Of a stretch of DNA of 64,000 nt, positions 1 through 64,000 are shown piece after piece (the stretch's first letter is position 1; each line of letters starts with the position of its first letter). The notes below the pieces were generated by a model. The model did not search any database. It saw nothing but the letters and a program-made list of their open reading frames with translations, and was not told where the DNA came from. The stretch is taken from the NCBI GenBank assembly GCA_038853715.1, contig JAWCJE010000002.1, positions 1-64,000 of the forward strand, read 5' to 3'. The DNA comes from Candidatus Nezhaarchaeales archaeon (GTDB lineage Archaea; Thermoproteota; Methanomethylicia; Nezhaarchaeales; JAWCJE01). Position numbers and translations under genes: made by a program.

Positions 1-1003
1 AAATCGGCTCAATACTGCTCCAATACACCGGTTTGCTCGGCTCCCTTAAGGCGCTCTTAATTAAGTATGCCTTAATCCGTTTATGAGGAAGAACTAGCTC
101 AACGTTTTCTAAGAGGCGCTTAACGTGAGCTTTAGCGTAGAGCGTGATGCGGTAGTAATCGTTATTGAGACGTCCATAGTTTGTCGTTCTGCCTTTAGGC
201 GTTGTGTAAAGGTGCACCCTGTACCCGCGCTGTTTAAGCGCATTGTACAACGGCTCAACGACGTATACCTTCTCGTTGGGCACCGTAACCTTGAACTCCG
301 TGGTCCTTTCTTCATGGCTATGCGCATACACCGAGCCTTCGGCGTCAATGGTTATGTTGAGCGCGCTGTAAAGCTTTACGTCGCTATCTATATGCGTTGG
401 AGTACGCCGCTCAAGGAGCCACCAGTAGCTCCTGAGCGGCAACAGAGTCCATAGTTCCCACCCATACTTTCCTTTATCACTTCGGTACGGTGCTACGCCC
501 ACATGCCCGTACTTGCCGAAAACCTCCTTGAATAGGAGGGCTAAGTACGGGTCGGGCGTTCTCAGTATTACTTGTACCTGTTGACCATTCTGCATTACGC
601 ATCCATCGGTGTGCGCAAAGAACCATAGCCTAAGCTTCTCCACGCCGTCGCCGTCGAAGTCGCGCTTGGCGTACTTTGTACGCGCTAACTGTAACGCCGT
701 TACATTATCACGTACTTTAACGTTCATTTCATGTCTCATCCACCTCCACAGCGTAGTCAACGGTACGCTAAGGCGCTTCGACAGCTTTCTCACCGACGTG
801 CCCTTGTTCCAATGTAGCTCTTCGACTAACGCTTTAAAGCGCTGGTTATCGTTAACCGCCCCGTCCATTACCTTCTTTTTCACCTCCTCAGAGATCATCG
901 CTAGCAACTCTTCAGGAACCACTATCGTTCTCGGCTTACGCCTAGTTAGCTTTATTGTGAGCTTTAACCCTGCTTGGAGGGGTCGTGCGACCCTTTCCCC
1001 CAT
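1..1003 (-). CDS. HTH / LAGLIDADG-like protein of a mobile module (3' end outside window)
   Basis: The reading frame opens with ATG at 1003 and is still open at base 1, giving 334 residues. Seen: a helix-turn-helix-like stretch near residues 70-90 (VRKLSKRLSVPLTTLWRWM), then two LAGLIDADG-like motifs, LWFFAHTDGCV near 126-136 and NITIDAEGSVY near 216-226, each followed by about 75 residues of beta-beta-alpha character. The acidic residue before the last glycine is kept in both (D and E). The end (LREPSKPVYWSSIEPI) matches the start of the coiled-coil piece found at 13.2 and 55.1 kb, so the full protein probably has a C-terminal coiled coil. It follows the zinc protein at 1017-1307 by 13 bases. 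Function inferred only: DNA-binding homing-endonuclease-like protein of a mobile element. Confidence 0.7.
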   Translation of the reverse strand, partial: MGERVARPLQAGLKLTIKLTRRKPRTIVVPEELLAMISEEVKKKVMDGAVNDNQRFKALVEELHWNKGTSVRKLSKRLSVPLTTLWRWMRHEMNVKVRDNVTALQLARTKYAKRDFDGDGVEKLRLWFFAHTDGCVMQNGQQVQVILRTPDPYLALLFKEVFGKYGHVGVAPYRSDKGKYGWELWTLLPLRSYWWLLERRTPTHIDSDVKLYSALNITIDAEGSVYAHSHEERTTEFKVTVPNEKVYVVEPLYNALKQRGYRVHLYTTPKGRTTNYGRLNNDYYRITLYAKAHVKRLLENVELVLPHKRIKAYLIKSALREPSKPVYWSSIEPI

Positions 1004-1016
1004 TTAAACCACTCCT

Positions 1017-1307
1017 TTACGGTAACTCTCCAATCCTTATCATTGTTTCCTCGTACTCGCTCCACATCAGTAGCTGCTTGTCACGGTGGTACTTACGCCT
1101 GCACTCCTCGCATATTATGCCCCACACGTACCCGTCCAGCACTAGTAGCATTATCATTGGCGTGTCTATCGGGTCGCCGCAAACATCGCATAGTACTACG
1201 CCGTCAGGTATGGGTACGACGTGCTCGACGTTTCCGTACTCGTCCATGATCTTTATGCTGCGGTTCCTGGCGAACCTGTGCCTGCTAGCCACAACCACGA
1301 AGTCCAC
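1017..1307 (-). CDS. Small zinc-binding protein of the same mobile module
   Basis: A 96-residue protein with a likely zinc knuckle: CDVC near residue 41 and CEEC near residue 68, the latter followed by RRKYH. It lies directly upstream of the HTH/LAGLIDADG-like gene in the same direction. Its C-terminus (MIRIGELP then stop) recurs at two other loci in front of the same gene family: a 46-residue truncated copy at 13756-13896 and a few codons at 28941-28967. I infer a two-gene mobile module. The molecular function is unknown; metal binding is inferred from the CxxC pairs. Confidence 0.65.
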   Translation of the reverse strand: MDFVVVASRHRFARNRSIKIMDEYGNVEHVVPIPDGVVLCDVCGDPIDTPMIMLLVLDGYVWGIICEECRRKYHRDKQLLMWSEYEETMIRIGELP

Positions 1308-1452
1308 GCGTTTCGCCTCGAAACATTTTTATAGCCCTGAAGCCCCTTTAGTGGCTTGGGAGGGGTCAGCAGTCCCCCTCGAAGGAGGACTACTGTTTTA
1401 ATCATCTTCATCGCGTCAGCCTTTCATCATACCCCTCCCAACTTCAACCCTT

Positions 1453-1614
1453 TTAAACTGCGGCTGACGAAAGGGTTGAAGCGTTCACCGGGGCCTCAAG
1501 GCCGACGCTTGAAGCACCCCTCCCGATGAATTGTTCGAGCAGGGCGCTGTTAACGCTTTTAGCCTTCTTAGCTTTGTTACGCTTTAAGAACCTCTCGGCT
1601 TCCTTACTGGTCAT
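1453..1614 (-). CDS. Small lysine-rich hypothetical protein
   Basis: A 53-residue frame with ATG at 1614, beginning MTSKEAERFLKRNKAKKAKS and ending in an Ala/Ser-rich tail. No known domain recognised. It overlaps the end of the short Cys-containing frame at 1604-1762 by 11 bases, as translationally coupled genes do. A decayed frame at 54276-54455 holds a similar segment (KEAEEFLKGG), suggesting a family tied to the same mobile debris. Weakly supported. Confidence 0.35.
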   Translation of the reverse strand: MTSKEAERFLKRNKAKKAKSVNSALLEQFIGRGASSVGLEAPVNASTLSSAAV

Positions 1615-1762
1615 TCCTCATCCCCAACGCTATGCTTACGTGAACGCTGCAAGGCTTGTATGCGTCGTGCAGGAAGTACTTACCGTCCCTCCAGTTCTGC
1701 TCCACCATACGGATTAAAGTACAGCCACACTTCCACTCAAATTCTTTTAGTTCGGAACGAAT
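1604..1762 (-). CDS. Short Cys-containing ORF, possibly 5'-truncated
   Basis: The open frame ends at 1604 and reads back to an in-frame stop just above 1762. It contains EFEWKCGCTLIRMVEQNW followed by a segment rich in D, H and C. The only ATG (1708) would remove the CGC motif, so either an unusual start (ATT at 1762) or truncation must be assumed. Lies in the accessory stretch between the zinc protein and the IS fragment. Function unknown. Confidence 0.3.
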   Translation of the reverse strand: MRSELKEFEWKCGCTLIRMVEQNWRDGKYFLHDAYKPCSVHVSIALGMRNDQ

Positions 1763-1875
1763 TCAATCGTTAATCCACCTTATGACCTCGTCATTGACAC
1801 TTATATACACTTACACCACTAACATCAATAGCTATAGGTCCATTAAACGCTCTTAAAGACCTATGTAATGGTATG

Positions 1876-2154
1876 TTAAGCCTTAAGTAGCCTCCTAATC
1901 CACGAGTAATCAACTGGTGGAAGCTTAGGGATTAACCTATTTAAGGCCTTGGTGAATCCTTTGAGCTGCCTAAAGGGCATTAAATAGCGGACAACGGCTA
2001 AGAACTCCACATACCTATCTGTAATCTTAAAGGGCCTACCAACCTTACCATTATTAATAAGCTCAAAATCATAATCATAGCAATCGAGGAAATCGAGGCT
2101 TAAAAGAAGCTCACCACGCCTAATAAGCCCCTCATCAACAACCCTCCAATACAC
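1876..2154 (-). pseudogene. Transposase N-terminal fragment
   Basis: A 92-residue frame containing NNGKVGRPFKITDRYVEFL and a following basic helical region ending YSWIRRLLKA. I read this as the N-terminal DNA-binding part of an IS4/IS5-like DDE transposase. The stop at 1876 falls where the family would run on into the catalytic domain, which is missing. It lies just inside the IS end at about 2201. The family name is tentative; truncation is clear from the length. Confidence 0.55.
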
Positions 2155-2201
2155 AAATTAAAATAAAACAAAAGAAGCTTAAAGAATTAAACCATAAAGC
2201 T
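1876..2201 (-). mobile_element. IS fragment with one terminal repeat and a truncated transposase gene
   Basis: The upstream end near 2201 reads, on the minus strand, AGCTTTATGGTTTAATTC, which resembles the terminal inverted repeats of the short elements at 15592-15702 and 49236-49339. It runs into a gene for the first 92 residues of a transposase. The same end plus the first codons recurs at 48064-48164, at the edge of the nitrogen island. The other end of the IS is not recognisable, so this copy is broken. Confidence 0.6.
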
Positions 2202-2545
2202 AAATATTTTTATTTCGTTAGAATGACGTCAAGAGAGACAATCAAATACCATTCAGTTGTATATCGCTATGAATGTTTAAAGTTACGTAACCGTTACGAC
2301 GTTCTCCTTCTAGTAATAGGTCTAAGCTTGCCTACTAGGATTGCAGTTACTCAGTAAGCTGAGTACTTTGCTTCTTGTATCGCTTAGCCTTGCCAACTTG
2401 CATTAAGACAGAAATGGCATCCTCCATATAAATATGGGGTTCAAACCGAGGAGTGAAATAGACTTTATATGTAAAAAGAGCAAAGATTTTAGCGACTTTT
2501 AGCCGAAAAAGGCGCTCAATTCTGCCTATTTTTAGGCTTTTGAGA

Positions 2546-2664
2546 TGGTGCCGGGGGAGGGATTTGAACCCTCGGCAATCCGGTCTTTAGCCTCCCATAA
2601 AGGGAATCAGCCGGACGCTCTCCCAGGTTCCTCCCCATACAATATGGGACTGAGCTACCCCGGC
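2546..2664 (-). tRNA. tRNA-Phe (GAA) with two introns
   Basis: Acceptor stem GCCGGGG/CCCCGGC with discriminator A and an encoded CCA (2546-2548). The anticodon stem TCCGG/CCGGA encloses a loop that becomes CTGAAGA once about 20 bases are removed: anticodon GAA with G37, as in archaeal tRNA-Phe. A second insert of about 22 bases sits in the D loop and folds as CCCATA-TTG-TATGGG. Both introns are outside the canonical 37/38 site; the anticodon one interrupts or abuts the anticodon. Exact splice sites are ambiguous by a base or two. Confidence 0.9.
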
Positions 2665-2797
2665 GGTCATCATAAAAATGGGGAAGGATCTATATTAAGC
2701 TCACTCTTTTCAACATATTTATAAAGTTCACGGGTTTTAACCATGCAGCTTTACGTTACCCATTACTAATATAATGGATGTAACGACCACCTCTTAA

Positions 2798-3055
2798 TCA
2801 ACGCGTACCTTTACTGACCTCCAAGTTTATGGCCTTTAACCTATACGTTTTGCCTCGCTTCTCCACTATTCCTTGAGCGGATAATTCTTCAAGAACTCTT
2901 AAGACCTCCATTAACTGTCTCCCTAGCTTTTTAGCTAAAAGAAGTGCCGCTATTCCATCCTGTCCCTTTAAAGCCTCAATAACTGCTTCACGAAGATCTT
3001 CGCTCATTAAGCCCTCACACTGAATTTGACGCGCTAACCTATTTAAGCCCAACAA
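2798..3055 (-). CDS. Small winged-helix protein
   Basis: An 85-residue protein. Residues about 20-75 look like a winged helix: helical segments, then LEELSAQGIVEKRGKTYRLK as recognition region and wing. Probably a DNA-binding regulator, but no specific family or target can be named. It is divergent from the MFS transporter at 3371, with a 315-base intergenic region holding a strong hairpin (3226-3248). Confidence 0.55.
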   Translation of the reverse strand: MLGLNRLARQIQCEGLMSEDLREAVIEALKGQDGIAALLLAKKLGRQLMEVLRVLEELSAQGIVEKRGKTYRLKAINLEVSKGTR

Positions 3056-3225
3056 ATCAGGTTAAAGTTAATATCAAGTGTATAAATGCTACCTTCGCTT
3101 TGCCGACGTGGAGGTAAGAGTGAACCACGACTTAGTTAAGGTATAACTATAAATGAGATGGACGGCGAGGCAAATTTACTTTTATGTAAAGGCCTTCTTT
3201 AAATAAGTCAGCGAAACTTAGAGTT

Positions 3226-3248
3226 TGTCCCTTAAGCTTTAAGGGACA
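3226..3248. repeat. Hairpin in the region upstream of the MFS gene
   Basis: Perfect inverted repeat: TGTCCCTTAA, three-base loop GCT, TTAAGGGACA. It lies about 120 bases before the transporter start. It could be an operator, an RNA hairpin or an element end. Nothing else is recognised in 3056-3370. Confidence 0.45.
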
Positions 3249-3370
3249 GGTTAGTTTCTGTCCTACATCGTTCCCGTTAAACCTAGTAAGAATATTGTTC
3301 TTGGAGATAACCAATTAAGCGTCTTCCCTCTAAAACCCTTCTAGAGCAACTTGAGGGGTTAAGTACCATT

Positions 3371-4549
3371 ATGGGAGAACTTCGCTACCGGTGGATAATG
3401 CTGGGTTTAGCGTTTTTTACAGCGTTCACATTACACCTTTATGTTTTTTCCCATGGCCCAGTGATTCCGTATGTTATTTTAGAAATGGGTTTAACGCATA
3501 CTCAAGCAGGCTCTCTGTTTTCCATGTGCATTTTAACTTTAGCCCTAACCAGAATTGGGTGGGGGCCGCTTCTTGATCGCTTTACGCTTAAAGCTATCAT
3601 GGGCTTAATGGCCACATTAATTGGAGTTTTTAACCTTTTAAGAAGCTATGCTTGGAACTACGAAACACTATTAGTTATTCAATTGGCTCTAGGGGCAGCC
3701 CTCGGGTCAATTATGCCCTGCTTACCTAAGCTAGTGGCCACCTGTTTTCCTCGTAAGGAGGAAAGCCTTGCAACTGGGCTTTACATGACCGGCTTCGCGA
3801 GTGGAGGCATGGTCGGGCTGGGCTTAACGGCATGGCTACTTGATTGGACAGGTAGTTGGAGAACAACTTTAAGCGTTTATAGCCTTTGCTCATTACTTTT
3901 AGCCGTCGCTTGGTTAACGGTTAAACAACCCGGCGAAGGGAGAAGGCGCGATATAAAGCTTAGAACGTCAGTGATGAAAGATTTTACCACTATAATAAAA
4001 ATGAGGAAGGTTTGGGTTTTAACCGGGCTTTTTCTATGCTCTGGTGGATGTTACGACACCGCTTCGTTTTGGCTTCCCTACATACTTCAGCTTAAAGGTA
4101 CGCCTCACACAGTTATTGGGCCGCTTTCATTGTTACTCCCGCTAGGCTTCTTAGTTGCGGGTCCAATCGTGGGTATACTATCGGATCGAGTAGGTAAGAG
4201 GAGGCTTATTATGGCTATACTAGGTTTAATATGCGGTTTAATGGTGCTCTTGATAGGGGTAACCGTAGGCTTAACCTTGTACGTGGCTATCTTCCTAGTG
4301 GGCTTTTGCTCTATTGGCGTCTTAACACTAGTACTTGCCATCCCCACCAGGTTGGAGGAAGGACGTATAACTGCTAGCGTGGTTGGATTAATGTCCTCGG
4401 TTGGTAACATCGGCACCATAGCTATGCCAGTACTGATGGGCTACGTTAAGGACGTCACCGGTTCATTCCTCCCAGCTTTAGCTCTACTAGCCCTTATGGC
4501 GGAGGGGATGTTCATCTTAAGCGTATTAGTATACGATGCGAGCTCCTAG
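3371..4549 (+). CDS. MFS transporter
   Basis: A 392-residue protein with about twelve hydrophobic segments, typical of the Major Facilitator Superfamily. The loop between TM2 and TM3 reads RIGWGPLLDRF, and the loop in the second half reads GILSDRVGKRR, the usual G-x-x-x-D-R-x-G-x-R signature. An integral membrane carrier; the substrate cannot be told from sequence. A second, frameshifted MFS gene lies 300 bases downstream, with a tiny zinc protein between. ATG start at 3371 after GAGGGG. Confidence 0.85.
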   Translation: MGELRYRWIMLGLAFFTAFTLHLYVFSHGPVIPYVILEMGLTHTQAGSLFSMCILTLALTRIGWGPLLDRFTLKAIMGLMATLIGVFNLLRSYAWNYETLLVIQLALGAALGSIMPCLPKLVATCFPRKEESLATGLYMTGFASGGMVGLGLTAWLLDWTGSWRTTLSVYSLCSLLLAVAWLTVKQPGEGRRRDIKLRTSVMKDFTTIIKMRKVWVLTGLFLCSGGCYDTASFWLPYILQLKGTPHTVIGPLSLLLPLGFLVAGPIVGILSDRVGKRRLIMAILGLICGLMVLLIGVTVGLTLYVAIFLVGFCSIGVLTLVLAIPTRLEEGRITASVVGLMSSVGNIGTIAMPVLMGYVKDVTGSFLPALALLALMAEGMFILSVLVYDASS

Positions 4550-4641
4550 CAAACGCTAAATTTAAATAAGCGCTAGCGTGTCAACGCTTCACGTTTAAAC
4601 CCGGAGGTACTGGGCGAGGGTAAGGATCTGGAGGTGAAAAC

Positions 4642-4749
4642 ATGTCGTTAACCGAGTTCTTTAAGACGCATAAGCAATGCTCCAAATGTAAAGCGTATAA
4701 TGGCTTGAAAGCCACCACTTGCTGGCGATGCGGTGCAAGGCTTCACTAG
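4642..4749 (+). CDS. 35-residue zinc-ribbon protein
   Basis: ATG at 4642 preceded by a strong ribosome site (GGAGGTGAAAAC). The product has two Cys pairs, CSKC near residue 13 and CWRC near residue 27, and ends GARLH. Such tiny C4 zinc ribbons are common in archaea and usually uncharacterised. The ribosome site and the spacing of the pairs argue that it is real. It sits alone between two transporter genes. Confidence 0.6.
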   Translation: MSLTEFFKTHKQCSKCKAYNGLKATTCWRCGARLH

Positions 4750-4862
4750 ATTCCTTAAGTTGGTTAAGAAGGTTTACGCGTACAACCGGCTTCATCGTGA
4801 TGTCTTAACGTCTCTTCACAATCTTTAAATAATTTAGGTTTACCCTCCAAGTGTAAAAGAGG

Positions 4863-6066
4863 ATGGAGATGCGTAGGGAAACCTTAGCTCTTATAGGTAG
4901 TGGTGTTTGTGTATGGTTTCCGGGCGCCGTAACGTTTAGTCTAATAGGTTTGCTCGTACCAGTATGGGTAGAAATATTTAATGTTGGACTAGGGCTCTTA
5001 GGGTTGATTACGACGTTTCTCTTAGCGTCTTTAGGGTTTTTCATGTTTCTCGGTGGTAGATGGTCTGATAGATACGGAGCTAGAAGCGTTATAACGGCTG
5101 GTATCACCGTATGTACAACTTCCTTACCCCTATTCGCGTACTCACCAAGTGTTTACGCGTTATACATAGCTGCCTTCATATGGGGCGCTGGAACCTGTTT
5201 AGTCTACATACCTTCACTAAGTACCGCGCAAAAATGGTTCCCTAAAAGGAAGGGATGGCGTCAGAAGCGGTTAATACGCTCTTCGGTATATCAGCAGCCT
5301 TCACGGTTCCCGTTTTCCGCTATTACCTTGATTACTTAGGCTACCCTTTAACCATAATCATTACGGCGGTGATTAACGCGCTGGTTAGCATAGAGTTCGT
5401 CCAATTTGTAGAGTTCCCGGAGGGGTTTAAAGCCGCTGAACCAGTTAGGGGCCAACCTAAGGGAAGTGAAGCATCCTATAGTTTAAGGGAGGCGGTAAAA
5501 ACTAGGTCCTTCTGGCTGGTTTGGCTTACCTGGGCTTTATGTGGAGGAGCTGGAATAGGGATGGTGGTGCATTCAACCTCGATCAGTTTAAGCTTTGACC
5601 TTCCTGTATCGATCGCAACTACAGCTTTAGCCACCTTCAACTTAACGAACGGCTTAAGTAGAATCATAAGCGGGGCTCTATCAGATAAGGTTGGCAGGGT
5701 AACAGTTATGTCCTTAGCTTACGCGGCGGGAGCGGTAGGCTTTTTCCTTTTAATCACTACGGGTAGAAATCATCTATTAGTAATATTGTCTAATCTACTC
5801 GTAGGGTTTGCATTTGGAACTTTATTCGCAGTTTCAGCCCCCTTCATCATGGACTGCTTTGGGGTGAGGCACTACGGGTCCATTTTTGTTTTACCTTTAC
5901 AGCGTACGGCTTTGTTGGAAGCTGGCTAGGACCATACGTGGGCGGGCTCCTATACGATACAACCGGAAACTACATCACAACGTGCTTACTCTTCAGCATC
6001 TACTGCTTAACATCAGCCATCCTAATACTATTCACTAAACACTCGCTTAGGTTAACGCGTAGATGA
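4863..6066 (+). pseudogene. MFS transporter with two frameshifts
   Basis: Three frames together make one MFS protein. Frame 1 (from 4863) runs through GGRWSDRYGARS to KWFPKRKG near 5255; frame 2 continues MASEAVNTLFGISAAFTVP to HYGSIF near 5887; frame 3 continues FTFTAYGFVGSWLGPYVGG to the TGA at 6064-6066. Each junction is explained by one missing base (after GGGA near 5255; one G near 5888). Related to OFA-type MFS carriers by general pattern only. Either a recent pseudogene or sequencing errors in short homopolymers; the rest is well kept. Confidence 0.75.
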
Positions 6067-6225
6067 TGAGCCTCTTAAAGTTAAAGCCTGTTTAACCTAA
6101 CGATTAACGCCACCAATCAGTACCTTTAACTCGCGGTAGGTTTACACGACTCATAAAGTCGTATGGGCTTAGTCCTTAGTAACATCTATAAACATCTACC
6201 CGCTAATCTATAGTGGTGTTGCTTT

Positions 6226-7026
6226 ATGAAGGGACAGCTTAAAGGGTATTGCCTACCTTTAAGCCCGGAGGGTAAAGCTTCAGCTTTAGATCCTCCACCT
6301 TGGCATTATGGAGGCGATGTACTCACAATAGTTTTTGAGGCTGATAAAGCCGAGGTTAATAAACTTTTAACCCCACCGCTTGAGCCGGGTCTAAACCAAG
6401 GGCTAAGTCTCGCTTGGTTTGTTGAGTGGACTTCGGTCAGTGAAGTAAGACCGGAACTCGCTTACATGAACCCCGAGCGTACACAGTATAAAGAGTTCTT
6501 TGTAGCGGTAAACTGTCAATATATGGGTAGGCCGGGATTCACGGTTCCATATATATGGGTTGATAACGACTTTACGCTTCTACGTGGATGGTTCCAAGGT
6601 TTTCCTAAAAAGCTTGGAAGGATATGGGTTACAAAGCTTCATCCTTTAAACCCAGCCTTAGGTGGGGTGAGGGTAGGCGCAAAGCTTAGCGGTATATGTG
6701 AAAGCCATGGCGAACGGATAGCTACCGGAACCGTTGAGTTAACTGGGAAAGCTAGCGTTGAGGAGCTTCCTAAGCTTAGATTTTACCTACTTAGACACTT
6801 CCCTGGTATTGAGGACCCGAATAAACCATCTGTATATGAACTCGTAGAAAGTGTGGTTAAAAACTTAAGGTTCGGAGACGTATGGAAGGGTACAGCGTCA
6901 TTAACCTTTAACGAGTCCGAACTTGAAGAAGTAGCTAAGCTTAAACCAGTTAAGATCTTAGCCGGCTACTATTTCAGCGTAGGCCTTACCATTGAAGGAG
7001 GGAGGGTTCTCCGTAGATTCTTATAA
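6226..7026 (+). CDS. Acetoacetate decarboxylase family protein
   Basis: A 266-residue protein of the ADC fold. The motif WFQGFPKKLGRIW near residues 123-135 corresponds to the family's active-site lysine segment; an Arg/Glu-rich N-terminal half and a final barrel strand are present. Known ADC enzymes decarboxylate acetoacetate through a Schiff base, but many archaeal members are uncharacterised and may act on other keto acids. Monocistronic by spacing. ATG start at 6226, about 30 bases after a T/A-rich promoter-like stretch. Confidence 0.75.
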   Translation: MKGQLKGYCLPLSPEGKASALDPPPWHYGGDVLTIVFEADKAEVNKLLTPPLEPGLNQGLSLAWFVEWTSVSEVRPELAYMNPERTQYKEFFVAVNCQYMGRPGFTVPYIWVDNDFTLLRGWFQGFPKKLGRIWVTKLHPLNPALGGVRVGAKLSGICESHGERIATGTVELTGKASVEELPKLRFYLLRHFPGIEDPNKPSVYELVESVVKNLRFGDVWKGTASLTFNESELEEVAKLKPVKILAGYYFSVGLTIEGGRVLRRFL

Positions 7027-7082
7027 GCAAGCACCGCAGAACCTTTTCTTCCTCTTTAAAAAGAGAGGGTTTAGGTTAAACA

Positions 7083-7280
7083 TCAAGTTCGCTGAGGTTT
7101 ATCGCTAGCGAGAATCCCCGCTTTAGCTACGTTCTCCCTAGGGAGGTCTATGTAAACCACGATGACGTCCTCCCTTGAAACCTTAGCTATATCCGTAAAG
7201 GCCTTGGTTATAGCTTCAGACAACTTCTTCTTCTGTTCTACCGTCCTCCCCTCAAACCAGTAGACGGTGACTAAGGGCGT
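7083..7280 (-). CDS. 4-oxalocrotonate tautomerase family protein, likely ACG start
   Basis: Sequence PLVTVYWFEGRTVEQKKKL is typical of the 4-OT family, whose catalytic residue is an N-terminal proline exposed after Met removal. Here that proline codon (CCC, 7275-7277) is preceded directly by ACG (7278-7280). The nearest standard starts (TTG 7290-7292, GTG 7287-7289 and 7284-7286) would leave the proline at position 4-6 and inactive. GGTGGTG lies a few bases upstream of the ACG as a possible ribosome site. Starting at ACG gives 65 residues, the usual family length. Tautomerase activity is inferred from family; the physiological substrate is unknown. Confidence 0.7.
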   Translation of the reverse strand, partial: TPLVTVYWFEGRTVEQKKKLSEAITKAFTDIAKVSREDVIVVYIDLPRENVAKAGILASDKPQRT

Positions 7281-7424
7281 AAACACCACCAAAATAAACT
7301 ATAAGCTAAGCCCTATATACCTAAGGGATTAAAACTAAGTTCATCAGGCTTTTAAGGCAAGTTTAACTAACTACGATTTCCCAAGATCTTCATGAAACAA
7401 AAAGAGCAAATCCCCCATTTTATT

Positions 7425-8411
7425 CTAAACAGCTTCAATCGTTGATGGCGGTTTCGAGGTTATATTGTAGGTGACGCTCACTACACCCGGGACTTCAGAT
7501 ACTATCCTTTCCGCTAGCCTCTTTAATTTTTGCCAAGGCAATTCTGTCGGAGTAGCGGTTCTAGCATCAATACTGTTCCAGCATCTAACTTCAATCTGGA
7601 AACCTAACTCCCTTCTCCCTTCCCTCACTCCGGTCACTTTATCCTCATGCAGGATCGCCAAGTATTGAAAAGCACCAGTTCCTTTCAGCTCCTCTTCAAC
7701 AATAGCCGTAGCCTTCCTTACCAGTGCTACTTTCTCGGCCGTAACCTCCCCGATTATCCTAGCAGCTAAAGCAGGTCCTGGAAAAGGTATTCGATTACAA
7801 ATTGATTCCGGCAGACCAAGGGCTCTACCAACCTTTCTCACACCGTCCTTTCGTAGCTGCTTTAATGGCTCTATAACCTTATACCCATATTCCTTCTCAG
7901 TATCAATCCCCACCTGAGTAAGAACGTTATGTTGTAGTTTTATACCAGCAACAGTCTCCTCAATATCAGTTAATATAGTACCATGTAAGAGGAATTTAGC
8001 GCCACTTTCTCTAATTAAGCGGGCAAGGACTCTCTCATAAAAAGCCTGACGAATGGTTTTCCTTTTCTCCTCAGGATCAGTAACTCCTTTTAACGCCTCA
8101 AAAAATTCTTTCCGAGCGTCGACCACCTTAACATTAATCCCCAGTTCTTTAAAAACATCAACGATTTGCTCCGGTTCACCTTCCCGCATCAAACCATTAT
8201 TAATGAAAAATACGCTAAGCCTTTCACCCAACGCTCTATGAGCTAACACCGCAGTAGTTGAAGAATCAATGCCACCAGAAAGAGCAACAATCGCCTTAGC
8301 ATCTCCCACGATTTTTCGGATTTCATCTACCTTTTCTTCGATGAATTTTTCCGGATCCAATCCTTCTGCCTCTATTTCTTTAACCTCCAATTCCTCGTAT
8401 CCCTCCGACAA
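7425..8411 (-). CDS. GMP synthase-like PP-loop ATPase (subunit B paralogue)
   Basis: A 328-residue protein with the PP-loop ALSGGIDSSTT near residue 43 and the GuaA C-terminal dimerisation-type ending (YNITSKPPSTIEAV). It looks like the stand-alone ATP-pyrophosphatase subunit of archaeal GMP synthase, but family positions differ: the usual HHNVxGLP is LQHNVLTQVG, FPGPGLAVR is FPGPALAAR, and the RAVESxDAMTA region is RCWNSIDARTA. A complete fused GMP synthase exists at 55542-57086, so this copy may have another substrate. Starts at TTG 8411. No glutaminase subunit lies nearby. Confidence 0.7.
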   Translation of the reverse strand: MSEGYEELEVKEIEAEGLDPEKFIEEKVDEIRKIVGDAKAIVALSGGIDSSTTAVLAHRALGERLSVFFINNGLMREGEPEQIVDVFKELGINVKVVDARKEFFEALKGVTDPEEKRKTIRQAFYERVLARLIRESGAKFLLHGTILTDIEETVAGIKLQHNVLTQVGIDTEKEYGYKVIEPLKQLRKDGVRKVGRALGLPESICNRIPFPGPALAARIIGEVTAEKVALVRKATAIVEEELKGTGAFQYLAILHEDKVTGVREGRRELGFQIEVRCWNSIDARTATPTELPWQKLKRLAERIVSEVPGVVSVTYNITSKPPSTIEAV

Positions 8412-8511
8412 AGTATCAACTAAATTAGATTTAAATTTTCGTTGATTTCGGATCTAGCATAATCGAAAAGAATACAATAGAGATGCTGACGTCTTCTACG
8501 AATCCGGAAGG

Positions 8512-8588
8512 TGGTGCGGCCGCCGGGATTTGAACCCGGGTCCTCAGCGTGGCAGGCTGATGTCCTAACCAAGCTAGACTACGGCCGC
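8512..8588 (-). tRNA. tRNA-Gly (GCC)
   Basis: Acceptor GCGGCCG/CGGCCGC with discriminator A and encoded CCA (8512-8514); anticodon arm TCAGC-CTGCCAC-GCTGA gives anticodon GCC; T loop TTCAAAT. No intron. Confidence 0.95.
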
Positions 8589-8674
8589 CTCCTTCAGGTA
8601 GGATTGCCTTAGGCTATGCTTAGGTTTCTTATAGTTTACTCGATAATTTAAGTTTTAGGTTTCTTATAGAAGCC

Positions 8675-8732
8675 GTTGCAAAACTCTTAATGAATGCTTT
8701 ACTAGTTAACTTAGGTAGTGGAGTTTTGCAAT
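8675..8732. repeat. Short terminal-inverted-repeat element, copy A
   Basis: Begins GTTGCAAAACTC and ends GAGTTTTGCAAT, an inverted repeat of about 12 bases enclosing a 34-base core with ACTAGTTAACTT. A close copy in the opposite orientation lies at 59561-59620. Too short to code; probably a miniature mobile element or a REP-like hairpin. Sits between tRNA-Gly and tRNA-Pro. Confidence 0.6.
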
Positions 8733-8889
8733 AAGCTCATAGTTTACTCGTTTAAGTAAAATTCGTCTGAAAACTCTTAAGCTATTCCTAAGGCTTCGGT
8801 ATGTTGGGTTGGCCAGCTTTATTAGGAGTTTTCGGGTGGGTTTCTAGGTAAAATAAAAGTTTTTATAAGGTTCGCGTAAAGTGATGGTA

Positions 8890-8987
8890 GGGGCCGTAGG
8901 CTAGCTTGGCCTAGACTGCGAGGCTTGGGCCCTCGTGACCCCGGTTCAAAAGGGGATTTAAACCTCCTGAAATTCCGGGCGGCCCCA
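8890..8987 (+). tRNA. tRNA-Pro (TGG) with a T-loop intron
   Basis: Acceptor GGGGCCG/CGGCCCC, discriminator A at 8987, no encoded CCA. Anticodon arm CGAGG-CTTGGGC-CCTCG gives anticodon TGG. The T stem CCCGG/CCGGG encloses TTCAAA, about 20 extra bases (around 8951-8971) and a closing T; removal restores TTCAAAT. This is a non-canonical intron in the T loop, a class known mainly from Thermoproteales and relatives. Confidence 0.9.
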
Positions 8988-9069
8988 TTACTATGGTTTT
9001 ACTCCTCGAGCTATGAATAGCCTTTTAAAGTGGTACTTAACCAATTTTTAAGGTTTTGAGGGGTAAGCT

Positions 9070-10452
9070 TTGGGATATGACGTAATCATTATCGGTTGCG
9101 GTCCTGCCGGAATTTTTACGGCTTTGGAGCTCATGGAGTATGATGTACGTGTTTTAATGCTTGACCGAGGGCCGGATCTAGATAAGCGTAGATGTCCAGC
9201 TAATCGGGGGGTCAGCTGTATCCGCTGTGATCCATGCTTAATGCTTAGCGGTTGGGGTGGGGCTGGAGCGTTTAGTGACGGTAAGCTTACGCTTTCACCT
9301 AGCGTAGGGGGTTGGCTCGCTGATTACGTAGGTGTTAAGGAGTTAAACGAGTTGATTAACTACGTTGATAGTACGTACGTTAAGTTCGGAGCCTCTGAAA
9401 AGCTCTACGGAACCGACTTGGATCGGATTGATGAAATCCATAGAAAGGCAGCGCTTTCCGGGTTGAAGCTAGTCCCTGTTAAGATTAGACATCTAGGGAC
9501 TGAGAAGTGCTTAGAGGTGCTTAAGGCTATGAGGGTTAAGCTTAATGAAAAAGTTGAGGTTAAGGTGAATGCAGAAGTAGAGTCGCTTATCATTGAAAGC
9601 GGCGCGGTTAAAGGAGTTAAGACGGCTAATGGGGAGGAGTTTAAAGGTAGCTACGTTGTTGTCGCTCCCGGTCGAAGTGGTGCTAAATGGCTTAAAAGTG
9701 AGGCGCAAAGACTTGGCCTTAAAACGATTAATAACCCGGTGGACGTCGGAATTAGGGTTGAAGTACCAGCGCCAGTATTTGAGGGGTTAAGCGAAGTATT
9801 ATATGAGCCAAAGTTTGTTTTTTACTCGAAATCCTTTGACGATAAGGTTAGGACGTTCTGTTTTAACCCTTACGGCGAGGTTATAACTGAGGCCTACGAG
9901 GACGTAATAATGGTTAATGGACAGAGCTACGCCGATAAGAAAACGCATAATAGCAACTTCGCGGTGCTAGTGAGTACGTCGTTTACGGAGCCCTTTAAGG
10001 ATCCTATAGCCTACGGTATGTATCTAGCCAGACTAGCCAACCTAATAAGTGGGGGGGTTATAGTGCAAAGGCTCGGTGATTTAAAGCGTGGAAGAAGATC
10101 TACGGAGGAAAGGATTGGTAGAAGCCCCGTCCAACCAACGCTTACTACCGCCACCCCTGGAGACTTAAGCTTCGTACTCCCGTATAGGTACTTATCTAAT
10201 ATTCTGGAGATGCTTCAAGCAATGGATCAAGTAGCGCCAGGCGTATACTCCGATTTCACCTTGCTATACGGGGTTGAAGCCAAGTTTTACTCTTCAAGGC
10301 TTGAGGTCACTAATAGCTTAGAGGTTAAAGGGGTTAAAAACCTCTTCACGGTTGGTGACGGAGCCGGTATTACGCGTGGACTTGTTCAAGCGTCAGCCTC
10401 TGGGGTTATCGCTGCAAGGGAGATCCTAAAACGGATTGGTTTAAAGCGTTAA
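9070..10452 (+). CDS. FAD-dependent oxidoreductase (COG2509 type)
   Basis: A 460-residue flavoprotein with the Rossmann FAD motif VIIIGCGPAGIFTAL at residues 5-19 and a Cys-rich segment soon after (CPANRGVSCIRCDPC, residues 38-52) as in the COG2509 family of uncharacterised FAD/NAD(P)-dependent dehydrogenases. The C-terminal FAD segment is LFTVGDGAGITRGLVQA. Role unknown. Starts at TTG 9070 after GAGGGG. It converges on rpl5 with a 4-base overlap, where spc-type ribosomal genes (S14, S8, L6) would be expected. Confidence 0.8.
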   Translation: MGYDVIIIGCGPAGIFTALELMEYDVRVLMLDRGPDLDKRRCPANRGVSCIRCDPCLMLSGWGGAGAFSDGKLTLSPSVGGWLADYVGVKELNELINYVDSTYVKFGASEKLYGTDLDRIDEIHRKAALSGLKLVPVKIRHLGTEKCLEVLKAMRVKLNEKVEVKVNAEVESLIIESGAVKGVKTANGEEFKGSYVVVAPGRSGAKWLKSEAQRLGLKTINNPVDVGIRVEVPAPVFEGLSEVLYEPKFVFYSKSFDDKVRTFCFNPYGEVITEAYEDVIMVNGQSYADKKTHNSNFAVLVSTSFTEPFKDPIAYGMYLARLANLISGGVIVQRLGDLKRGRRSTEERIGRSPVQPTLTTATPGDLSFVLPYRYLSNILEMLQAMDQVAPGVYSDFTLLYGVEAKFYSSRLEVTNSLEVKGVKNLFTVGDGAGITRGLVQASASGVIAAREILKRIGLKR

Positions 10453-10967
10453 ACGATAGTTACTCCTAAGGCTTCCTTAACGAAGTTCATAGCCTCCTCC
10501 CTGCTAACCCTATGGTTAACCCCTATGGTCGACCTTTTACGCCTCCTTCTTGCTACACGGTAGCCGGGTCGCTCAATGGATACGCATACATCGAAGCCGA
10601 AAATCCCTAGGTCTGGATCATACTTAGTGTTAGGGAGAAGTATATGCTCCTTAACTCCGAAGGCAAAGTTACCGTGTTCATCAAACGATGAAGCTTTAAC
10701 CTTATAGTCGATGGCGGCCAATGCCTCCTTAAGGAAGCTTATAGCTTTCTGCCCCCTCAAGGTTGCTACGCAGGCTATACTTTCCCCTTTTTTAATCCCG
10801 AAGTCCTTGATGGTTCTCTTAGCAGCCCTAAGGCTTGGCCTCTGGCCGACCAATTCCTCTAGTACCTTAGCGGCTTTAGCCAATCTTTCACCGGATCGGC
10901 CTACGGCCATGTTAACGGTTACTTTACCTACCTTTAAGCGACGCATAGGATTTACGGCTTCAGCCAC
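10449..10967 (-). CDS. rpl5: Ribosomal protein uL5
   Basis: A 172-residue archaeal L5, with the conserved GKVTVNMAVGRSGERLAKA and SFGVKEHI-like (FAFGVKEHILLP) segments. It binds 5S rRNA and helix 84 of 23S rRNA in the large-subunit central protuberance. It is the last gene of the surviving minus-strand ribosomal cluster. Its start overlaps the S4e stop by 8 bases. Downstream genes of the usual spc operon are absent. Confidence 0.95.
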   Translation of the reverse strand: MAEAVNPMRRLKVGKVTVNMAVGRSGERLAKAAKVLEELVGQRPSLRAAKRTIKDFGIKKGESIACVATLRGQKAISFLKEALAAIDYKVKASSFDEHGNFAFGVKEHILLPNTKYDPDLGIFGFDVCVSIERPGYRVARRRRKRSTIGVNHRVSREEAMNFVKEALGVTIV

Positions 10968-11724
10968 GCATAGCCCACCCCGGCAAGCTTATAAGGGGAG
11001 CCTCACGGCCTACGGGGAATACGTACTCGTAGGGGGTAGTGAAATGGTCCCCCTCCTTTCCTTCAAGGGTTACTAGCATAGCTTTCTTAGCTGGACCACC
11101 AGATATTTCAAGTATTTTACCTGCAAGTCCTACATTTTTGCCACCTATTATAATAGCGAAAACGCCTTTCTCAAGTTTTACGTGATCCGCTATCGCTCGG
11201 TCGGGTAAGGTTAGCTTTAATACGTCATACGTCTGATAAAGGTCCTCGGTCGGATTTTGCGGGTTAGATACCTTTACTAGGTAGTTGCTTCCATCATGAA
11301 GGTTAAGCTGTAGGTGCCCTCCACGCGTAGTCGTTTTATCCTCAATTCTACATAGCTTAAAGCTAGCCTCATCCACCGTTACTTCATGAGGGTATAGACC
11401 GTATCGCGGGTGCGGCAGTATCCTATAGGCCTTGCCTACGTCACGGATTTCGACCGTGTCCATTAAGCCCACCGGATACCTATAATCTCTTCTAGGTTTA
11501 CCGTCTACCTTTACCTTGCCGCTACTTATCACAATCTTACCCTCCCTAGCAGTTTCCACCATCCCAAGTACGTCGCGAAGAAGCACTATTAGCGGAATGC
11601 AACCATAAAGCGGATGAGGGCCCGGAGTTGGATGCACCGCCCATTTATACTCTTTTACGTGTAAACGCCAGAAGCGAGGAGCCCCATAGCGCTTCAACCT
11701 TAATGTGCCGCCCATCCTACCCAT
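10960..11724 (-). CDS. rps4e: Ribosomal protein eS4
   Basis: Archaeal/eukaryotic S4e with an S4 RNA-binding region and a C-terminal KOW-like part (VGLAGKILEISGGPAKKAML). I place the start at ATG 11724 (MGRMGGTLRLKRYGAPRFW), giving 254 residues as usual for the family; the frame opens earlier, at 11769, but the extra 15 residues are not family-like and lie inside the L24 gene. It overlaps the L24 stop by 8 bases. Confidence 0.95.
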   Translation of the reverse strand: MGRMGGTLRLKRYGAPRFWRLHVKEYKWAVHPTPGPHPLYGCIPLIVLLRDVLGMVETAREGKIVISSGKVKVDGKPRRDYRYPVGLMDTVEIRDVGKAYRILPHPRYGLYPHEVTVDEASFKLCRIEDKTTTRGGHLQLNLHDGSNYLVKVSNPQNPTEDLYQTYDVLKLTLPDRAIADHVKLEKGVFAIIIGGKNVGLAGKILEISGGPAKKAMLVTLEGKEGDHFTTPYEYVFPVGREAPLISLPGWAMRG

Positions 11725-12091
11725 GTACTCCACCCGCCTTACGCTCCACAGCTTTTTTCCGTAGTTCATCGGATAAATCGAGCTTAGTTATAACCACCTT
11801 TGACGCCGCTATGGGTACGAATACCTCAGTACCATCAGCCTTTTTCATCGTCACCCCCTCTATATGGATTCTCCCAGTTTCCGGTATGGACTTTAATACC
11901 TTACCGACATGTCCGGTGTAATCACCCCTCATAACCATTACGGTATCCCCCTTCCTAACCGGTAGAGACCTAAAACCGTATTGCTTCTTAAGCTCTTTAG
12001 AGAGGGAGGCGGAGAGCAATTTACGTCTTTTATGCTTAGGGGCTTTAATTAAGGCAAGCCTTTGCTTACTGGGTTTACTGGAAGCAGTCAA
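11717..12091 (-). CDS. rpl24: Ribosomal protein uL24
   Basis: A 124-residue archaeal L24 with a KOW motif near residues 48-75 (KGDTVMVMRGDYTGHVGKV). An early-assembly 23S rRNA-binding protein near the exit tunnel. The start codon is TTG at 12091. It lies 14 bases after the L14 stop and overlaps the S4e start. Confidence 0.95.
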   Translation of the reverse strand: MTASSKPSKQRLALIKAPKHKRRKLLSASLSKELKKQYGFRSLPVRKGDTVMVMRGDYTGHVGKVLKSIPETGRIHIEGVTMKKADGTEVFVPIAASKVVITKLDLSDELRKKAVERKAGGVHG

Positions 12092-12105
12092 GCGTATCGT
12101 GCCCC

Positions 12106-12531
12106 CTACACCACCATGGTTGCTAGCCCAGCTAGCTTAGGCCAACGCTCCGCCGCCTCTCTAGCTATGGCGCCTCTGATCTCAGTACCCTTAGGGTCAC
12201 CATCAGGGGTTACTATAACGGCCGCGTTATCTTCAAACTGAACCCATGTGCCTACCTTCCTCCTAAAGGGCTTTTTCTGCCTCACTATGATAGCCCTAAG
12301 GATTTGTTTTCTAAGCTCAAGCTTACCCTTCTTCACCGAAACTATCACCATGTCACCTACCGAAGCCGCGGATAACCTTCTTAGCCGCGTTTTCTCACCT
12401 ACAACCCCTATTATCCTCACTTCTTGCGCACCACTATTATCAGTACATCTAACGATCGCTCCTACGGGTAAACCTGGGCTTATACGGGGCCTATAAGTTA
12501 TCCCAACCGCTACTTTACCGCGCTTAGCCAT
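12106..12531 (-). CDS. rpl14: Ribosomal protein uL14
   Basis: Archaeal L14, 141 residues from the ATG at 12531 ([10 protein letters not shown]); an earlier in-frame start at 12543 adds four residues and is less family-like. Contains [15 protein letters not shown], the L14 signature, and ends [16 protein letters not shown]. It is followed closely by L24. The 314 bases above it separate it from S17, so it probably needs its own promoter. Confidence 0.95.
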
Positions 12532-12543
12532 ACCGGTTACCAC

Positions 12544-12857
12544 CGATTAGCATCTAGCTAAGGTTAAATCCTTTACTGACACCCCCTCTAAGACAGGAGG
12601 TTACAACTTAAATTTTACCCCTCAAATACGACGTCCAAGATTATGAGGAAGGGTTAAGGGGGAACCGTAGGTTTCTACTTTAAAAGCCAAGCATACAAGA
12701 CTTAGTTTCTAGCAGTCATCCCTAGTGAAGGTGAGGGAGCGGCTTAAATGGTTGCTTGCCTTCCATCTTAGCTAGAGGAATACTATTAAACCTAGCCCTA
12801 TAACCTGCGTGGTTATAAAGCAAGCTTATCCGCTCTAAGTAGGAATAATGATTTCTT
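12544..12857. other. Non-coding spacer inside the ribosomal operon
   Basis: About 314 bases between the S17 stop and the L14 start, where these genes normally abut. No frame of useful length and no clear repeat was recognised. An insertion remnant is likely but not shown. Confidence 0.4.
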
Positions 12858-13178
12858 CTACTTCTTCCCTATCACACAAAAACTAACTGTTTTCGCTAGT
12901 TTTCTACATTCACCTAATATTACAACGTCGCCAAGTGAAACAGGTATACAGGGAGGGAGGTGAGCACTTATCTTGGACCGTCTACGCTCATAGCGCTTAT
13001 ACTTAGGAACGTAGTGAAGGTATTCACGTAATACCGTTACAGTTTTAGCTCTTTTAATACTTACCACTTTCCCCTCAAGAATTTTCCCTCTTATTGAAAG
13101 CGTTCCATGGAAGGGACAATTGACGTCCTCACAACGTACGGATGGAGGACGAACCTTAGGAATTCCGATGTTACGCAT
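12858..13178 (-). CDS. rps17: Ribosomal protein uS17
   Basis: A 106-residue archaeal S17: C-containing N-terminus (CEDVNCPFHG), then the OB-fold signature GKVVSIKRAKTVTVLREYLHY and the ARRSKISAH-like part. It binds 16S rRNA. It is cut off from Rpp29 upstream by a mobile-module fragment (13247-13896) and from L14 downstream by a 314-base spacer. Confidence 0.95.
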   Translation of the reverse strand: MRNIGIPKVRPPSVRCEDVNCPFHGTLSIRGKILEGKVVSIKRAKTVTVLREYLHYVPKYKRYERRRSKISAHLPPCIPVSLGDVVILGECRKLAKTVSFCVIGKK

Positions 13179-13246
13179 TTACGATCAAACTCGAGTTAAT
13201 CTGTTTCGATACATCTCTAAAACGCTAAGGGCACAGCATTTAAAGG

Positions 13247-13759
13247 TTACGGAGTTAAAACCTTCCTACTAGGTTTAAGGGGCTTTCGGCCTCGGAAGTA
13301 AGCCTCAATACGCCTTTCAAGCTCACTGAACGCTTCATCGTACTTTTCTTTAAGCGCCTTAAGTGTCTTACACGCTTCGGCTCTAAGCCTAGCCCTCTCA
13401 TCCTCGTAATGCTTTACGTTAACCTTTCCTCGCCTACACTTCCCGTTAAGGGAGCTCCACGCCTCGTGGAGACTCCTTACGATAAGCTTGCTTTCCATCA
13501 ACATCTCCTCGTAAACTGCTTCAATCTTACTGTACATCGGTTCAATAGTATTCCAGTATGCCGGTTTAATGACGTACGCTTTCTCTATGTTCGGTAGCTC
13601 CTTCTCGAAAATCTTAACCACCTTAGGATGTAGTGCTTCCCTGCTCTTCTCTAGGAACTCCTTTAACGCTTCGTGGAGCCTACCAGCGAAGAGTAGGCAT
13701 AGCTGTTCCGCTATTAATCGTTCGCGGTTGAAGAAGGCCGTAAGCGATGGCTGAGTCAT
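13247..13759 (-). CDS. Coiled-coil protein, rearranged copy of the mobile-module protein
   Basis: A 170-residue, highly charged helical protein. The N-terminus (AFFNRERL) matches that of the module protein at 28429-28944 (AFSNRERL); the C-terminal part (KPAYWNTIEPMYSKIEA, then EKYDEAFSELERRIEAY) matches the tail of the protein at 1-1003 and the decayed copy at 55110-55480. The HTH and LAGLIDADG-like parts are missing. I read it as an internally deleted or recombined copy inserted between Rpp29 and S17. Its start overlaps the stop of the truncated zinc protein (ATGA). May or may not be expressed. Confidence 0.55.
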   Translation of the reverse strand: MTQPSLTAFFNRERLIAEQLCLLFAGRLHEALKEFLEKSREALHPKVVKIFEKELPNIEKAYVIKPAYWNTIEPMYSKIEAVYEEMLMESKLIVRSLHEAWSSLNGKCRRGKVNVKHYEDERARLRAEACKTLKALKEKYDEAFSELERRIEAYFRGRKPLKPSRKVLTP

Positions 13760-13896
13760 AGTGGCTCACCTATCCTCACCATTGTTTCCTTGTACTCGTT
13801 CCACGCGAGTAACGGCTTATCGCCGTGATACCTACGCCTGCATCCTTCACATATTACGCCCCATACGTATCCGTCCAGCATCAGTAGCATTATCAT
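13756..13896 (-). pseudogene. Truncated zinc protein of the mobile module
   Basis: A 46-residue frame, MIMLLMLDGYVWGVICEGC..., closely matching residues 52-96 of the protein at 1017-1307 (MIMLLVLDGYVWGIICEEC...). The first CxxC pair is lost, so it cannot form the full zinc site. The break lies at about 13897, right before the retained segment. Same order relative to the downstream gene as at 1 kb. Confidence 0.65.
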
Positions 13897-13952
13897 GTTA
13901 AGGATCCTTGGGTAGTAACGTTAAGAAGCCCGGCTTCACGTTTGACCCATCT

Positions 13953-14237
13953 TCACCAGCGTCTTTTTAACGGCCTCTTAACTCTATCCTCAGGCCTTCC
14001 TACTAGGATGGAGCCTTCAACTTTAACTTGGGTGCCGTCAGGTAGTTCAAAGATAAATGTGCATACCCTTTTAGGTAGCGCCTTAACTGAGCCGTTATGA
14101 AGTACGTACAGCATGTTCATGGTTTCATCAATCACGAGCCCCGATATACCAACGTAGCCTTTATGCTGGCTCTCTAAAACCATAACCTTTAATCCTATAA
14201 GCTCATGCCTAACTAGGTTTTTTGGCGTTACCTTCAA
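13953..14237 (-). CDS. rnp1: RNase P protein subunit Rpp29 (Pop4)
   Basis: A 94-residue archaeal Rpp29, Sm-like fold, with LIGLKVMVLESQHKGYVG and GLVIDETMNMLYVLHNG. It partners Rpp21 in binding RNase P RNA for tRNA 5' maturation. Its place after L29 and before S17 is the standard archaeal one. A degenerate copy of its 3' half lies at 36866-36986. It starts 6 bases after the L29 stop. Confidence 0.92.
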   Translation of the reverse strand: MKVTPKNLVRHELIGLKVMVLESQHKGYVGISGLVIDETMNMLYVLHNGSVKALPKRVCTFIFELPDGTQVKVEGSILVGRPEDRVKRPLKRRW

Positions 14238-14243
14238 GGCCGC

Positions 14244-14468
14244 CTAACCTTTCTCACGTCTAGCCTTTTTCAATTCCTCCTCACGATTAATGGTTAATAT
14301 TCTAGCGATCGTCCTCTTTAATGCTTTAATCCTACCCGGGTTTTCCACGGAGCCGCCTGATGCTACCATTGCTCTAAGCCTTAAAAGCTCAGCGTAAAGC
14401 TCCGATAGCTTCTTAACTCTTTCCTCAGGGCTCATCTTCCTAATTTCGTTAAGCCTTAAAATAGCCAC
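14244..14468 (-). CDS. rpl29: Ribosomal protein uL29
   Basis: A 74-residue two-helix L29 (LRLNEIRKMSPEERVKKLSE, then the RLRAMVASGG loop). It sits near the exit tunnel and contacts SRP and chaperones in other systems. Tightly placed between S3 and Rpp29. No SUI1 gene follows, although many archaea have one here. Confidence 0.93.
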   Translation of the reverse strand: MAILRLNEIRKMSPEERVKKLSELYAELLRLRAMVASGGSVENPGRIKALKRTIARILTINREEELKKARREKG

Positions 14469-14480
14469 GAGGAACAGCCT

Positions 14481-15119
14481 CTAGCTCTTCTCCTTCGTTT
14501 TCTCCCCTACGAACTCTTGAGCAAGTAAGCCTCTATCAAGCTCCACTAAGAGGGTTTTAGTCTGTGGAAGCAGTATTCTAAACTTAACACCCACTTTGCC
14601 CTGCCTTAAATAGGCGTGGCTTACAGCTTCATCAACGCCTTCGAGAGATATTTGTCCAGCCTTAAGTAAAAGCCCAGCCCTTAGCTTTTCATAACGCGTC
14701 CGCTCGGTTCTAAGCTTACCCCTAATAATTACCTCGGCCCCTAAGGCTCCTGCATCCATTACTTGACTAAGGGCGGCGAAAGCAGCTCTCCTAAAATGGA
14801 TACCGCGCTCAAGCGCTTTAGCAACTCTAATAGCCATAACTTTAGCGTTAAGCTCCGGGCTTGAAATGCCCACTACGCCTATTTGGGGCCGCTCTAGGCC
14901 GAATTCCTTTTCAAGCTTTTCAGCTAGGTCACGCACGGTGGCTCCATGACGACCTATAACTAGACCTGGGCGCTCGGCGTATATGGTGATATGAGTGCCC
15001 ATGGGGGTTTTAACTAAGTCTACCCCTGCATACCCAGCCTTTTCGAGCTCCTTTGAAAGCATCTTATCTACATCAACCTTCTTAACGGACTTCGCTACAA
15101 ATAGCTTTTTAACGTCCAA
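14481..15119 (-). CDS. rps3: Ribosomal protein uS3
   Basis: A 212-residue archaeal S3 with the KH domain (ERPGLVIGRHGATVRDLAEK near residues 49-68) and the C-terminal S3 domain. It forms the mRNA entry channel of the small subunit. Start is TTG at 15119. Separated from L22 by about 600 bases of mobile debris, where the genes normally touch. Confidence 0.95.
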   Translation of the reverse strand: MDVKKLFVAKSVKKVDVDKMLSKELEKAGYAGVDLVKTPMGTHITIYAERPGLVIGRHGATVRDLAEKLEKEFGLERPQIGVVGISSPELNAKVMAIRVAKALERGIHFRRAAFAALSQVMDAGALGAEVIIRGKLRTERTRYEKLRAGLLLKAGQISLEGVDEAVSHAYLRQGKVGVKFRILLPQTKTLLVELDRGLLAQEFVGEKTKEKS

Positions 15120-15429
15120 TAATCTTCCCTCTGTTCGGCGTCTTTAAGACGCTTTTAAAGATTATGCTTAAAAAGATTATGCTTAACGCTTTGCTTAAAC
15201 CTCCTTTGAAGTAACTGAAGGTTTACACGGTCTCCATTATGGTCTCTAGTAAAATACTATTTTTAAGTAATCCGATTAAGCTTTTCCTGGCTCGAAACTC
15301 CACTAAAAATATAGGTTTAAACGTTAAACTTAACCTATACTTCCTAAATTGGAGATAGCTTTCTCCTAACCATTATTTCTAATGGAGGTCTCGAAAATAT
15401 GTCTCCGCATGGGTTAACATTCGAAGGCC

Positions 15430-15490
15430 GAACTCAAGGTCCTCCTCAAACTCACCGAACCCCCCATCGTATTATCCCTTAGGCTTTTCC
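15430..15490 (-). pseudogene. Remnant of the module coiled-coil gene
   Basis: Minus-strand bases here read YDGGFGEFEEDLE, in line with YDEAFSELERRIE of the coiled-coil protein at 13247-13759; an in-frame stop precedes it. DNA similarity is visible around CTCACCGAACCCCCCATCGT versus CTCACTGAACGCTTCATCGT. With the element at 15592-15702 this accounts for part of the 600-base gap between S3 and L22; the rest (15120-15429) holds nothing I recognise. Confidence 0.4.
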
Positions 15491-15591
15491 AACACCCTTT
15501 ACACCTCAGCCCGCCTGTTTTACTTGGTATTGCTTCCAACTAATGCGTCCTAACTTCCACAGCCCTTTAAGTTCTTACCACTTCAGATTTA

Positions 15592-15702
15592 CGCTTTACG
15601 GCTTAGTTATGTAAGCCTTATTAGCCTTATTACTCCTGCTAAATCCTACAAGTTAACCCATGTAAGGTTAATGTAGATTTAGGGGTTAAACCATAAAGCT
15701 AA
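15592..15702. mobile_element. MITE-like element, copy 1
   Basis: About 110 bases with imperfect terminal inverted repeats (CGCTTTACGGCTTAGTT at the left; GGTTAAACCATAAAGCT at the right). It matches the element at 49236-49339 along its length, including GTTAACCCATGTAAGGTTAATGTAG (split here only for reading). The ends resemble that of the IS at 2201, so it is probably a non-autonomous derivative. Confidence 0.6.
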
Positions 15703-15722
15703 GAGTCATGATTCCCCCTTAA

Positions 15723-16190
15723 CTAAGCCTTCTCCACTAAGGCTACCTCAACGTGGACGACCTCTTGAAAATAGGGTGAGGCCCTTCCAAAGGCCCTCGG
15801 TATGTACTTCTTTATTTTAAAGCCCTTTTGCGCTGCCGCATGTTTAACCACGAGCTTAGAAACATCTAATCCCTTAGTTTCAGCGTTTGCCTCAGCGTTC
15901 TTAACTACCTTTAAAAGGAGCCGAGCAGCCTTAATAGGGTAACCACCGCTAGGATGGCCATTTATGCTTCCATGATGGGCACGTTTATATTTAAACCTCC
16001 TATACGGTATCATACGCTTCTTCTCTACAACCTCTTCGAGTAAGCGTTTAGCTTCGTCTAGGCTTAACCCTTTAATAGATGCGCAGAGCTCAACCATTTT
16101 TTTGAAGCTAACCCTTAAATCCCTACCACTAGCTATACCAGCTTTCTCAGGATCAAGCCCCGTAATTGAATAGCCAAATGTTGGCGGCAT
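15723..16190 (-). CDS. rpl22: Ribosomal protein uL22
   Basis: A 155-residue archaeal L22: YSITGLDPEKAGIASGRDLR start, then the long extension reaching the tunnel (RRFKYKRAHHGSINGHPSGG) and the C-terminal sheet. Normally cotranscribed with S19, but S19 is here inverted and divergent, so L22 has its own promoter (TATA-like at 16231-16242). Confidence 0.95.
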   Translation of the reverse strand: MPPTFGYSITGLDPEKAGIASGRDLRVSFKKMVELCASIKGLSLDEAKRLLEEVVEKKRMIPYRRFKYKRAHHGSINGHPSGGYPIKAARLLLKVVKNAEANAETKGLDVSKLVVKHAAAQKGFKIKKYIPRAFGRASPYFQEVVHVEVALVEKA

Positions 16191-16230
16191 ACGTTATCGC
16201 CGTAACTTCGTCTTTCTAGGAAACGCAAAG

Positions 16231-16242
16231 CTATATACTTTT
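16231..16242 (-). promoter_or_regulatory. Probable TATA box for rpl22
   Basis: Minus-strand AAAAGTATATAG, about 41-52 bases above the L22 start, fitting an archaeal TATA box with a short leader. It makes sense because L22 lost its cotranscription with S19. Confidence 0.45.
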
Positions 16243-16300
16243 ATCCAACTAAGCGCTTTAACCCCGAAAAGCTTAACGAAAATCCAAGTCAGGCTACGCG

Positions 16301-16310
16301 TATATAATAC
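16301..16310 (+). promoter_or_regulatory. Possible TATA box for the inverted S19 gene
   Basis: TATATAATAC on the plus strand. Transcription would start near 16332, leaving a leader of over 200 bases that includes the dispersed repeat at 16425-16520. A second A/T-rich stretch at 16376-16386 is an alternative. Confidence 0.3.
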
Positions 16311-16424
16311 GATAAAAACCGGTAGTTATTAATCGGGGCGATGAGAAAGTACGATAAACGCGTTCCTTCGAAAGCAATTTTAAATGTTAAGCTTAACCTA
16401 ACTTCCAGCGGAGTTTTAAGCGGA

Positions 16425-16520
16425 GAAAAGCTTAATTGGTTAGGTTCAAAAATCACCGCTCCACTGAAGACCTCAGTAGAAACTTATGGCCATTTCAAAG
16501 GGAGCTCAAGCAAGGCGCTA
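16425..16520 (+). repeat. Dispersed repeat, copy 1
   Basis: Contains AAAGCTTAATTGGTTAGGTT, then CAGTAGAAACTT, then TTCAAAGGGAGCTCAAGCA. The same order recurs at 62555-62640 and in part at 39165-39230. At 62.5 kb it directly follows a short coding remnant, so it may be the 3' end of a mobile element. Here it lies in the leader of S19. Confidence 0.5.
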
Positions 16521-16567
16521 AGCGTAACCTTTAAAAGGCGCATTAAAGCGATACACGAAGAAGGATT

Positions 16568-16966
16568 ATGTCACGTAAATTCACCTATAAAGGGTATACG
16601 CTGGAGGAACTAGTAAGGTTAAGCATGGACGACTTTATAAAGCTACTACCATCGAAGCAGCGAAGGAGCTTGCTCAGGGGGTTAGATGCCGAAAAACGGA
16701 AGTTAATCGAAAAAATCAGAGCGATAAAAGAATCAGGTAAAACAGATAAACCAATACGTACTCACCTAAGGGATATGGTAATACTCCCTGAAATGGTCGG
16801 CGTAACCATAAGCGTTCACAACGGTAAAGAATTCGTGCCAGTAACCATCACCGAGGAAATGATAGGGCATCGATTAGGCGAAATGGTAATTACCAACAAA
16901 AAAGTCGAACACGGCGCACCAGGACTAAGAGCTACAAGGGGCAGCATGTATGTTCCACTCAAGTGA
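16568..16966 (+). CDS. rps19: Ribosomal protein uS19, inverted relative to its operon
   Basis: A 132-residue archaeal S19: [19 protein letters not shown] start, [20 protein letters not shown] and the final [16 protein letters not shown]. It binds 16S rRNA in the head of the small subunit. It keeps its position between L2 and L22 but is on the plus strand while all neighbours are on the minus strand. Start ATG follows GAAGAAGGATT. Intact and family-length, so presumably functional from its own promoter. Confidence 0.95.
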
Positions 16967-17037
16967 TTATATAATTAATATATAACTGGTACTTCAAAGT
17001 ATAGTTAGTCTGCCCCGTCACTAGTTTTGAAGGTTAG

Positions 17038-17253
17038 TTAGAGGGTTATCTTCCTTGGCTTCCCGTCGGTCCACTCATTTACGCTTAGCGACGCTATGAA
17101 GCCGCTCGTAGGTATTGATGACAGCCAGTCGTTAAGCTCGTCTTCAAGCGAGGGCAGCTCATCCTCCGTCATGTTCAGCCTCAGAGGAGGCATGTTTTTT
17201 AACTTTCCATCAGGCCCTGCGGTTGGGTAAGCGGAGGCGCGGTGAATCCCCAT
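17038..17253 (-). CDS. Hypothetical protein, 71 residues
   Basis: An acidic small protein with MTEDELPSLEDELNDWLSS and FIASLSVNEWTDGKPRKI. No domain recognised. It lies in an 1150-base stretch between S19 and L2 that is richer in G and C than the surrounding genes and looks inserted. Codon pattern is plausible; existence is uncertain. Confidence 0.35.
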   Translation of the reverse strand: MGIHRASAYPTAGPDGKLKNMPPLRLNMTEDELPSLEDELNDWLSSIPTSGFIASLSVNEWTDGKPRKITL

Positions 17254-17462
17254 CTCGCAACCTGAACGAGCGGTCTCCAGTAGCTTGACGTCGGTTCACG
17301 TAAACCCAACGACGCTTTAAGGTCAAAGTCAAACTTAACATAGCTTTTCCTTCTTTAAACATTGACGTGAGGGTGCGTTGAGGCGGGATCCCGCTCCCGC
17401 CCAGTTAAGGATGGGTTGGGATTGCCGCCCGGCTGAGTTGGGTTAAGGCGCGGTGTACGCTT

Positions 17463-17970
17463 TTGGCCCGTTCCGTTCGTTTGCTTTTGGCCCTTCTTCG
17501 ACACCCTTTTCCTTACCCTTCGTACCTTGGGGTGGGATGGTTACAAATAAGGGAAAGGGTGGGTTTATTTGGTGTTTTGGGGTGTTGCGTTGATACTTGC
17601 TTTTCCCGCCGTTTTGATGGTACTCAAGTCCTCCTAGTTGTGAGTGTTTGGGTTTCCCCCTCGACGGGTTGTGTCTTTGCGTCCTTCATTGTTTTCGCTC
17701 CGATCTTGGTCCGAGTAGCCAAGTTCTTCTTAAAAGAACTTATAAACGAAAAGGAGGAAGAAAAGAGAAGAGAGCCAGTGAATCGAATTAAATTTAACAT
17801 CTCTCTCGCAGAAGGATATGTATCAGATACCCTGCTATATCCCATGCCTCTTTGGGCTTTTTCGTCCTGAAGTGGAGCAGCTTTTAGATAAAGCAGTTAA
17901 GGAGGACGATAGAAAAAAGCGTGAGGAACTAATAAATCGAGTGTTAAAATCTTTGAGACCTCCTTTATAG
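17463..17970 (+). other. Inserted stretch with membrane-protein-like frames
   Basis: Two weak frames. One (to 17870) carries a hydrophobic helix, GCVFASFIVFAPILVRVAKF, followed by a charged tail ELINEKEEEKRRE. Another starts at ATG 17818 and gives 50 residues ending EEVNR-like charged helix (DRKKREELINRVLKSLRPPL), stop at 17968-17970. Frames overlap and may be pieces of one decayed gene. The 17254-17462 part has a GCGGGATCCCGC palindrome and otherwise nothing recognised. Probably mobile debris inside the ribosomal cluster. Confidence 0.25.
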
Positions 17971-18114
17971 GATTGAATAATTTAGTTTCTTTAACAAATT
18001 AGAGTCTGGCAATATCTTTTTGCAAAGTGAACTTTTTGTAAAGGTTTCCTACAAGCCTCACTTACAATCGCTAAGCTCACGAAATCTGTAACAAAGCTCT
18101 ACAAGGAGAGCTTT

Positions 18115-18834
18115 TTACCTTTTTCGCCTTCCGGTTCGTTTGGGGGCTATGTGGCCCACTTTAGCTCCAGGCGGGGCTCTACGAGAAACAGGACGACCGC
18201 CGGTAGGATGGGAGCCCCCTCCATGTGGATGCGCGTAAGCCCCCATAGCTTTACCGCGTACAGTAGGGTATTTCCACGACTTAGCCTTTGCTAGGTGGTA
18301 TTTAGCTCCAGCCTTAAGTAAGGGTTTTTCCGTACGTCCACCTCCAGCTACTACGCCTATGGTGGCTCTTGATAGCTTAGGGAGTGGTTTTAACTCGCCG
18401 CTAGGTAACTGCACTATGGTTTTATCAGGGGCTTGAACCATTACTATACCATAGCTACCTGACGTCCGAATAAGTTTACCTCCATCCCCAGGTTTAACCT
18501 CAACGTTACATATATGAGTGCCTTCAGGTATTTTACCCAATGGAATTATGTTACCTACTACCGGTGTTGCTTCAGGTCCTATTTCTATTTCTTGACCAAC
18601 GGTTAAGCCTTCTGGAGCGATGGTTAAGAATTCTTCACCACCTTCAAGCTTAATGAGGGCGACAGGAGCCCCCCTACCTGGATCGTGGATTAGTGCTAGT
18701 ACCTTACCTATTGTTTTAGTGGTTGGTATACGCGTTATTTGCGGGTATCGTACGTCTCCGACACGTCTCCAAACCGGTGCTTTAAATACGCTTCCACCGC
18801 GACCCCTTCTTTGTACGATTAAGCGTTTACCCAT
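18115..18834 (-). CDS. rpl2: Ribosomal protein uL2
   Basis: Archaeal L2, about 239 residues from ATG 18834 (MGKRLIVQRRGRGGSVFK). Contains the peptidyl-transferase-centre signature VRGKAMGAYAHPHGGGSHP, with the conserved histidine. Central to subunit association. It closely follows L23. Downstream, where S19 should follow, there is a 1.1 kb gap and an inverted S19. Confidence 0.95.
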   Translation of the reverse strand: MGKRLIVQRRGRGGSVFKAPVWRRVGDVRYPQITRIPTTKTIGKVLALIHDPGRGAPVALIKLEGGEEFLTIAPEGLTVGQEIEIGPEATPVVGNIIPLGKIPEGTHICNVEVKPGDGGKLIRTSGSYGIVMVQAPDKTIVQLPSGELKPLPKLSRATIGVVAGGGRTEKPLLKAGAKYHLAKAKSWKYPTVRGKAMGAYAHPHGGGSHPTGGRPVSRRAPPGAKVGHIAPKRTGRRKR

Positions 18835-18846
18835 GCGTAGCACCCC

Positions 18847-19101
18847 CTACATGAGCCCTAACCTAGTTATAAGCTCAGATGCTTTATGCTGCGGTGATAA
18901 CTTAACGTACGCCTTTTTCTCCCCCTTTAAGGTTATTAGAACGTTAACTTTTTCGACATCAACCCCGTAAAGCTCTTTTAACGCCTTCCTTACCTGATGC
19001 TTATTAGCCTTAGGGTTTACGATGAAGGTTAGCACGTTAAGCTTCTCCGCCTTCTCAATAGTAGATTCAGATACAACCGGTCTGATTATAATACTGCTCA
19101 T
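18847..19101 (-). CDS. rpl23: Ribosomal protein uL23
   Basis: An 84-residue L23 (IIRPVVSESTIEKAEKLNVL; NKHQVRKALKELYGV). It docks SRP at the exit tunnel. It overlaps the L4 stop by 4 bases (ATGA) and ends 12 bases before L2. Confidence 0.95.
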   Translation of the reverse strand: MSSIIIRPVVSESTIEKAEKLNVLTFIVNPKANKHQVRKALKELYGVDVEKVNVLITLKGEKKAYVKLSPQHKASELITRLGLM

Positions 19102-19946
19102 TTCACGTTACCTCCCTGAAGCGAGGATGATGGTAAGCCCCAATCGGCTAAACGCGTTATAGCGTTCTCGCTCCATAATGTTAATCTACCGGGCATAGCT
19201 CCAGGAGCTAAATGAATGATGGATAAGTTATTAATAGTAGTTACATCGACGCCAGGTAAGTTTCTAAAAGCCTTACTTGCGCCTTTATCCTCGGCTAATA
19301 CTACTAAGACACTTTTAGGTTTCTTATACCTCCTCCCCCGCATCTTTCCTTTGCCAGCCCGAATCCTTATACCTTTCTTTGACCTTAATAGGTCCTTCCA
19401 TAGCCCTATACCTATTAAGAGCTTTTTCGCGTCGTAGGTCCTTCGTAGTTCCTCTATTTCGCTAGAAACCACTATTGGAAGGTTAAGGTTGGACGGAAGT
19501 TTATGCCCTCGAAGTTCAACCCACTCCCTGATAGCGGTAGCGCTTATTGCGGATTTCACCGCTAAAATCCTCTCCTTCCTATTAACTTTCTCCCGTATCA
19601 CTTTTTCAACGCGCGGTGGATGTGCACGTCTACCTCCTACAGTCATTGGGGCGAAGGCCGCACGCCTTGATCCTTTAACCCTAGGTACACGTGCCACCCC
19701 GTAGCCGACCCCCCAGCTTTGAGCTGTGGTTCTTTTCCCGGCCATAGGGTTCCTACCTTGAGGTTGGATCTTAGCGGTAAAGGCCGCTAGGAAGGCACGC
19801 TGTATAAGGTCTGGTCTTACCGGCGTTTTAAAGACATCGGGTAGCTTTATTCGTTTAACCGGTTTTCCTTCAAGGTTTAAGACGTCCACCTCATCAGGAG
19901 GTAGCGGGCCCTCCATGGCTAACTTAAGTAGGTTGGAAACCCCCAT
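19098..19946 (-). CDS. rpl4: Ribosomal protein uL4
   Basis: A 282-residue archaeal L4 with the long tunnel loop region QPQGRNPMAGKRTTAQSWGV and the GRRAHPPRVEK part. It lies 2 bases after L3 and overlaps L23. Confidence 0.95.
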   Translation of the reverse strand: MGVSNLLKLAMEGPLPPDEVDVLNLEGKPVKRIKLPDVFKTPVRPDLIQRAFLAAFTAKIQPQGRNPMAGKRTTAQSWGVGYGVARVPRVKGSRRAAFAPMTVGGRRAHPPRVEKVIREKVNRKERILAVKSAISATAIREWVELRGHKLPSNLNLPIVVSSEIEELRRTYDAKKLLIGIGLWKDLLRSKKGIRIRAGKGKMRGRRYKKPKSVLVVLAEDKGASKAFRNLPGVDVTTINNLSIIHLAPGAMPGRLTLWSENAITRLADWGLPSSSLQGGNVK

Positions 19947-19948
19947 GC

Positions 19949-20974
19949 TTAAACACCCTGCTTTGAATCTAGGTTTATGGCGACCACTTTAACGGGTTTA
20001 GGTTCAGCTTCAGGCATCCTAATCGGGAAGCGCATGCGAACTAAGCGTTTTCTAGGTCCTGGTACCGATCCTTCCAGGATTATATGGTCGCTTTTAACGA
20101 CTCCATACCCTACGAAGCCGCCTTTAACGTTTACTTCTTTAGGATCTGAGCCTATCTTTAATATACGCTTATTGTACTCCGTCCTCGTATGGAAACCTAA
20201 CTGCCCCGGTCTAGGTACGGTGAATAGCATACTTGGATGTTGAGGGCTTATCGCTCCAACCTTCCGTGCACCCTTCCTATGCTTATGCCATCTAGTCAAG
20301 ATCTTCACGCCAAACCGTTTAACAACACCCTGAAAGCCTTTACCCTTAGTTACGGCGATCACGTCCACGTATTGCCCCTCCTTAAAGACCTCGTGGACCT
20401 TAACCTCCTTCCCCAGAATGGATTTAGCATATTCAAACTGTTCCTTTACCGTTCCACCGCCTACCTTAATCTCCAGTACCTCGGGGCTTTTCTTACCTAA
20501 TCCGGATTTTCGAGGCTGAGTACACGCTAATACCCTTACCTCAACGACCTCGTTAATCCTCGACTCTATAATCTTCAACTTCTGACCGCTTTCAGGCCTA
20601 TTTGGAAGGGGCATCACCCGTTTAAGGTCCTTAGGGAGGTCCTCAGCTAATACCTCTGTTAGTACTTGAAGCCCTCGGTTTGAAGCTACGTAAGCTCTTA
20701 CACCAAATACGAATAATGGAGGAGCCTCAAGAACCGTTACGGCCTTAATTAACTCCCTACCGTAAAAGGGGCTCGCCGGATTATCCTCAATAACTATCGA
20801 GTGCGTCATTCCAACCTTATAAGCCGCAAAACCGAGTAGACGGGTGCCCCCTTTAATCTTTGGCCAGCGCCTAATCCTAGGTACTATCCTTAACGCTCTA
20901 ACTCGAGGGTAATAGGCTAATGAACCCCTTCGAGGAGCATGAACCCGCCTACCCAATTTTAAACCCCCTTCCAC
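19949..20974 (-). CDS. rpl3: Ribosomal protein uL3
   Basis: A 341-residue archaeal L3 (LGRRVHAPRRGSLAYYPR; KGKGFQGVVKRFGVKILTRW). It starts the surviving operon L3-L4-L23-L2. An A/T-rich element above it (CATTTATTCTTATGC on the minus strand, around 21010) is a probable promoter. The SPOUT methyltransferase that usually precedes L3 lies 380 bases upstream, past a transposase remnant. Confidence 0.95.
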   Translation of the reverse strand: MEGGLKLGRRVHAPRRGSLAYYPRVRALRIVPRIRRWPKIKGGTRLLGFAAYKVGMTHSIVIEDNPASPFYGRELIKAVTVLEAPPLFVFGVRAYVASNRGLQVLTEVLAEDLPKDLKRVMPLPNRPESGQKLKIIESRINEVVEVRVLACTQPRKSGLGKKSPEVLEIKVGGGTVKEQFEYAKSILGKEVKVHEVFKEGQYVDVIAVTKGKGFQGVVKRFGVKILTRWHKHRKGARKVGAISPQHPSMLFTVPRPGQLGFHTRTEYNKRILKIGSDPKEVNVKGGFVGYGVVKSDHIILEGSVPGPRKRLVRMRFPIRMPEAEPKPVKVVAINLDSKQGV

Positions 20975-21039
20975 TTAAAGGCCTAGTGCTTAGCTTATCT
21001 AAGCATAAGAATAAATGCTTTACGGCGGAAAACCTGTAT

Positions 21040-21235
21040 TCATTATTGACGGTGCTCCTTGGCTAAGCTAAGCCCTTCAAGAACTAAACCTACCATACAG
21101 GTGCAACACCTTTCGGACCTAGAAGCAGTATAGAATCCGTATACTCATCCTTTAAGGAGAGGAAGAAAATATTCTTCAGCACAATAACAGTAAACCTAAA
21201 AATAAATAAGCAACTAAGATGAATAAAGGTTGTTC
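21040..21235 (+). pseudogene. DDE transposase C-terminal remnant
   Basis: Joining frames gives FIIDGAPWL near 21050, then FGPRSSIESVYSSFKERKKI and FFSTITVNLKINKQLR, stop near 21232. The order D-G-x-P-W ... R-x-x-x-E-x-x-F-x-x-x-K-x-R is that of IS6/IS240-like and related archaeal transposases. Frames change and stops occur, so it is dead. It sits between the SPOUT gene and L3. Confidence 0.5.
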
Positions 21236-21353
21236 AACACTAAAACCCATTCTACAAAATATTCACACTCTACTACAACCATTTTAAGGAGGTGAGCTTA
21301 AGTCCTAGAGGCCACATAGTAGGCCGCGAAGCCGAATAAAACTTTATACATTA

Positions 21354-22220
21354 TTAGCTAACATCGGTATGTTTGAGAAGGTTAAGTACCGATAATACTA
21401 TGAAGACTGCCTCTTCAGTCCTTATCGTTTCGGTAGACTGTCCAGGGGCAAAGTTAACGTTAAAGTCCGCTACCTCCTCTACCTTCAATCCCTCACGTTT
21501 TAATATATCTCGTAGGCCCTCGGTTGGAGAGCCGAAAAGTACTAACATGGATCGGGCCGATTTAATCCGAGCCCTTAAAGGTTTAATGACCTCTTTAAGG
21601 TCTACACCGTACTTAGAAGTAGCTATAGTTAGATCAGGCGATAAAGACTTTACAAGTTCACCTAGCGGCCGCCATAAAACCTTCGCCTCGTATCCAAAGT
21701 AATACGGTACTTCACTTCTATCGACGGGTTGAGCTTTAAGCTCGCATCCATTTCTCTCGAGCCGTAGAATTACGGGGCGCTTCTTGTTTAATTTAACCTT
21801 TTGAACCACCACCGGTTTATCTAGCCCCACTTCGACCAGTGATGAACCATCTTTAAGCCTAGAAGTAACCACGCCCTCCCTATAGGATAAGGGAGGTAAC
21901 TGTTCGCCCTTGAGCTTTAACGGGTGATGCGGTGAACGTAAAGGTGGAAGGATACCCACATACCTTAAATACGGCTTTAAGGGGTAGAGGTACTTACGTA
22001 GGTATTGAGGGCAGTTCATGTAGTTAAGGATGTCAGCCACGATTAAAGCTTCGCTTCGCTTAACATCGGGTCGATCTTTATATATGAAGATGTTTTCAAC
22101 ACCAAATATCGCTGAAGCCCTACCTATAAATCCAACTTTAACCGTCCTCTCCCTTAATGATCGGGGGTAACTGGCAAACGAGGCTGGTATCGCTATTGAA
22201 GAGACTAACTTCAACACCAT
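21354..22220 (-). CDS. SPOUT-type RNA methyltransferase (PF02598 family)
   Basis: A 288-residue protein matching the archaeal/eukaryotic SPOUT1 (C9orf114) family: early IPASFASYPRSLRERTVKVG, an inserted OB-like part, and a C-terminal knot segment MLVLFGSPTEGLRDIL with FAPGQSTETIRTEEA. These proteins lie next to L3 in many archaea and are proposed to methylate 23S rRNA. Target here unproven. ATG start at 22220. Confidence 0.8.
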   Translation of the reverse strand: MVLKLVSSIAIPASFASYPRSLRERTVKVGFIGRASAIFGVENIFIYKDRPDVKRSEALIVADILNYMNCPQYLRKYLYPLKPYLRYVGILPPLRSPHHPLKLKGEQLPPLSYREGVVTSRLKDGSSLVEVGLDKPVVVQKVKLNKKRPVILRLERNGCELKAQPVDRSEVPYYFGYEAKVLWRPLGELVKSLSPDLTIATSKYGVDLKEVIKPLRARIKSARSMLVLFGSPTEGLRDILKREGLKVEEVADFNVNFAPGQSTETIRTEEAVFIVLSVLNLLKHTDVS

Positions 22221-22294
22221 ATAATCACCTTTCGTTTAACCTCAGCGTATAAATGTAGGGAAGGCTTATATTTACGTCCGTTAAGCCTTAATGA

Positions 22295-22366
22295 TGGCGC
22301 CGATGAGGAGCTTGCCGAGTTTCTAGCTAAGCGATGAGAGACCATTCATGCACCACGGAGGCGCCA
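22295..22366. other. Inverted repeat in a divergent intergenic region
   Basis: TGGCGCC at 22295-22301 and GGCGCCA at 22360-22366 enclose about 58 bases containing GATGAGGAGC and GCGATGAGAG. The RUGAUGA-like strings recall C/D-box sRNA, but no clear CUGA D boxes are present. Could be a small RNA or an operator for the divergent genes. Confidence 0.25.
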
Positions 22367-22467
22367 ACCCTAGCTAGTTTATAAAGCCCCCTTTACATGG
22401 TACAACGTTAAGGACGCCGCCTAATCCCTTAAAAACTTCTTAACGTAAAATAGTAGGGTAATCTGGT

Positions 22468-23190
22468 ATGTACTTTCTATCTCCTAAGGCTAAGTTGGAG
22501 GGGGTACACATAGGACCTGGGGCTTTAATCTTAGGGCCTTCATCCATCGGCGCCGGAACTTTGATAGACGCCTTCGTCGTGGTAGGCTATCTTACCCGCT
22601 CAAGTTTAATGAGCCTTAGATCCTTAAACATTAACGCTACGAAATTACTGGAGGAGGGCGATAAGTTAAGCAGAGGAGCTAAGATAGGTAGGAACTGTTT
22701 AATTAGAACTGGATCTGTAATCTATGAAGGTTGCGAGATAGATGATGAAGTCGAAGTAGGACATAACGTCCTCATAAGAGAAAACACCATAACAGGTCGA
22801 AGCACCGTCATAGGCTCCGGGACGATTATCGAGGGACAATGCCGCATAGGGAGAAATGTAAGCATTCAGTCAAACGCCTTCTTACCCTTGTTAACGGTAA
22901 TCGAGGACGACGTTTTCATCGGCCCCCGAGCCGTCATAACTAATGACAAGTACCCTAAAAGCCGTAGAATCGTACCTACCGTGGTGAAAAGGCGCGCGAT
23001 TTTAGGCGCTAACGCCACAATAATAGCTGGAGTAACCGTAGGGGAGGAAGCAGTTGTTGCAGCTGGAGCCGTAGTTACTAAGGACGTTAAACCGGGAAAG
23101 GTAGTAGCTGGTGTACCAGCTAAGGAAGTGGGAGATGTAGCTGATTATAAGGCAAAGAAGAAAGCTTACGAGGGTGTAAAGGGTGACTAA
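22468..23190 (+). CDS. Left-handed beta-helix acyltransferase
   Basis: A 240-residue protein made of hexapeptide repeats ([LIV]-G-x-x-x-x; e.g. IGPGALILGPSSIGAGTLID, later IGSGTIIEGQCRIGRNVSIQ) and ending with the acetyl-CoA-site type segment GEEAVVAAGAVVTKDVKPGK. Known relatives acetylate sugars or amino acids for surface glycans. Substrate not determinable. It overlaps the archease gene by 8 bases, so they are likely cotranscribed, perhaps by chance of packing. Confidence 0.8.
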   Translation: MYFLSPKAKLEGVHIGPGALILGPSSIGAGTLIDAFVVVGYLTRSSLMSLRSLNINATKLLEEGDKLSRGAKIGRNCLIRTGSVIYEGCEIDDEVEVGHNVLIRENTITGRSTVIGSGTIIEGQCRIGRNVSIQSNAFLPLLTVIEDDVFIGPRAVITNDKYPKSRRIVPTVVKRRAILGANATIIAGVTVGEEAVVAAGAVVTKDVKPGKVVAGVPAKEVGDVADYKAKKKAYEGVKGD

Positions 23191-23611
23191 GTTCAGGTTC
23201 CTTAACCATACCGCTGATGTTTACATAGAGGCTTACGGGAAGGATCTTAAAGAGGCTTTTGAGAACGCCGCCTTAGGCATGTTTGAAGTTATCGTTAATA
23301 CCGGAAACGTAACCGCATCCGAGGAGCTGGATATAAGCGTTGAAGGAAGCGACCTTCAATCCCTACTCTATAACTGGCTTGAAGAATTATTATACCTGTT
23401 TGACGCTAAGGGCTTAGTGTTTTCGGAGTTTAAGGTCTTACGTATTACCATAGGTGAGGCGGTTTACCGCCTCGAAGCTAAGGTTCGTGGTGAAAAATTT
23501 AACCCTGAAAAGCATGAGGGGCGGACTGCTATTAAAGCGGTTACGTACTCGTTAATGGAAGTTCAAGTAAAGCCTGAAGGGGTTACCTTACGCTTCGTTC
23601 TCGACATATAA
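23183..23611 (+). CDS. Archease
   Basis: A 142-residue archease: FRFLNHTADVYIEAYGKDL start and C-terminal YRLEAKVRGEKFNPEKHEGR, with the metal-site Asp in HTAD and the conserved histidine in KHEG. Archease speeds up guanylylation of the RtcB RNA ligase in tRNA splicing, which fits the many intron-containing tRNAs here. GTG start overlapping the acyltransferase. RtcB is not in the window. Confidence 0.92.
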   Translation: MTKFRFLNHTADVYIEAYGKDLKEAFENAALGMFEVIVNTGNVTASEELDISVEGSDLQSLLYNWLEELLYLFDAKGLVFSEFKVLRITIGEAVYRLEAKVRGEKFNPEKHEGRTAIKAVTYSLMEVQVKPEGVTLRFVLDI

Positions 23612-23985
23612 CTCCATAATCATACCTTTTAAAAGGTAATAGGCGGCGGCTGTTTAACTTAAGCATTCTTACATGCCCCTCAACCGAATGGCGCACTGTT
23701 AAAGCCTCGATAAACGCCTTAACAGTTAAGTGTTAATCCATGCAAGGTTCTATTCTCCAAATTGTAGCCTCCATGGTGAGAGCTATGTTAACGATTTATA
23801 AGTCGACGTAACCGAATAACTAGGCTAAAAAGGAGGGAGTTAAATCGTTTTAAGCCCTCCTATAGCTTAATGATGAAGGCGCTTCAAGTATTTGCACCTT
23901 TTCGATCGGTATCGGTTAAACCTCTAATGTTAATGAGGTGAAAAACTAAAACTTATATGTGTTATTTACACTTAATACCAATGAT

Positions 23986-24098
23986 GCCGGGGTGGCTGAG
24001 CGGTTAAAGCGCTGGCCAGCTCGTAAGCCCAGAATTGAGGCTTAAAGGATAGCCAGTGGCCCTTACGGGCCTCGTGGGTTCGAATCCCACCCCCGGCG
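23986..24098 (+). tRNA. tRNA-Ser with an anticodon-loop intron (anticodon unresolved)
   Basis: Acceptor GCCGGGG/CCCCGGC with discriminator G (24098), typical of archaeal tRNA-Ser; long variable arm GGCCC-TTAC-GGGCC; T loop TTCGAAT. The anticodon stem CTGGC/GCCAG encloses 35 bases containing the hairpin TAAGCC/GGCTTA, so about 28 bases must be spliced out. Depending on the splice site the anticodon is GGA or GCT, but either leaves A rather than U at position 33. Its 3' end (24063-24098) overlaps the homing-endonuclease-like gene on the other strand. Confidence 0.8.
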
Positions 24099-24707
24099 TG
24101 CTAAGTTATGTAAGTGTTTTAAGAGGGGTATTGAGAGGCTTTGGGGCTCGGGTGAGCCTATCAGCTTTAGGAAGCGTTGTCTACTTTGAGCTCGCACGTA
24201 CACCTCGTATATCGGTTTCTTGCCCAATGAGCATGGTTTGTATGGCCCCCATACGTTGTGTTTTACTCTGAACCGTCTTAGTAGCTTACTCACGGTCCTT
24301 ATCAGCTTTAGATCAGTGTTAATGAATTCCACGCTCTTGCCTATGTGCCCGTCTCCGAACCACAGTCCTTTTAAGAGTGTCTTTCTCACTTCGTCTGGCG
24401 CCTCGGCTACGTACTTGTCGTACTGTTTAAGTACTAGGTATAGTAGAGCTGAGGTTGCTGAGAGGCACCATTCCCCTTTTCTCCTCTTCCTAATGTAAAT
24501 TGGAAGCTCTAGTCTTTCGAAGGCCTCCTTAACCATTTTTATATAATCGTTATTGGTGTTGTAAAATCTTATCTCGTATTCTAGCTGGCGTCTCTTAAAG
24601 CGCTCGTTACCGTCGCTTAGTACCATTCCAAGGATGAAGCCGACCTCGGATATGTACACGTCGAATACTCTTATTTTACCGATCGGTATGCTTCGTCGTT
24701 TAATCAA
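24063..24707 (-). CDS. LAGLIDADG-type homing endonuclease-like protein
   Basis: A 214-residue frame with two LAGLIDADG-type motifs, VGFILGMVLSDGN near residues 26-38 and LKGLWFGDGH near 112-121, each followed by a characteristic half-domain. Both acidic residues are kept. The last codons (RRGWDSNPRGP) are the T arm of the tRNA-Ser read backwards. The preceding small HTH frame (24700-24969) probably belongs to the same protein, split by a frameshift. I infer a selfish DNA-cutting or DNA-binding protein placed at a tRNA. Confidence 0.75.
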   Translation of the reverse strand: MIKRRSIPIGKIRVFDVYISEVGFILGMVLSDGNERFKRRQLEYEIRFYNTNNDYIKMVKEAFERLELPIYIRKRRKGEWCLSATSALLYLVLKQYDKYVAEAPDEVRKTLLKGLWFGDGHIGKSVEFINTDLKLIRTVSKLLRRFRVKHNVWGPYKPCSLGKKPIYEVYVRAQSRQRFLKLIGSPEPQSLSIPLLKHLHNLARRGWDSNPRGP

Positions 24708-24969
24708 TCTGAGTAGTGCTTTTGGATGGGGCGGAGCCGATCTTATCCTTCAAAACGCGTTTTATCCTACCGTAGCTTAATCCTTTATTCCTAAGTTCTA
24801 GAACTCTCAAGAAGTAGTAGAGGCACTTGAATGTGTTGGTGTACTTCACGTCTTCACCCTTCACCGCCCCCATGCGGAGGATTTCCCTGAACACTGGATA
24901 TGACCAATTCTTGAGCATTACCTCAAGCTTTTTGTTCTTTACCGTTTGGAGGGGCTGCGGCTTTAGCAT
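24700..24969 (-). CDS. HTH part of the LAGLIDADG protein, apparently frameshifted
   Basis: An 89-residue frame whose end (LRNKGLSYGRIKRVLKDKIG, then SKSTTQID stop) is a helix-turn-helix of the kind that precedes LAGLIDADG domains in archaeal stand-alone proteins. In the other frame, PKALLRLIKRRSIPIGKIR links straight into the 24063-24707 product. One indel near the GGGGCGGAG run at about 24730 would fuse them into roughly a 300-residue protein. Separate genes remain possible. Confidence 0.55.
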   Translation of the reverse strand: MLKPQPLQTVKNKKLEVMLKNWSYPVFREILRMGAVKGEDVKYTNTFKCLYYFLRVLELRNKGLSYGRIKRVLKDKIGSAPSKSTTQID

Positions 24970-25078
24970 AGCTTTAAGCCTTTAACTTTTATGGTAAAGG
25001 TAGCTTCATCTACCTGAAAGATAGGATCTCGAGGTTATTCGCCTATACCGTTAAGCTAACTACCTCGTAGCGCTTACT

Positions 25079-28000
25079 TTACGGCGTCCGTTCCTTAATT
25101 ATAAGGATGTAGGTTTCACCGTTAATATCCCACTCTTTAGAGTGGCCCGTTTTCGCTTCTTCACGCGACGTAGTAATGGTGAGGTCTACTACTCTTACCT
25201 CACGCTTTACGTAATCCTCCATGGATCTAAGGATCGTCGCCGCCTCTTCGTCAGGGGTGATTACGCGGGCATCTATGTAGGCGTCTACCTTTAAATCTAG
25301 CTCCTTTCTCATCTCTTGAAGCCGACGCACTATTTCACGGGCCAACCCTTCAGCTATAAGCTCCTTATGAAGCCTCGTATCCACGTAAACCGTGCCGCCC
25401 TTAAACCTGGCTGATGATAAGTAGCTAGGTAGCTCCTCCTTAACCTCTACGTCCTCAAGTAGTAGTTTAAAAGTCCCGCTATACGTAGCTAGCTCGTAAT
25501 AGCCCTTCTCCCGGATTGAACCCAAGAACTCCCTGCCGTTAACGCCTTTAAGCGCATCAGCGATTAATATCGCTTTCCCCCTAAACTTAGGTCCTAACCT
25601 TGAAAAGTTTGGTAATACTTTTACCTCTTTAAAGGCGGCTTCTTCACTCGCGCTTATCATGATTACCTCCTTAGCATTGGCTTGATCAAGGATCACCCTG
25701 TTAAAGGTCTTTACGGCTTCCTCCACCTCCGAGGACGTAGCCGATATTAGTATTTTGCTTACTGGATACCTAAGCTTTAACTTGGCTTGCTGCCTAGCGC
25801 TTAAAACGGCTTCAACTATTGATCTAACCTGATCCATGTCTTTCTCTAAGGAGTCGTTAATGAACGAAGTATCAGGCTTTGGGAAGTCACACATATGAAC
25901 ACTTAAAGGTAGGGATGGATCCGAAGGAGCAACCACAGATCGATATATTTTCTCGGTTATGAAGGGGGTAATGGGGGCTAGCAGCCTTAATATAACCGAT
26001 AGGGTTTGGTGGAGCGTTACGTAAGCCGCGAGCTTTACCGGATCATCCTTTTCAATCCACGTCCTTCTCCTTATTAAGCGTATGTACCAGCGGCTTAAAT
26101 CCTCGGCGATGAAGGTGGATATCGACTTCACCGCTTCGTGGAGGTGTAGTTCCTCAAAGGCTAAGGACACGTCAATTATCAGTTTTTGAAGCCTTGAGAG
26201 GAGCCATAGATCCTCGGGTTGAAGGTAAGCCTTAACCTTTTCAAGGGGCCAATCCTTAGGTGAAAACCTATCTAGGTTCATGTAGAGGCTTGCGAAGTGA
26301 GCTACGTTCCAAAGTATATTTAGTAACCTATGTGCGTCTTCCACCTCGCTCCAGGTGAAGCGTAGATCTTCCCACGTCGTACACCCCAGCTCGTAAAGCC
26401 TTAACGCGTCGCGACCATACCTCTCAATAACCTCCTCAGGGTATATGATGTTGCCTAAGCTTTTATGCATAGCCCGCCCCTGTTGATCAAGCGAAAAACC
26501 ATGTACCAACACCTTATTGTACGGAGCCCTATCGAAGCCCACTACTGACGTAACTAGCAACGTGTAAAACCAGCCGCGAGTTTGATCGTGGCCTTCAAGT
26601 ATTTGATCAGCTGGCCACCAAAAACGAAATTCCTCCTCCTTCGAGGGGAAACCTAGGCAAGCCCAAGACGCTACCCCCGAATCCATCCATACGTCTAATA
26701 CGTCAGGAACCCTCCTCATCTCCCCTCCACACTTACAGCGTAACTTAACCTCGTCGATCCAAGGCCTATGTAGATCGAGAATAGCCTCAGGGTTAAGGGC
26801 TTTACTCCGTAGCTCGCTAAGCGACCCTATAACCTCGTAGCTTCCACAGGTTAAACATATCCAAATCGGTAAAGGTACGCCCCAATACCTCTGCCTAGAG
26901 ATAACCCAATCACGAGCTTCTTGAACCCACTTCTTAAAGCGTACGTAACCAGCCCATTCAGGAACCCAAGTTACTTTATCAATTTCTTCAAGCAGTTTTT
27001 CCTTTAACGCTGAAACCTCTATGAACCATTGATCGGTAGCCCTAAGGATTAAAGGCGTTTTACAACGCCAACAATGCGGATATCTATGTTCCACCTCTTC
27101 ATGACGTAGCAATAAGCCCTTACGCGCCAAATCCTTTATTATTTCCGCGTTCGCATCATATATGTACTTTCCAGCGTACTTTCCAGCGTTTTCATCGAAT
27201 ACGCCGCGCTCATTAACGGGGCAGAAAACAGGAAGCCCATACTTTAACCCGACGTTGAAATCCTCCTCACCATGCCCCGTGGCTGAGTGGACGCAACCAG
27301 TACCTTCCTCTAAGGTTACGTACTCCCTACTTAACACAACGACCCTTGGCATTACCGCCTGCTTTGGTACTTCCTCAGCTAGTGGCGACTCGTACCTTAC
27401 CCCTTCGATTCTTGAGCCTGGGAAGACTTCGAGAACCTCATAGCTCTTATTTAAGGGTTTAAAGACCGCTTCAACCCTAGCCTTAGCCAGTATGTAGGTT
27501 TCACCTTCAACCCTCACTTTAACGTAGTCATATTCAGGATTAACCATTACCGCCACGTTAGCCGGTAAGGTCCAAGGCGTAGTAGTCCATATGAGGAGGT
27601 ACTCGTCCTTACGCCCAGTAAGCGGGAACTTCACGTATACCGATGGATCCTTAACGAGTCGGTATTCCTCGGTTACTTCATAGCCTGCTAACACCGTTTC
27701 ACAACGGGGACACCAATGTACAACACGCTCCTTCCGAGCCAGTAAACCTTTTTCATACGCACGCTTAACCAACCACCAGACGGCTTCCATATACTCGTTC
27801 GTAATCGTCATGTAAGGGTTATCCCAATCCATCCATACTCCAAGGTTTAAGAACTGCCGCGTTAGAATTTGCAGATTGCTTAACGCATAATTCCTACATT
27901 CCTCTATAAAGCGTGCTACTCCAAACTTAGTTTCTATATCCTTTTTCGACGAGAAACCTAGCTTACGTTCAACCATGACCTCTATCGGTAAACCATGCAT

Positions 28001-28270
28001 ATCGTAGCCCGGCTGATCTCGAACGTTATAGCCGAGCATACGGCGCTGCCTAATAATGGCGTCCTTAATTATCTTATTCCAAGCGGTCCCTACATGTATC
28101 GGGTTCGTCACGTAGGGGGGTCCGTCTAAAAAATAGTACTTAGGCCCTGATTTTCGTAGCCCCTTAACACGCTCGTAAATACGTTCCTCTTTCCACCACC
28201 TTAAAACCTCCTCCTCGTATCTTTGAGGATAATATTCCCTCGGTAGTAAACCTATGCCACTAGAGGGCAT
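25079..28270 (-). CDS. ileS: Isoleucyl-tRNA synthetase
   Basis: A 1063-residue class I synthetase of archaeal/eukaryotic type. HIGH-like motif IHVGTAWNKIIKD near residue 59; editing domain with TTPWTLPANVAV near 229-240; KMSKS-equivalent AMHKSLGNII near residue 603; WIISRQ-like DWVISRQRYWG before it. Charges tRNA-Ile and edits valine. Full length. Monocistronic; flanked downstream by tRNA-associated mobile genes and upstream by a mobile-module remnant. Confidence 0.97.
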   Translation of the reverse strand: MPSSGIGLLPREYYPQRYEEEVLRWWKEERIYERVKGLRKSGPKYYFLDGPPYVTNPIHVGTAWNKIIKDAIIRQRRMLGYNVRDQPGYDMHGLPIEVMVERKLGFSSKKDIETKFGVARFIEECRNYALSNLQILTRQFLNLGVWMDWDNPYMTITNEYMEAVWWLVKRAYEKGLLARKERVVHWCPRCETVLAGYEVTEEYRLVKDPSVYVKFPLTGRKDEYLLIWTTTPWTLPANVAVMVNPEYDYVKVRVEGETYILAKARVEAVFKPLNKSYEVLEVFPGSRIEGVRYESPLAEEVPKQAVMPRVVVLSREYVTLEEGTGCVHSATGHGEEDFNVGLKYGLPVFCPVNERGVFDENAGKYAGKYIYDANAEIIKDLARKGLLLRHEEVEHRYPHCWRCKTPLILRATDQWFIEVSALKEKLLEEIDKVTWVPEWAGYVRFKKWVQEARDWVISRQRYWGVPLPIWICLTCGSYEVIGSLSELRSKALNPEAILDLHRPWIDEVKLRCKCGGEMRRVPDVLDVWMDSGVASWACLGFPSKEEEFRFWWPADQILEGHDQTRGWFYTLLVTSVVGFDRAPYNKVLVHGFSLDQQGRAMHKSLGNIIYPEEVIERYGRDALRLYELGCTTWEDLRFTWSEVEDAHRLLNILWNVAHFASLYMNLDRFSPKDWPLEKVKAYLQPEDLWLLSRLQKLIIDVSLAFEELHLHEAVKSISTFIAEDLSRWYIRLIRRRTWIEKDDPVKLAAYVTLHQTLSVILRLLAPITPFITEKIYRSVVAPSDPSLPLSVHMCDFPKPDTSFINDSLEKDMDQVRSIVEAVLSARQQAKLKLRYPVSKILISATSSEVEEAVKTFNRVILDQANAKEVIMISASEEAAFKEVKVLPNFSRLGPKFRGKAILIADALKGVNGREFLGSIREKGYYELATYSGTFKLLLEDVEVKEELPSYLSSARFKGGTVYVDTRLHKELIAEGLAREIVRRLQEMRKELDLKVDAYIDARVITPDEEAATILRSMEDYVKREVRVVDLTITTSREEAKTGHSKEWDINGETYILIIKERTP

Positions 28271-28428
28271 ACCACTTTAGCCTCAGAGCTAATTAGTATC
28301 CTTAGCAAGAAGGAGGATAGGATTATTTTAAGGTGTTGGTTTAATACCGGCGATGAAGCAGCTTTAACGGCTTTAGGTGAAAGCTTAATATTTAAGATTT
28401 AAAACCTTTAACCTCTCGAGGACCTCAA

Positions 28429-28944
28429 CTATCTTCTTAACGCGAAGACTTTCTTAAACAGAAGCGCCAAGTACGGGTCAGGCGTATTGAGCACTACTAA
28501 TACCTGTTGCCAGTATCGCTTTACACATCCATCGGTATGCGCTAAGAACCATAGTTTAAGCTTTTCCACGTCGCTACCGTTGAAGTCGCGCTTAACATAC
28601 TTCATGTTCGCCAACCGTAAGGCCGTCATTTTATCACGTACCTTAATGTTTAGCTTACGCTTCATCCACCAATGTAGCGTGGTATGTGTTATGTTTAGGC
28701 GCTTTGAGAGCTTACTTACCGACACACCCCTACCCCAATGTAGCTCCTCAACTAACACTTTGAAGCATTGGTCGGCGTCGAGAGCCTCATCCATCACTAC
28801 CTTCCTCGCCTCCTCAGAAAGCATAGCTAGTAACTCTTCAGGAATCGCTATCTCCCTAGGTTTGTTGAAGTTCACCGTTAACGTTAACCCTGTTTGGACG
28901 GGTGTTAAGCGTTCGCGGTTAGAGAATGCTATAGGTGATGTCAT
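28429..28944 (-). pseudogene. Truncated HTH/LAGLIDADG-like mobile-module protein
   Basis: A 171-residue frame matching residues 1-160 of the protein at 1-1003: IAIPEELLAMLSEEARK, HTH VSKLSKRLNITHTTLHWWM, first LAGLIDADG-like motif LKLWFLAHTDGCV, then PDPYLALLFKKVFALRR and stop. The second motif and coiled coil are absent, so it cannot be a complete nuclease. Just upstream (28941-28967) the last codons of the zinc protein (IRMGETP, stop overlapping ATG) survive. A broken copy between IleRS and the 28989 ORF. Confidence 0.65.
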
Positions 28945-28988
28945 GGCGTCTCACCCATCCTTATCGGGCGCTTTAAGCATACGCCGCC

Positions 28989-29270
28989 ATGCCCGCTTTC
29001 ATACTAGCCGCGGCGCTCATAGGGAGGATCCTCGTTAAAAGGTTTGAGCTCGAGGCCGAGGTTAAAAGTAAGGCCGATCTAGCCTTAGCCCTAGTTAAGC
29101 TCTACGGCGGCGTTCAAGGAGGCCTACACCGTAAGGCGTTCACGCTGCTCTCCAAGCTCACGATGCTACATCCACCGGTGGAGGAGAAGGTGGCGAGGCT
29201 CGGACGAATGGCTAGGAAGGCGGACGAACACGCGCCTCCAACACCTAACGAACCCCTAATCCACACCTGA
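28989..29270 (+). CDS. Hypothetical protein, 93 residues
   Basis: A basic, helical protein (EAEVKSKADLALALVKLYGG; EEKVARLGRMARKADEHAPP). It is richer in G and C than its neighbours. No domain recognised. Located between mobile debris and aglB; it could itself be the tail of a lost larger gene, because its start falls exactly where the debris ends. Confidence 0.4.
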   Translation: MPAFILAAALIGRILVKRFELEAEVKSKADLALALVKLYGGVQGGLHRKAFTLLSKLTMLHPPVEEKVARLGRMARKADEHAPPTPNEPLIHT

Positions 29271-29330
29271 ATCGTGGTACAGAGGGCCGTTAAGCACGCT
29301 TAAAGAGCGCAACCAATTTATATAAACCTA

Positions 29331-31421
29331 TTGAATTACCACTCGTTAAAGGGGTTTACATTGAAAATGAAAAAGTTGTTAACTACCTTTAAAAGGCCCC
29401 CTCAAGGCGCTTTACTTATAATTATCTCCTTAACCTTCACCTTCATTACCGCTTTAAGCTTAAGACTCCTACCCTGGCTTTACGGCTACGACGTATTAAC
29501 GGAATTCGACCCCTACTTTCAATACTGGATGACAAAGTACGTCGTTGAACGCGGATGGAAAGGCTTTATCGACTGGTTTTCATGGAGCCTTGATCCAAGG
29601 TTTTGGTATCCTTACGGTAGAGATGTAGCGATTAGCGCGTTTCCAGGCGTAGCGTTTACTGGGGCGTTTCTATACTTTATAGCTTCCGCTCTAGGTTTTA
29701 ACACACATCTCATGCTCTTTTGCGCGTTAGTCCCTCCGTTCATGGGGGCTTTAACCACATTCGCTATCTACTTCCTGGGCCGCGAGGTGGAAAGTAAAGA
29801 GGTAGGGCTTTACGCGGCGCTTTTCTTAGCGGTTAACGTAGCCTACCTTCAACGGACGGTATTCGGGTTTTACGACGATGAAAGCGTCGGCATTTTAGCC
29901 ATGGTATGCTCTTTAACCTTTTACGTGAGGGCTTTAAGGAGAGGTAGCTGGATCAACGCTACATTAGCCGGAGCATTCTTAGCCTACATGGCGTCAAGCT
30001 GGGGGGCATACCTATACCTATTCGCAATCCTCGTACTTCACGCCGTGGTAACCGTCCTATTAAGGCAGTATTCAAGTAAGTTACTGATCGTTTACTCAAC
30101 GACAATCGGGGTATTCATGATGTTAGCCTCCCAGATACCTAAGATCGGTTTGAACTTGCCATTTTCAGGCATCGGAATCGCCGCGATAGTAGCCTTAGTA
30201 CTATTGATGATTTCGGAGGTAGGAGAAAGGATGGGTAAAAAGGAGCTCGCCTATCTCGCCTCAATAGTTTTACTCATCGCTATCGGCATCTTGATCACAG
30301 TATCGGTAGAGTTCTCAAAGTTTCTGGGGTTAACCGCTAGATATCTATCAGTGCTTAACCCCTTCATAAGGCGGACCTTGCCTATAGTGGAATCTGTAGC
30401 TGAGCATAGAGCTACCGTTTGGACCTCCATGACTGGTGAATATTTAGCTCTACCGCTCTTCGCGCTCTTCGGCCTTTACATACTCATTAAGAGGCGCGGC
30501 GACGTCATCGCTTCACTCTTATGCGTTCTATTCTTAGCGTCTCTTTACGCCGCCGGCTCCATGTCGAGGCTTACGCTACTGCTAGCACCCATGCTTTGCT
30601 TACTTGGCGCAATAGGCCTTAAGCACCTCATCACTCCCTTCCTAGAACTTATGTTTAAGCCCATCCCCGTAAAGCGGCGGGTAAAGCTGGGTTTAGGAAG
30701 GAACTACGGCGTAGCGACGTTAACCCTCATACTACTTTTACTAGTTCCAACGGTAAGCATGCCTTACGCGTTAAAAGCGGCTAATACACCGCCTATACTC
30801 GCTACTTCAAGCCTACCTCTAGCAAGACCGGCCCCTGACTGGTTATCCGCTCTATCCTGGATGAGGGAGAACCTACATAACGCCGTGGTCGCTACATGGT
30901 GGGATTACGGATACTGGGTTGCGGTTGTAGGGAATTGTAATTCTACATGTGATAATTCGACTACGAATACTACTCAGATCGTACAGATAGCTAGGGCTTT
31001 CCTATCTAATGAAAGCGTTGCGCTTAAAATCTATAGGCAGTTAGGCGTTACGCATGTTGCGGTGTTCGGTTGGTTCGTAAGGGTTGGGGAAGGATTGTAC
31101 GTCTCCTATGGTTACGACGACGTATCTAAGAGTTACTGGATGGCTAAGATCGGTGGCTTAAACCCCGACGACTACATAGGGGAGTGGGGTCCGATCGTAT
31201 TGCCTAAGGGGCCTAAAGCTGAGGAAGCAGTTCTGTTTAGAATGTTATATACATCAGACCCAGAGGTAGGTCGGGCCTTATATATAAGGGATGTGGAGGT
31301 AACTGAACGGGGGGTTATGGTTAAAGAGTTCTTTACTCCTAAGCCCTTAGAGCATTTTAAGCTTGTTTATGCTAGTGAGCCTAATAGGTACGTACTTATC
31401 TACGAGGTTGTCTACGATTAA
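29331..31421 (+). CDS. aglB: Oligosaccharyl transferase AglB/Stt3
   Basis: A 696-residue membrane protein with about a dozen TM helices and a soluble C-terminal domain. The signature WWDYGYW lies near residue 523; an acidic DXD-type motif EFDPYFQYW near residue 62 would hold metal. It transfers lipid-linked glycan to Asn of secreted proteins at the outer face of the membrane. Starts at TTG 29331; ATG at 29367 is an alternative. It converges on nop10 with a 4-base overlap. Confidence 0.92.
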   Translation: MNYHSLKGFTLKMKKLLTTFKRPPQGALLIIISLTFTFITALSLRLLPWLYGYDVLTEFDPYFQYWMTKYVVERGWKGFIDWFSWSLDPRFWYPYGRDVAISAFPGVAFTGAFLYFIASALGFNTHLMLFCALVPPFMGALTTFAIYFLGREVESKEVGLYAALFLAVNVAYLQRTVFGFYDDESVGILAMVCSLTFYVRALRRGSWINATLAGAFLAYMASSWGAYLYLFAILVLHAVVTVLLRQYSSKLLIVYSTTIGVFMMLASQIPKIGLNLPFSGIGIAAIVALVLLMISEVGERMGKKELAYLASIVLLIAIGILITVSVEFSKFLGLTARYLSVLNPFIRRTLPIVESVAEHRATVWTSMTGEYLALPLFALFGLYILIKRRGDVIASLLCVLFLASLYAAGSMSRLTLLLAPMLCLLGAIGLKHLITPFLELMFKPIPVKRRVKLGLGRNYGVATLTLILLLLVPTVSMPYALKAANTPPILATSSLPLARPAPDWLSALSWMRENLHNAVVATWWDYGYWVAVVGNCNSTCDNSTTNTTQIVQIARAFLSNESVALKIYRQLGVTHVAVFGWFVRVGEGLYVSYGYDDVSKSYWMAKIGGLNPDDYIGEWGPIVLPKGPKAEEAVLFRMLYTSDPEVGRALYIRDVEVTERGVMVKEFFTPKPLEHFKLVYASEPNRYVLIYEVVYD

Positions 31422-31573
31422 AAGGCTTGTTGAAGCTTTTTTAAGAGGCGGCGGTACTTCCCATAGCGGTCTTGAGGTGAGAATTTAGGTGGTGATGGTA
31501 CTTTAAGCTTACCACCGCACTTTGGGCATAGGTCTTTACGTAGCGTATACCTTCCACACGAAGAGCATTTCAT
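31418..31573 (-). CDS. nop10: H/ACA ribonucleoprotein subunit Nop10
   Basis: A 51-residue protein: zinc-ribbon CSSCGRYTLRKDLCPKCGGK followed by the Nop10 basic helix PPKFSPQDRYGKYRRLLKK. It works with Cbf5, Gar1 and L7Ae in RNA-guided pseudouridylation. ATG at 31571-31573. It ends the minus-strand cluster L44e-S27e-aIF2-alpha-Nop10, the standard archaeal order. Confidence 0.93.
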   Translation of the reverse strand: MKCSSCGRYTLRKDLCPKCGGKLKVPSPPKFSPQDRYGKYRRLLKKLQQAF

Positions 31574-31686
31574 AAGCGTAAAAGGTCACTCTCCTTTTAG
31601 GTATGCGTTACGCTATTATTATCCTTAACTTACGGCTTCCGCATAAATTGACATTAACGTGCTGATGGCGGCGTGACGAACACTCT

Positions 31687-32484
31687 CTACCTCTCCATGC
31701 GGTGAAATACGCCTTCGCCGCCCTCCTTAGTTATAAGCGTTAATGCGGTGTCGGCAACCTCCTTTAAAATGGCCTCGGCTTTTTTATATTCTTCGGCGTA
31801 AACGTCAACACGATACCTAGGTGCGCCCACCGCATATATTTTAACTTCGTATCCTTTTTCATTGGCTACGTTAAGCGCGGATAAAAGTGCTTTCCTAATG
31901 GCTTCTACACCATTAGCCTTTAAGCATTTAAGTTCAAGGATCCCGGAGATTTTCACTTTAGCTATTGTTACGTGTTCGCTTGCTACTTCAAATATCGCAT
32001 TAGCCCAATCCTTAGGAATACCAGCCTTTAAAAGTACTTCGACACCGCTTTTAACGGCTTCCTCTAACCCCGCGTATATTTCTCCGAAGTAATCTTCAAG
32101 GCGCCAACCAGCCTCTTCGTAAGCCTTGTCAAGCGTTTTACCGAGCTTCTTAGCCGCGAACGAAAGTATTACGTCAGACTTTTGCGCCCTCTTCCACTCT
32201 AAGGTTTTACGCTCCCTTTCAGCGCTCGTAACCCTTCTAAGTGATAGGTATAGATGGCCCTTATCCTTATCTATGTTTATAACCTTGAAAATTGCCTTCT
32301 GCCTTTCCTTCAGGAAGTCGCGTATGTTATGGAACCATGACGACGAAATTTCGCCGAGGGGTACATAACCCTCTCTTCCAGAATACTCATCAAGCGTTAC
32401 GTAAGCGCCTTTATCAAACACCTCTTTAACCGTGCCTACTACTATGCTTCCTACTTGGAGTGACGATTCACGTTTCTTGACCAA
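31687..32484 (-). CDS. Translation initiation factor aIF2 subunit alpha
   Basis: A 265-residue protein with an N-terminal S1 domain (VGSIVVGTVKEVFDKGAYVT, GYVPLGEISSSW), a helical middle and a C-terminal alpha-beta domain that contacts the gamma subunit. Part of the heterotrimer that carries initiator Met-tRNA to the small subunit. TTG start at 32484. It lies about 30 bases after S27e. Confidence 0.95.
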   Translation of the reverse strand: MVKKRESSLQVGSIVVGTVKEVFDKGAYVTLDEYSGREGYVPLGEISSSWFHNIRDFLKERQKAIFKVINIDKDKGHLYLSLRRVTSAERERKTLEWKRAQKSDVILSFAAKKLGKTLDKAYEEAGWRLEDYFGEIYAGLEEAVKSGVEVLLKAGIPKDWANAIFEVASEHVTIAKVKISGILELKCLKANGVEAIRKALLSALNVANEKGYEVKIYAVGAPRYRVDVYAEEYKKAEAILKEVADTALTLITKEGGEGVFHRMER

Positions 32485-32517
32485 TTACGTACACCCTGCT
32501 TAATAGCGTATATCCAT

Positions 32518-32712
32518 TTAAAAGGTTTTAACTATTTTAGCGTCCACCTTAACTTTACCACCAGTAGGTTTAGCTAGCACTCTACTACAAACTTGGCAAC
32601 GTATAAGCGTAGCCGCATGGCTAAAAATAGTTTGTGTATTACCGCAATCCGGGCAACGTACCTGAATAAACGTACTCTTCGGCGTCGGTATTAACTGTTT
32701 AAGCTTTGACAT
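32518..32712 (-). CDS. rps27e: Ribosomal protein eS27
   Basis: A 64-residue zinc-ribbon ribosomal protein: CPDCGNTQTIFSHAATLIRC and QVC form a C-x2-C-x14-C-x2-C site, with the S27e GGK ending. Cotranscribed with L44e and aIF2-alpha (10 and 33 bases). Confidence 0.95.
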   Translation of the reverse strand: MSKLKQLIPTPKSTFIQVRCPDCGNTQTIFSHAATLIRCQVCSRVLAKPTGGKVKVDAKIVKTF

Positions 32713-32721
32713 AGGTAACGC

Positions 32722-33012
32722 CTATTTCTTCACCACTTCAACTACTTCGAGCTTCTTTAACCTTATCCCCCTCCTATGGGAGATAAAGCCGCACTTCTTA
32801 CAGGATAGTTTAAGGACTTGCTTCTTAGTTACTTTAGCGAAGCGTTTCTGTTCAGGCCTACGCTTAGATCCATATCCTTTCTTCTTCCTAGCGTACCTAC
32901 GTTCACCCTGAGCGAGGGCACGGCGCTTCCCCCCTTTATAGATGCCAACGCTATGCTGTGTATGAGTCTTACATCGAGGGCAGTAGGTGGTAATTAGCTG
33001 CGGGACCCTCAT
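32722..33012 (-). CDS. rpl44e: Ribosomal protein eL42 (L44e)
   Basis: A 96-residue zinc-binding large-subunit protein: [20 protein letters not shown] and [14 protein letters not shown]. Binds near the E site. ATG at 33012 is chosen; the frame opens 11 codons earlier (33045) but the added residues are not family-like. Confidence 0.95.
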
Positions 33013-33091
33013 TAATTCACCTTCCCCCTCCAAGAGGAGACGCATTTATTTTAACCTTCCGATGCCAACCTTCCAGTTTAAAGATCTTAAT

Positions 33092-33649
33092 TTAACCGTC
33101 GACTTTCACGGCAACACCCTTTCTGATTAGCGACTCAGCGTTTTCCTTAGGGATTAACGCTACGTCTTCAGCTTTAAAAGGCCCGTACGTAGCCAGGTCA
33201 ATACCTACGAAGGAGGGGACATCTTGAACCATTTTAACTAAAACCTTACCGGCTTCCGAGGTTACTGTTAAGGATTTAAGCGTGTTACTTAGCGTTTCCA
33301 CATGTTTTCCAATAAGGCTTCTCATATCTTTTAGTAGGCTCCTCTCTTCACTGGCGAGGAAGGATTCATCTAAGTTTTCCCCCGACTTAAGTACGTCAAG
33401 GATTTTATTTACTCTAAGCTGGTAAATGTCAAGCGTTAGCAGTAGTGAGTTCTGTAAGAGTCCGTTTAATATTTGATTGCTTAACTCATTAGGCGCGGAT
33501 TTTGAGGCTTGTCTAAGGGTATGTAGGTACTTAGCTACGTTTAAGTAGAAGTCATTAGGTAGCTTTTGAAGCTTGATGCTTGATTTTTCCGCCTTCCAAG
33601 CGTTTAAGATATCATAGTACATTTTGGTAGCGCCGTTACGAGTTATCAC
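33092..33649 (-). CDS. GINS complex subunit Gins51-type
   Basis: A 185-residue protein: long helical A domain, then a short C-terminal B domain (MVQDVPSFVGIDLATYGPFK, ALIPKENAESLIRKGVAV). A-then-B order is that of the Sld5/Psf1 branch (Gins51/Gins15). GINS joins MCM and GAN/Cdc45-like protein in the replicative helicase. It overlaps priS by 14 bases. Confidence 0.82.
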   Translation of the reverse strand: MITRNGATKMYYDILNAWKAEKSSIKLQKLPNDFYLNVAKYLHTLRQASKSAPNELSNQILNGLLQNSLLLTLDIYQLRVNKILDVLKSGENLDESFLASEERSLLKDMRSLIGKHVETLSNTLKSLTVTSEAGKVLVKMVQDVPSFVGIDLATYGPFKAEDVALIPKENAESLIRKGVAVKVDG

Positions 33650-34913
33650 CTACTGCTTCCGCAAGGCCTTGAAGCAATAGGTATAACGCGACCGCTAAAG
33701 GGAGTTCGACGCGAGCTTCATGGTAAGGGCCGAAGGTTTGATCCATCATCGCTATTTGAGGCGCGTGTTTTACGAAGCACTTTAAATGCCCCGTTCTGAA
33801 CGCTACAGCGCTCTTTAAAGGGTTAAAGCGCTCCAAGTCGTTTAAGGATAAGCTTAAGACTTGAAGTCCCGTACCGCCGTGAAGCGAGCCGGGAAGCCTT
33901 ATTAAGCGTTTAACATCGGTTGTAACCCTCTCATCGATGTTGCACCTTTGATACGCTACGGCGCGTTCAAATAGTTTTTTAGCCGCCTCACTACTACTTG
34001 GTAGTAGCCAAGGCCCTGAACCCCCTTCAAGGTTTTTAAGTAGGTTATTACGCCATGTTTCAAGTCCCCCTCCTGTAATATCGGGGCCGGCTACATCGCT
34101 TAGCTCGCTCACTGATGCCTGACTTAAATAAAGGTATAAGCCCTTAGCTAGCTTACCACGCCAACCGTAATCGCCTATTGTGGGGACTTTAAGCCCCGGT
34201 TCAAAGCCCTGCGCATCAGGGATTAGCTCTGTAGCCTTAATATAATCCACTATTTCCCTCCTAGCGTAGGGATCTAGGCTTAAAATCTTAGGCGACTCGA
34301 TGTGAATATGATAACCGCGCCTACCGGAGAACGATATGGAGATTTCGCTCGTGGAAAAACCGAAGTCAGGGATTAGGAAGTCTTCAATAAGCTTTATAGC
34401 CTCATCCTTCGCAGCCTCTAAGCATTGGTAGCAAAGCCATGACGATGAGGCCGTTACATGCTTGCTTCCACATCGAGGACACGATGCCGGAAGCAAACCT
34501 CTATCTTGCGCTCCACAGTTATTACAGCGCCAAGCATCATGCTCCTCCTTGCAACGCGTTGGTATATGGTCCGCGTCTATATCAAATACCAAATCCGCGC
34601 CTAGCCATTCCTTAAGCTCCATTTCCTTAGCGGCGGGATTTGCGTAGTAGGCTGATGAGTAGTATACATGAAGCGGGATTTCGCTTTTAATGTAATCTAT
34701 TAAACCGTTTAAAGATGAGAAGCCCTTATGCCTAACCATTTCTCCCCCTTCTATAAGTATGAAGGCGAACTCCCTCTTCTCAATACTCGTAGGAGGACGT
34801 ATCTTCCACGCGTTTTTAGCGTAAAAATCTTTAAATAACTTCTTTACCAACTTAGACTTGAAATCACTATACGCTAAGTTTACCACCTCAACAGTTTTTA
34901 GCTTTTTCCTCAA
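33636..34913 (-). CDS. priS: DNA primase small (catalytic) subunit
   Basis: A 425-residue archaeal PriS. The catalytic acidic motif is ADLVFDIDADHI near residues 105-116; a zinc motif CNNCG...CPRCGSK follows; the nucleotide-binding SFSGRRGYHIHI (near 194-205) is intact. It makes RNA/DNA primers with PriL. It overlaps priL by 26 bases and is followed by GINS. Confidence 0.95.
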   Translation of the reverse strand: MRKKLKTVEVVNLAYSDFKSKLVKKLFKDFYAKNAWKIRPPTSIEKREFAFILIEGGEMVRHKGFSSLNGLIDYIKSEIPLHVYYSSAYYANPAAKEMELKEWLGADLVFDIDADHIPTRCKEEHDAWRCNNCGAQDRGLLPASCPRCGSKHVTASSSWLCYQCLEAAKDEAIKLIEDFLIPDFGFSTSEISISFSGRRGYHIHIESPKILSLDPYARREIVDYIKATELIPDAQGFEPGLKVPTIGDYGWRGKLAKGLYLYLSQASVSELSDVAGPDITGGGLETWRNNLLKNLEGGSGPWLLPSSSEAAKKLFERAVAYQRCNIDERVTTDVKRLIRLPGSLHGGTGLQVLSLSLNDLERFNPLKSAVAFRTGHLKCFVKHAPQIAMMDQTFGPYHEARVELPLAVALYLLLQGLAEAVGDNS

Positions 34914-35952
34914 CAGAGACTTTGCGTCTATAGTAGGATAAGGGATGCTTAACCTTAAGGCATAGGGCGTCTGGGTTTACGCATAGATGAAAAGTTTTAA
35001 GGGTGTCACACCTCGGAGGGGTATACTTAGTTTTAGATCCTACTTCGCCAGCTACATGCTTAACGTGGTAATACGTTTTCTTCTCGTCGAAGTCCGGTAG
35101 CCTTCTGAACAAGTCAATTACTTCCTCAACGGTTTTCCCTACGCTAAGCATGAAGGTCGCTAGGGTGAAGCGCGCCATATGCGATAAATTCCTACCGGCT
35201 TCCACCTCCTCAAGTAGGTTTAATATGCATGGTGGGTAAGCGGCTTGCCTATCCTCCAGCTTCACTGGCATTTGAGGTAGACGGGCTTTTAGACGTTCAA
35301 GCTCCGATCTAACGCTTTCCACCACGTCCTTAAGCTCTTCAGGAAACTCCTCGACATGGGCTTCTTTCACCTTCTCTATTAACCGTTTTCTTAACGCTTC
35401 GGATACTAGTTTAGCTAGTTCATTCTTAGTTATTAGTACGGTGCCCGAGTATAAAGTGCGATTTACCAGCTTCCAATATGAGGATTTAAAGCCCATGGCC
35501 ACGCTGAGGTAATCAGCGAAGTCCATGCGGTATCGATATTCCCGCCCTCCAGCCCCGCCCTCTTCAACCATCATCAGCCTCCAGTTAAACGCGTTGATCG
35601 CGATTTCAGCTAGTTTATCTTCACTTTCAGCTTTTAACCTCCGTTCAACCTTTAAAGACTCCCTTTCCGCAAACCTTTGCAGTAGGTAGTCGTCCTTAAT
35701 GATGGAGAGCAGAAATACGGCTACCGGGTAGGAGAGTATTTCTACGTCTAAATCAAAAGCGCCTTCAATAACCCTTTCAGCTACAGTTTTACCCTTCCCT
35801 TCAAGAGCCTCCCTAATCCGTTCAATAGCTCTCTCTACCACCTTCTCATAACCAGGTTTAACTAGGTCTTCGAGGGTTACGCCTTTAGCTCTAATGTAAG
35901 CGGAGGCCTCTGAAGTGAAGGGGTACTTCGCTAAGTCCTCTCTTGAAAGCAT
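34888..35952 (-). CDS. priL: DNA primase large subunit
   Basis: A 354-residue PriL. The C-terminal Fe-S domain supplies cysteines in YPPCILNLLEE, YTPPRCDTL, HLCVNPDALC, the usual 4Fe-4S set, followed by KHPLSYY. Stimulates initiation and regulates primer length with PriS. Located between PCNA and priS. Confidence 0.93.
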   Translation of the reverse strand: MLSREDLAKYPFTSEASAYIRAKGVTLEDLVKPGYEKVVERAIERIREALEGKGKTVAERVIEGAFDLDVEILSYPVAVFLLSIIKDDYLLQRFAERESLKVERRLKAESEDKLAEIAINAFNWRLMMVEEGGAGGREYRYRMDFADYLSVAMGFKSSYWKLVNRTLYSGTVLITKNELAKLVSEALRKRLIEKVKEAHVEEFPEELKDVVESVRSELERLKARLPQMPVKLEDRQAAYPPCILNLLEEVEAGRNLSHMARFTLATFMLSVGKTVEEVIDLFRRLPDFDEKKTYYHVKHVAGEVGSKTKYTPPRCDTLKTFHLCVNPDALCLKVKHPLSYYRRKVSVEEKAKNC

Positions 35953-35976
35953 ATGCTCACTAAAACTAAGGGCTCA

Positions 35977-36723
35977 TTATCCTTCAAGCCTAGGAGCCAA
36001 GTAGTACGTTATTTTACCTCCTTGAGGTATTTCGAAGGCTAAGCTTAACGGCATATCGGTTGAAAAGCGTAATGTTACGATCTCCGAAGCTGCTGCCGCC
36101 TTCATCATATCGCTTAGGTAACTAAGGCTGTAAAGGGCTTTTGAGGGCTCCTTCACGTTAAGGTCTAGAAGGGCCCCCTCCTCCTTTACAAAGGAAGCTG
36201 AAGCCTCCCCTCTATCGCTTGAAGCATAGAATGAGAGGGTGTTAATTGAAGCCTCCACTTTAACGTAGTCACTAACGAGCTCCGCATCCTTTAATGCCTC
36301 CTTTACAGCGTCAGCCAGCATTTTAGCCTCTACGTTAAAGCTTATGTTTGGCGTCGGTAACTCTTCGTATCCTAAATCTAGTAACGGAATTGAAAAGCTA
36401 CGCCGCACCTTACCCTTAAACGTTACTCGAAGCCTTCCTTCCACCGCCTCCACTTCTAGTTTATCTCCAGCAGCCCTCTTCATGATCTTTCCAAGCTCGT
36501 TCAAATTTACCCCAACATGCGTTTCAGCGTCGCAAACATAATCCTCAAAGTAGCTTTTAGCCAAGGTAAGGTCGACCATGGCTATCCTGGAGGGATCCAT
36601 AGCACGAAGCTTAACTCCCTCCGCCGTGAACGTGAAAACCGCTTCATCTATAAGTGTCGATAGTGCTTCAATTATGTTTCTCCACGTTTTAGGGTCCTGC
36701 GTAATAATTTTTACGCCCGGCAT
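35977..36723 (-). CDS. pcn: DNA polymerase sliding clamp (PCNA)
   Basis: A 248-residue PCNA with two similar halves; DPSRIAMVDLTLAKSYFE near residues 43-60 and the C-terminal PQGGKITYYLAPRL. Rings DNA and tethers polymerase, FEN1 and ligase. ATG at 36723. Twenty-four bases before priL. Confidence 0.95.
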   Translation of the reverse strand: MPGVKIITQDPKTWRNIIEALSTLIDEAVFTFTAEGVKLRAMDPSRIAMVDLTLAKSYFEDYVCDAETHVGVNLNELGKIMKRAAGDKLEVEAVEGRLRVTFKGKVRRSFSIPLLDLGYEELPTPNISFNVEAKMLADAVKEALKDAELVSDYVKVEASINTLSFYASSDRGEASASFVKEEGALLDLNVKEPSKALYSLSYLSDMMKAAAASEIVTLRFSTDMPLSLAFEIPQGGKITYYLAPRLEG

Positions 36724-36865
36724 ATAAGCCCCCTTTAGGAAGTAAGAGTGGATTAAGCTCCTTAAGCTTTTCCCTCAAAGCGCTCACGCGGCTTCTACTG
36801 GAGCCTTCAGTGTAAACCACGTAGCCCTCCCGATGCTTTCCACCTTAAACCCTTATTAAAAGCCT

Positions 36866-36986
36866 TTTAACGGCTTCTTAACTCTACCCTTAAGCTTTCC
36901 TACTAGGATGGAGCCTTTAACTCTAACTTAGGCTTAACCGAGTCGTTATGAAGCGCGTACGGCACGTTCATAGTTTCATTAACGTG
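36866..36986 (-). pseudogene. Degenerate fragment of the Rpp29 gene
   Basis: Read on the minus strand, NETMNVPYALHNDSVKP then, after a deletion and frameshift, VKGSILVGKLKGRVKKPLKG. This parallels DETMNMLYVLHNGSVKALP and VKVEGSILVGRPEDRVKRPLK of the intact gene at 13953-14237. DNA such as TTTCCTACTAGGATGGAGCC is almost shared. A duplicated, decayed 3' half. The bases between it and PCNA (36724-36865) contain only a possible short coding remnant. Confidence 0.65.
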
Positions 36987-36995
36987 AAAATATAA

Positions 36996-37340
36996 TTAAT
37001 CATACTCCCTCCAGGTAAAACCGCACCTCGTACATCTGAAAAACCTAGTAGATCCCTCATCAGCCCTTCTTGTTTGTACAAACCAGTAATATGCCTCATT
37101 ATTCCCGCATTTGGCGCAAGCGGCCTTAGTGGTGGTCATAGTTTTTCGGTTCACATCCTCGATAACTACTATCTTCTCCTGAGGTTTATGTTGTAAGCGC
37201 CTAGACACCTGTAGTCCTTCAGCTACTTGTTCCACTGGCCGCTTATACGTACAGTTTCGGCAGTATAAGTAAACTTTACCCTGCTCGTTCCTAGGGAATA
37301 GGAGGTTCTTGCAGTTTGGGCATAGAGGTATTGTGCTCAT
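36996..37340 (-). CDS. Transcription factor S (TFS)
   Basis: A 114-residue two-zinc-ribbon protein: N-terminal CPNCKNLLFP...CRNC and C-terminal CAKCGNNEAYYW...CTRCG, with the acidic loop RRADEG of TFIIS/TFS. This loop marks it as the transcript-cleavage factor rather than plain Rpb9. Helps stalled RNA polymerase. It overlaps the DUF99 gene by 45 bases. Confidence 0.93.
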   Translation of the reverse strand: MSTIPLCPNCKNLLFPRNEQGKVYLYCRNCTYKRPVEQVAEGLQVSRRLQHKPQEKIVVIEDVNRKTMTTTKAACAKCGNNEAYYWFVQTRRADEGSTRFFRCTRCGFTWREYD

Positions 37341-37902
37341 AACTTTCTACACCCACAATTTCTAGGTCCTCTAATAATCTTTTTAGATGAGGCTTAAGCG
37401 CGGTTAAAGCCCTCCTTAAAAGGTTAAACATCCTTAACGGTTCAAGAGTCATACCCACCCTTACGAGATTAACGAAGGCGTTTACCCGCGCCTCATCAAC
37501 CCCGTAGTAGGCTATGTAGGCATGCTTCCCGCTTTTAACCGTTAACTTCAACAGTTGCCTATTAACGTCGGCCATCGTACTAATAACGCTACCGGAGATT
37601 AACACTAAAACTGGTAAGCCCGTAGTCGTCGCTATCTTTACTGGATCGATTGAAAAGGGGGGTTTAAGTAGTAAACTATCAAGCAGTATGAAGCGTAGCT
37701 CTTTGTAATAACGTGATTTAACTATAGCCTTAGCTAGCGTTAACGTCAAAGTGCCCCTAGCGTTGGCTGTAAAAACTCCTTCAATCCATAGCCGCCCCCG
37801 TAAAACTAGGAAGAGGAAAAACGCGCGTAAAGGACTTCTACTTAAAGTAAGAGCGGATACTACTAGTATCCGTACTTCAGGCTTAATCGCGCCCTGTAAC
37901 AT
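37291..37902 (-). CDS. DUF99 family protein
   Basis: A 203-residue protein matching DUF99 in outline: LVLRGRLWIEGVFTANARGT, RYYKELRFILLDSLLLKPPF, TGLPVLVLISG. DUF99 has an endonuclease V-like fold, but no biochemical role is established. Here the acidic residues expected near the N-terminus are poorly kept (ILVVSALTLSRS). The setting between RpoL and TFS is the usual one and hints at transcription or RNA work. Confidence 0.7.
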   Translation of the reverse strand: MLQGAIKPEVRILVVSALTLSRSPLRAFFLFLVLRGRLWIEGVFTANARGTLTLTLAKAIVKSRYYKELRFILLDSLLLKPPFSIDPVKIATTTGLPVLVLISGSVISTMADVNRQLLKLTVKSGKHAYIAYYGVDEARVNAFVNLVRVGMTLEPLRMFNLLRRALTALKPHLKRLLEDLEIVGVESYEHNTSMPKLQEPPIP

Positions 37903-37911
37903 TCGCCTACC

Positions 37912-38193
37912 TCAAGTTTTAATAGCGTTGTTAAAAGCCTCTTTAAACTCTTGTAATAAAGCCACTAGCTTTTTAGCTGCCTCTGCTAGCGCCTCCTCAG
38001 GGGTTTTAGATCCATCGGTTTTAACCATGAAAAGAGAGATAGGATTTAGCGGGTGACCCACTTTATAAGCGGCAAAGGTAACAGCTTTATCCTCTATCAG
38101 AGCCTGACGTAAAGCGTTACAGAATGTATGGGTTTCCCCCTTAACTTCGAATACCAACTCATTTTTTTCCCTTTTTACAATTACGAGCTCCAT
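37912..38193 (-). CDS. rpoL: RNA polymerase subunit Rpo11 (RpoL)
   Basis: A 93-residue Rpb11-like protein, start ATG at 38193 (MELVIVKREKNELVFEVKGE), with HTFCNALRQALIEDKAV and GHPLNPISLFMVKTDG. Forms the alpha-like platform with Rpo3. An in-frame start seven codons earlier lies inside csl4 and is less likely. It is 1 base away from the csl4 stop. Confidence 0.93.
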   Translation of the reverse strand: MELVIVKREKNELVFEVKGETHTFCNALRQALIEDKAVTFAAYKVGHPLNPISLFMVKTDGSKTPEEALAEAAKKLVALLQEFKEAFNNAIKT

Positions 38194-38194
38194 G

Positions 38195-38890
38195 TTACGT
38201 AAAGCCTCCTTCACTATTTTTTAAGCCATGTTCTACATACGATGTAAGGTTAAGATACGTTGGTTTCCTAACGTAGAAGGGTGAAATCTTCCTCCCCTTA
38301 ACCGTTAATCGGCAATTATCACAAACAAGCTTACCACGGTAGTAGCCCATTAATGAGGAGCAAAGGGGGCAGGAAGCAGCGATAACGCCTAATCCTTCCT
38401 CCTTTATTGAGAGTGTAAGATGCGGACTATCAAGAAGCACTTTAGCCCTTATCATATCACCCAGCTTCACGGCTTCGGCCACATGCCTTATGAAGTGCGT
38501 ACTTATCTTACTTACCGGTAGAATGGCTTCAAAGGGTGTTGAAAAGGAAGCCCCTCCCTCTATTTGATGAATATTAACCTCGGCTAGATCCCTTCTAATG
38601 CCAGTTACAACACCTAAAACGATATCACCCTTCTTCGGCAGGGTGGGAACCCTACCCACAAGAGTAACCATCACCCTCCTATTAATACTATCAATTTCCA
38701 CGATGCCCAGCCTACATGCTACCACCTTTCCATCGTATGTGTAGGTTCCATCTCCAGCCGTAAACTCTTCAATAACACCTAATACATCACCCGGAAATAC
38801 TAGATCACCCCCGCCTATGCCCCTCTCCTTCGCGTCGGCAACTCGGAGGGTTATTTGAGGTCGATCGTCAGACGTTAATAACCACCCCAC
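38195..38890 (-). CDS. csl4: Exosome subunit Csl4 with a Cdc48-derived N-terminus
   Basis: A 231-residue Csl4: N-terminal part VFPGDVLGVIEEFTAGDGTY, an S1 domain (KKGDIVLGVVTGIRRDLAEV) and a C-terminal zinc ribbon (CPLCSSLMGYYRGKLVCDNC). It caps the RNA exosome. Odd: its first 20-odd residues, [20 protein letters not shown], are nearly those of Cdc48 at 44282 ([20 protein letters not shown]), where they belong to the family. Upstream DNA is also shared. So promoter and 5' end were copied from cdc48; the ancestral start was probably just before GDLVFPGD. Confidence 0.9.
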   Translation of the reverse strand: MGWLLTSDDRPQITLRVADAKERGIGGGDLVFPGDVLGVIEEFTAGDGTYTYDGKVVACRLGIVEIDSINRRVMVTLVGRVPTLPKKGDIVLGVVTGIRRDLAEVNIHQIEGGASFSTPFEAILPVSKISTHFIRHVAEAVKLGDMIRAKVLLDSPHLTLSIKEEGLGVIAASCPLCSSLMGYYRGKLVCDNCRLTVKGRKISPFYVRKPTYLNLTSYVEHGLKNSEGGFT

Positions 38891-38985
38891 CCTAAACCTT
38901 TAAATTAAGAGGCATTACATCCAATAACTCCACTATTCAAGTAGCATCCTAAGGGACACATAAACCTTCCCTTAATAAGGTGGAG
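38818..38985 (-). repeat. Copy of the cdc48 promoter and 5' coding end
   Basis: About 165 bases matching 44211-44373: shared GAGGTCGATCGTCAG, TTAATAACCACCCCA, AATAACTCCACTA and AAGGGACACATAAACCTTCC. The match crosses the start codons and stops at about codon 24 of csl4. 38986-39100 is otherwise without recognised features. Confidence 0.75.
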
Positions 38986-39099
38986 GCCGCGCGCTTAACG
39001 ACCTTCCATGAATCTGTTAGGTCATATGGTTAGCCTAAGGCGGCTTAAACCTACATACATGGCTATTGAACCAGTTACTAAGCATTAGATACATAAGGC

Positions 39100-39230
39100 C
39101 TATAACGGTAGATGTCGCCTACAAAGGTTTCTACCGGAGAATAAAAAAGAATTATTCAAGTAGGAAAAGCTTGATAAGTTAGGTTTAAAACCGATATCTT
39201 CGATGGAGGCTCTAATAGAAACCTATCCAT
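39100..39230 (+). repeat. Dispersed repeat, copy 2 (partial)
   Basis: AAAAGCTTGATAAGTTAGGT at 39167 on, then GAGGCTCTAATAGAAACCTA, parallel to the repeats at 16425-16520 and 62555-62640. Bases before it (GCCTACAAAGGTT) resemble ACCTACAAGGGTT at 62410, which suggests an internally deleted copy of the same element. Tentative. Confidence 0.35.
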
Positions 39231-39409
39231 ACACTTCGCCCACCTATTAATTGTAACGCTTGAAAATAACTACAAGCATAGCCCACTTCTACGGATTCTT
39301 TAAGTGCGTATAACTTAGACGTGTTGCCTTCCACTTTGAAGCAAGCTATAACGTTAATCGGTGAAGTCGATGCGGCCTTACCTTTCAATACGCCATAGAT
39401 CCACGTCAA
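39212..39409 (-). CDS. Hypothetical protein, 65 residues
   Basis: An open frame overlapping the methyltransferase 3' end by 32 bases (VLKGKAASTSPINVIACFKV; LKESVEVGYACSYFQALQLI). No family recognised. It runs into the dispersed repeat at its 3' end. It may be a real small protein coupled to the methyltransferase, or the intact part of a truncated one. Confidence 0.35.
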   Translation of the reverse strand: MTWIYGVLKGKAASTSPINVIACFKVEGNTSKLYALKESVEVGYACSYFQALQLIGGRSVWIGFY

Positions 39410-40034
39410 CTCGATGCCGTCTCTCCCTATGAAAATTGAAGATAGGTGGAAGCTCCAACCTTAATTCTTTAACGAGTACCGGTTTAGCTTTAAGGCTTTC
39501 CACGTACTTCCTTATAAAAGCTCTATTACCCTCCCCACTTTTATGTAAACTGTAAATGATAGGAGCTAGTTCCACTGCTTTTTTTAGGAAGGTACGGTCA
39601 GCATGACGTTGTTGAACGCCGAAGGGAGGATTTTGTATTACAACGTCTACGCCTCTAAGGTTTAACCGTGAGATTTCCGCTTGAACCCACGACGTAGCCT
39701 CCCTTAAACCTAATGTTTCCGCACTTTTTAAGGCAATCTTAAGAGCTACGAGGTCCACATCCACCCCTATAACGTAATCAGCTCCCAACATTACAGACCC
39801 TAAAGCAAGTCTACCAGTCCCACAGCCTAGGTCAACGATAACCTTACCTCTTACATCCCTATAAACGCGATCAATTAGCCATAGTATCTCCGCAGCTTTA
39901 CCCCCAGGTATGACGTACTGCTCCAATGTAGCTGAAGGGCTAGGATGTTTAGGTAGTTTATCCAGTAAAATAGCTAAATGCTTCTTACGTTTAACTAAGG
40001 ACGCTGGGTTTAACGGCACCATAATAGCCCCCAA
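39378..40034 (-). CDS. METTL5-like RNA N6-adenine methyltransferase
   Basis: A 218-residue SAM-dependent methyltransferase. SAM motif VIVDLGCGTGRLALG near residues 65-79 and catalytic NPPFG near residue 135. Family COG2263, related to METTL5, which methylates small-subunit rRNA adenine. The exact target in archaea is inferred. ATG at 40034; ATG at 40022 is an alternative. Confidence 0.85.
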   Translation of the reverse strand: MGAIMVPLNPASLVKRKKHLAILLDKLPKHPSPSATLEQYVIPGGKAAEILWLIDRVYRDVRGKVIVDLGCGTGRLALGSVMLGADYVIGVDVDLVALKIALKSAETLGLREATSWVQAEISRLNLRGVDVVIQNPPFGVQQRHADRTFLKKAVELAPIIYSLHKSGEGNRAFIRKYVESLKAKPVLVKELRLELPPIFNFHRERRHRVDVDLWRIER

Positions 40035-40312
40035 ATTAAACGCTTAACTGGAACAGTTAACATTTAAACACGCGACGCCATAAACCATATGCTTTCATTG
40101 AAATGTAAGCTTAAAGCTGCTCAATATTACAGGTTTCCACTCGAAACCCTAGCGAAAACGTAGAGCTATATGGAGGCTTAAGGAGAATTACTTGAATAAA
40201 CACCGTAACGTTAATAGCTACGTGATCACCGATAATCGGTCTTGAACCTTTAACACCGCGAAGCGAAGGGGGAAGCTAGTAAAGACATCCGCTGTGAAGC
40301 CGTAACCGTGTA

Positions 40313-40768
40313 GTGAGGTGTAGCAGCTTGGAGTTTTTCGACGTTGTCATCGGGTATGGACATGTTAACGTTAAGGCTACTCATCCGACTACGATCGAAG
40401 TGACTAAAGAGCCCTACTTGACGCCGCGGGGCGATTGCATAATAGCCGTTAAAGCAGATAAAGCAGCCGCGGACCTGAATGAAGGCTTTAAAAAGTTGGC
40501 TAAGTCCCCTTTAACCGTTATTAAGGCCATCATAGAAGTAAACGGTTTAAGGGAAGTAGTAACAGGACGTGGTGATGAAAGGTTAACGTTTACTGATCCT
40601 AGAAGCATGGTGTTTAGACGGAGCGTTTACGCGTGTAGTAGAACGGTGATGGTGAAATGCGATAAGGCTGCAGCCGATTTAAGCCGCGCATTAGTGTCAA
40701 TGTTGAAGAGAGGTGTCAGCGTAAGGGTAATGCTAGTAGCGTCACCCCTTAATGTTAAGGGGACTTAA
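40313..40768 (+). CDS. DUF371 family protein
   Basis: A 151-residue protein with [39 protein letters not shown] and a second related half. Typical of archaeal DUF371, function unknown. Starts at GTG 40313 (or TTG 40328). It converges on fen1 with a 14-base overlap. 40035-40312 upstream holds no recognised feature. Confidence 0.75.
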
Positions 40769-41795
40769 AGAAGGCTTCAAGCGTTACCTTAGATTTAGCT
40801 TCGCGAAAGGCTTTTAAAGCCCGATTAACGGCGTTTACAACTCTCTCCTCGGAGAAGCCGTACTCTCCGCATAAAAGTTTAACGATGCCCTCTCGATTAG
40901 GTTCACGCCAATCAAGCTTATAGTTTAAGGAAACCTCGGGGTTTAGAAATATCCTCTCAATTATTGAGGGTTCTACAGGGAAAACGGCTTCCTTAAGATT
41001 TGGTAGGAGGTTTTTAAGCGTTCCATACTCCTTTATGAGCTTCAAAGCCTTCTTAGGCCCTATGCCTCGTACTCCTTCAGGGTTAAAGTCGGTGCCTACC
41101 AATATCCCGATATCGATCAATTGCTCCCTGGTTATGCCTAGCTCCTTCAGCAGGCCTGCTAACTCTATGAGCTCAGGGGCAACCTCGACATACACCTCCT
41201 TCCTCGGTAGTTTACGCCGTCCGGATATCGTTAAGTTTCTCACTAGCCTAGGGGCTCCGAAAAGTAGTGAATCATAGTCTTGACTTGCTACCGCGTAAAC
41301 ATCGCCTTTAACTGCCATTAAGGCTGCTTGAGCCTCACCTTCTGAGGGTGCTTGTACCCAGGGTACCCCCATGAAGTCGAGTAACGTTTTAGACTCCTTA
41401 ACCATCTCCTCGGTTAAACGTCCTGTTTGCTGAGCATAGGTTTTAGCTAGTTTAAGGTCCCCCATAGCCATGGCCTCCTCGTACTTTTTTAAAGCTTCCT
41501 CCTTCTGCCTCATCCTTTTAATTATTTCAAACTCCTTAAGCTCAGGGGGTTTACCATCGAATACGTAAACAGGCTTTATCCCGAGCTCGATAAGGTTAAC
41601 GGTCCTATAGAAGAGGCCTGAAAGATGGCTCGTAATCCTACCAAGCCGATCCTTTAAAGGAGTTCCATCAGGCTGCCTAATTATCGCTATAAACTGATGG
41701 AGGGCGTTATACGCATCTATCGCTAAAGCTTTACCGCTTAAATCGGAGAGGCTTATCACCCTCTTCGGGACTAGATCGGCTAAATCCACACCCAT
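40755..41795 (-). CDS. fen: Flap endonuclease 1
   Basis: A 346-residue FEN1: N-terminal nuclease [11 protein letters not shown]...[12 protein letters not shown], acidic cluster [22 protein letters not shown] near residue 153, [15 protein letters not shown], helix-hairpin-helix [20 protein letters not shown]. Ends in a PCNA-interacting motif (TLEAFFKSP). Removes 5' flaps in lagging-strand maturation. Confidence 0.95.
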
Positions 41796-41823
41796 CGTTA
41801 AACCCGCCTTTAATAGGCGTCCT

Positions 41824-42060
41824 TCAGGTCTTAGTGATGAGAGTTATCGATTTAACGTCCTTCATAATCCTTGAAACCCTAACGACTCCGTGTAGCTCAA
41901 GCTTCATTAGGGTTGAAAGAAACTCCTTAAAGGTTAGGTCGCTAATCATGGTCCTCAACATCTTATAAACCTCGGAGTCCTTGACGGTTCCTCCCCTACG
42001 CCTAATAAGGTCTATTAGAACCTCCTCTAACCTAGGTAGCCCCCATACCTTCCTCCTCAT
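41824..42060 (-). CDS. Small winged-helix protein
   Basis: A 78-residue basic protein that looks like a winged helix: [20 protein letters not shown], then [18 protein letters not shown]. It lies between cdc48 (12 bases) and fen1 (28 bases) and is probably cotranscribed. Possibly DNA-binding; no named family. Confidence 0.6.
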
Positions 42061-42071
42061 ACTCGCTACTC

Positions 42072-44282
42072 CTAAACGAAGGACGTTGGTAAAGGTACCC
42101 TCCTTTGAGCTTGAATCTGTTTAGCTTGCTCACCCCACACCTTATAGTAATTAAGCATCGCCTCATTAACTGTTGGTTTAACCTTTTTCATAGCTTTCAG
42201 GAAGTGACTTCGTTCAACCCTTTCCGCTCCAAGGTTCTGCCTTAAAGCAAGCATAGCTGCCTCCCTGCATAACGCCTCTATATCCGATCCAGCGTAGTTC
42301 TCAGTCATTTTAGCCAGCTCTTCAATGCTAACATCAGGCGCTAGAGGCATTCTCCTAGTATGTATCTTAAATATTTGTACTCTAGCGTCGTAATCGGGCG
42401 GTGGGACGTATAGGAGCCTATCGATCCTCCCGGGGCGAAGGAGGGCTGGATCCAGTATATCAGGCCTATTAGTAGCCCCTATTACCACGACGTTTTCAAG
42501 CCTTTCCAATCCGTCGAGCTCAGTTAGTAATTGAGTTATGACTCGTTCAGTAACCATTGAATCCCCATAACCGTAACCCCTTATGGGTGCTAGTGAATCT
42601 ATCTCATCGAAGTATACGATGCAGGGAGAAGCTGTTCGAGCCTTTCTAAATATCTCTCTTATAGCTCGTTCCGACTCGCCTACCCATTTACTGTAAACCT
42701 CGGGGCCTTTAACGCTTATAAAGTTAGCTTCACTCTCCGTAGCTATGGCTCTAGCTAGTAGTGTTTTACCGCAGCCGGGGGGACCGTAGAGTAGTACGCC
42801 TTTAGGAGGCTCTATACCGAGCCTCTTAAACGAGTCTGGATATTTAAGGGGCCATTCAACGGCCTCTCTTAACTCCTGCTTTACGGTTTCTAGGCCTCCC
42901 ACATCGTCCCATTTAACTGTTGGAACCTCTACGTAGACCTCCCTCATGGCCGTTGGGGTTATCTCGCGGAAGGCCTCCATAAAGTCCTGCATATTAACCT
43001 CTAGCTTCTCTAGGACCTCGAGAGGTATACGCTCCTGCTGAAGGTCTATTTGGGGTAAGTATCTACGTAAAGCTTTCATAGCTGCCTCCCTAGAGAGGGC
43101 TGCTAGGTCCGCGCCTACATAGCCGTGCGTTATCTCAGCTAGCTTTTTAAGATCCACATCCTTAGCTAACGGCATATTCCTTGTATGTATTAATAGTATT
43201 TCATAGCGTCCCTGTTTATCCGGAACCCCGATCTCTATTTCACGGTCAAACCTTCCCGGCCTCCTTAAAGCAGGGTCAAGGGCGTTAACCCTATTAGTTG
43301 CACCTATAACTATAACGTTGCCCCTAGCTTCGAGGCCGTCCATTAACGCTAGAAGCTGCGCTACTACTCTCTTTTCAACTTCACCGGTTACCTCCTCTCG
43401 CTTAGGTGCGATGGCGTCAATTTCATCTATGAAGATTATCGCTGAAGAATGCTTTTTAGCCTCCTCGAATACCTCCCTAAGCCTCTGCTCTGATTCACCG
43501 TAGAACTTACTCATAATTTCAGGGCCATTTATCGATATGAAGTAAGCATCCGTTTCGTTTGCCACAGCTCTAGCTAGTAGTGTTTTACCGCAGCCGGGGG
43601 GACCGTAGAGTAGTACGCCTTTAGGAGGTTCTATACCGAGCCTCTTAAAGATCTCCGGGTGCTTTAATGGTAGTTCAACCATTTCCCTTATCTTCTGTAT
43701 GGCGCCTTTTAACCCTCCGATATCCTCGTAGGTAACACGGCTTACTTTAACCTCCTCGAAGGGCTTCTCTAAGATGATAACGTTGGTTTCTTCGGTCGGT
43801 ATGACAACGCCCGAAGGCTTAGTAGCAACCACCACGAATGGGATTGCTTGACCTAGAACAGGTATAAGTACGCTATCACCTTCAACTAGGGGGTAATCTA
43901 TTAACCTCCTTTTAACGAAGCTGGTGAAGCTTTGATCAACGGATATTGTAAACGATTGAGGCGCTAACCTTATCATGGAGGCCGGTGAGACTATCGCCTT
44001 CCTAACAACCACTGTATCCCCTATACTAACCGCCGCGTTCCTCCTAGTTAAACCGTCCATTCTGATAAAGTTGGAACCTTGATCCTCGGCGTAAGCCGGC
44101 CATACTACTGCAGCCGTCTTCTTCTTACCCTCTATCTCAACAATGTCACCGACGTTAACGTTGATAACTTTCATTTCCTCCGCGTCCATCCTAACCTTCC
44201 CCCTACCTACGTCCCTCGCCTTCGCATCGGCGACACGAAGAGTTATTTGAGGTCGATCGTCAGGCATTAATAACCACCCCAT
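42072..44282 (-). CDS. cdc48: Cdc48/VAT family AAA+ ATPase
   Basis: A 736-residue protein: N domain ([20 protein letters not shown]), then two AAA modules with Walker A GPPGCGKT near residues 224 and 501, Walker [13 protein letters not shown] and [12 protein letters not shown]. Hexameric unfoldase feeding the proteasome and remodelling complexes. A shorter start (ATG, residue 6) is possible. Its promoter and first codons were duplicated onto csl4. Confidence 0.95.
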
Positions 44283-44373
44283 CCTTAAGCCTTTAAATTA
44301 GGAGTTATCATATTCAATAACTCCACTACTCGAGTAGCATTCTAAGGGACACATAAACCTTCCCTCAATAAGG
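44211..44373 (-). repeat. cdc48 5' end and promoter, parent of the csl4 copy
   Basis: Source copy of the roughly 165-base duplication seen at 38818-38985. It is taken as the parent because the encoded residues belong to the Cdc48 N domain. It includes the intergenic region toward aEF1-beta. Confidence 0.7.
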
Positions 44374-44379
44374 TGAAGG

Positions 44380-44646
44380 CTACACCCTAAATACGAGTTC
44401 AACCTCTACTTGGCCTACCCCTTCAACCCTTTGAAAGGCCTCCTCTAAAGATGAAGTACCACCGGCTTCCTCGGGCATTAGTACGTAGACCTTGAGGGCT
44501 TTAATCCCGAAGGCTATGGGCTCCTCCTTAAAACCCTTTATGCTATGTTTCTTAGGTAATGCCTCTTTCAACCTTTCCTTTAACCGGTCCAAGTCCACTT
44601 CAACCCCTGCAGGCATTATCTTAACTAGAGCTACGACCTCACCCAT
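44380..44646 (-). CDS. Translation elongation factor aEF1-beta
   Basis: An 88-residue protein from ATG 44646 (MGEVVALVKIMPAGVEVDLD), with the ferredoxin-like fold and IAFGIKALKVYVLMPEE. Nucleotide exchange factor for aEF1-alpha. The frame extends to 44691, but that part overlaps the zinc protein upstream and is not conserved. Paired with the zinc-finger protein as in many archaea. Confidence 0.93.
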   Translation of the reverse strand: MGEVVALVKIMPAGVEVDLDRLKERLKEALPKKHSIKGFKEEPIAFGIKALKVYVLMPEEAGGTSSLEEAFQRVEGVGQVEVELVFRV

Positions 44647-44660
44647 TAAACACCGCACCT

Positions 44661-44840
44661 TTAAGGTCCTTGAAAACCACATTTTGGGCATTTATAAGGA
44701 TTTACGAGCCTTCGACAACGCGTACAGCGCCAAATTAATACCTCACCGCATTGGGGGCAATAAAACTTCGAAGCGATTTCACCCAGCTTCACGGGCTTCT
44801 TACACGATGAGCAGATACGGATCGGTATGTCCTTAGACAA
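44661..44840 (-). CDS. Small zinc-finger protein (DUF1610 / HVO_2753-like)
   Basis: A 59-residue protein from TTG 44840 with four Cys pairs: ICSSCKKP, YCPQCGEV, RCTRCRRL, KCPKCGFQ. Such proteins stand next to aEF1-beta across archaea; a haloarchaeal relative binds two zincs and affects swarming and biofilm. Role here unknown, but the conserved pairing suggests translation. Confidence 0.8.
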   Translation of the reverse strand: MSKDIPIRICSSCKKPVKLGEIASKFYCPQCGEVLIWRCTRCRRLVNPYKCPKCGFQGP

Positions 44841-44865
44841 GGATAACCCTCGTTAATTTATGCTT

Positions 44866-46083
44866 CTAAGACTTTGAGAAGGCTCGTATAAAACCTTTTC
44901 GTGAAAGGGTTATAAGTAATGTTAGGGCGTAAGGCAGTACCTTAGAAAGGCCTAGCTTCGAAGCGGCCTTCTTGAACGACCATACATGTAGATCCATATC
45001 CGCTTCTTTAAGCAATTCGCCAGCCTCAAGCTTAGCCATGAGGAGGAACAAGTCATCGTAAGCCTCGTCTGAAAGCTTAAGTAGTAAGCGCCTTAATAGG
45101 TAGGCCCATTTAAGCTCAGCCCCTATTAGCCTCCTCCATGCGTCCTCGTAGGTATTTGGGTCTACGCCTTGGAAAACTGCTTGAGCAGCGGCTTTACCCG
45201 CTACCCTTGCGCATAGCCCTCCTAATACTATACCTCCACCGGTTAAAGGTTTAACTTGCCCTGCGGCGTCACCAACCGTCAATAGCCCGACCTTAGGTTT
45301 CCTCGAGTACGGAGTGCTAAGTACTAGCTGGCCCCCCATCAGCTTTAAGTCCTTGCAACCTACGAGTTTACGTGACGCGATAGGGTGCTTAAGCCTAAAC
45401 CTTTTAAGCAGTTTAAAGGGTTCTTTAAACGTTGAAGCTAAGCCAACCCTAGCCCCTCCCTTAAGGGGGACTATCCAAGCGAAAAAACCTGGAGCCCAAT
45501 TCCTCCCAAAGTAAAGCTCAACATAATCCTCGTCAAAGCTACCGCCTTCCACCTCTACTTGCGCGGCAGGTAGTAGTAATTTAGGCGGCGTAAAGCCTGC
45601 CTCTCTCGCTATTTTAAACCTAGCTCCCTCAGCATTTATTACTACGCTAGCCCTTACTTCAAGGCTACGGTTTTGAGCAACATACCTAACTCCTACGACC
45701 CTTCCCGCTTCAAATAGGAGGGAGGAGGCTTTAGACTTAAGCGCTATAAGGGAGCCAGCATCCTCGGCAAGCCTTCGTAGATGATCATCGAAGCTCGCCC
45801 TATCTATAACGTAAGCCTCCTCAAGCCCCCTATGAAGCTTGAAGCTAAGGCCTGAAGGGCTATAAAAACGCGCTCCACGAACCCTATTAAGAACGAAGCT
45901 ATCACTAACCCCTAGCGCGCGTAACCCTGAAATACTTACTAGGCCTGCGCAATGAACGGGTTTACCGATTTCACCATGCTCTTCAAGGACCAAGACGTTA
46001 CAACCTCTACGTGAGGCTTCGTAAGCCGATATGAGGCCGCTAGGTCCACCGCCTATCACGACCACGTCAAAACGCTTCTTCAT
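44866..46083 (-). CDS. Geranylgeranyl reductase family flavoprotein
   Basis: A 405-residue protein with FAD motif FDVVVIGGGPSGLISAYEAS and the inner GGR part TVGDAAGQVKPLTGGGIVLG. The family reduces the double bonds of geranylgeranyl chains in archaeal lipids. Other members act on different prenyl compounds, so the substrate is inferred. First of a probable operon with the zinc protein, aEF1-beta, cdc48, the winged-helix gene and fen1. Confidence 0.85.
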   Translation of the reverse strand: MKKRFDVVVIGGGPSGLISAYEASRRGCNVLVLEEHGEIGKPVHCAGLVSISGLRALGVSDSFVLNRVRGARFYSPSGLSFKLHRGLEEAYVIDRASFDDHLRRLAEDAGSLIALKSKASSLLFEAGRVVGVRYVAQNRSLEVRASVVINAEGARFKIAREAGFTPPKLLLPAAQVEVEGGSFDEDYVELYFGRNWAPGFFAWIVPLKGGARVGLASTFKEPFKLLKRFRLKHPIASRKLVGCKDLKLMGGQLVLSTPYSRKPKVGLLTVGDAAGQVKPLTGGGIVLGGLCARVAGKAAAQAVFQGVDPNTYEDAWRRLIGAELKWAYLLRRLLLKLSDEAYDDLFLLMAKLEAGELLKEADMDLHVWSFKKAASKLGLSKVLPYALTLLITLSRKGFIRAFSKS

Positions 46084-46164
46084 AGCCTAAACCCTATTAG
46101 CCAGCGCTAACCCGTATATGTTAGCCTTTCTAAGGGGGAACTTAAACTGGAGCAGCGGGAAGCA

Positions 46165-46515
46165 ACGTATAAACAAGTGATCGTGGTAAGGAGGGACTTA
46201 AAGATGAGTAAGGGTAAGCTCGCTGTAGAAGTAGCGCATGCAGCGGTAAGCGCAGCGGAGGAAGCGCGGTTAAAGGCTAGAGGGTGGTGGGAGAGGTGGA
46301 TGTTAACCTCCCAAAAGAAGGTGGTCGTCAAGGTTTCAAGTGAAGAGGAGCTCTTAAGGCTTGAAGCTGAAGCTAAGAGTTTAAACATCCCATGCTCCCT
46401 GATTAGGGACGCGGGTTTAACGGAGCTACCACCTAACACCATAACTACGCTAGGTTTAGGGCCCGCCCCTGAGGAGCTCCTAGATAGGTTAACTCGTATG
46501 CTTACACTCCTATAG
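46165..46515 (+). CDS. pth2: Peptidyl-tRNA hydrolase Pth2, likely ACG start
   Basis: A Pth2 enzyme that recycles peptidyl-tRNA: VIVVRRDLKMSKGKLAVEVA, then TLGLGPAPEELLDRLT. Archaeal homologues begin with Y/L-K-Q before VIVVR. Here TAT AAA CAA stands directly upstream of the GTG at 46177 and is preceded by ACG at 46165; no ATG, GTG or TTG occurs further upstream before the stop. Starting at ACG gives 116 residues, with GGGAAG as a weak ribosome site. With GTG the protein loses the conserved YKQ. Confidence 0.88.
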   Translation, partial: TYKQVIVVRRDLKMSKGKLAVEVAHAAVSAAEEARLKARGWWERWMLTSQKKVVVKVSSEEELLRLEAEAKSLNIPCSLIRDAGLTELPPNTITTLGLGPAPEELLDRLTRMLTLL

Positions 46516-46532
46516 AGTGAAGGTGCGTCTTC

Positions 46533-47852
46533 TTGCTTAAAACCTTTTCAAAGCTTGATGAAGAGCTGGGAATACTTTATTATGCTTCGGGCCCCAAAGC
46601 GCTTAAAGGTAGACTTAGACAGTTAATCGAAGACTTCATAGTGGAGGAAATTCTACATCATAAACCGAGCGGGGGGAGCGGTAATTATACGTTCTTCACC
46701 TTAAAGAAGGGCGGGATAGATACCAATCGGGCCCTGTTGATGATAGCTAGAGCGTTAGGCTTAAGTGTTGACATGTTTAACGTAGCCGGCATGAAGGATG
46801 CTAAAGCGTTAACTAAACAGTTCGTAACGGTACGCGCGCCGCCTGAAGCTTTAGCATCCTTAAAGGTGCGGGGTGTATCCATTGAGGGCGTTGAAAGGGT
46901 TTCGAAGCCTCTACTTAAGAGGTGCATAAGGGGGAACTTGTTTAGAGTTACCATTAGGGGGTTGAGACTAGCTAAGGAGGAAATAGCGGAGGTGATTAAG
47001 GAGTTATGGCAACAGGTAGTCGAGTTCGGCGGCCTACCCAACTATTACGGCTATCAGCGTTTCGGAACGGTAAGAAGTAATACTCATAAGGTTGGAAAGC
47101 TCCTAGTTCAAGGGAGGGTTAAGGACGCTGTCCTAGAATTTTTAGCCCACCCCTACCCAAACGAGGCGCGTGATGCTTACGAGGCGCGAAAGGAGTTAAG
47201 CGAAACCCTCGACTTCGCTAAGGCGTTAAAACGGTTCCCCCGGAGGTTAACATACGAAATAGCAATGCTAAGACATCTGGCTAAACGTTCCGACGACTAC
47301 GTAGGAGCCTTAAGGAGGTTGCCTTTAAGGGTTTTAAAGCTCTTCATCCAAGCCTACCAGTCGTACCTATTTAACAGGGTCCTTTCATCACGTATTGAAT
47401 GGGCGGGAAATCTGCGGGCATTAGTTGATGGTGATAGGCTTCAACCTTTAAATGGTGAAGGCTTCAGTTTTACGGTTACTAAATCCTCAATAAGTGAGGC
47501 TAAGGCCATGCTTAATTCAGGTAGGGCCTTTCTAATCTTACCGGTTTTAGGCTTTAATAGTTTAAGGTTTGAAGGAAGCTATAAGCCGATCGTTAAGGAC
47601 ATTTTGGAGGAGGAAGGCGTTAAGCTTGAAGACTTTAAGGTTTCCCTATTCCCCGATTTAAGGTTTCCAGGCTCCTTTAGGCGCGCCTCGGTATTAATCA
47701 AGGGCTTAGTAATAGATGAAGCGCAGCCTGATGAAGTTAATGAGGGGTGTTTAAAGGTACGTATAAGCTATGAGCTTGAAAGAGGGGCTTACGCAACAAT
47801 CTTTCTAAGGGAACTCATAAAGCCTTCAGATCCTCTAGCATCCGGCTTTTAA
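46533..47852 (+). CDS. truD: tRNA pseudouridine-13 synthase TruD
   Basis: A 439-residue TruD. Catalytic motif AGMKDAKALTKQ near residues 85-96, YGYQRFGTVRSNTHKVGK near 170-187, inserted TRUD domain. Modifies U13 of tRNAs. TTG start at 46533, 18 bases after pth2. Its last 50 bases lie inside the tmk-derived direct repeat; truD and tmk evidently were convergent, overlapping neighbours before the island came in. Confidence 0.93.
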   Translation: MLKTFSKLDEELGILYYASGPKALKGRLRQLIEDFIVEEILHHKPSGGSGNYTFFTLKKGGIDTNRALLMIARALGLSVDMFNVAGMKDAKALTKQFVTVRAPPEALASLKVRGVSIEGVERVSKPLLKRCIRGNLFRVTIRGLRLAKEEIAEVIKELWQQVVEFGGLPNYYGYQRFGTVRSNTHKVGKLLVQGRVKDAVLEFLAHPYPNEARDAYEARKELSETLDFAKALKRFPRRLTYEIAMLRHLAKRSDDYVGALRRLPLRVLKLFIQAYQSYLFNRVLSSRIEWAGNLRALVDGDRLQPLNGEGFSFTVTKSSISEAKAMLNSGRAFLILPVLGFNSLRFEGSYKPIVKDILEEEGVKLEDFKVSLFPDLRFPGSFRRASVLIKGLVIDEAQPDEVNEGCLKVRISYELERGAYATIFLRELIKPSDPLASGF

Positions 47853-48063
47853 GAAAGGTCGTTACGATACCCCTTAGTTCCTGTTGAACTTCCTCCACCA
47901 GCCTATTAGTATTAACGACTGGATATCCACAGCTTACAGCTCTTTTAAGGAAGTTAGCCCTAACGATACGGAGGAAGCTTTCATTCTCAAACTTCTCAGG
48001 TTTAATTAAACGCTTCCTACGAAGCGATATTGATGGATCCACATCTAATATTATCGTTAAGTC
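47802..48063. repeat. Left direct repeat (truD/tmk 3' ends)
   Basis: About 262 bases nearly identical to 57109-57370. By eye only a handful of differences (for example AGATCC/AGACCC and CTTACAGC/CTTGCGGC). Includes the truD 3' end and the antisense tmk C-terminal coding region. It marks the left edge of the nitrogen island. Confidence 0.85.
47815..48063 (-). pseudogene. tmk 3'-end fragment
   Basis: Encodes the last roughly 75 residues of thymidylate kinase (DPSISLRRKRLIKPEKFENE to RMLEDLKAL), with two residue differences from the intact tmk at 57122. It joins an IS end at 48064. Cannot be functional: no P-loop. Recent copy, given the near identity. Confidence 0.85.
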
Positions 48064-48164
48064 TAGGCTAAGAAGAAGCTCAAGCGCCTAATAAGCCTCT
48101 CATCAACAACTAATACATAGATTAAACAAGACATAAGAAGCTTGAAGAATTAAGCCACAAAGCT
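48064..48164 (-). mobile_element. IS end fragment abutting the tmk fragment
   Basis: Matches 2100-2201: GCCTAATAAGCC, CTCATCAACAAC, AGAAGCTTGAAGAATTAAGC and the terminal CCACAAAGCT. Contains only the first codons of the transposase and its terminal repeat. Suggests IS involvement in making the island boundary. Confidence 0.6.
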
Positions 48165-48192
48165 TTTAATAAGCGTTGTCTATAAGCACTTA

Positions 48193-49203
48193 TTGAAAGC
48201 ATACTCTTATGAGGATTATATGGTTAAGTCTGCTGAAGTTTCTAGGTTAGAAATGGAAATACTGAGGATTTTAAGCGAGTCAACCGAGCCTGTTGGATCG
48301 AGGTTAATTCAGCGGGAGCTGGAGAAGAGGGGTTTCTTTCTAAGTGAGAGGACGGTGAGGTATCATCTTCAATTGTTGGAGTTAAGGGGTTTGGTTGCTG
48401 GACATGAACGAAGCGGAAGAACCATAACTAATGAGGGGTTAGCGGAGCTTAGCAGAGCTTTAGTTTCTCAGAGGGTTGGTTTTATTATTACCCGTTTCCT
48501 ATCGATGGCTTGCTCGGTTACGTATGATTATACTGCAGATTCTGGAACAGTAGTTACAAACGTTTCTATTGTGGACAAGTCTTTTTACGATAAGATGATG
48601 AGGATGATAAGGAATTTATACCTTGCTAATCTACTTTTGGCTCCCTACATTAAGGTTTTAGATGAGAATGAAGAGTATCAAAATATCGTTGTTCCTGAGG
48701 GGAAGATTGGTCTTCTCACGATTTGCGATCTGACCGTGGATGGGGTTCTTATCCGTTCCGGAATTCCATTATTCTTCAAGTATGGCGGTTTGGTTCAAGT
48801 GGTGAACGGTAAACCTTTACGCTTTATTAACATGATTTCCTACGAGGGGACAACGATCTCTCCGCTTGAACTCTTCGTTAGAAGCAGGCAGACTTCTGTT
48901 TTGAAGGTTATTAAAAGTGGATCTGGGGTTTTACCCGTGGGGATGAGGGAGATAGTGGCTGAAGCCAGGGAGAGAACGCATAAAATCGTTTCGGCCTTAA
49001 GGGATAAGGGATGGAGGGGTATTTTAGCTTTAGGCCTTCCAAACGAGCCTTTGCTTGGCGTGCCAGTGTCCATGGATAGGTTTGGGTTATGTATGGTTGG
49101 AGGCCTTGCTCTGGCAGCAGCCCTCTTGGAGGAAGGAGCGAAAATTGAAACTTTTGCGTCTTACTCTTTAGTTCCCATCGAGGAAATGAAAAGAATAGAG
49201 TAA
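48193..49203 (+). CDS. nrpR: NrpR-type transcriptional repressor
   Basis: A 336-residue protein: N-terminal winged helix (residues about 14-80: LEMEILRILSESTEPVGSRL, FFLSERTVRYHLQLLELRGL) followed by one NrpR regulatory domain (VSIVDKSFYDKMMRMIRNLY; MVGGLALAAALLEEGAKI). In methanogens NrpR represses nitrogen-assimilation genes and is released by 2-oxoglutarate. Next to a glutamate-synthase-like operon with a GGTA-N6-TGCC site, a nitrogen role is likely. TTG start, about 25 bases after TTTTAATAAG, probably leaderless. Confidence 0.82.
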   Translation: MKAYSYEDYMVKSAEVSRLEMEILRILSESTEPVGSRLIQRELEKRGFFLSERTVRYHLQLLELRGLVAGHERSGRTITNEGLAELSRALVSQRVGFIITRFLSMACSVTYDYTADSGTVVTNVSIVDKSFYDKMMRMIRNLYLANLLLAPYIKVLDENEEYQNIVVPEGKIGLLTICDLTVDGVLIRSGIPLFFKYGGLVQVVNGKPLRFINMISYEGTTISPLELFVRSRQTSVLKVIKSGSGVLPVGMREIVAEARERTHKIVSALRDKGWRGILALGLPNEPLLGVPVSMDRFGLCMVGGLALAAALLEEGAKIETFASYSLVPIEEMKRIE

Positions 49204-49235
49204 TAATGATAACCGTGTAGCTTGTTTTCTTTTTA

Positions 49236-49339
49236 GTGCTTTGTGGCTTAATTACGTACTCCCCATTAATCCTACATTAAACACCTCACGTTAACTCATG
49301 TAAAGTTGATGTAGGGCTAGGAATTAAACCACAAAGCAC
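49236..49339. mobile_element. MITE-like element, copy 2
   Basis: 104 bases with terminal inverted repeats GTGCTTTGTGGCTTAATT and AATTAAACCACAAAGCAC (one mismatch). Matches the element at 15592-15702. The terminal sequence resembles the IS ends at 2201 and 48164. The next 370 bases (to 49709) contain only a possible decayed frame (NPIEEAIKLGKLVV near 49670). Confidence 0.7.
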
Positions 49340-49709
49340 GAGAATTTTAAAATGAAAAAGGAGTGATGTTTTGTTTTATCCTTTGCTTTTCCTTTATCCT
49401 TCACCTTTCCTCCGTTGTTGTTTTGGCTTCCTTAAAGCTTACTTCCGAGCCCAAAAGCCCCCCTCTTTACACCCTGTAACCCTTAGGGTTTAACGTACCT
49501 TCTGCCCTTTACGGGAGCGTAAATAGCTTCTCGCTGCAACGTGAATTACGGCTTCCGAAGGACTTAAAGTTTTAGCCCGCGTTTAAAGCATTAAATACGA
49601 TGCTCGTAGGCCTTCAGGCTTTTAACTACAACCTCTTTAAGCGGGGGTTAAGGCCGGTACTGCGCGTATAACCCTATTGAGGAGGCTATTAAGCTTGGAA
49701 AGCTCGTGG

Positions 49710-51098
49710 TTAACTCGCGGTTAACAGGTACGCGTTTATTGACTGTGCAGCTCTTTTTCCCGCCTCTATGGCCTTTATGACTGATGCGGCTCCACTTACT
49801 ACGTCGCCTCCCGCGAAAATCCCGTTTGTCGCCTCTAGAGTTTCTAGATTGACTATTATTGTCTTGCTCTTTTCATCAATTTTAATACCTTTCGAAGTAC
49901 TTGTTGCCGCGATTGTGTTGGGTACGTGTCTTGTTGCGATAATGACTGTTTCAGCGCTGTAAAGGAGTTTTGAGCCTTGTTCTGGAATTAGCTTTGGTTT
50001 TCCCACTTTGTCGAGTGGTCCCGGCTTTAACTTCACGAGTTCGACGAGTTTTACCCATCGTCTCTCGTCGCCTATAAGTCTGACCGGCTTGGTTAATGGT
50101 TGCAGTTTTACTCCTTCTTCTAATCCTCGCCTTATGTCGTCAGCCCTTCCAACAACTTTTCTCTGGTAGAAAACGCAGGCCTCTTCCGCCCCTAGCCTAA
50201 GGGCGGATCTTGCAGCGTCCATCCCCCTAGCACCTAATACCGCAACCCTGCCTCGAACTTTTATTGGGGTTTTACTTCCGTAAGGGAACAGGCCTGCCTT
50301 CATGAGGTTTATCCTTAATAGGAATTCGTTTAAGGAGTAGACTCCGCATAGGTTCTCCCCTGGAATACCTAAGAACTTAGGTAGGCCTGCTCCAGTACCG
50401 AGGAAGACTGCTTTAAAACCTTCGTTAAAGAGGTCGTCTATTGTTAATGTTTTGCCCACGATGATATTAGTCTTTATTTCAACTCCAAGCTTCTTAACGT
50501 AATCGATTTCCTTTCTAACCGTACTCTTTGGCAGGCGGAACTCGGGTATGCCATAGGTTAAGACTCCGCCCGGTTCATGCAGTGCTTCAAATACTACCAC
50601 GTGATGGCCACTTTTCACTAGTTCGGTGGCTACGCTTAAACCTGCAGGCCCACTTCCTACAACCGCCACGCTTTTTCCAGTGGATGGCGCTACGCCAGGA
50701 ACCTTGACCCCTCTTTCCAATTCCCAATCGGCAACAAACCTTTCTAGAGCCCCTATGTTTACGGGATCGCCTATGGTGTTTTTGCACCCCATGACGCATA
50801 ATACTTCCTGTGGGCATACTCTTCCGCAGACTGAGGGCATACAGTTCTTCTGCCGGATTTTTTCAGCGGCTTCGCTGTAATCGCCTAACCTGATGAGTTT
50901 TATAAATTCAGGTATGTCTATGTGTAGCGGGCACATTTCCACGCAAAGGGGCCGCGTGCATTGGAGGCATCTTGCCGCTTCGGCTAAAGCCTGCTCTTCG
51001 GAGTACCCTAAAACCACCTCATTAAAGGTGTGTAAACGCTCCTCCACTGGTAACTCCGGCATTTTAACTTGTTTTAGTCTTACCTCTAACTTCTGCAT
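49710..51098 (-). CDS. Glutamate synthase small-subunit (GltD-like) oxidoreductase
   Basis: A 462-residue protein. N-terminal two-cluster Fe-S domain (CLQCTRPLCVEMCPLHIDIP; CMPSVCGRVCPQEVLCVMGC), FAD motif VVGSGPAGLSVATEL near residue 147, and a C-terminal FAD segment GIFAGGDVVSGAASV. Odd: the NADPH motif, usually GGGNxAMDAA, is shortened to GARGMDAA. GTG or ATG starts overlap the SudB-like gene by 13 bases. Last gene of the operon; it would pass electrons to the FMN subunit. Confidence 0.85.
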   Translation of the reverse strand: MQKLEVRLKQVKMPELPVEERLHTFNEVVLGYSEEQALAEAARCLQCTRPLCVEMCPLHIDIPEFIKLIRLGDYSEAAEKIRQKNCMPSVCGRVCPQEVLCVMGCKNTIGDPVNIGALERFVADWELERGVKVPGVAPSTGKSVAVVGSGPAGLSVATELVKSGHHVVVFEALHEPGGVLTYGIPEFRLPKSTVRKEIDYVKKLGVEIKTNIIVGKTLTIDDLFNEGFKAVFLGTGAGLPKFLGIPGENLCGVYSLNEFLLRINLMKAGLFPYGSKTPIKVRGRVAVLGARGMDAARSALRLGAEEACVFYQRKVVGRADDIRRGLEEGVKLQPLTKPVRLIGDERRWVKLVELVKLKPGPLDKVGKPKLIPEQGSKLLYSAETVIIATRHVPNTIAATSTSKGIKIDEKSKTIIVNLETLEATNGIFAGGDVVSGAASVIKAIEAGKRAAQSINAYLLTAS

Positions 51099-51925
51099 CC
51101 ACGTTCACCTGCCATTTTGAGGACGATCCTTTCCTCATCATTGTACATGTGGATTCTGGCTCTAAGCTCCTCGAAGTCCACTAGGTGAGCATCAAAGTCC
51201 GGACCGTCAACGCATGCGAACATGGGTTTACCGCCCACGGTTACGCGGCAGCATCCACACATCCCCGTTCCATCCACCATTAGGGGGTTGAGGCTGACAA
51301 TCGTTTTAATCCCGTAGGGTTTGGTTGCTTCTGAAACCGACTTCATTAGAGTCGCCGCCCCAACGGCATAAACTAAATCAAATTTTTCTCCTGACTCTAC
51401 TAAGCTTCTGAGGAAATCACTAGCATACTTCTTCGCTCCCTCCGAGCCGTCGTCAGTGACGACGTAGAGCTTGTCGCTTATCTTCTTAAACTCGTCTTTG
51501 TAGATTAGCTGTTTGGCGGTTCGGGCGCTAATTATGGCGGTTACATTATTGCCCGCCTCCTTCATTCTCTTAGCCCTCTCATAAGCCGCTGCAATAGCAA
51601 CCCCCCTACCGACTACGCACACTTTGCCGTAGAAGGCGATTTCGCTTGGTTTTCCAAGCGGACCTACTAAATCGTGAATAGAGTCTCCAACCTTTAGGCT
51701 TCCAAGCTCCTTTGTGGACGCCCCAACCTCCTTAAATACTAGGGTTATTGTGCCTTCTTTAGGGTCCCAGTCTACTAGGGTTAGGGGGATTCTTTCGCCA
51801 CCCTCATCCACCCTTAGAATTACGAATTGCCCTGATTTCGCCTTTTTAGCGATTAAAGGCGCCCGTACTTTTATGAGCTTAACCTCCGGGGCTAACTCCT
51901 CCTTAAAGACTATTTCGTTCGTCAT
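51086..51925 (-). CDS. Ferredoxin-NADP reductase-type subunit (SudB / NfnA-like)
   Basis: A 279-residue protein of the sulfide dehydrogenase beta / NfnA family: FAD part (GQFVILRVDEGGERIPLTLV), NAD part (VCVVGRGVAIAAAYERAKRM) and C-terminal 2Fe-2S site (GTGMCGCCRVTVGG, FACVDGPDFDAHLV). With GltD-like proteins it forms NAD(P)H:ferredoxin oxidoreductases. Its start overlaps the stop of the Cys-rich gene (ATGA). Confidence 0.85.
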   Translation of the reverse strand: MTNEIVFKEELAPEVKLIKVRAPLIAKKAKSGQFVILRVDEGGERIPLTLVDWDPKEGTITLVFKEVGASTKELGSLKVGDSIHDLVGPLGKPSEIAFYGKVCVVGRGVAIAAAYERAKRMKEAGNNVTAIISARTAKQLIYKDEFKKISDKLYVVTDDGSEGAKKYASDFLRSLVESGEKFDLVYAVGAATLMKSVSEATKPYGIKTIVSLNPLMVDGTGMCGCCRVTVGGKPMFACVDGPDFDAHLVDFEELRARIHMYNDEERIVLKMAGERGCRS

Positions 51926-52575
51926 GATCGGCTACTCCACTCCTTATAAAAGCCTCTTGAAACCTCAGCGGCAACATCCATCGGAGATTTTCCTACGTAG
52001 AGCAAGTCGGAGAAAGCTTTTTTCAAGTCTGTTTTTTCACCAAACAAGTTGTACCTTTCCAGGGCTGCGTCTAAAATTTTCTGGATATCCGGTATTTTCT
52101 GCCCATAAATTCTTCTCGCAACGTTCCAACACCTGATGAAGTGGGAGTAGTCTAAGCCTAGACTGAAATATTCCATTAGGATGGCGTACGCCAGTTCTTG
52201 AGGTGAAAGTTTTCTTGAGAGCCTCTCCTCCCAGTAAGCCTTACCTTCATCAGTCCTACCGGTGCTGTAAAGGTAGCTCCAGTAAATGTACGAGTAGAGG
52301 ATATCAACTGCTCTATCTTGAAACTCTGGACAACTAACTCCAGGGTAATGCCCCCTAGCACATACAACAACCCCGTCTATGTCTGTTCGATCCTCGAAAT
52401 TTTTACATTCTATGCAGAACCTCGTCTTAGACGCTGTAGCTTTAGCGCCTTCAAACCGGTCTTGAAATTCTCGGCATGCAACACCGGGGTGATGCCCTCT
52501 GGCGCATAAGACCACGCCGTCTATCTCCACTCTATCCTCGAAATTTTTACATTCAACGCAGAATCTGGAAACCAC
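51922..52575 (-). CDS. Protein with a duplicated Cys/His motif, unknown family
   Basis: 217 residues. Two tandem copies of about 38 residues open the protein: FCVECKNFEDRVEIDGVVLC-ARGHHPGVACREF and FCIECKNFEDRTDIDGVVVC-ARGHYPGVSCPEF, i.e. C-x2-C-x14-C-x3-H-x4-C in each, a plausible zinc or Fe-S site. The rest is helical with many Tyr and Trp. Not recognised as a known family. It is translationally coupled to the SudB-like gene and 8 bases after the FMN subunit, so it probably belongs to the enzyme complex. Confidence 0.7.
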   Translation of the reverse strand: MVSRFCVECKNFEDRVEIDGVVLCARGHHPGVACREFQDRFEGAKATASKTRFCIECKNFEDRTDIDGVVVCARGHYPGVSCPEFQDRAVDILYSYIYWSYLYSTGRTDEGKAYWEERLSRKLSPQELAYAILMEYFSLGLDYSHFIRCWNVARRIYGQKIPDIQKILDAALERYNLFGEKTDLKKAFSDLLYVGKSPMDVAAEVSRGFYKEWSSRS

Positions 52576-52583
52576 GTTATCAC

Positions 52584-54206
52584 CTAAGACAGTATGCTTT
52601 CCAGAACCTCGTTGAATGCTTCCTCGGGCAATGGTATACCGGTAACCTTTGAAGCCCTTTCAGATAATGCGACTAGATCGCTTCTACTCAATAGGTTAAG
52701 TTTCCACTTCCTCGCCCCGGCCATTAGCTGCTGAAGGCCAACCTTTATTCTATTCAAATAGGTGTAGAGCCCAACGGCGCCCCACGGCACCTCTTTAAAC
52801 CTGTCGCCCAACGTGGTTCGTAGGTCTGGAACACCTATAAAGAATTTTTCGGGTATACTGCCGAAGAGCTCTTCGAAATATTTTGGTAACAGCCCCTTCT
52901 GAGCTAGTTCGGCAAAGTAGGATGATTTCATAACTGCGGTTAAGGGTGCCCTGGCCATCAGTATTGACTTCACGAGTGGCCCATCGCCAAAGTTACTCAT
53001 TGCGATAGCTTTGAATATTTGGGTTTCGTCTATGAAGCCTCCGGCCATTACGATGTCAGGGACGTGTCTCCCCTTCTTCCTGAGAATTTCTGCGCATTTC
53101 AAAACCTGCGCTTCTAGATAAACGGTTGGCGTGCCCATTTCATTCATCATGGGTACGGGGCTCATCCCCGTGCCTCCGCCGGCGCCGTCAAATACTACGT
53201 AGTCGACCTTAGCTTCGGAGGCCACTTTCATGGTAAACGCAACGGCTTCCGGACTGTAGGCTCCGGTTTTTAAGCTAACCTTCTTAACACCTTGCTCTCT
53301 TAACCATTCGACGTCTTCCACGAAGCTCCTTTCGGTTGGCATGCCGACGCGGCTATGCCTTTCAAACGTTTTGAAAACTCCCTGTTTAAATGCTTCCTGA
53401 ACTCCTGGATCTTCGGGATCGGGTATAACTATGTAGCCTCTCCTCTTTAAGAGGATGGCCTTTTCAAGGTCGCTAACTCTAACTTCGCCTCCAATGGCCT
53501 TTGCCCCTTGACCCCACTTCCTCTCGATGATGTTTACTTCAAGCTTTGATGTTGCGTAAATGTCGACTCCAAGCCTTTGATCCTCAACATTGGTTTGAAC
53601 CGCAACATCTCCGTATTTCCCATCCCAGAACTTTCGGAAAGCCTCCACCCTCCTCTTAAGTTCGGGGGAGTGGGCAACCTTCCCGTCTTCGATTCTGGCT
53701 TCCGGATCCATTCCGCAAACGTTCTCTCCAATGGTCACTATTATTCCAGACAATGCTCCGCCAATCGCTAACCCATCCCAGTTCAACCTGGCTACATCCG
53801 TTGATCCATAGGCGCCTATCATCACGGGGATCTTAAGAGGTATGCCTCCAACCTTTGTTTCAACATCAACGTTTGGAAATATCGCTACATCAGGGTTTTC
53901 GTCTATACCACTAGCACCCAGAAGCCTTGATTGAATATTAAAGTGGGACCAGTCTAAGCCGTAGTCCTTTAGAGCTCCGGCTGTGCTTTTTCCAAACGCG
54001 GAGGGGTCTGGGTAAAGTGCTTCTCTACCTCTAAACGCTGATAGTGAAACCTCACATAGAACTGGACATTCTTTAACGCATATTGGACATAAGCCGCTTG
54101 TTGGACACACATCTTCAACTCTGGTTCTAGTTCCTGTTGTAGACATGGAGTTCAGGTATGAGGAGTTCTTATGGACTGGGAACGGCATATTTCCCACACC
54201 ATTCAT
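52584..54206 (-). CDS. Archaeal-type glutamate synthase FMN subunit
   Basis: 540 residues. Early cysteine cluster CPTSGLCPICVKECPVLC; then the FMN-dependent synthase barrel (GAYGSTDVARLNWDGLAIGG, AKAIGGEVRVSD, DYVVFDGAGGGTGMSPVPMM). Corresponds to the central domain of GltB, without the N-terminal glutaminase domain, which is not in the cluster. Would make glutamate from 2-oxoglutarate and ammonia or donor glutamine. First gene of the operon; several in-frame ATGs (54206, 54188, 54146) make the start uncertain. Confidence 0.85.
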   Translation of the reverse strand: MNGVGNMPFPVHKNSSYLNSMSTTGTRTRVEDVCPTSGLCPICVKECPVLCEVSLSAFRGREALYPDPSAFGKSTAGALKDYGLDWSHFNIQSRLLGASGIDENPDVAIFPNVDVETKVGGIPLKIPVMIGAYGSTDVARLNWDGLAIGGALSGIIVTIGENVCGMDPEARIEDGKVAHSPELKRRVEAFRKFWDGKYGDVAVQTNVEDQRLGVDIYATSKLEVNIIERKWGQGAKAIGGEVRVSDLEKAILLKRRGYIVIPDPEDPGVQEAFKQGVFKTFERHSRVGMPTERSFVEDVEWLREQGVKKVSLKTGAYSPEAVAFTMKVASEAKVDYVVFDGAGGGTGMSPVPMMNEMGTPTVYLEAQVLKCAEILRKKGRHVPDIVMAGGFIDETQIFKAIAMSNFGDGPLVKSILMARAPLTAVMKSSYFAELAQKGLLPKYFEELFGSIPEKFFIGVPDLRTTLGDRFKEVPWGAVGLYTYLNRIKVGLQQLMAGARKWKLNLLSRSDLVALSERASKVTGIPLPEEAFNEVLESILS

Positions 54207-54215
54207 CGAATGGCT

Positions 54216-54246
54216 GTCGGTAGCCTATTGCCGACCTATATTTAAG
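54216..54246 (-). promoter_or_regulatory. glt operon promoter with candidate NrpR operator
   Basis: Minus-strand TATA box CTTAAATATAGG (54235-54246), directly followed by the inverted repeat GTCGGCAATAGGCTACCGAC (54216-54235). The inner part, GGTA-N6-TGCC on the plus strand, is one base off the GGTA-N6-TACC form of methanogen NrpR operators. It overlaps the expected transcription start, a normal repressor position. An nrpR gene is 6 kb away on the same island. Confidence 0.55.
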
Positions 54247-54275
54247 CGTTTTGACAAATACCTCAACTAAAAAAA

Positions 54276-54550
54276 TTATATGCGTGGTTTGCTTTCTTTG
54301 TTTACCCTCTCACCCCGCCCTTCACACGCTTTAACCTCGCAGTTTAACGCCGTATCCCCGCCCTTCAGGAACTCCTCGGCTTCCTTCTCTTCCTTGAAGA
54401 GTGTTAAGAGGTATTCTAGGCATAAGTATTCGACCGTGCCGTAGTCCGCGTCCAAGGTGTCTCAGTCGGAGTAGGTTAATAAGCTACCGAAGAGTTCCGT
54501 GGCTGCCCTAACGCGGTGCACGGCGTGGTTAAAAGAGGTATTCTACTTCA
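54276..54550 (-). pseudogene. Decayed accessory gene
   Basis: A 59-residue frame (TTG 54455 to stop 54276: YGTVEYLCLEYLLTLFKEEK, KEAEEFLKGGDTALNCEVKA) continues upstream past an in-frame stop as RAATELFGSLLTYSD. The KEAEEFLK segment resembles the small gene at 1453-1614. Probably a dead gene of the mobile debris. Confidence 0.4.
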
Positions 54551-54628
54551 GCCCCGCACCTTGGGCACCTTCACCACACATCATTCAACCCTGAAGAAGG
54601 GCTTTAAGGGGTATTGTCTGACGTAAAC

Positions 54629-54684
54629 CCTTCCCTTCATTAAAAGGAGGTACTTGACCCGCCTATCTTTTAATGAAGGGAAGG
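54629..54684. repeat. Long perfect inverted repeat
   Basis: CCTTCCCTTCATTAAAAG and CTTTTAATGAAGGGAAGG, 18 bases each, separated by 20 bases. A strong hairpin if transcribed, or the paired ends of a tiny element. No gene overlaps it. Confidence 0.65.
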
Positions 54685-54845
54685 TAGTGGTTGAAGGTAG
54701 TTTTAAGTAGTCCTATGCACCTTAGGTTCACGGAGGGCCTTAAACCCTAGGCTTAAATCTACATTGGTTGAGGAGGAACTACTGTTAAACCGTATGGGAG
54801 CGAGGGGCTAACGACATATTAATATTTAACCATACATCAATAGGG

Positions 54846-54954
54846 CGTGGCAACTTAATGCTTTCACCTCGATACAAGCCTGCTTCGAAACTATATTGTT
54901 CAAGTTGACTAGTCAATATTATGTTAAACGTAAGCTCTATGTTAAGTTGCCACG
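54846..54954. repeat. Terminal-inverted-repeat element, second type
   Basis: CGTGGCAACTTAA (54846-54858) and TTAAGTTGCCACG (54942-54954) bound 109 bases. The core AAGTTGACTAGTCAATA recalls AAGTTGACTGGTAAAGC of the element at 59561. MITE-like. Non-coding. 54955-55109 holds nothing recognised. Confidence 0.55.
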
Positions 54955-55109
54955 TCTGATTAATACTGACCAGTCAAACGTGTAAAAGTTTTGAAATGAG
55001 TTTAAGGGTAGTGAGTTTTTTCGGACGAGCCACTCTTTAAGCCCTCCTAGCCGTCACTTGGTCAACGCCCTCAAGCTTATACTCTCCATCCCGACGAGGC
55101 TCTGCGAAG

Positions 55110-55480
55110 AAGTGACTTAAGGCATGCTTAATCAAGTGTTCCTTAAGGGAACCGAGCAAACCAATATATTGGAGCACCATCGAACCGATGTACGGCGAGA
55201 TTGAAAAATGTTTACGAGGAAATGCTGAAGGAAAACAAGCAAATTTAAAGAGCCACCACGAGGCGTGGCAAGCGCTAGCAGAAAAACGTAAGCGAAGGGA
55301 AACTACATATGCATGTTGTGAAAATGAGAGAGCTCACCTAGAGCCGAGGCGTGGAGAGCGCTTGAAACGCTAAAGGAGAAGTACGATGAAATGTTTAAAG
55401 AGCTCGAAAAGCGTATTGAGGCTTACCTCCAAGCCCAAAAGCTCCTCCTTGGAGGGTTTAAAAACAGGTTTAGTCTACAA
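55110..55480 (+). pseudogene. Decayed C-terminal part of the mobile-module protein
   Basis: Joining frames: LREPSKPIYWSTIEPMYGEI, then VYEEMLKENKQI, then HHEAWQALAEKRKRRETTY, then EKYDEMFKELEKRIEAYLQ. It bridges the end of the protein at 1-1003 (LREPSKPVYWSSIEPI) and the coiled coil at 13247-13759, which shows they are parts of one protein. Several frameshifts make it dead. Opposite strand to the other copies. Confidence 0.65.
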
Positions 55481-55541
55481 ACACTCCAATTAGAGTTTAA
55501 AGTGGATACGCAGTCAGAATCTTAGCATGTAAATGTTTGCT

Positions 55542-57086
55542 CTATTCCCACTCTATAGTTGCGGGTGGTTTATGTGTTATATCGTAGACGACCCTTACAA
55601 CTTGCGGTATTTCATTGGTTATCCTCGTGGAGATCCTTTCCAGCAACTTGTAGGGGATTTTTGCGAAGCTAGCGGTCATGGCATCGCGGCTTTCCACAGC
55701 TCTAATAGCGACGACGTAGCCATAAGCCCTGGCATCACCTTTAACTCCCGTCGCTTTTGTATCCGTTAAAACGGCAAAATACTGCCACAATCTCTTTTTT
55801 AAGCCGCTTTTTTCAATTTCTTCCCTTACGATTTTGTCGGCTTTCCTCACGATTTCAACTTTTTCCTCAGTTATTTCTCCGATAATCCTTACAGCCAGCC
55901 CCGGACCTGGAAAAGGTTGTCTAAAAACTATATCATCTGGTAGTCCAAGCACTTTTGCGATTTTCCTAACCTCGTCTTTATACAGGTCTCGTAGGGGTTC
56001 AACGATCTTCTTAAACTTAATACGCGTTGGAAGTCCTGCCACGTTGTGGTGAGTTTTTATCTTATCTGAAAACTTCCTAAACCCAGACTCAATTCTATCC
56101 GGATAAATTGTTCCTTGGATTAGGTATTCCGCACCAATCCTTTTTGCTTCTTCTTCAAAAACCCTAATGAACTCTTCGCCTATAATCTTCCTCTTCGCTT
56201 CTGGGTCAGTCACGCCTTCGAGCCTTTTAAAGAACCTTTCTCGAGCGTTTACCACTACTAGGTTTACTTTAAAGCGTTGGAAAACGTTTTTGACAAACTC
56301 CGGCTCATTCTCCCTCATAAACCCATGGTCGACAAAAACTGCTGTAAGCCTATCGCGCAGCGCTTTAGCAGCTACAGCTGTAGCTACACTAGAGTCTATG
56401 CCTCCACTTAGAGCAATTATGGCCTTTCCATCGCCAACCTCCTCCTTAACCTCCTTAACCATTTGCTTTAAAACGTCTTCCATCTTCCAGTTAGCTTCAC
56501 ATCGGCATACTTCAAAGAGGAAGTTGTAAAGCATTAGTGAGCCTTTTTCGGTGTGAGCCACCTCGGGATGCCACTGTAAGCCGTAAATTTGTTTTTCTCT
56601 ATGCCTAAAAGCGGCAACAGGAGAATTCTCAGTATGCGCTAACACTTCATACTCTTCGGGAACCGAAAAAACGGTATCGCCATGGCTCATCCAAACCCTT
56701 TCTCTTTTATTCAAATTCTTTAGAACTCCAACCGGCCTGTCGATAGTGACGTACGTTGCACCGTATTCTCTTTTTTTAGCCGGCTCAACTCTCCCTCCTG
56801 CTATATGGGCTATGAGCTGATGCCCGTAGCATAAACCCAAAATAGGCAATCCTAAATCTAGGATTTTTACGTCTAGTTTAGGGGCACTCGCGTCAAAGAC
56901 GCTTGCAGGCCCACCTGATAAAATTAGACCTTTCACATTGAGTTTTTCGTTTAAGAGTTTAAGTTCTTCAGCCTTTGTGTCGTGAGGAAGAATCTCGGAG
57001 TATACTCCTTGCTCTCTTATTCGTCTTCCTATAAGATGGCAATATTGTCCTCCAAAGTCTAAAACCAGCACAGTATCGTATCTCAC
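55542..57086 (-). CDS. guaA: GMP synthase (glutamine-hydrolysing, fused)
   Basis: 514 residues: class I glutaminase (GLCYGHQLIAHIAGG with the Cys near residue 82; HPEVAHTEKG) fused to the PP-loop domain (IALSGGIDSSVATAVAAK near 224) and the GuaA C-terminus (FPGPGLAVRIIGEIT; YDITHKPPATIEWE). Converts XMP to GMP. A fused form is common in bacteria while many archaea use split subunits; together with its place in the island this hints at transfer. All family motifs are intact. It ends 23 bases before the right direct repeat. Confidence 0.93.
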   Translation of the reverse strand: MRYDTVLVLDFGGQYCHLIGRRIREQGVYSEILPHDTKAEELKLLNEKLNVKGLILSGGPASVFDASAPKLDVKILDLGLPILGLCYGHQLIAHIAGGRVEPAKKREYGATYVTIDRPVGVLKNLNKRERVWMSHGDTVFSVPEEYEVLAHTENSPVAAFRHREKQIYGLQWHPEVAHTEKGSLMLYNFLFEVCRCEANWKMEDVLKQMVKEVKEEVGDGKAIIALSGGIDSSVATAVAAKALRDRLTAVFVDHGFMRENEPEFVKNVFQRFKVNLVVVNARERFFKRLEGVTDPEAKRKIIGEEFIRVFEEEAKRIGAEYLIQGTIYPDRIESGFRKFSDKIKTHHNVAGLPTRIKFKKIVEPLRDLYKDEVRKIAKVLGLPDDIVFRQPFPGPGLAVRIIGEITEEKVEIVRKADKIVREEIEKSGLKKRLWQYFAVLTDTKATGVKGDARAYGYVVAIRAVESRDAMTASFAKIPYKLLERISTRITNEIPQVVRVVYDITHKPPATIEWE

Positions 57087-57108
57087 TCTATACCCTCATC
57101 TTCCATTA

Positions 57109-57370
57109 TTTCTAAGGGGACTCATAAAGCCTTCAGACCCTCTAGCATCCGGCTTTTAAGAAAGGTCGTTACGATACCCCTTAGTTCCTGTTGAACTTCC
57201 TCCACCAGCCTATTAGTATTAACGACTGGATATCCACAGCTTGCGGCTCTTTTAAGGAAGTTAGCCCTAACGATACGGAGGAAGCTTTCATTCTCAAACT
57301 TCTCAGGTTTAATTAAACGCTTCCTACGAAGCGATATTGATGGATCCACATCTAATATTATCGTTAAGTC
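57109..57370. repeat. Right direct repeat (tmk 3' end)
   Basis: Partner of 47802-48063. It contains the intact tmk 3' end plus about 50 bases that still read, on the plus strand, as the end of truD (LIKPSDPLASGF). Right edge of the island. Confidence 0.85.
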
Positions 57371-57724
57371 AGGCTTAGGAGCATACCTATTAATATTCAA
57401 TAACCAGTCTAAATCCAAACCTTCAGCAGATTGATACGCTAAGGATGACTCTAAATACCTATCACATAAAACTATAAATCCCTTTTCAAGAGCGGGGCCT
57501 ACTACGCTATAAGCATGCTCAACACGATCAGCCGCAAAGAGTAAAGCATCCACCTGTGGAGGAACATCCATGTTTAAGTACCTCCTTATAATGGCTCCTA
57601 TAGGGTTTTGGGTGGGCTCCTTAGTGAGGACCACCCGATACCCCTTACTACTTAACCAGTTAGCTAAAAGCTTCGTATGTGTTGTAATACCGGCCCCATC
57701 AATCCCCTCAATAACGATTAGCAA
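57122..57724 (-). CDS. tmk: Thymidylate kinase
   Basis: About 200 residues from TTG 57724 (after GGCGGGGA). P-loop region IVIEGIDGAGITTHTKLL, DRx motif VLCDRYLESSLAYQ, and LDVDPSISLRRKR lid region. Phosphorylates dTMP. The Walker A lysine appears replaced by Ile (GAGITT instead of GAGKTT). The frame opens at 57814, but the extra 30 residues overlap the HD gene and are not family-like. C-terminal third duplicated at 47815. Confidence 0.88.
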   Translation of the reverse strand: MLIVIEGIDGAGITTHTKLLANWLSSKGYRVVLTKEPTQNPIGAIIRRYLNMDVPPQVDALLFAADRVEHAYSVVGPALEKGFIVLCDRYLESSLAYQSAEGLDLDWLLNINRYAPKPDLTIILDVDPSISLRRKRLIKPEKFENESFLRIVRANFLKRAASCGYPVVNTNRLVEEVQQELRGIVTTFLKSRMLEGLKAL

Positions 57725-57749
57725 TCCCCGCCTACTCGGTTTAGTAGCG

Positions 57750-59063
57750 TTAAACGGTTGTTCGCTCCGAGAGCGGCTTCCGCTTAAAGATCTCAACGCA
57801 CGCCCTCCCAACACGATCTCTAAACTCCGAGGTAGTGTAAACCCTTACGATGTTAATGAAGCTATTTAAAGACGCCATTAACGGTGAAAGCTCAGTGAAC
57901 CGCCGCTCCATCAATTTATCGGTCCCCCTTACGTATAGGGGGATAGCCGCTGGCCCCTCAACACTAGGGTATGCTGGTACTGAAGGGGCTGTTGGTACAT
58001 CTATAACTACGAAGTCGCTATCGATACCCGCCTTTACGCATATTTCACGTTCAAGCTGACGCCTTACCGACTCATTACTAAAAAGGCTTGTTAGAAACTC
58101 GTCCTGCCTATACGCAGCGAGCTCGTAAGCGCTTTTTAAAAGCTCTCTAGATAGGAGCTTCTTCATCAGCGTCTGGGCCTTTAATAGGCTTTCCTCTAAG
58201 GAGCTAAGGGCTAAGAGCTTCATGGTTACGCTCATATCGTTAAGCTGGAGGTAGTCCTCTACGTTCTTAAACGACGTAAGCCCTAGGTGTTCATCAGCTA
58301 ACTCCATGGACTTCGACAGCATGACGTTAGCAGCTCTAACCGTCCTATGAAAGTATACAGCATTAAACATTTCAATCCGAGCTATTAGTAGTGATTCAAG
58401 AACGTAGAGAGCCCCAGGATAATCTACCGCTAAGCTACCCTCAACTACGTCTATGGAGTCTATTAAACGCCTAACATCAACCCTTCCAAACTCAACCCCG
58501 GCGAAGTACGAATCCCTAAGAAGGTAATCCATGACGTCCGAGGATAAAGGGCCAGCTATCACCTGGTTTAAGTATGGCTTATCCGTAGCTTTAAGCCTTC
58601 CAACAGAGAGATCGGCCACCTCAGACGCGGTAAAACCATAATCAGATAGAGCATCCTTTACTTCGCTACCCCTTACAATCATACGCGTAACATCTTCATG
58701 CGACATACCCCTACGCTTATCAAGAACCTCCTCGTACACGTGGGAGAAGGGGCCGTGGCCGACGTCATGGAGTAAGCCTGCCGCCCTAACCTTTTGAACG
58801 TCATCCTTATTGAGATATCCTTGAATGGCTAACCTCTCAGCCAACATTCCTGAGAGATGCATAACTCCGAGGGAGTGGAGAAACCGGGAATGGCAAGCTC
58901 CGGGATATACGAGCTCAGCCCCAGCTAATTGACGTATCCTTCTAAGCCTTTGAAGAGGTCGTGAATCGATGAGGCGCTTTTCAACCTCGGTAAAGTATAT
59001 GTAGCCGTGAACAGGATCTTTAACCTCACCCACGTACTTTAACAAAACGTGAACCTCCCTCAA
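57750..59063 (-). CDS. HD-domain phosphohydrolase
   Basis: 437 residues. HD motif in AAGLLHDVGHGPFSHVYEE near residues 92-110 with upstream histidine RFLHSLGV; region YLLRDSYFAGVEFGRVDVRR matches the SAMHD1/dGTPase-like family COG1078. Probably hydrolyses (d)NTPs or related nucleotides, a fair neighbour for tmk. It ends 26 bases before the tmk start. Confidence 0.85.
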   Translation of the reverse strand: MREVHVLLKYVGEVKDPVHGYIYFTEVEKRLIDSRPLQRLRRIRQLAGAELVYPGACHSRFLHSLGVMHLSGMLAERLAIQGYLNKDDVQKVRAAGLLHDVGHGPFSHVYEEVLDKRRGMSHEDVTRMIVRGSEVKDALSDYGFTASEVADLSVGRLKATDKPYLNQVIAGPLSSDVMDYLLRDSYFAGVEFGRVDVRRLIDSIDVVEGSLAVDYPGALYVLESLLIARIEMFNAVYFHRTVRAANVMLSKSMELADEHLGLTSFKNVEDYLQLNDMSVTMKLLALSSLEESLLKAQTLMKKLLSRELLKSAYELAAYRQDEFLTSLFSNESVRRQLEREICVKAGIDSDFVVIDVPTAPSVPAYPSVEGPAAIPLYVRGTDKLMERRFTELSPLMASLNSFINIVRVYTTSEFRDRVGRACVEIFKRKPLSERTTV

Positions 59064-59105
59064 AGCTACGGGTTAGTAGCGTCAACCACCTTTACTCAAT
59101 TAAGG

Positions 59106-59537
59106 TTAGGCCTTTTTAAGAACTTCTACCAATCCCTTGCTACCGTTAACGCGTACCACATCATTAGTCCTTATAACCTCGAGAGGGTTTTTATCCAACC
59201 TATCCACTAAGGGTATCCCCGCTAGGATACAGCCAGTCACTATTATGGCCTCAGTTTCCACGTTAATTATAGCCGCTGGCGCCTTACCCAGCTTACGCAA
59301 CCTATAAAGCACGTAGGAGCCTACCGTACTTCCTTTACCCCGCGGGAAGACTAATACCTTCCCAGTAACGTAGGCTCCTTCGAGCTGATGCCCCTTCTCC
59401 ACAACTAAACCGCTCTCCGAGTCAACCCCACCGTAGAACGATATAGGATCTCGTGAAACCAGCGCAGTACCTATAGCTACCCCTTTAACTAGTCCACGAC
59501 CCTTTAAAATAACCACGCGCGTAAACCCCGTATTCAT
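59106..59537 (-). CDS. Phosphomevalonate dehydratase small subunit (aconitase X swivel, DUF126)
   Basis: 143 residues: VVILKGRGLVKGVAIGTALV, then GKVLVFPRGKGSTVGSYVLY and AIIVTGCILAGIPLVDRL. Small subunit of archaeal AcnX, shown in Aeropyrum to dehydrate 5-phosphomevalonate to trans-anhydromevalonate 5-phosphate. The large subunit and the UbiD-like enzyme of the next step are directly upstream, which supports this assignment. Confidence 0.88.
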   Translation of the reverse strand: MNTGFTRVVILKGRGLVKGVAIGTALVSRDPISFYGGVDSESGLVVEKGHQLEGAYVTGKVLVFPRGKGSTVGSYVLYRLRKLGKAPAAIINVETEAIIVTGCILAGIPLVDRLDKNPLEVIRTNDVVRVNGSKGLVEVLKKA

Positions 59538-59560
59538 ACCTTTAAGTATTTCCAGAGCTT

Positions 59561-59620
59561 ATTGCAAAACTCCATTACTTAAGTTGACTGGTAAAGCGTT
59601 CGTTAAGAGTTTTTACAACA
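59561..59620. repeat. Short terminal-inverted-repeat element, copy B
   Basis: Inverted copy of 8675-8732: TTGCAAAACTCCATTACTTA at the left, GTTCGTTAAGAGTTTTTACA at the right. Lies between the two phosphomevalonate dehydratase genes, in a 197-base gap, which may uncouple them. Confidence 0.6.
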
Positions 59621-59734
59621 GTCTCCCAGTAAAGAGCGAGGTGTGATACCGGTAATCACCACGAAGCTTAGTTAAAATTTAAAGCCTACCACAATACCCA
59701 CGATAACACTATATACTAAGCGAAGGAGGAATAG

Positions 59735-60931
59735 CTAAGTTACATTTTCTAAACAATGCTTCCAGCTATTAACCGTTACTTCTGCCCTGTGGAGAGATCT
59801 TAGATAATGTGCTGCTTTAAAGGAGTCGGTAGCAATGGTTAGCCTATAGATATCCTTAGCTAGTGCTACAACTAGGCAGGTATCTGTGAAAACTTTTCCA
59901 CCAGCCCTCTCTATGGTGTCAATACATTCGAGCTTTAACGCTTTAGCCTTAACCCTCCTCGATGTGCAGATCCATAACTTCTTCCCAGACTTCACCCTTC
60001 GTCCTTCTAGAAAGGTAGCCAAGTTCCTCAACTCGTTTAAACCACAGTGAGGGCAACCTAGAAATATTAGGTCCGGGGCTTTTGACGACTGAAAGCTCTC
60101 CATTAATTGCTTAATTTCAACCCCGTTTACCGTGATTTTCTCAACCCCTACCATAGGAAGGTCCACCTTAGGAGTTTCAGGGGTTATACCGGGTGCTTGG
60201 AACATTGTTATGGAGGCTGACGTACCTAAAGCCGCGCTCAACGCCTTTAGCTTCTCAATGGTAGGCCTTTTAAGCCCCAATATTAAGGGTACGCCGCTTT
60301 TAAGCGTATTGCTAACTAAGTAGCCGAGAGCTCCATATCTGTACGCTTCATCAAGCTTAACATCAACTTTAACCACCGCCGTATACCGCCTATTCGCATC
60401 TAAATGCATACCGTAAAAGGGGGTTTTCCCTACGATAGCGGCTGCTAACGCGGATATACCGCTCTCCCTATTGGTTCTAGCGCCTAGTACGGAGTTAGCG
60501 TAAATAATGGCCGACGACTCTGCCCAGGCTAATCTATCCCCAAACCTAGGGGAAAACCCGATTAGGTAGGGTGTGCAGGTACAGGTTGTTTTAACCCCTA
60601 ACCTTTTAAAGCATTTTAAAACTTCGAATTGCTTCTCGGCATCCTCATCTCGAACGCCCATCTCCCTCCAACGCTTCAAATCCATACCGCAAGGATTAGT
60701 AGTGGTAAGCACTTTGACCTTAGAACCCAATTTGGCGAGGTCTTTAAGTAGATCTAGACCCACGTCCCCTATGTTCTTATAGGATACACCGCTTACATGT
60801 GCCGACGTTATGCCAACCAACCGCTCAGCTTCAAACGCTTCACCTAACGCTACCAGGAGTTCCATAGCCCTCTGTACGCCAACCCCTTCATCCCCCCTCA
60901 ACACCTTTTCCTCATCCAGCGATAGATACGT
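59735..60931 (-). CDS. Phosphomevalonate dehydratase large subunit (aconitase X, DUF521), likely ACG start
   Basis: AcnX catalytic subunit: HVSGVSYKNIGDVGLDLLKD, TNPCGMDLKRW, TCTCTPYL and LGCPHCGLNEL supply the Fe-S cysteines. Family members begin M-Y-L-T/S-x-x-E-E. Here YLSLDEEKVLRGDEG is encoded, preceded by ACG (60929-60931) and then GGT and the UbiD stop TAA. GGAGG stands 8 bases before the ACG. Starting at the first TTG (60904) would cut the conserved N-terminus. From ACG the protein has 398 residues. Confidence 0.88.
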   Translation of the reverse strand, partial: TYLSLDEEKVLRGDEGVGVQRAMELLVALGEAFEAERLVGITSAHVSGVSYKNIGDVGLDLLKDLAKLGSKVKVLTTTNPCGMDLKRWREMGVRDEDAEKQFEVLKCFKRLGVKTTCTCTPYLIGFSPRFGDRLAWAESSAIIYANSVLGARTNRESGISALAAAIVGKTPFYGMHLDANRRYTAVVKVDVKLDEAYRYGALGYLVSNTLKSGVPLILGLKRPTIEKLKALSAALGTSASITMFQAPGITPETPKVDLPMVGVEKITVNGVEIKQLMESFQSSKAPDLIFLGCPHCGLNELRNLATFLEGRRVKSGKKLWICTSRRVKAKALKLECIDTIERAGGKVFTDTCLVVALAKDIYRLTIATDSFKAAHYLRSLHRAEVTVNSWKHCLENVT

Positions 60932-60934
60932 ACC

Positions 60935-62257
60935 TTAACCCTCCACGCCCGGTATTCGGGCCTTTTCAAACTTAGACGTTGCTCGACCGATCGGAATGGT
61001 AGCATCTATACCAACCTTTGTGGTTAGTAATAGATCTTGGTCGGCTGATGGATCCAAGCTCGACCCTCTCGCGTTCTCTATGACAACTAATCCTCTATCC
61101 CCTTGGAAACGGGTAGCTATGGCCCATTCAACCTCCGTTAAGTCGTCCACATCTACGTCTTCATCTACCACTACTACGTGTTTAAGGCTTGGGTGAGCCG
61201 TAAATGCGGCGATTATAGCGTTCTTCCCATCCCCTTCAACCTGCTTCTTAATGGATACTACCGCGTGAAGCCAACCACAACCGCCGGGCGTTAACCTAAC
61301 CGCTTTAACTTTAGGTACTACAGAGCTAACCGCATTCCATATAGCGAGTTCACGAGGCATCCCCATAAGAAGCCTATGCTCAAGGCTGGCCGGTAATATC
61401 GCTTGGTATATAGGTGTTGAACGTCGCATTACCCTAGTGAACTTTATTATCGGTTGCCTCCTAACGATATCGTAAGTTCCAGTTACGTCGACGAACGGCC
61501 CCTCTTCAACGAATTGATCGGGCAGAATTAAACCTTCGAGAACGATTTCAGCCTCAACAGGGACCTTTACGTCCGAGGTTGTACAGCTACATACTCTTAA
61601 GCCACCCTTCAGTATACTGTTAGCCACCCAAAGCTCATCAACCCCGAAAGGAGGTGAGCAGGCCGCAGCGAATAATATGGCTGGATGCATCCCTATAACC
61701 ACGGCTACCTCTAATGGCTTCTTAAGGCTTCTAGCTTCTTGGTACATCGAGTAGAGGTGTCTTGGTACTAGCCTTATTACCCCCACGTCCTTACCGAGAA
61801 CCAGTATCCTATGTATTGAAGCGTTTTGAAAATTGCCTGAAACGGATTTAGCTACTACTATGCCGGCCGTTAAATAAGGACCTCGATCCTTTTCGTAGTG
61901 AGTTAGTACTGGAAGCTTTAACAAATTAGGCTCTTCAACAATCTCTTTAACTGGTCCATCCTCAACCTCCATGGGCTTTAAAGGGCTCGTTAACGCGTTG
62001 CTAACCTCTCCGTAAAACGTTTGTTCGTTAACGCCGAGCGCGTGTAAAATCCTGCTTCGAGTACTACAAACTCCGCCGACTACAGGTATCCTAGATTCCT
62101 TACATCTTTTAAACAAGACTACAGGCCCTCCATCAAGCTTTTTAAGCCGAGCCGCTACCTCAAACATCGTCGATAACTCGTCATCTACCTCCACTAGTTC
62201 GTTACGCGACTTACACTCCTCAAGGAATAACCTTAAGCTCGTAGCAACTACCTCCAC
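60935..62257 (-). CDS. UbiD-family decarboxylase (anhydromevalonate phosphate decarboxylase)
   Basis: 440 residues of the UbiD family (GGPVVLFKRCKESRIPVVGG; HRILVLGKDVGVIRLVPRHL; EGPFVDVTGTYDIVRRQPII). In archaea the homologue next to AcnX decarboxylates trans-anhydromevalonate 5-phosphate to isopentenyl phosphate, using prenylated FMN. Context with both dehydratase subunits supports that role. GTG start at 62257. The flavin prenyltransferase UbiX is not in the window. Confidence 0.88.
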   Translation of the reverse strand: MEVVATSLRLFLEECKSRNELVEVDDELSTMFEVAARLKKLDGGPVVLFKRCKESRIPVVGGVCSTRSRILHALGVNEQTFYGEVSNALTSPLKPMEVEDGPVKEIVEEPNLLKLPVLTHYEKDRGPYLTAGIVVAKSVSGNFQNASIHRILVLGKDVGVIRLVPRHLYSMYQEARSLKKPLEVAVVIGMHPAILFAAACSPPFGVDELWVANSILKGGLRVCSCTTSDVKVPVEAEIVLEGLILPDQFVEEGPFVDVTGTYDIVRRQPIIKFTRVMRRSTPIYQAILPASLEHRLLMGMPRELAIWNAVSSVVPKVKAVRLTPGGCGWLHAVVSIKKQVEGDGKNAIIAAFTAHPSLKHVVVVDEDVDVDDLTEVEWAIATRFQGDRGLVVIENARGSSLDPSADQDLLLTTKVGIDATIPIGRATSKFEKARIPGVEG

Positions 62258-62427
62258 TCACTTTAGGCTATCCGGAAATTATAGTTAATCGAGGTATAAT
62301 TAAATAGTATTAAGGAAGGGCTCTAAGCTCGAAAGCGAATCTTATTAGCGCTTAAATACGGAGTAAGACGAGTAGATGATGTAGTGACAAAAACCGAGGA
62401 GGAGGCATTACCTACAAGGGTTCAACT

Positions 62428-62553
62428 ATGAAGGTTTACCGAGCAGCTTACCGGCTCGCCGCGGAGGCTAAAGCCCACGACTACGGCCTGGTTATCGATA
62501 TGCCAGAGGATTTCGCTTACAGGTGGACTAAGATGAAGGCGGCCGCGTTATAA
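62428..62553 (+). pseudogene. Short coding remnant, possibly of a transposon protein
   Basis: 41-residue frame: MKVYRAAYRLAAEAKAHDYG, LVIDMPEDFAYRWTKMKA. The pattern A-x-x-A-x-x-x-x-Y-x-x-V-I-D-x-P-x-D recalls a segment of archaeal IS605 OrfB/TnpB-like proteins, but this is a weak match. The dispersed repeat (62555-62640) follows immediately. 62258-62427 and 62641-62821 hold no recognised genes. Confidence 0.3.
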
Positions 62554-62554
62554 T

Positions 62555-62640
62555 GAGCTTAGTTAGGTTTAAAACCAGTATTTCCGTTGTAGGCCCCAGT
62601 AGAAGCCTTCAACCCTTCAAAGGGAGCTTAAGCAGAGCGA
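62555..62640 (+). repeat. Dispersed repeat, copy 3
   Basis: AGCTTAGTTAGGTTTAAAAC, CCCAGTAGAAGCCTT, TTCAAAGGGAGCTTAAGCAG. Same order as 16425-16520 and, in part, 39165-39230. It begins right after the stop of the 62428 remnant, consistent with the 3' end of a mobile element. Confidence 0.5.
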
Positions 62641-62821
62641 TAAGCACTACTCGAACTTCCCCCTCGTAAGGCTTATTTACACTACACCAGTTAAAAAGGA
62701 GGCCCGTTTAACCTAAACCCTTACCCGTATAAGGATGTCCGCGTGAGAGGTAGGTTAATGGAGTTAAGGCTTTATAATACCATGACAAGGAGGTTAAGGA
62801 GGGCTTGGAGGTTTAACGCGT

Positions 62822-64000
62822 ATGGCGCAGTTCTTCGTAGCTAGTGAGGAAGATATTAAGAACGGGCTAACCACCGATATATATTACGTACGTACCCGGG
62901 AGGTCTTAATAAAAAAGGGGTTAGCTGATACCAAGGTAGCGATGGACGCCCACGTATACTCTTTTCCAAAGGGTTATACGTGGGCTGTGCTAGCAGGGGT
63001 AGAGGAGGTTGCGAAGCTTCTCGAGGGGTTGAAAGTAGACGTTTACGCCATGGATGAAGGAACGGTATTTCGCCTCTACCAGCCGCTACTAAGGATTGAA
63101 GGAGCCTACGGGGAGTTTGGAGTACTTGAAACTACGATCCTAGGGCTACTTAGGCATAGCTCAAGTATAGCTACTAAAGCGGCTAGGTGTAAAAAGGCAG
63201 CTGGTGATAAACTCGTCATATCATTCGGTGTTAGAGCGATACATCCAGCTATAGCCCCCATGGCTGATAGGGCCGCCTTCATAGGGGGTTGCGACGGGGT
63301 CGCAGGTATTTCCGGAGCGAAGTTGATAGGGGAAAAACCAATGGGAACCATACCACACGAGTTAGTAATAGTGTTTGGAGATCAAGTTTCAGCTTGGAAG
63401 GCCTTCGACGAAGTTATGCCTCCCGACGTCCCTAGAATCGCTTTATGCGATACTTGGTTCGATGAACGGGCGGAGGCTTTAATGGCCGCCCAATCCCTTG
63501 GAGCTAAGCTTTTCGGTGTACGATTTGATACCCCGAGCTCTAGAAGGGGTGATATAAGGAGGATAGTGGAGGAAGCTAGATGGACCCTAAATATCCATGG
63601 CTACACCAACGTTAAGATAGTACTAAGCGCCGGTATAGACGAGTACGCCATAGCCAAGCTTAAAGACGTCGTAGACGTCTTCGGGGTAGGCACCGCCATC
63701 ATGTTCCCGCCGTCAGTGGACATAGCCTTAGACATTGTAGAGCTTAACGGTAAACCAGTATCGAAGAGAGGTAAAATGCCCGGTAGGAAACAGGTATATA
63801 GGTGTTTAAACTGCTTCCACGACGAGTTAAAGCCATTGGGGTTAAAGATCGAAAAATGCCCTAAATGTGGAGGACCGGTCGAAGAACTACTAAAACCTTT
63901 AATCAAGAATGGGGAGATCGTACGAGACCTACCTAAACCGCAACGTATTAGAGAATACTTATTGAAACAGCTAGATAAACTTCCTAACATTACGGAGGGA
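62822..64000 (+). CDS. pncB: Nicotinate phosphoribosyltransferase (runs off the window)
   Basis: At least 393 residues from ATG 62822. FFVASEEDIKNGLTTDIYYV start; phosphoribosyl-site segments FGVRAIHPAIAPMADRAAF and SAGIDEYAIAKLKDVVDVFG; C-terminal zinc part CLNCFHDELKPLG...CPKCGGP as in the Thermoplasma enzyme. Makes NAMN from nicotinate in NAD salvage. The 3' end is outside the window. Confidence 0.9.
   Translation, partial: MAQFFVASEEDIKNGLTTDIYYVRTREVLIKKGLADTKVAMDAHVYSFPKGYTWAVLAGVEEVAKLLEGLKVDVYAMDEGTVFRLYQPLLRIEGAYGEFGVLETTILGLLRHSSSIATKAARCKKAAGDKLVISFGVRAIHPAIAPMADRAAFIGGCDGVAGISGAKLIGEKPMGTIPHELVIVFGDQVSAWKAFDEVMPPDVPRIALCDTWFDERAEALMAAQSLGAKLFGVRFDTPSSRRGDIRRIVEEARWTLNIHGYTNVKIVLSAGIDEYAIAKLKDVVDVFGVGTAIMFPPSVDIALDIVELNGKPVSKRGKMPGRKQVYRCLNCFHDELKPLGLKIEKCPKCGGPVEELLKPLIKNGEIVRDLPKPQRIREYLLKQLDKLPNITEG

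Follow-up and report, generated by a model that had tools for sequence, protein, structure and literature searches.

Putative near-cognate start codons, ACG foremost among them, in a Nezhaarchaeales archaeon

In the window, by which we mean the whole stretch of 64,000 nucleotides analysed, the gene for the large subunit of aconitase X (AcnX) carries ACG where its relatives have a standard start codon. We consider it probable that this ACG is a real start codon, as most likely is the one in a 4-oxalocrotonate-type tautomerase (4-OT), and that the lineage tolerates near-cognate starts in about 1–2% of its conserved genes. The coordinates of the features are collected in Table 1.

Table 1. Features at the candidate near-cognate starts (positions in the window unless a locus is named)
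Feature	Position	Strand	Evidence or remark
AcnX (aconitase X, phosphomevalonate dehydratase-type) large subunit	59735..60931	-	398 codons from ACG; Pfam AcnX
ACG, putative AcnX start codon at family start column	60929..60931	-	alignment with relatives
TAA in frame, two codons upstream of AcnX ACG; stop of UbiD-family gene	60935..60937	-	sequence reading
GGAGG, Shine–Dalgarno-like, 8 nt before AcnX ACG	60940..60944	-	sequence reading
GTG, first standard in-frame AcnX codon, rival start	60902..60904	-	sequence reading and alignment
UbiD-family decarboxylase gene, ends 3 nt before AcnX ACG	60935..62257	-	TIGR00148, 4.8e-122
4-oxalocrotonate-type tautomerase	7083..7280	-	ACG 7280-7278 directly before Pro
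TTG GTG GTG in frame, tautomerase rival starts burying Pro	7284..7292	-	2–4 codons upstream of ACG
Pth2 read from ACG 46165-46167	46165..46515	+	ACG not relatives' start column
CTG, rival Pth2 start	46147..46149	+	AAGGGGG (46132-46138) 8 nt upstream
GTG, rival Pth2 start, first standard codon	46177..46179	+	sequence reading
HGD-D-family dehydratase	L198:8519-9850		TAAGGAGGTGAAGACAT directly before ACG

The AcnX protein matches PF04412 over its full length (1.7e-145, 485 bits; residues 2–395 on profile positions 2–400 of 400). In the column occupied by ACG, all the relatives compared, drawn from the same order, class and phylum, have ATG, GTG or TTG (29/29), which bears out the original prediction that ACG stands at the position of the family's first Met. 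On the minus strand the region reads GGAGG, 8 nt including TAA and GGT, then ACG, TAT, CTA and TCG, and both the upstream in-frame stop and the Shine–Dalgarno (SD)-like motif were confirmed to the base. The first standard start in frame lies too far in, as predicted: a protein begun at this GTG, nine codons inside, would drop the conserved YLSLDEE, which agrees with the xL(S/T)xEEE of the relatives. On this comparison we read the ACG as the real, if putative, start codon of AcnX, and translational coupling to the UbiD-family gene is possible. The position of a UbiD-family decarboxylase directly upstream of the AcnX large subunit also fits the archaeal modified mevalonate pathway, which combines an AcnX dehydratase with a UbiD-type decarboxylase.

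For the tautomerase, the ACG column holds ATG in 19 and TTG in 1 of the 21 other homologues, and the full-length curated models put Pro at position 2; the catalytic Pro thus directly follows the initiator codon, provided that the protein starts at ACG. The standard in-frame starts lie upstream and would bury Pro-1, as had been noted from the sequence, and since these codons are available so close by, the case for ACG is carried by Pro-1 chemistry. The GGTGGTG upstream of the ACG can also be read as a weak SD. We conclude that this ACG is most likely a real start codon. One tautomerase homologue (L094 of G044) has TAG GAT CCG in place of ATG CCx, with a TAG also within the match.

The third gene named in the original prediction, Pth2, bears it out only in part. 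Its ACG is present, and no ATG, GTG or TTG lies between the upstream TAA and the ACG; the agreement with the family's first Met is only approximate, however, as that column holds no standard codon in any of 29 relatives. These mostly start one to six codons upstream of it, and position 1 of the curated model falls one residue before the ACG. A start at the downstream GTG would cost only YKQ. Pth2 is a gene without a standard start upstream of that GTG and not a clean ACG case, and it is the weaker for having an SD-preceded CTG that fits as well as or better than the ACG.

The claim that three cases in one window reflect a lineage trait was set against a genome-wide count. The survey took stretches totalling 1.25 Mb of the 1.55 Mb of the window's own genome, the sole genome of its family and genus in our collection, and 1.2 Mb of a genome of the same order (G005), the nearer family f2 lying outside it. 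Stop-to-stop frames of the two were compared, most start columns being set by this one comparison genome at roughly 30–80% identity, and a gene was called start-less if use of its first ATG, GTG or TTG would lose at least six identical residues. Of 648 own genes that had a usable homologue, ten were start-less, with the frame conserved upstream of the first standard codon. The zone leading up to the conserved part contained an ACG in 7 of these 10 and in 90 of the 638 other own genes (Fisher P = 1.1e-4), the smallest P value among all codons and about 0.007 once corrected for 61 codons. In G005, 7 of 624 genes were start-less, of which one had ACG and the rest CTG, ATT or ATA. The number of start-less genes is thus similar in the two genomes and not clearly higher in the window's own, but the choice of codon differs. 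The expectation of a genome-wide habit stood in this form, and the habit proved broader than ACG, taking in ATT and CTG. As the start-less count in G005 is similar, with CTG and ATA or ATT in place of ACG, relaxed initiation may be order-wide and ACG prominent only in the window's genome.

Within the window, finding ACG at the exact start column twice is unlikely by chance, since ACG makes up only about 1.6% of the codons in pre-start zones (80/5143) and about 48 genes were matched in G005. When the own codons at the partner's start columns were tallied, ACG was not enriched overall, because start positions drift between genomes; in the subset lacking a nearby standard codon, ACG was seen five times in the own genome and never in G005. 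The main starts of the genome are AUG, GUG and UUG (45, 20 and 35%). Its SD signal is weak, a motif preceding about 19% of the standard codons in start zones genome-wide, and pre-start zones showed no ACG-specific SD enrichment (9/80 against a background of 8.3%). SD evidence is therefore strong for single genes only: an SD in register is strong for the HGD-D-type dehydratase, uS11, DUF2148 and THEP1, and moderate for AcnX. A homology-free scan of the genome, seeking an SD followed by any codon, was too noisy to use, as intragenic G-rich motifs swamped the signal.

The best ACG cases in the survey are the HGD-D-type dehydratase, DUF488, SfsA and the class I lysyl-tRNA synthetase (LysRS). In the HGD-D-family gene a 10-base SD precedes the ACG, the first standard codon lies 97 codons downstream, and the N-terminal region is about 75% identical to that of a homologue in G003, whose ATG is one codon off. 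The ACG of LysRS aligns with the ATG of two genomes of the same order, G005 and G002. Like DUF488 and SfsA, a small membrane protein, PIMT and DUF2148 have ACG as the fitting codon. In the gene for ribosomal protein uS11, GGAGGTGA is followed after 7 nt by ATT, where three relatives have ATG in the same column, and the predicted N terminus of uS11 from this putative start is SSRELAWGIAHIYASF...; ATT is also the fitting codon for a flavoprotein and a GPN GTPase. For a THEP1-like NTPase it is CTG, with GGGGTGA 6 nt upstream, and G005 has two CTG starts with the same SD spacing. Four candidates are ambiguous, namely TFE (ATA or ACG), CarA (TTG possible), GPN (ATT or ACG) and Pth2 (CTG or GTG), and CarA was set aside, a start at TTG giving it a near-normal N terminus. 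An adenosine-specific kinase gene (PF04008; L175:2067-2547, minus strand) with an ACG start runs into an in-frame TAA after 70 codons and is probably decaying, or else read through; it was set aside as an ACG case for possible decay, yet is counted among the 7 of 10 with ACG. In the window, a dTMP kinase-like protein is represented at 47815-48087 on the minus strand by its C-terminal half only. The N-terminal half was not found in other frames upstream, and the fragment is therefore probably a gene remnant.

A first alternative is that the downstream GTG, TTG or ATG codons are used and the proteins are merely shorter at the N terminus. In-frame standard codons do exist, AcnX would lose only nine codons and Pth2 only three residues, and for Pth2 and CarA a shorter product is quite possible. 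As a general account it is unlikely: the stretch that would be skipped is conserved in the families of uS11, THEP1, GPN and LysRS, where a standard start would forfeit 13 of 17, 13 of 20, 12 of 16 and 5 of 6 aligned residues, respectively, as identical to the homologue, and in HGD-D it would remove 97 codons, just as in AcnX it would remove a recognizable family motif.

Less probable by a clear step is that the ACG codons are assembly or sequencing errors, or strain polymorphisms, with T changed to C at start codons. In its favour, the assembly is in 30 contigs and the kinase gene above combines an ACG start with an in-frame stop. Errors frequent enough to strike a single defined base in about 1% of genes would, however, have broken many genes, and few genes in the surveyed sequence look truly interrupted: of the 18 pairs listed, most resemble antisense shadows, rRNA or introns. 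Nor would errors be expected to show so strong a preference for ACG.

Start-codon editing occurs in plastids, and C-to-U editing of ACG to AUG in the mRNA would explain the use of ACG alongside an ordinary initiator tRNA. We rate it as slightly more doubtful still, since C-to-U changes could not repair the ATT and CTG starts. Internal positions with Thr in the own protein and Met in the partner's show the same asymmetry for ACC (18 against 5) as for ACG (20 against 5), which looks compositional, and a search for excess C where relatives have T gave no editing pattern, most other T/C classes being nearly symmetric.

The gene for aIF5B is broken at the same point in the own genome (C6, about 31.03 kb, minus strand; L182) and in G005 (C1, about 430.7 kb; L127), by some 31–33 nt between REVGA and TQHIGA in both. 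The own insert folds into a 3-nt bulge, a 4-bp helix and a 3-nt bulge, its removal restores REVGAITQHIGA in both genomes, and it is apparently a tiny bulge–helix–bulge intron in an initiation-factor mRNA, as judged from the predicted fold. The cbf5 gene is likewise interrupted in the own genome (C6, about 45.5 kb; L183) and in G005 (C1, about 837 kb; L147), which fits the intron known from archaeal cbf5 (PMC2738675). Both genes were ruled out as start-less, being interrupted. Of the 32 tRNA genes identified with the Rfam model, about 14 are roughly 90–126 nt long (for example, C8:15664-15789 and C3:24540-24658), and tRNA introns look common in this genome, some of them at unusual positions. 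Although cbf5 and apparently aIF5B give the lineage a precedent, and it may apply to PIMT and TFE, a start codon in an upstream mini-exon joined by bulge–helix–bulge splicing is the least probable of the alternatives, as there is no exon room at AcnX, which starts 3 nt past the upstream stop, or at HGD-D, uS11 and DUF2148, which start 5–7 nt behind their SD.

We return to initiation at near-cognate codons as the preferred reading. An altered initiation apparatus, which had been suggested alongside the trait, was not found in the components inspected, namely the initiator tRNA, aIF1 and aIF1A. The initiator tRNA is nearly identical to that of G005, with a normal CAU anticodon and features of archaeal initiators, A1–U72 and three G–C pairs in the anticodon stem; no changed anticodon, CGU or other, was found in it, and the tRNA-Thr(CGT) resembles an ordinary elongator. 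Nor was aIF1 lost: the own genome has a full-length gene (SUI1, 1.0e-21) similar to that of G005, and aIF1A is also present and similar. In Sulfolobus, aIF1 reportedly favours discrimination against noncanonical starts (PMC6237735), which makes a near-cognate trait mechanistically possible.

We infer from these data initiation at near-cognate codons with Met as the first residue, and its molecular reason. ACG, ATT, CTG and perhaps ATA would be tolerated, and the ordinary initiator tRNA would read Met at ACG: Met-tRNAi(CAU) would accept a codon with one mismatch in contexts where the discrimination step that aIF1 normally aids is relaxed or skipped. The 30S complex would be placed either by SD pairing or by termination–reinitiation at the stop of the upstream gene, the latter being a possible route for AcnX with its ACG so close behind the UbiD-family stop. 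As 5 of the 13 near-cognate genes (AcnX, uS11, GPN, the flavoprotein and HGD-D) start 3–14 nt past the stop of an upstream gene, the others having no upstream gene that near, reinitiation may contribute in some of them. Weaker start discrimination is a reasonable proposal in view of the report on Sulfolobus aIF1. On the stronger proposition, that discrimination is relaxed so far, via a changed initiation complex, that ACG regularly serves, alongside ATT and CTG, to start at least 1% of genes, essential ones included, we are evenly divided.

The premise that ACG initiation is very rare in archaea agrees with what is published: a 2020 review of archaeal initiation gives AUG, GUG and UUG as start codons and mentions neither ACG nor AUU nor AUA (PMC7531240), and no description of ACG-started archaeal genes was found in the open literature, subscription papers aside. 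Such starts are thus hardly described in archaea, although near-cognate initiation itself is already known. If the reading is right, gene finders that admit only ATG, GTG and TTG will truncate or miss such proteins, which would bias any tally of absent or shortened genes in genomes of this kind. The lineage would then also offer a natural test of start-codon stringency in the aIF1/aIF2 system common to archaea and eukaryotes.

All domains of life have known examples of near-cognate initiation: Met-tRNAi initiates at ACG and CUG in eukaryotes, where these two are likewise the favoured near-cognates, and at AUU in infC of Escherichia coli. The genes described here resemble those cases in their ordinary initiator tRNA, in codons with one mismatch and in conserved N termini beginning at the odd codon; they differ in accounting for about 1–2% of the conserved genes tested in a single archaeal genome, where ACG dominates, and in being predicted from sequence. 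With the edited starts of plant plastids they share a genomic ACG in a conserved ATG column, whereas signs of editing elsewhere are absent here and editing would leave the ATT and CTG starts unexplained. The short distance behind an upstream stop in five of our genes is like that in the archaeal gene pairs with termination–reinitiation described in one study (PMC10666635), and the remaining near-cognate genes depart from that arrangement in having no upstream gene so close. Finally, as in the start selection by aIF1, aIF1A and aIF2 described for archaea (PMC6237735, PMC7531240), aIF1 and aIF1A are present here, and most genes likewise start at AUG, GUG or UUG.
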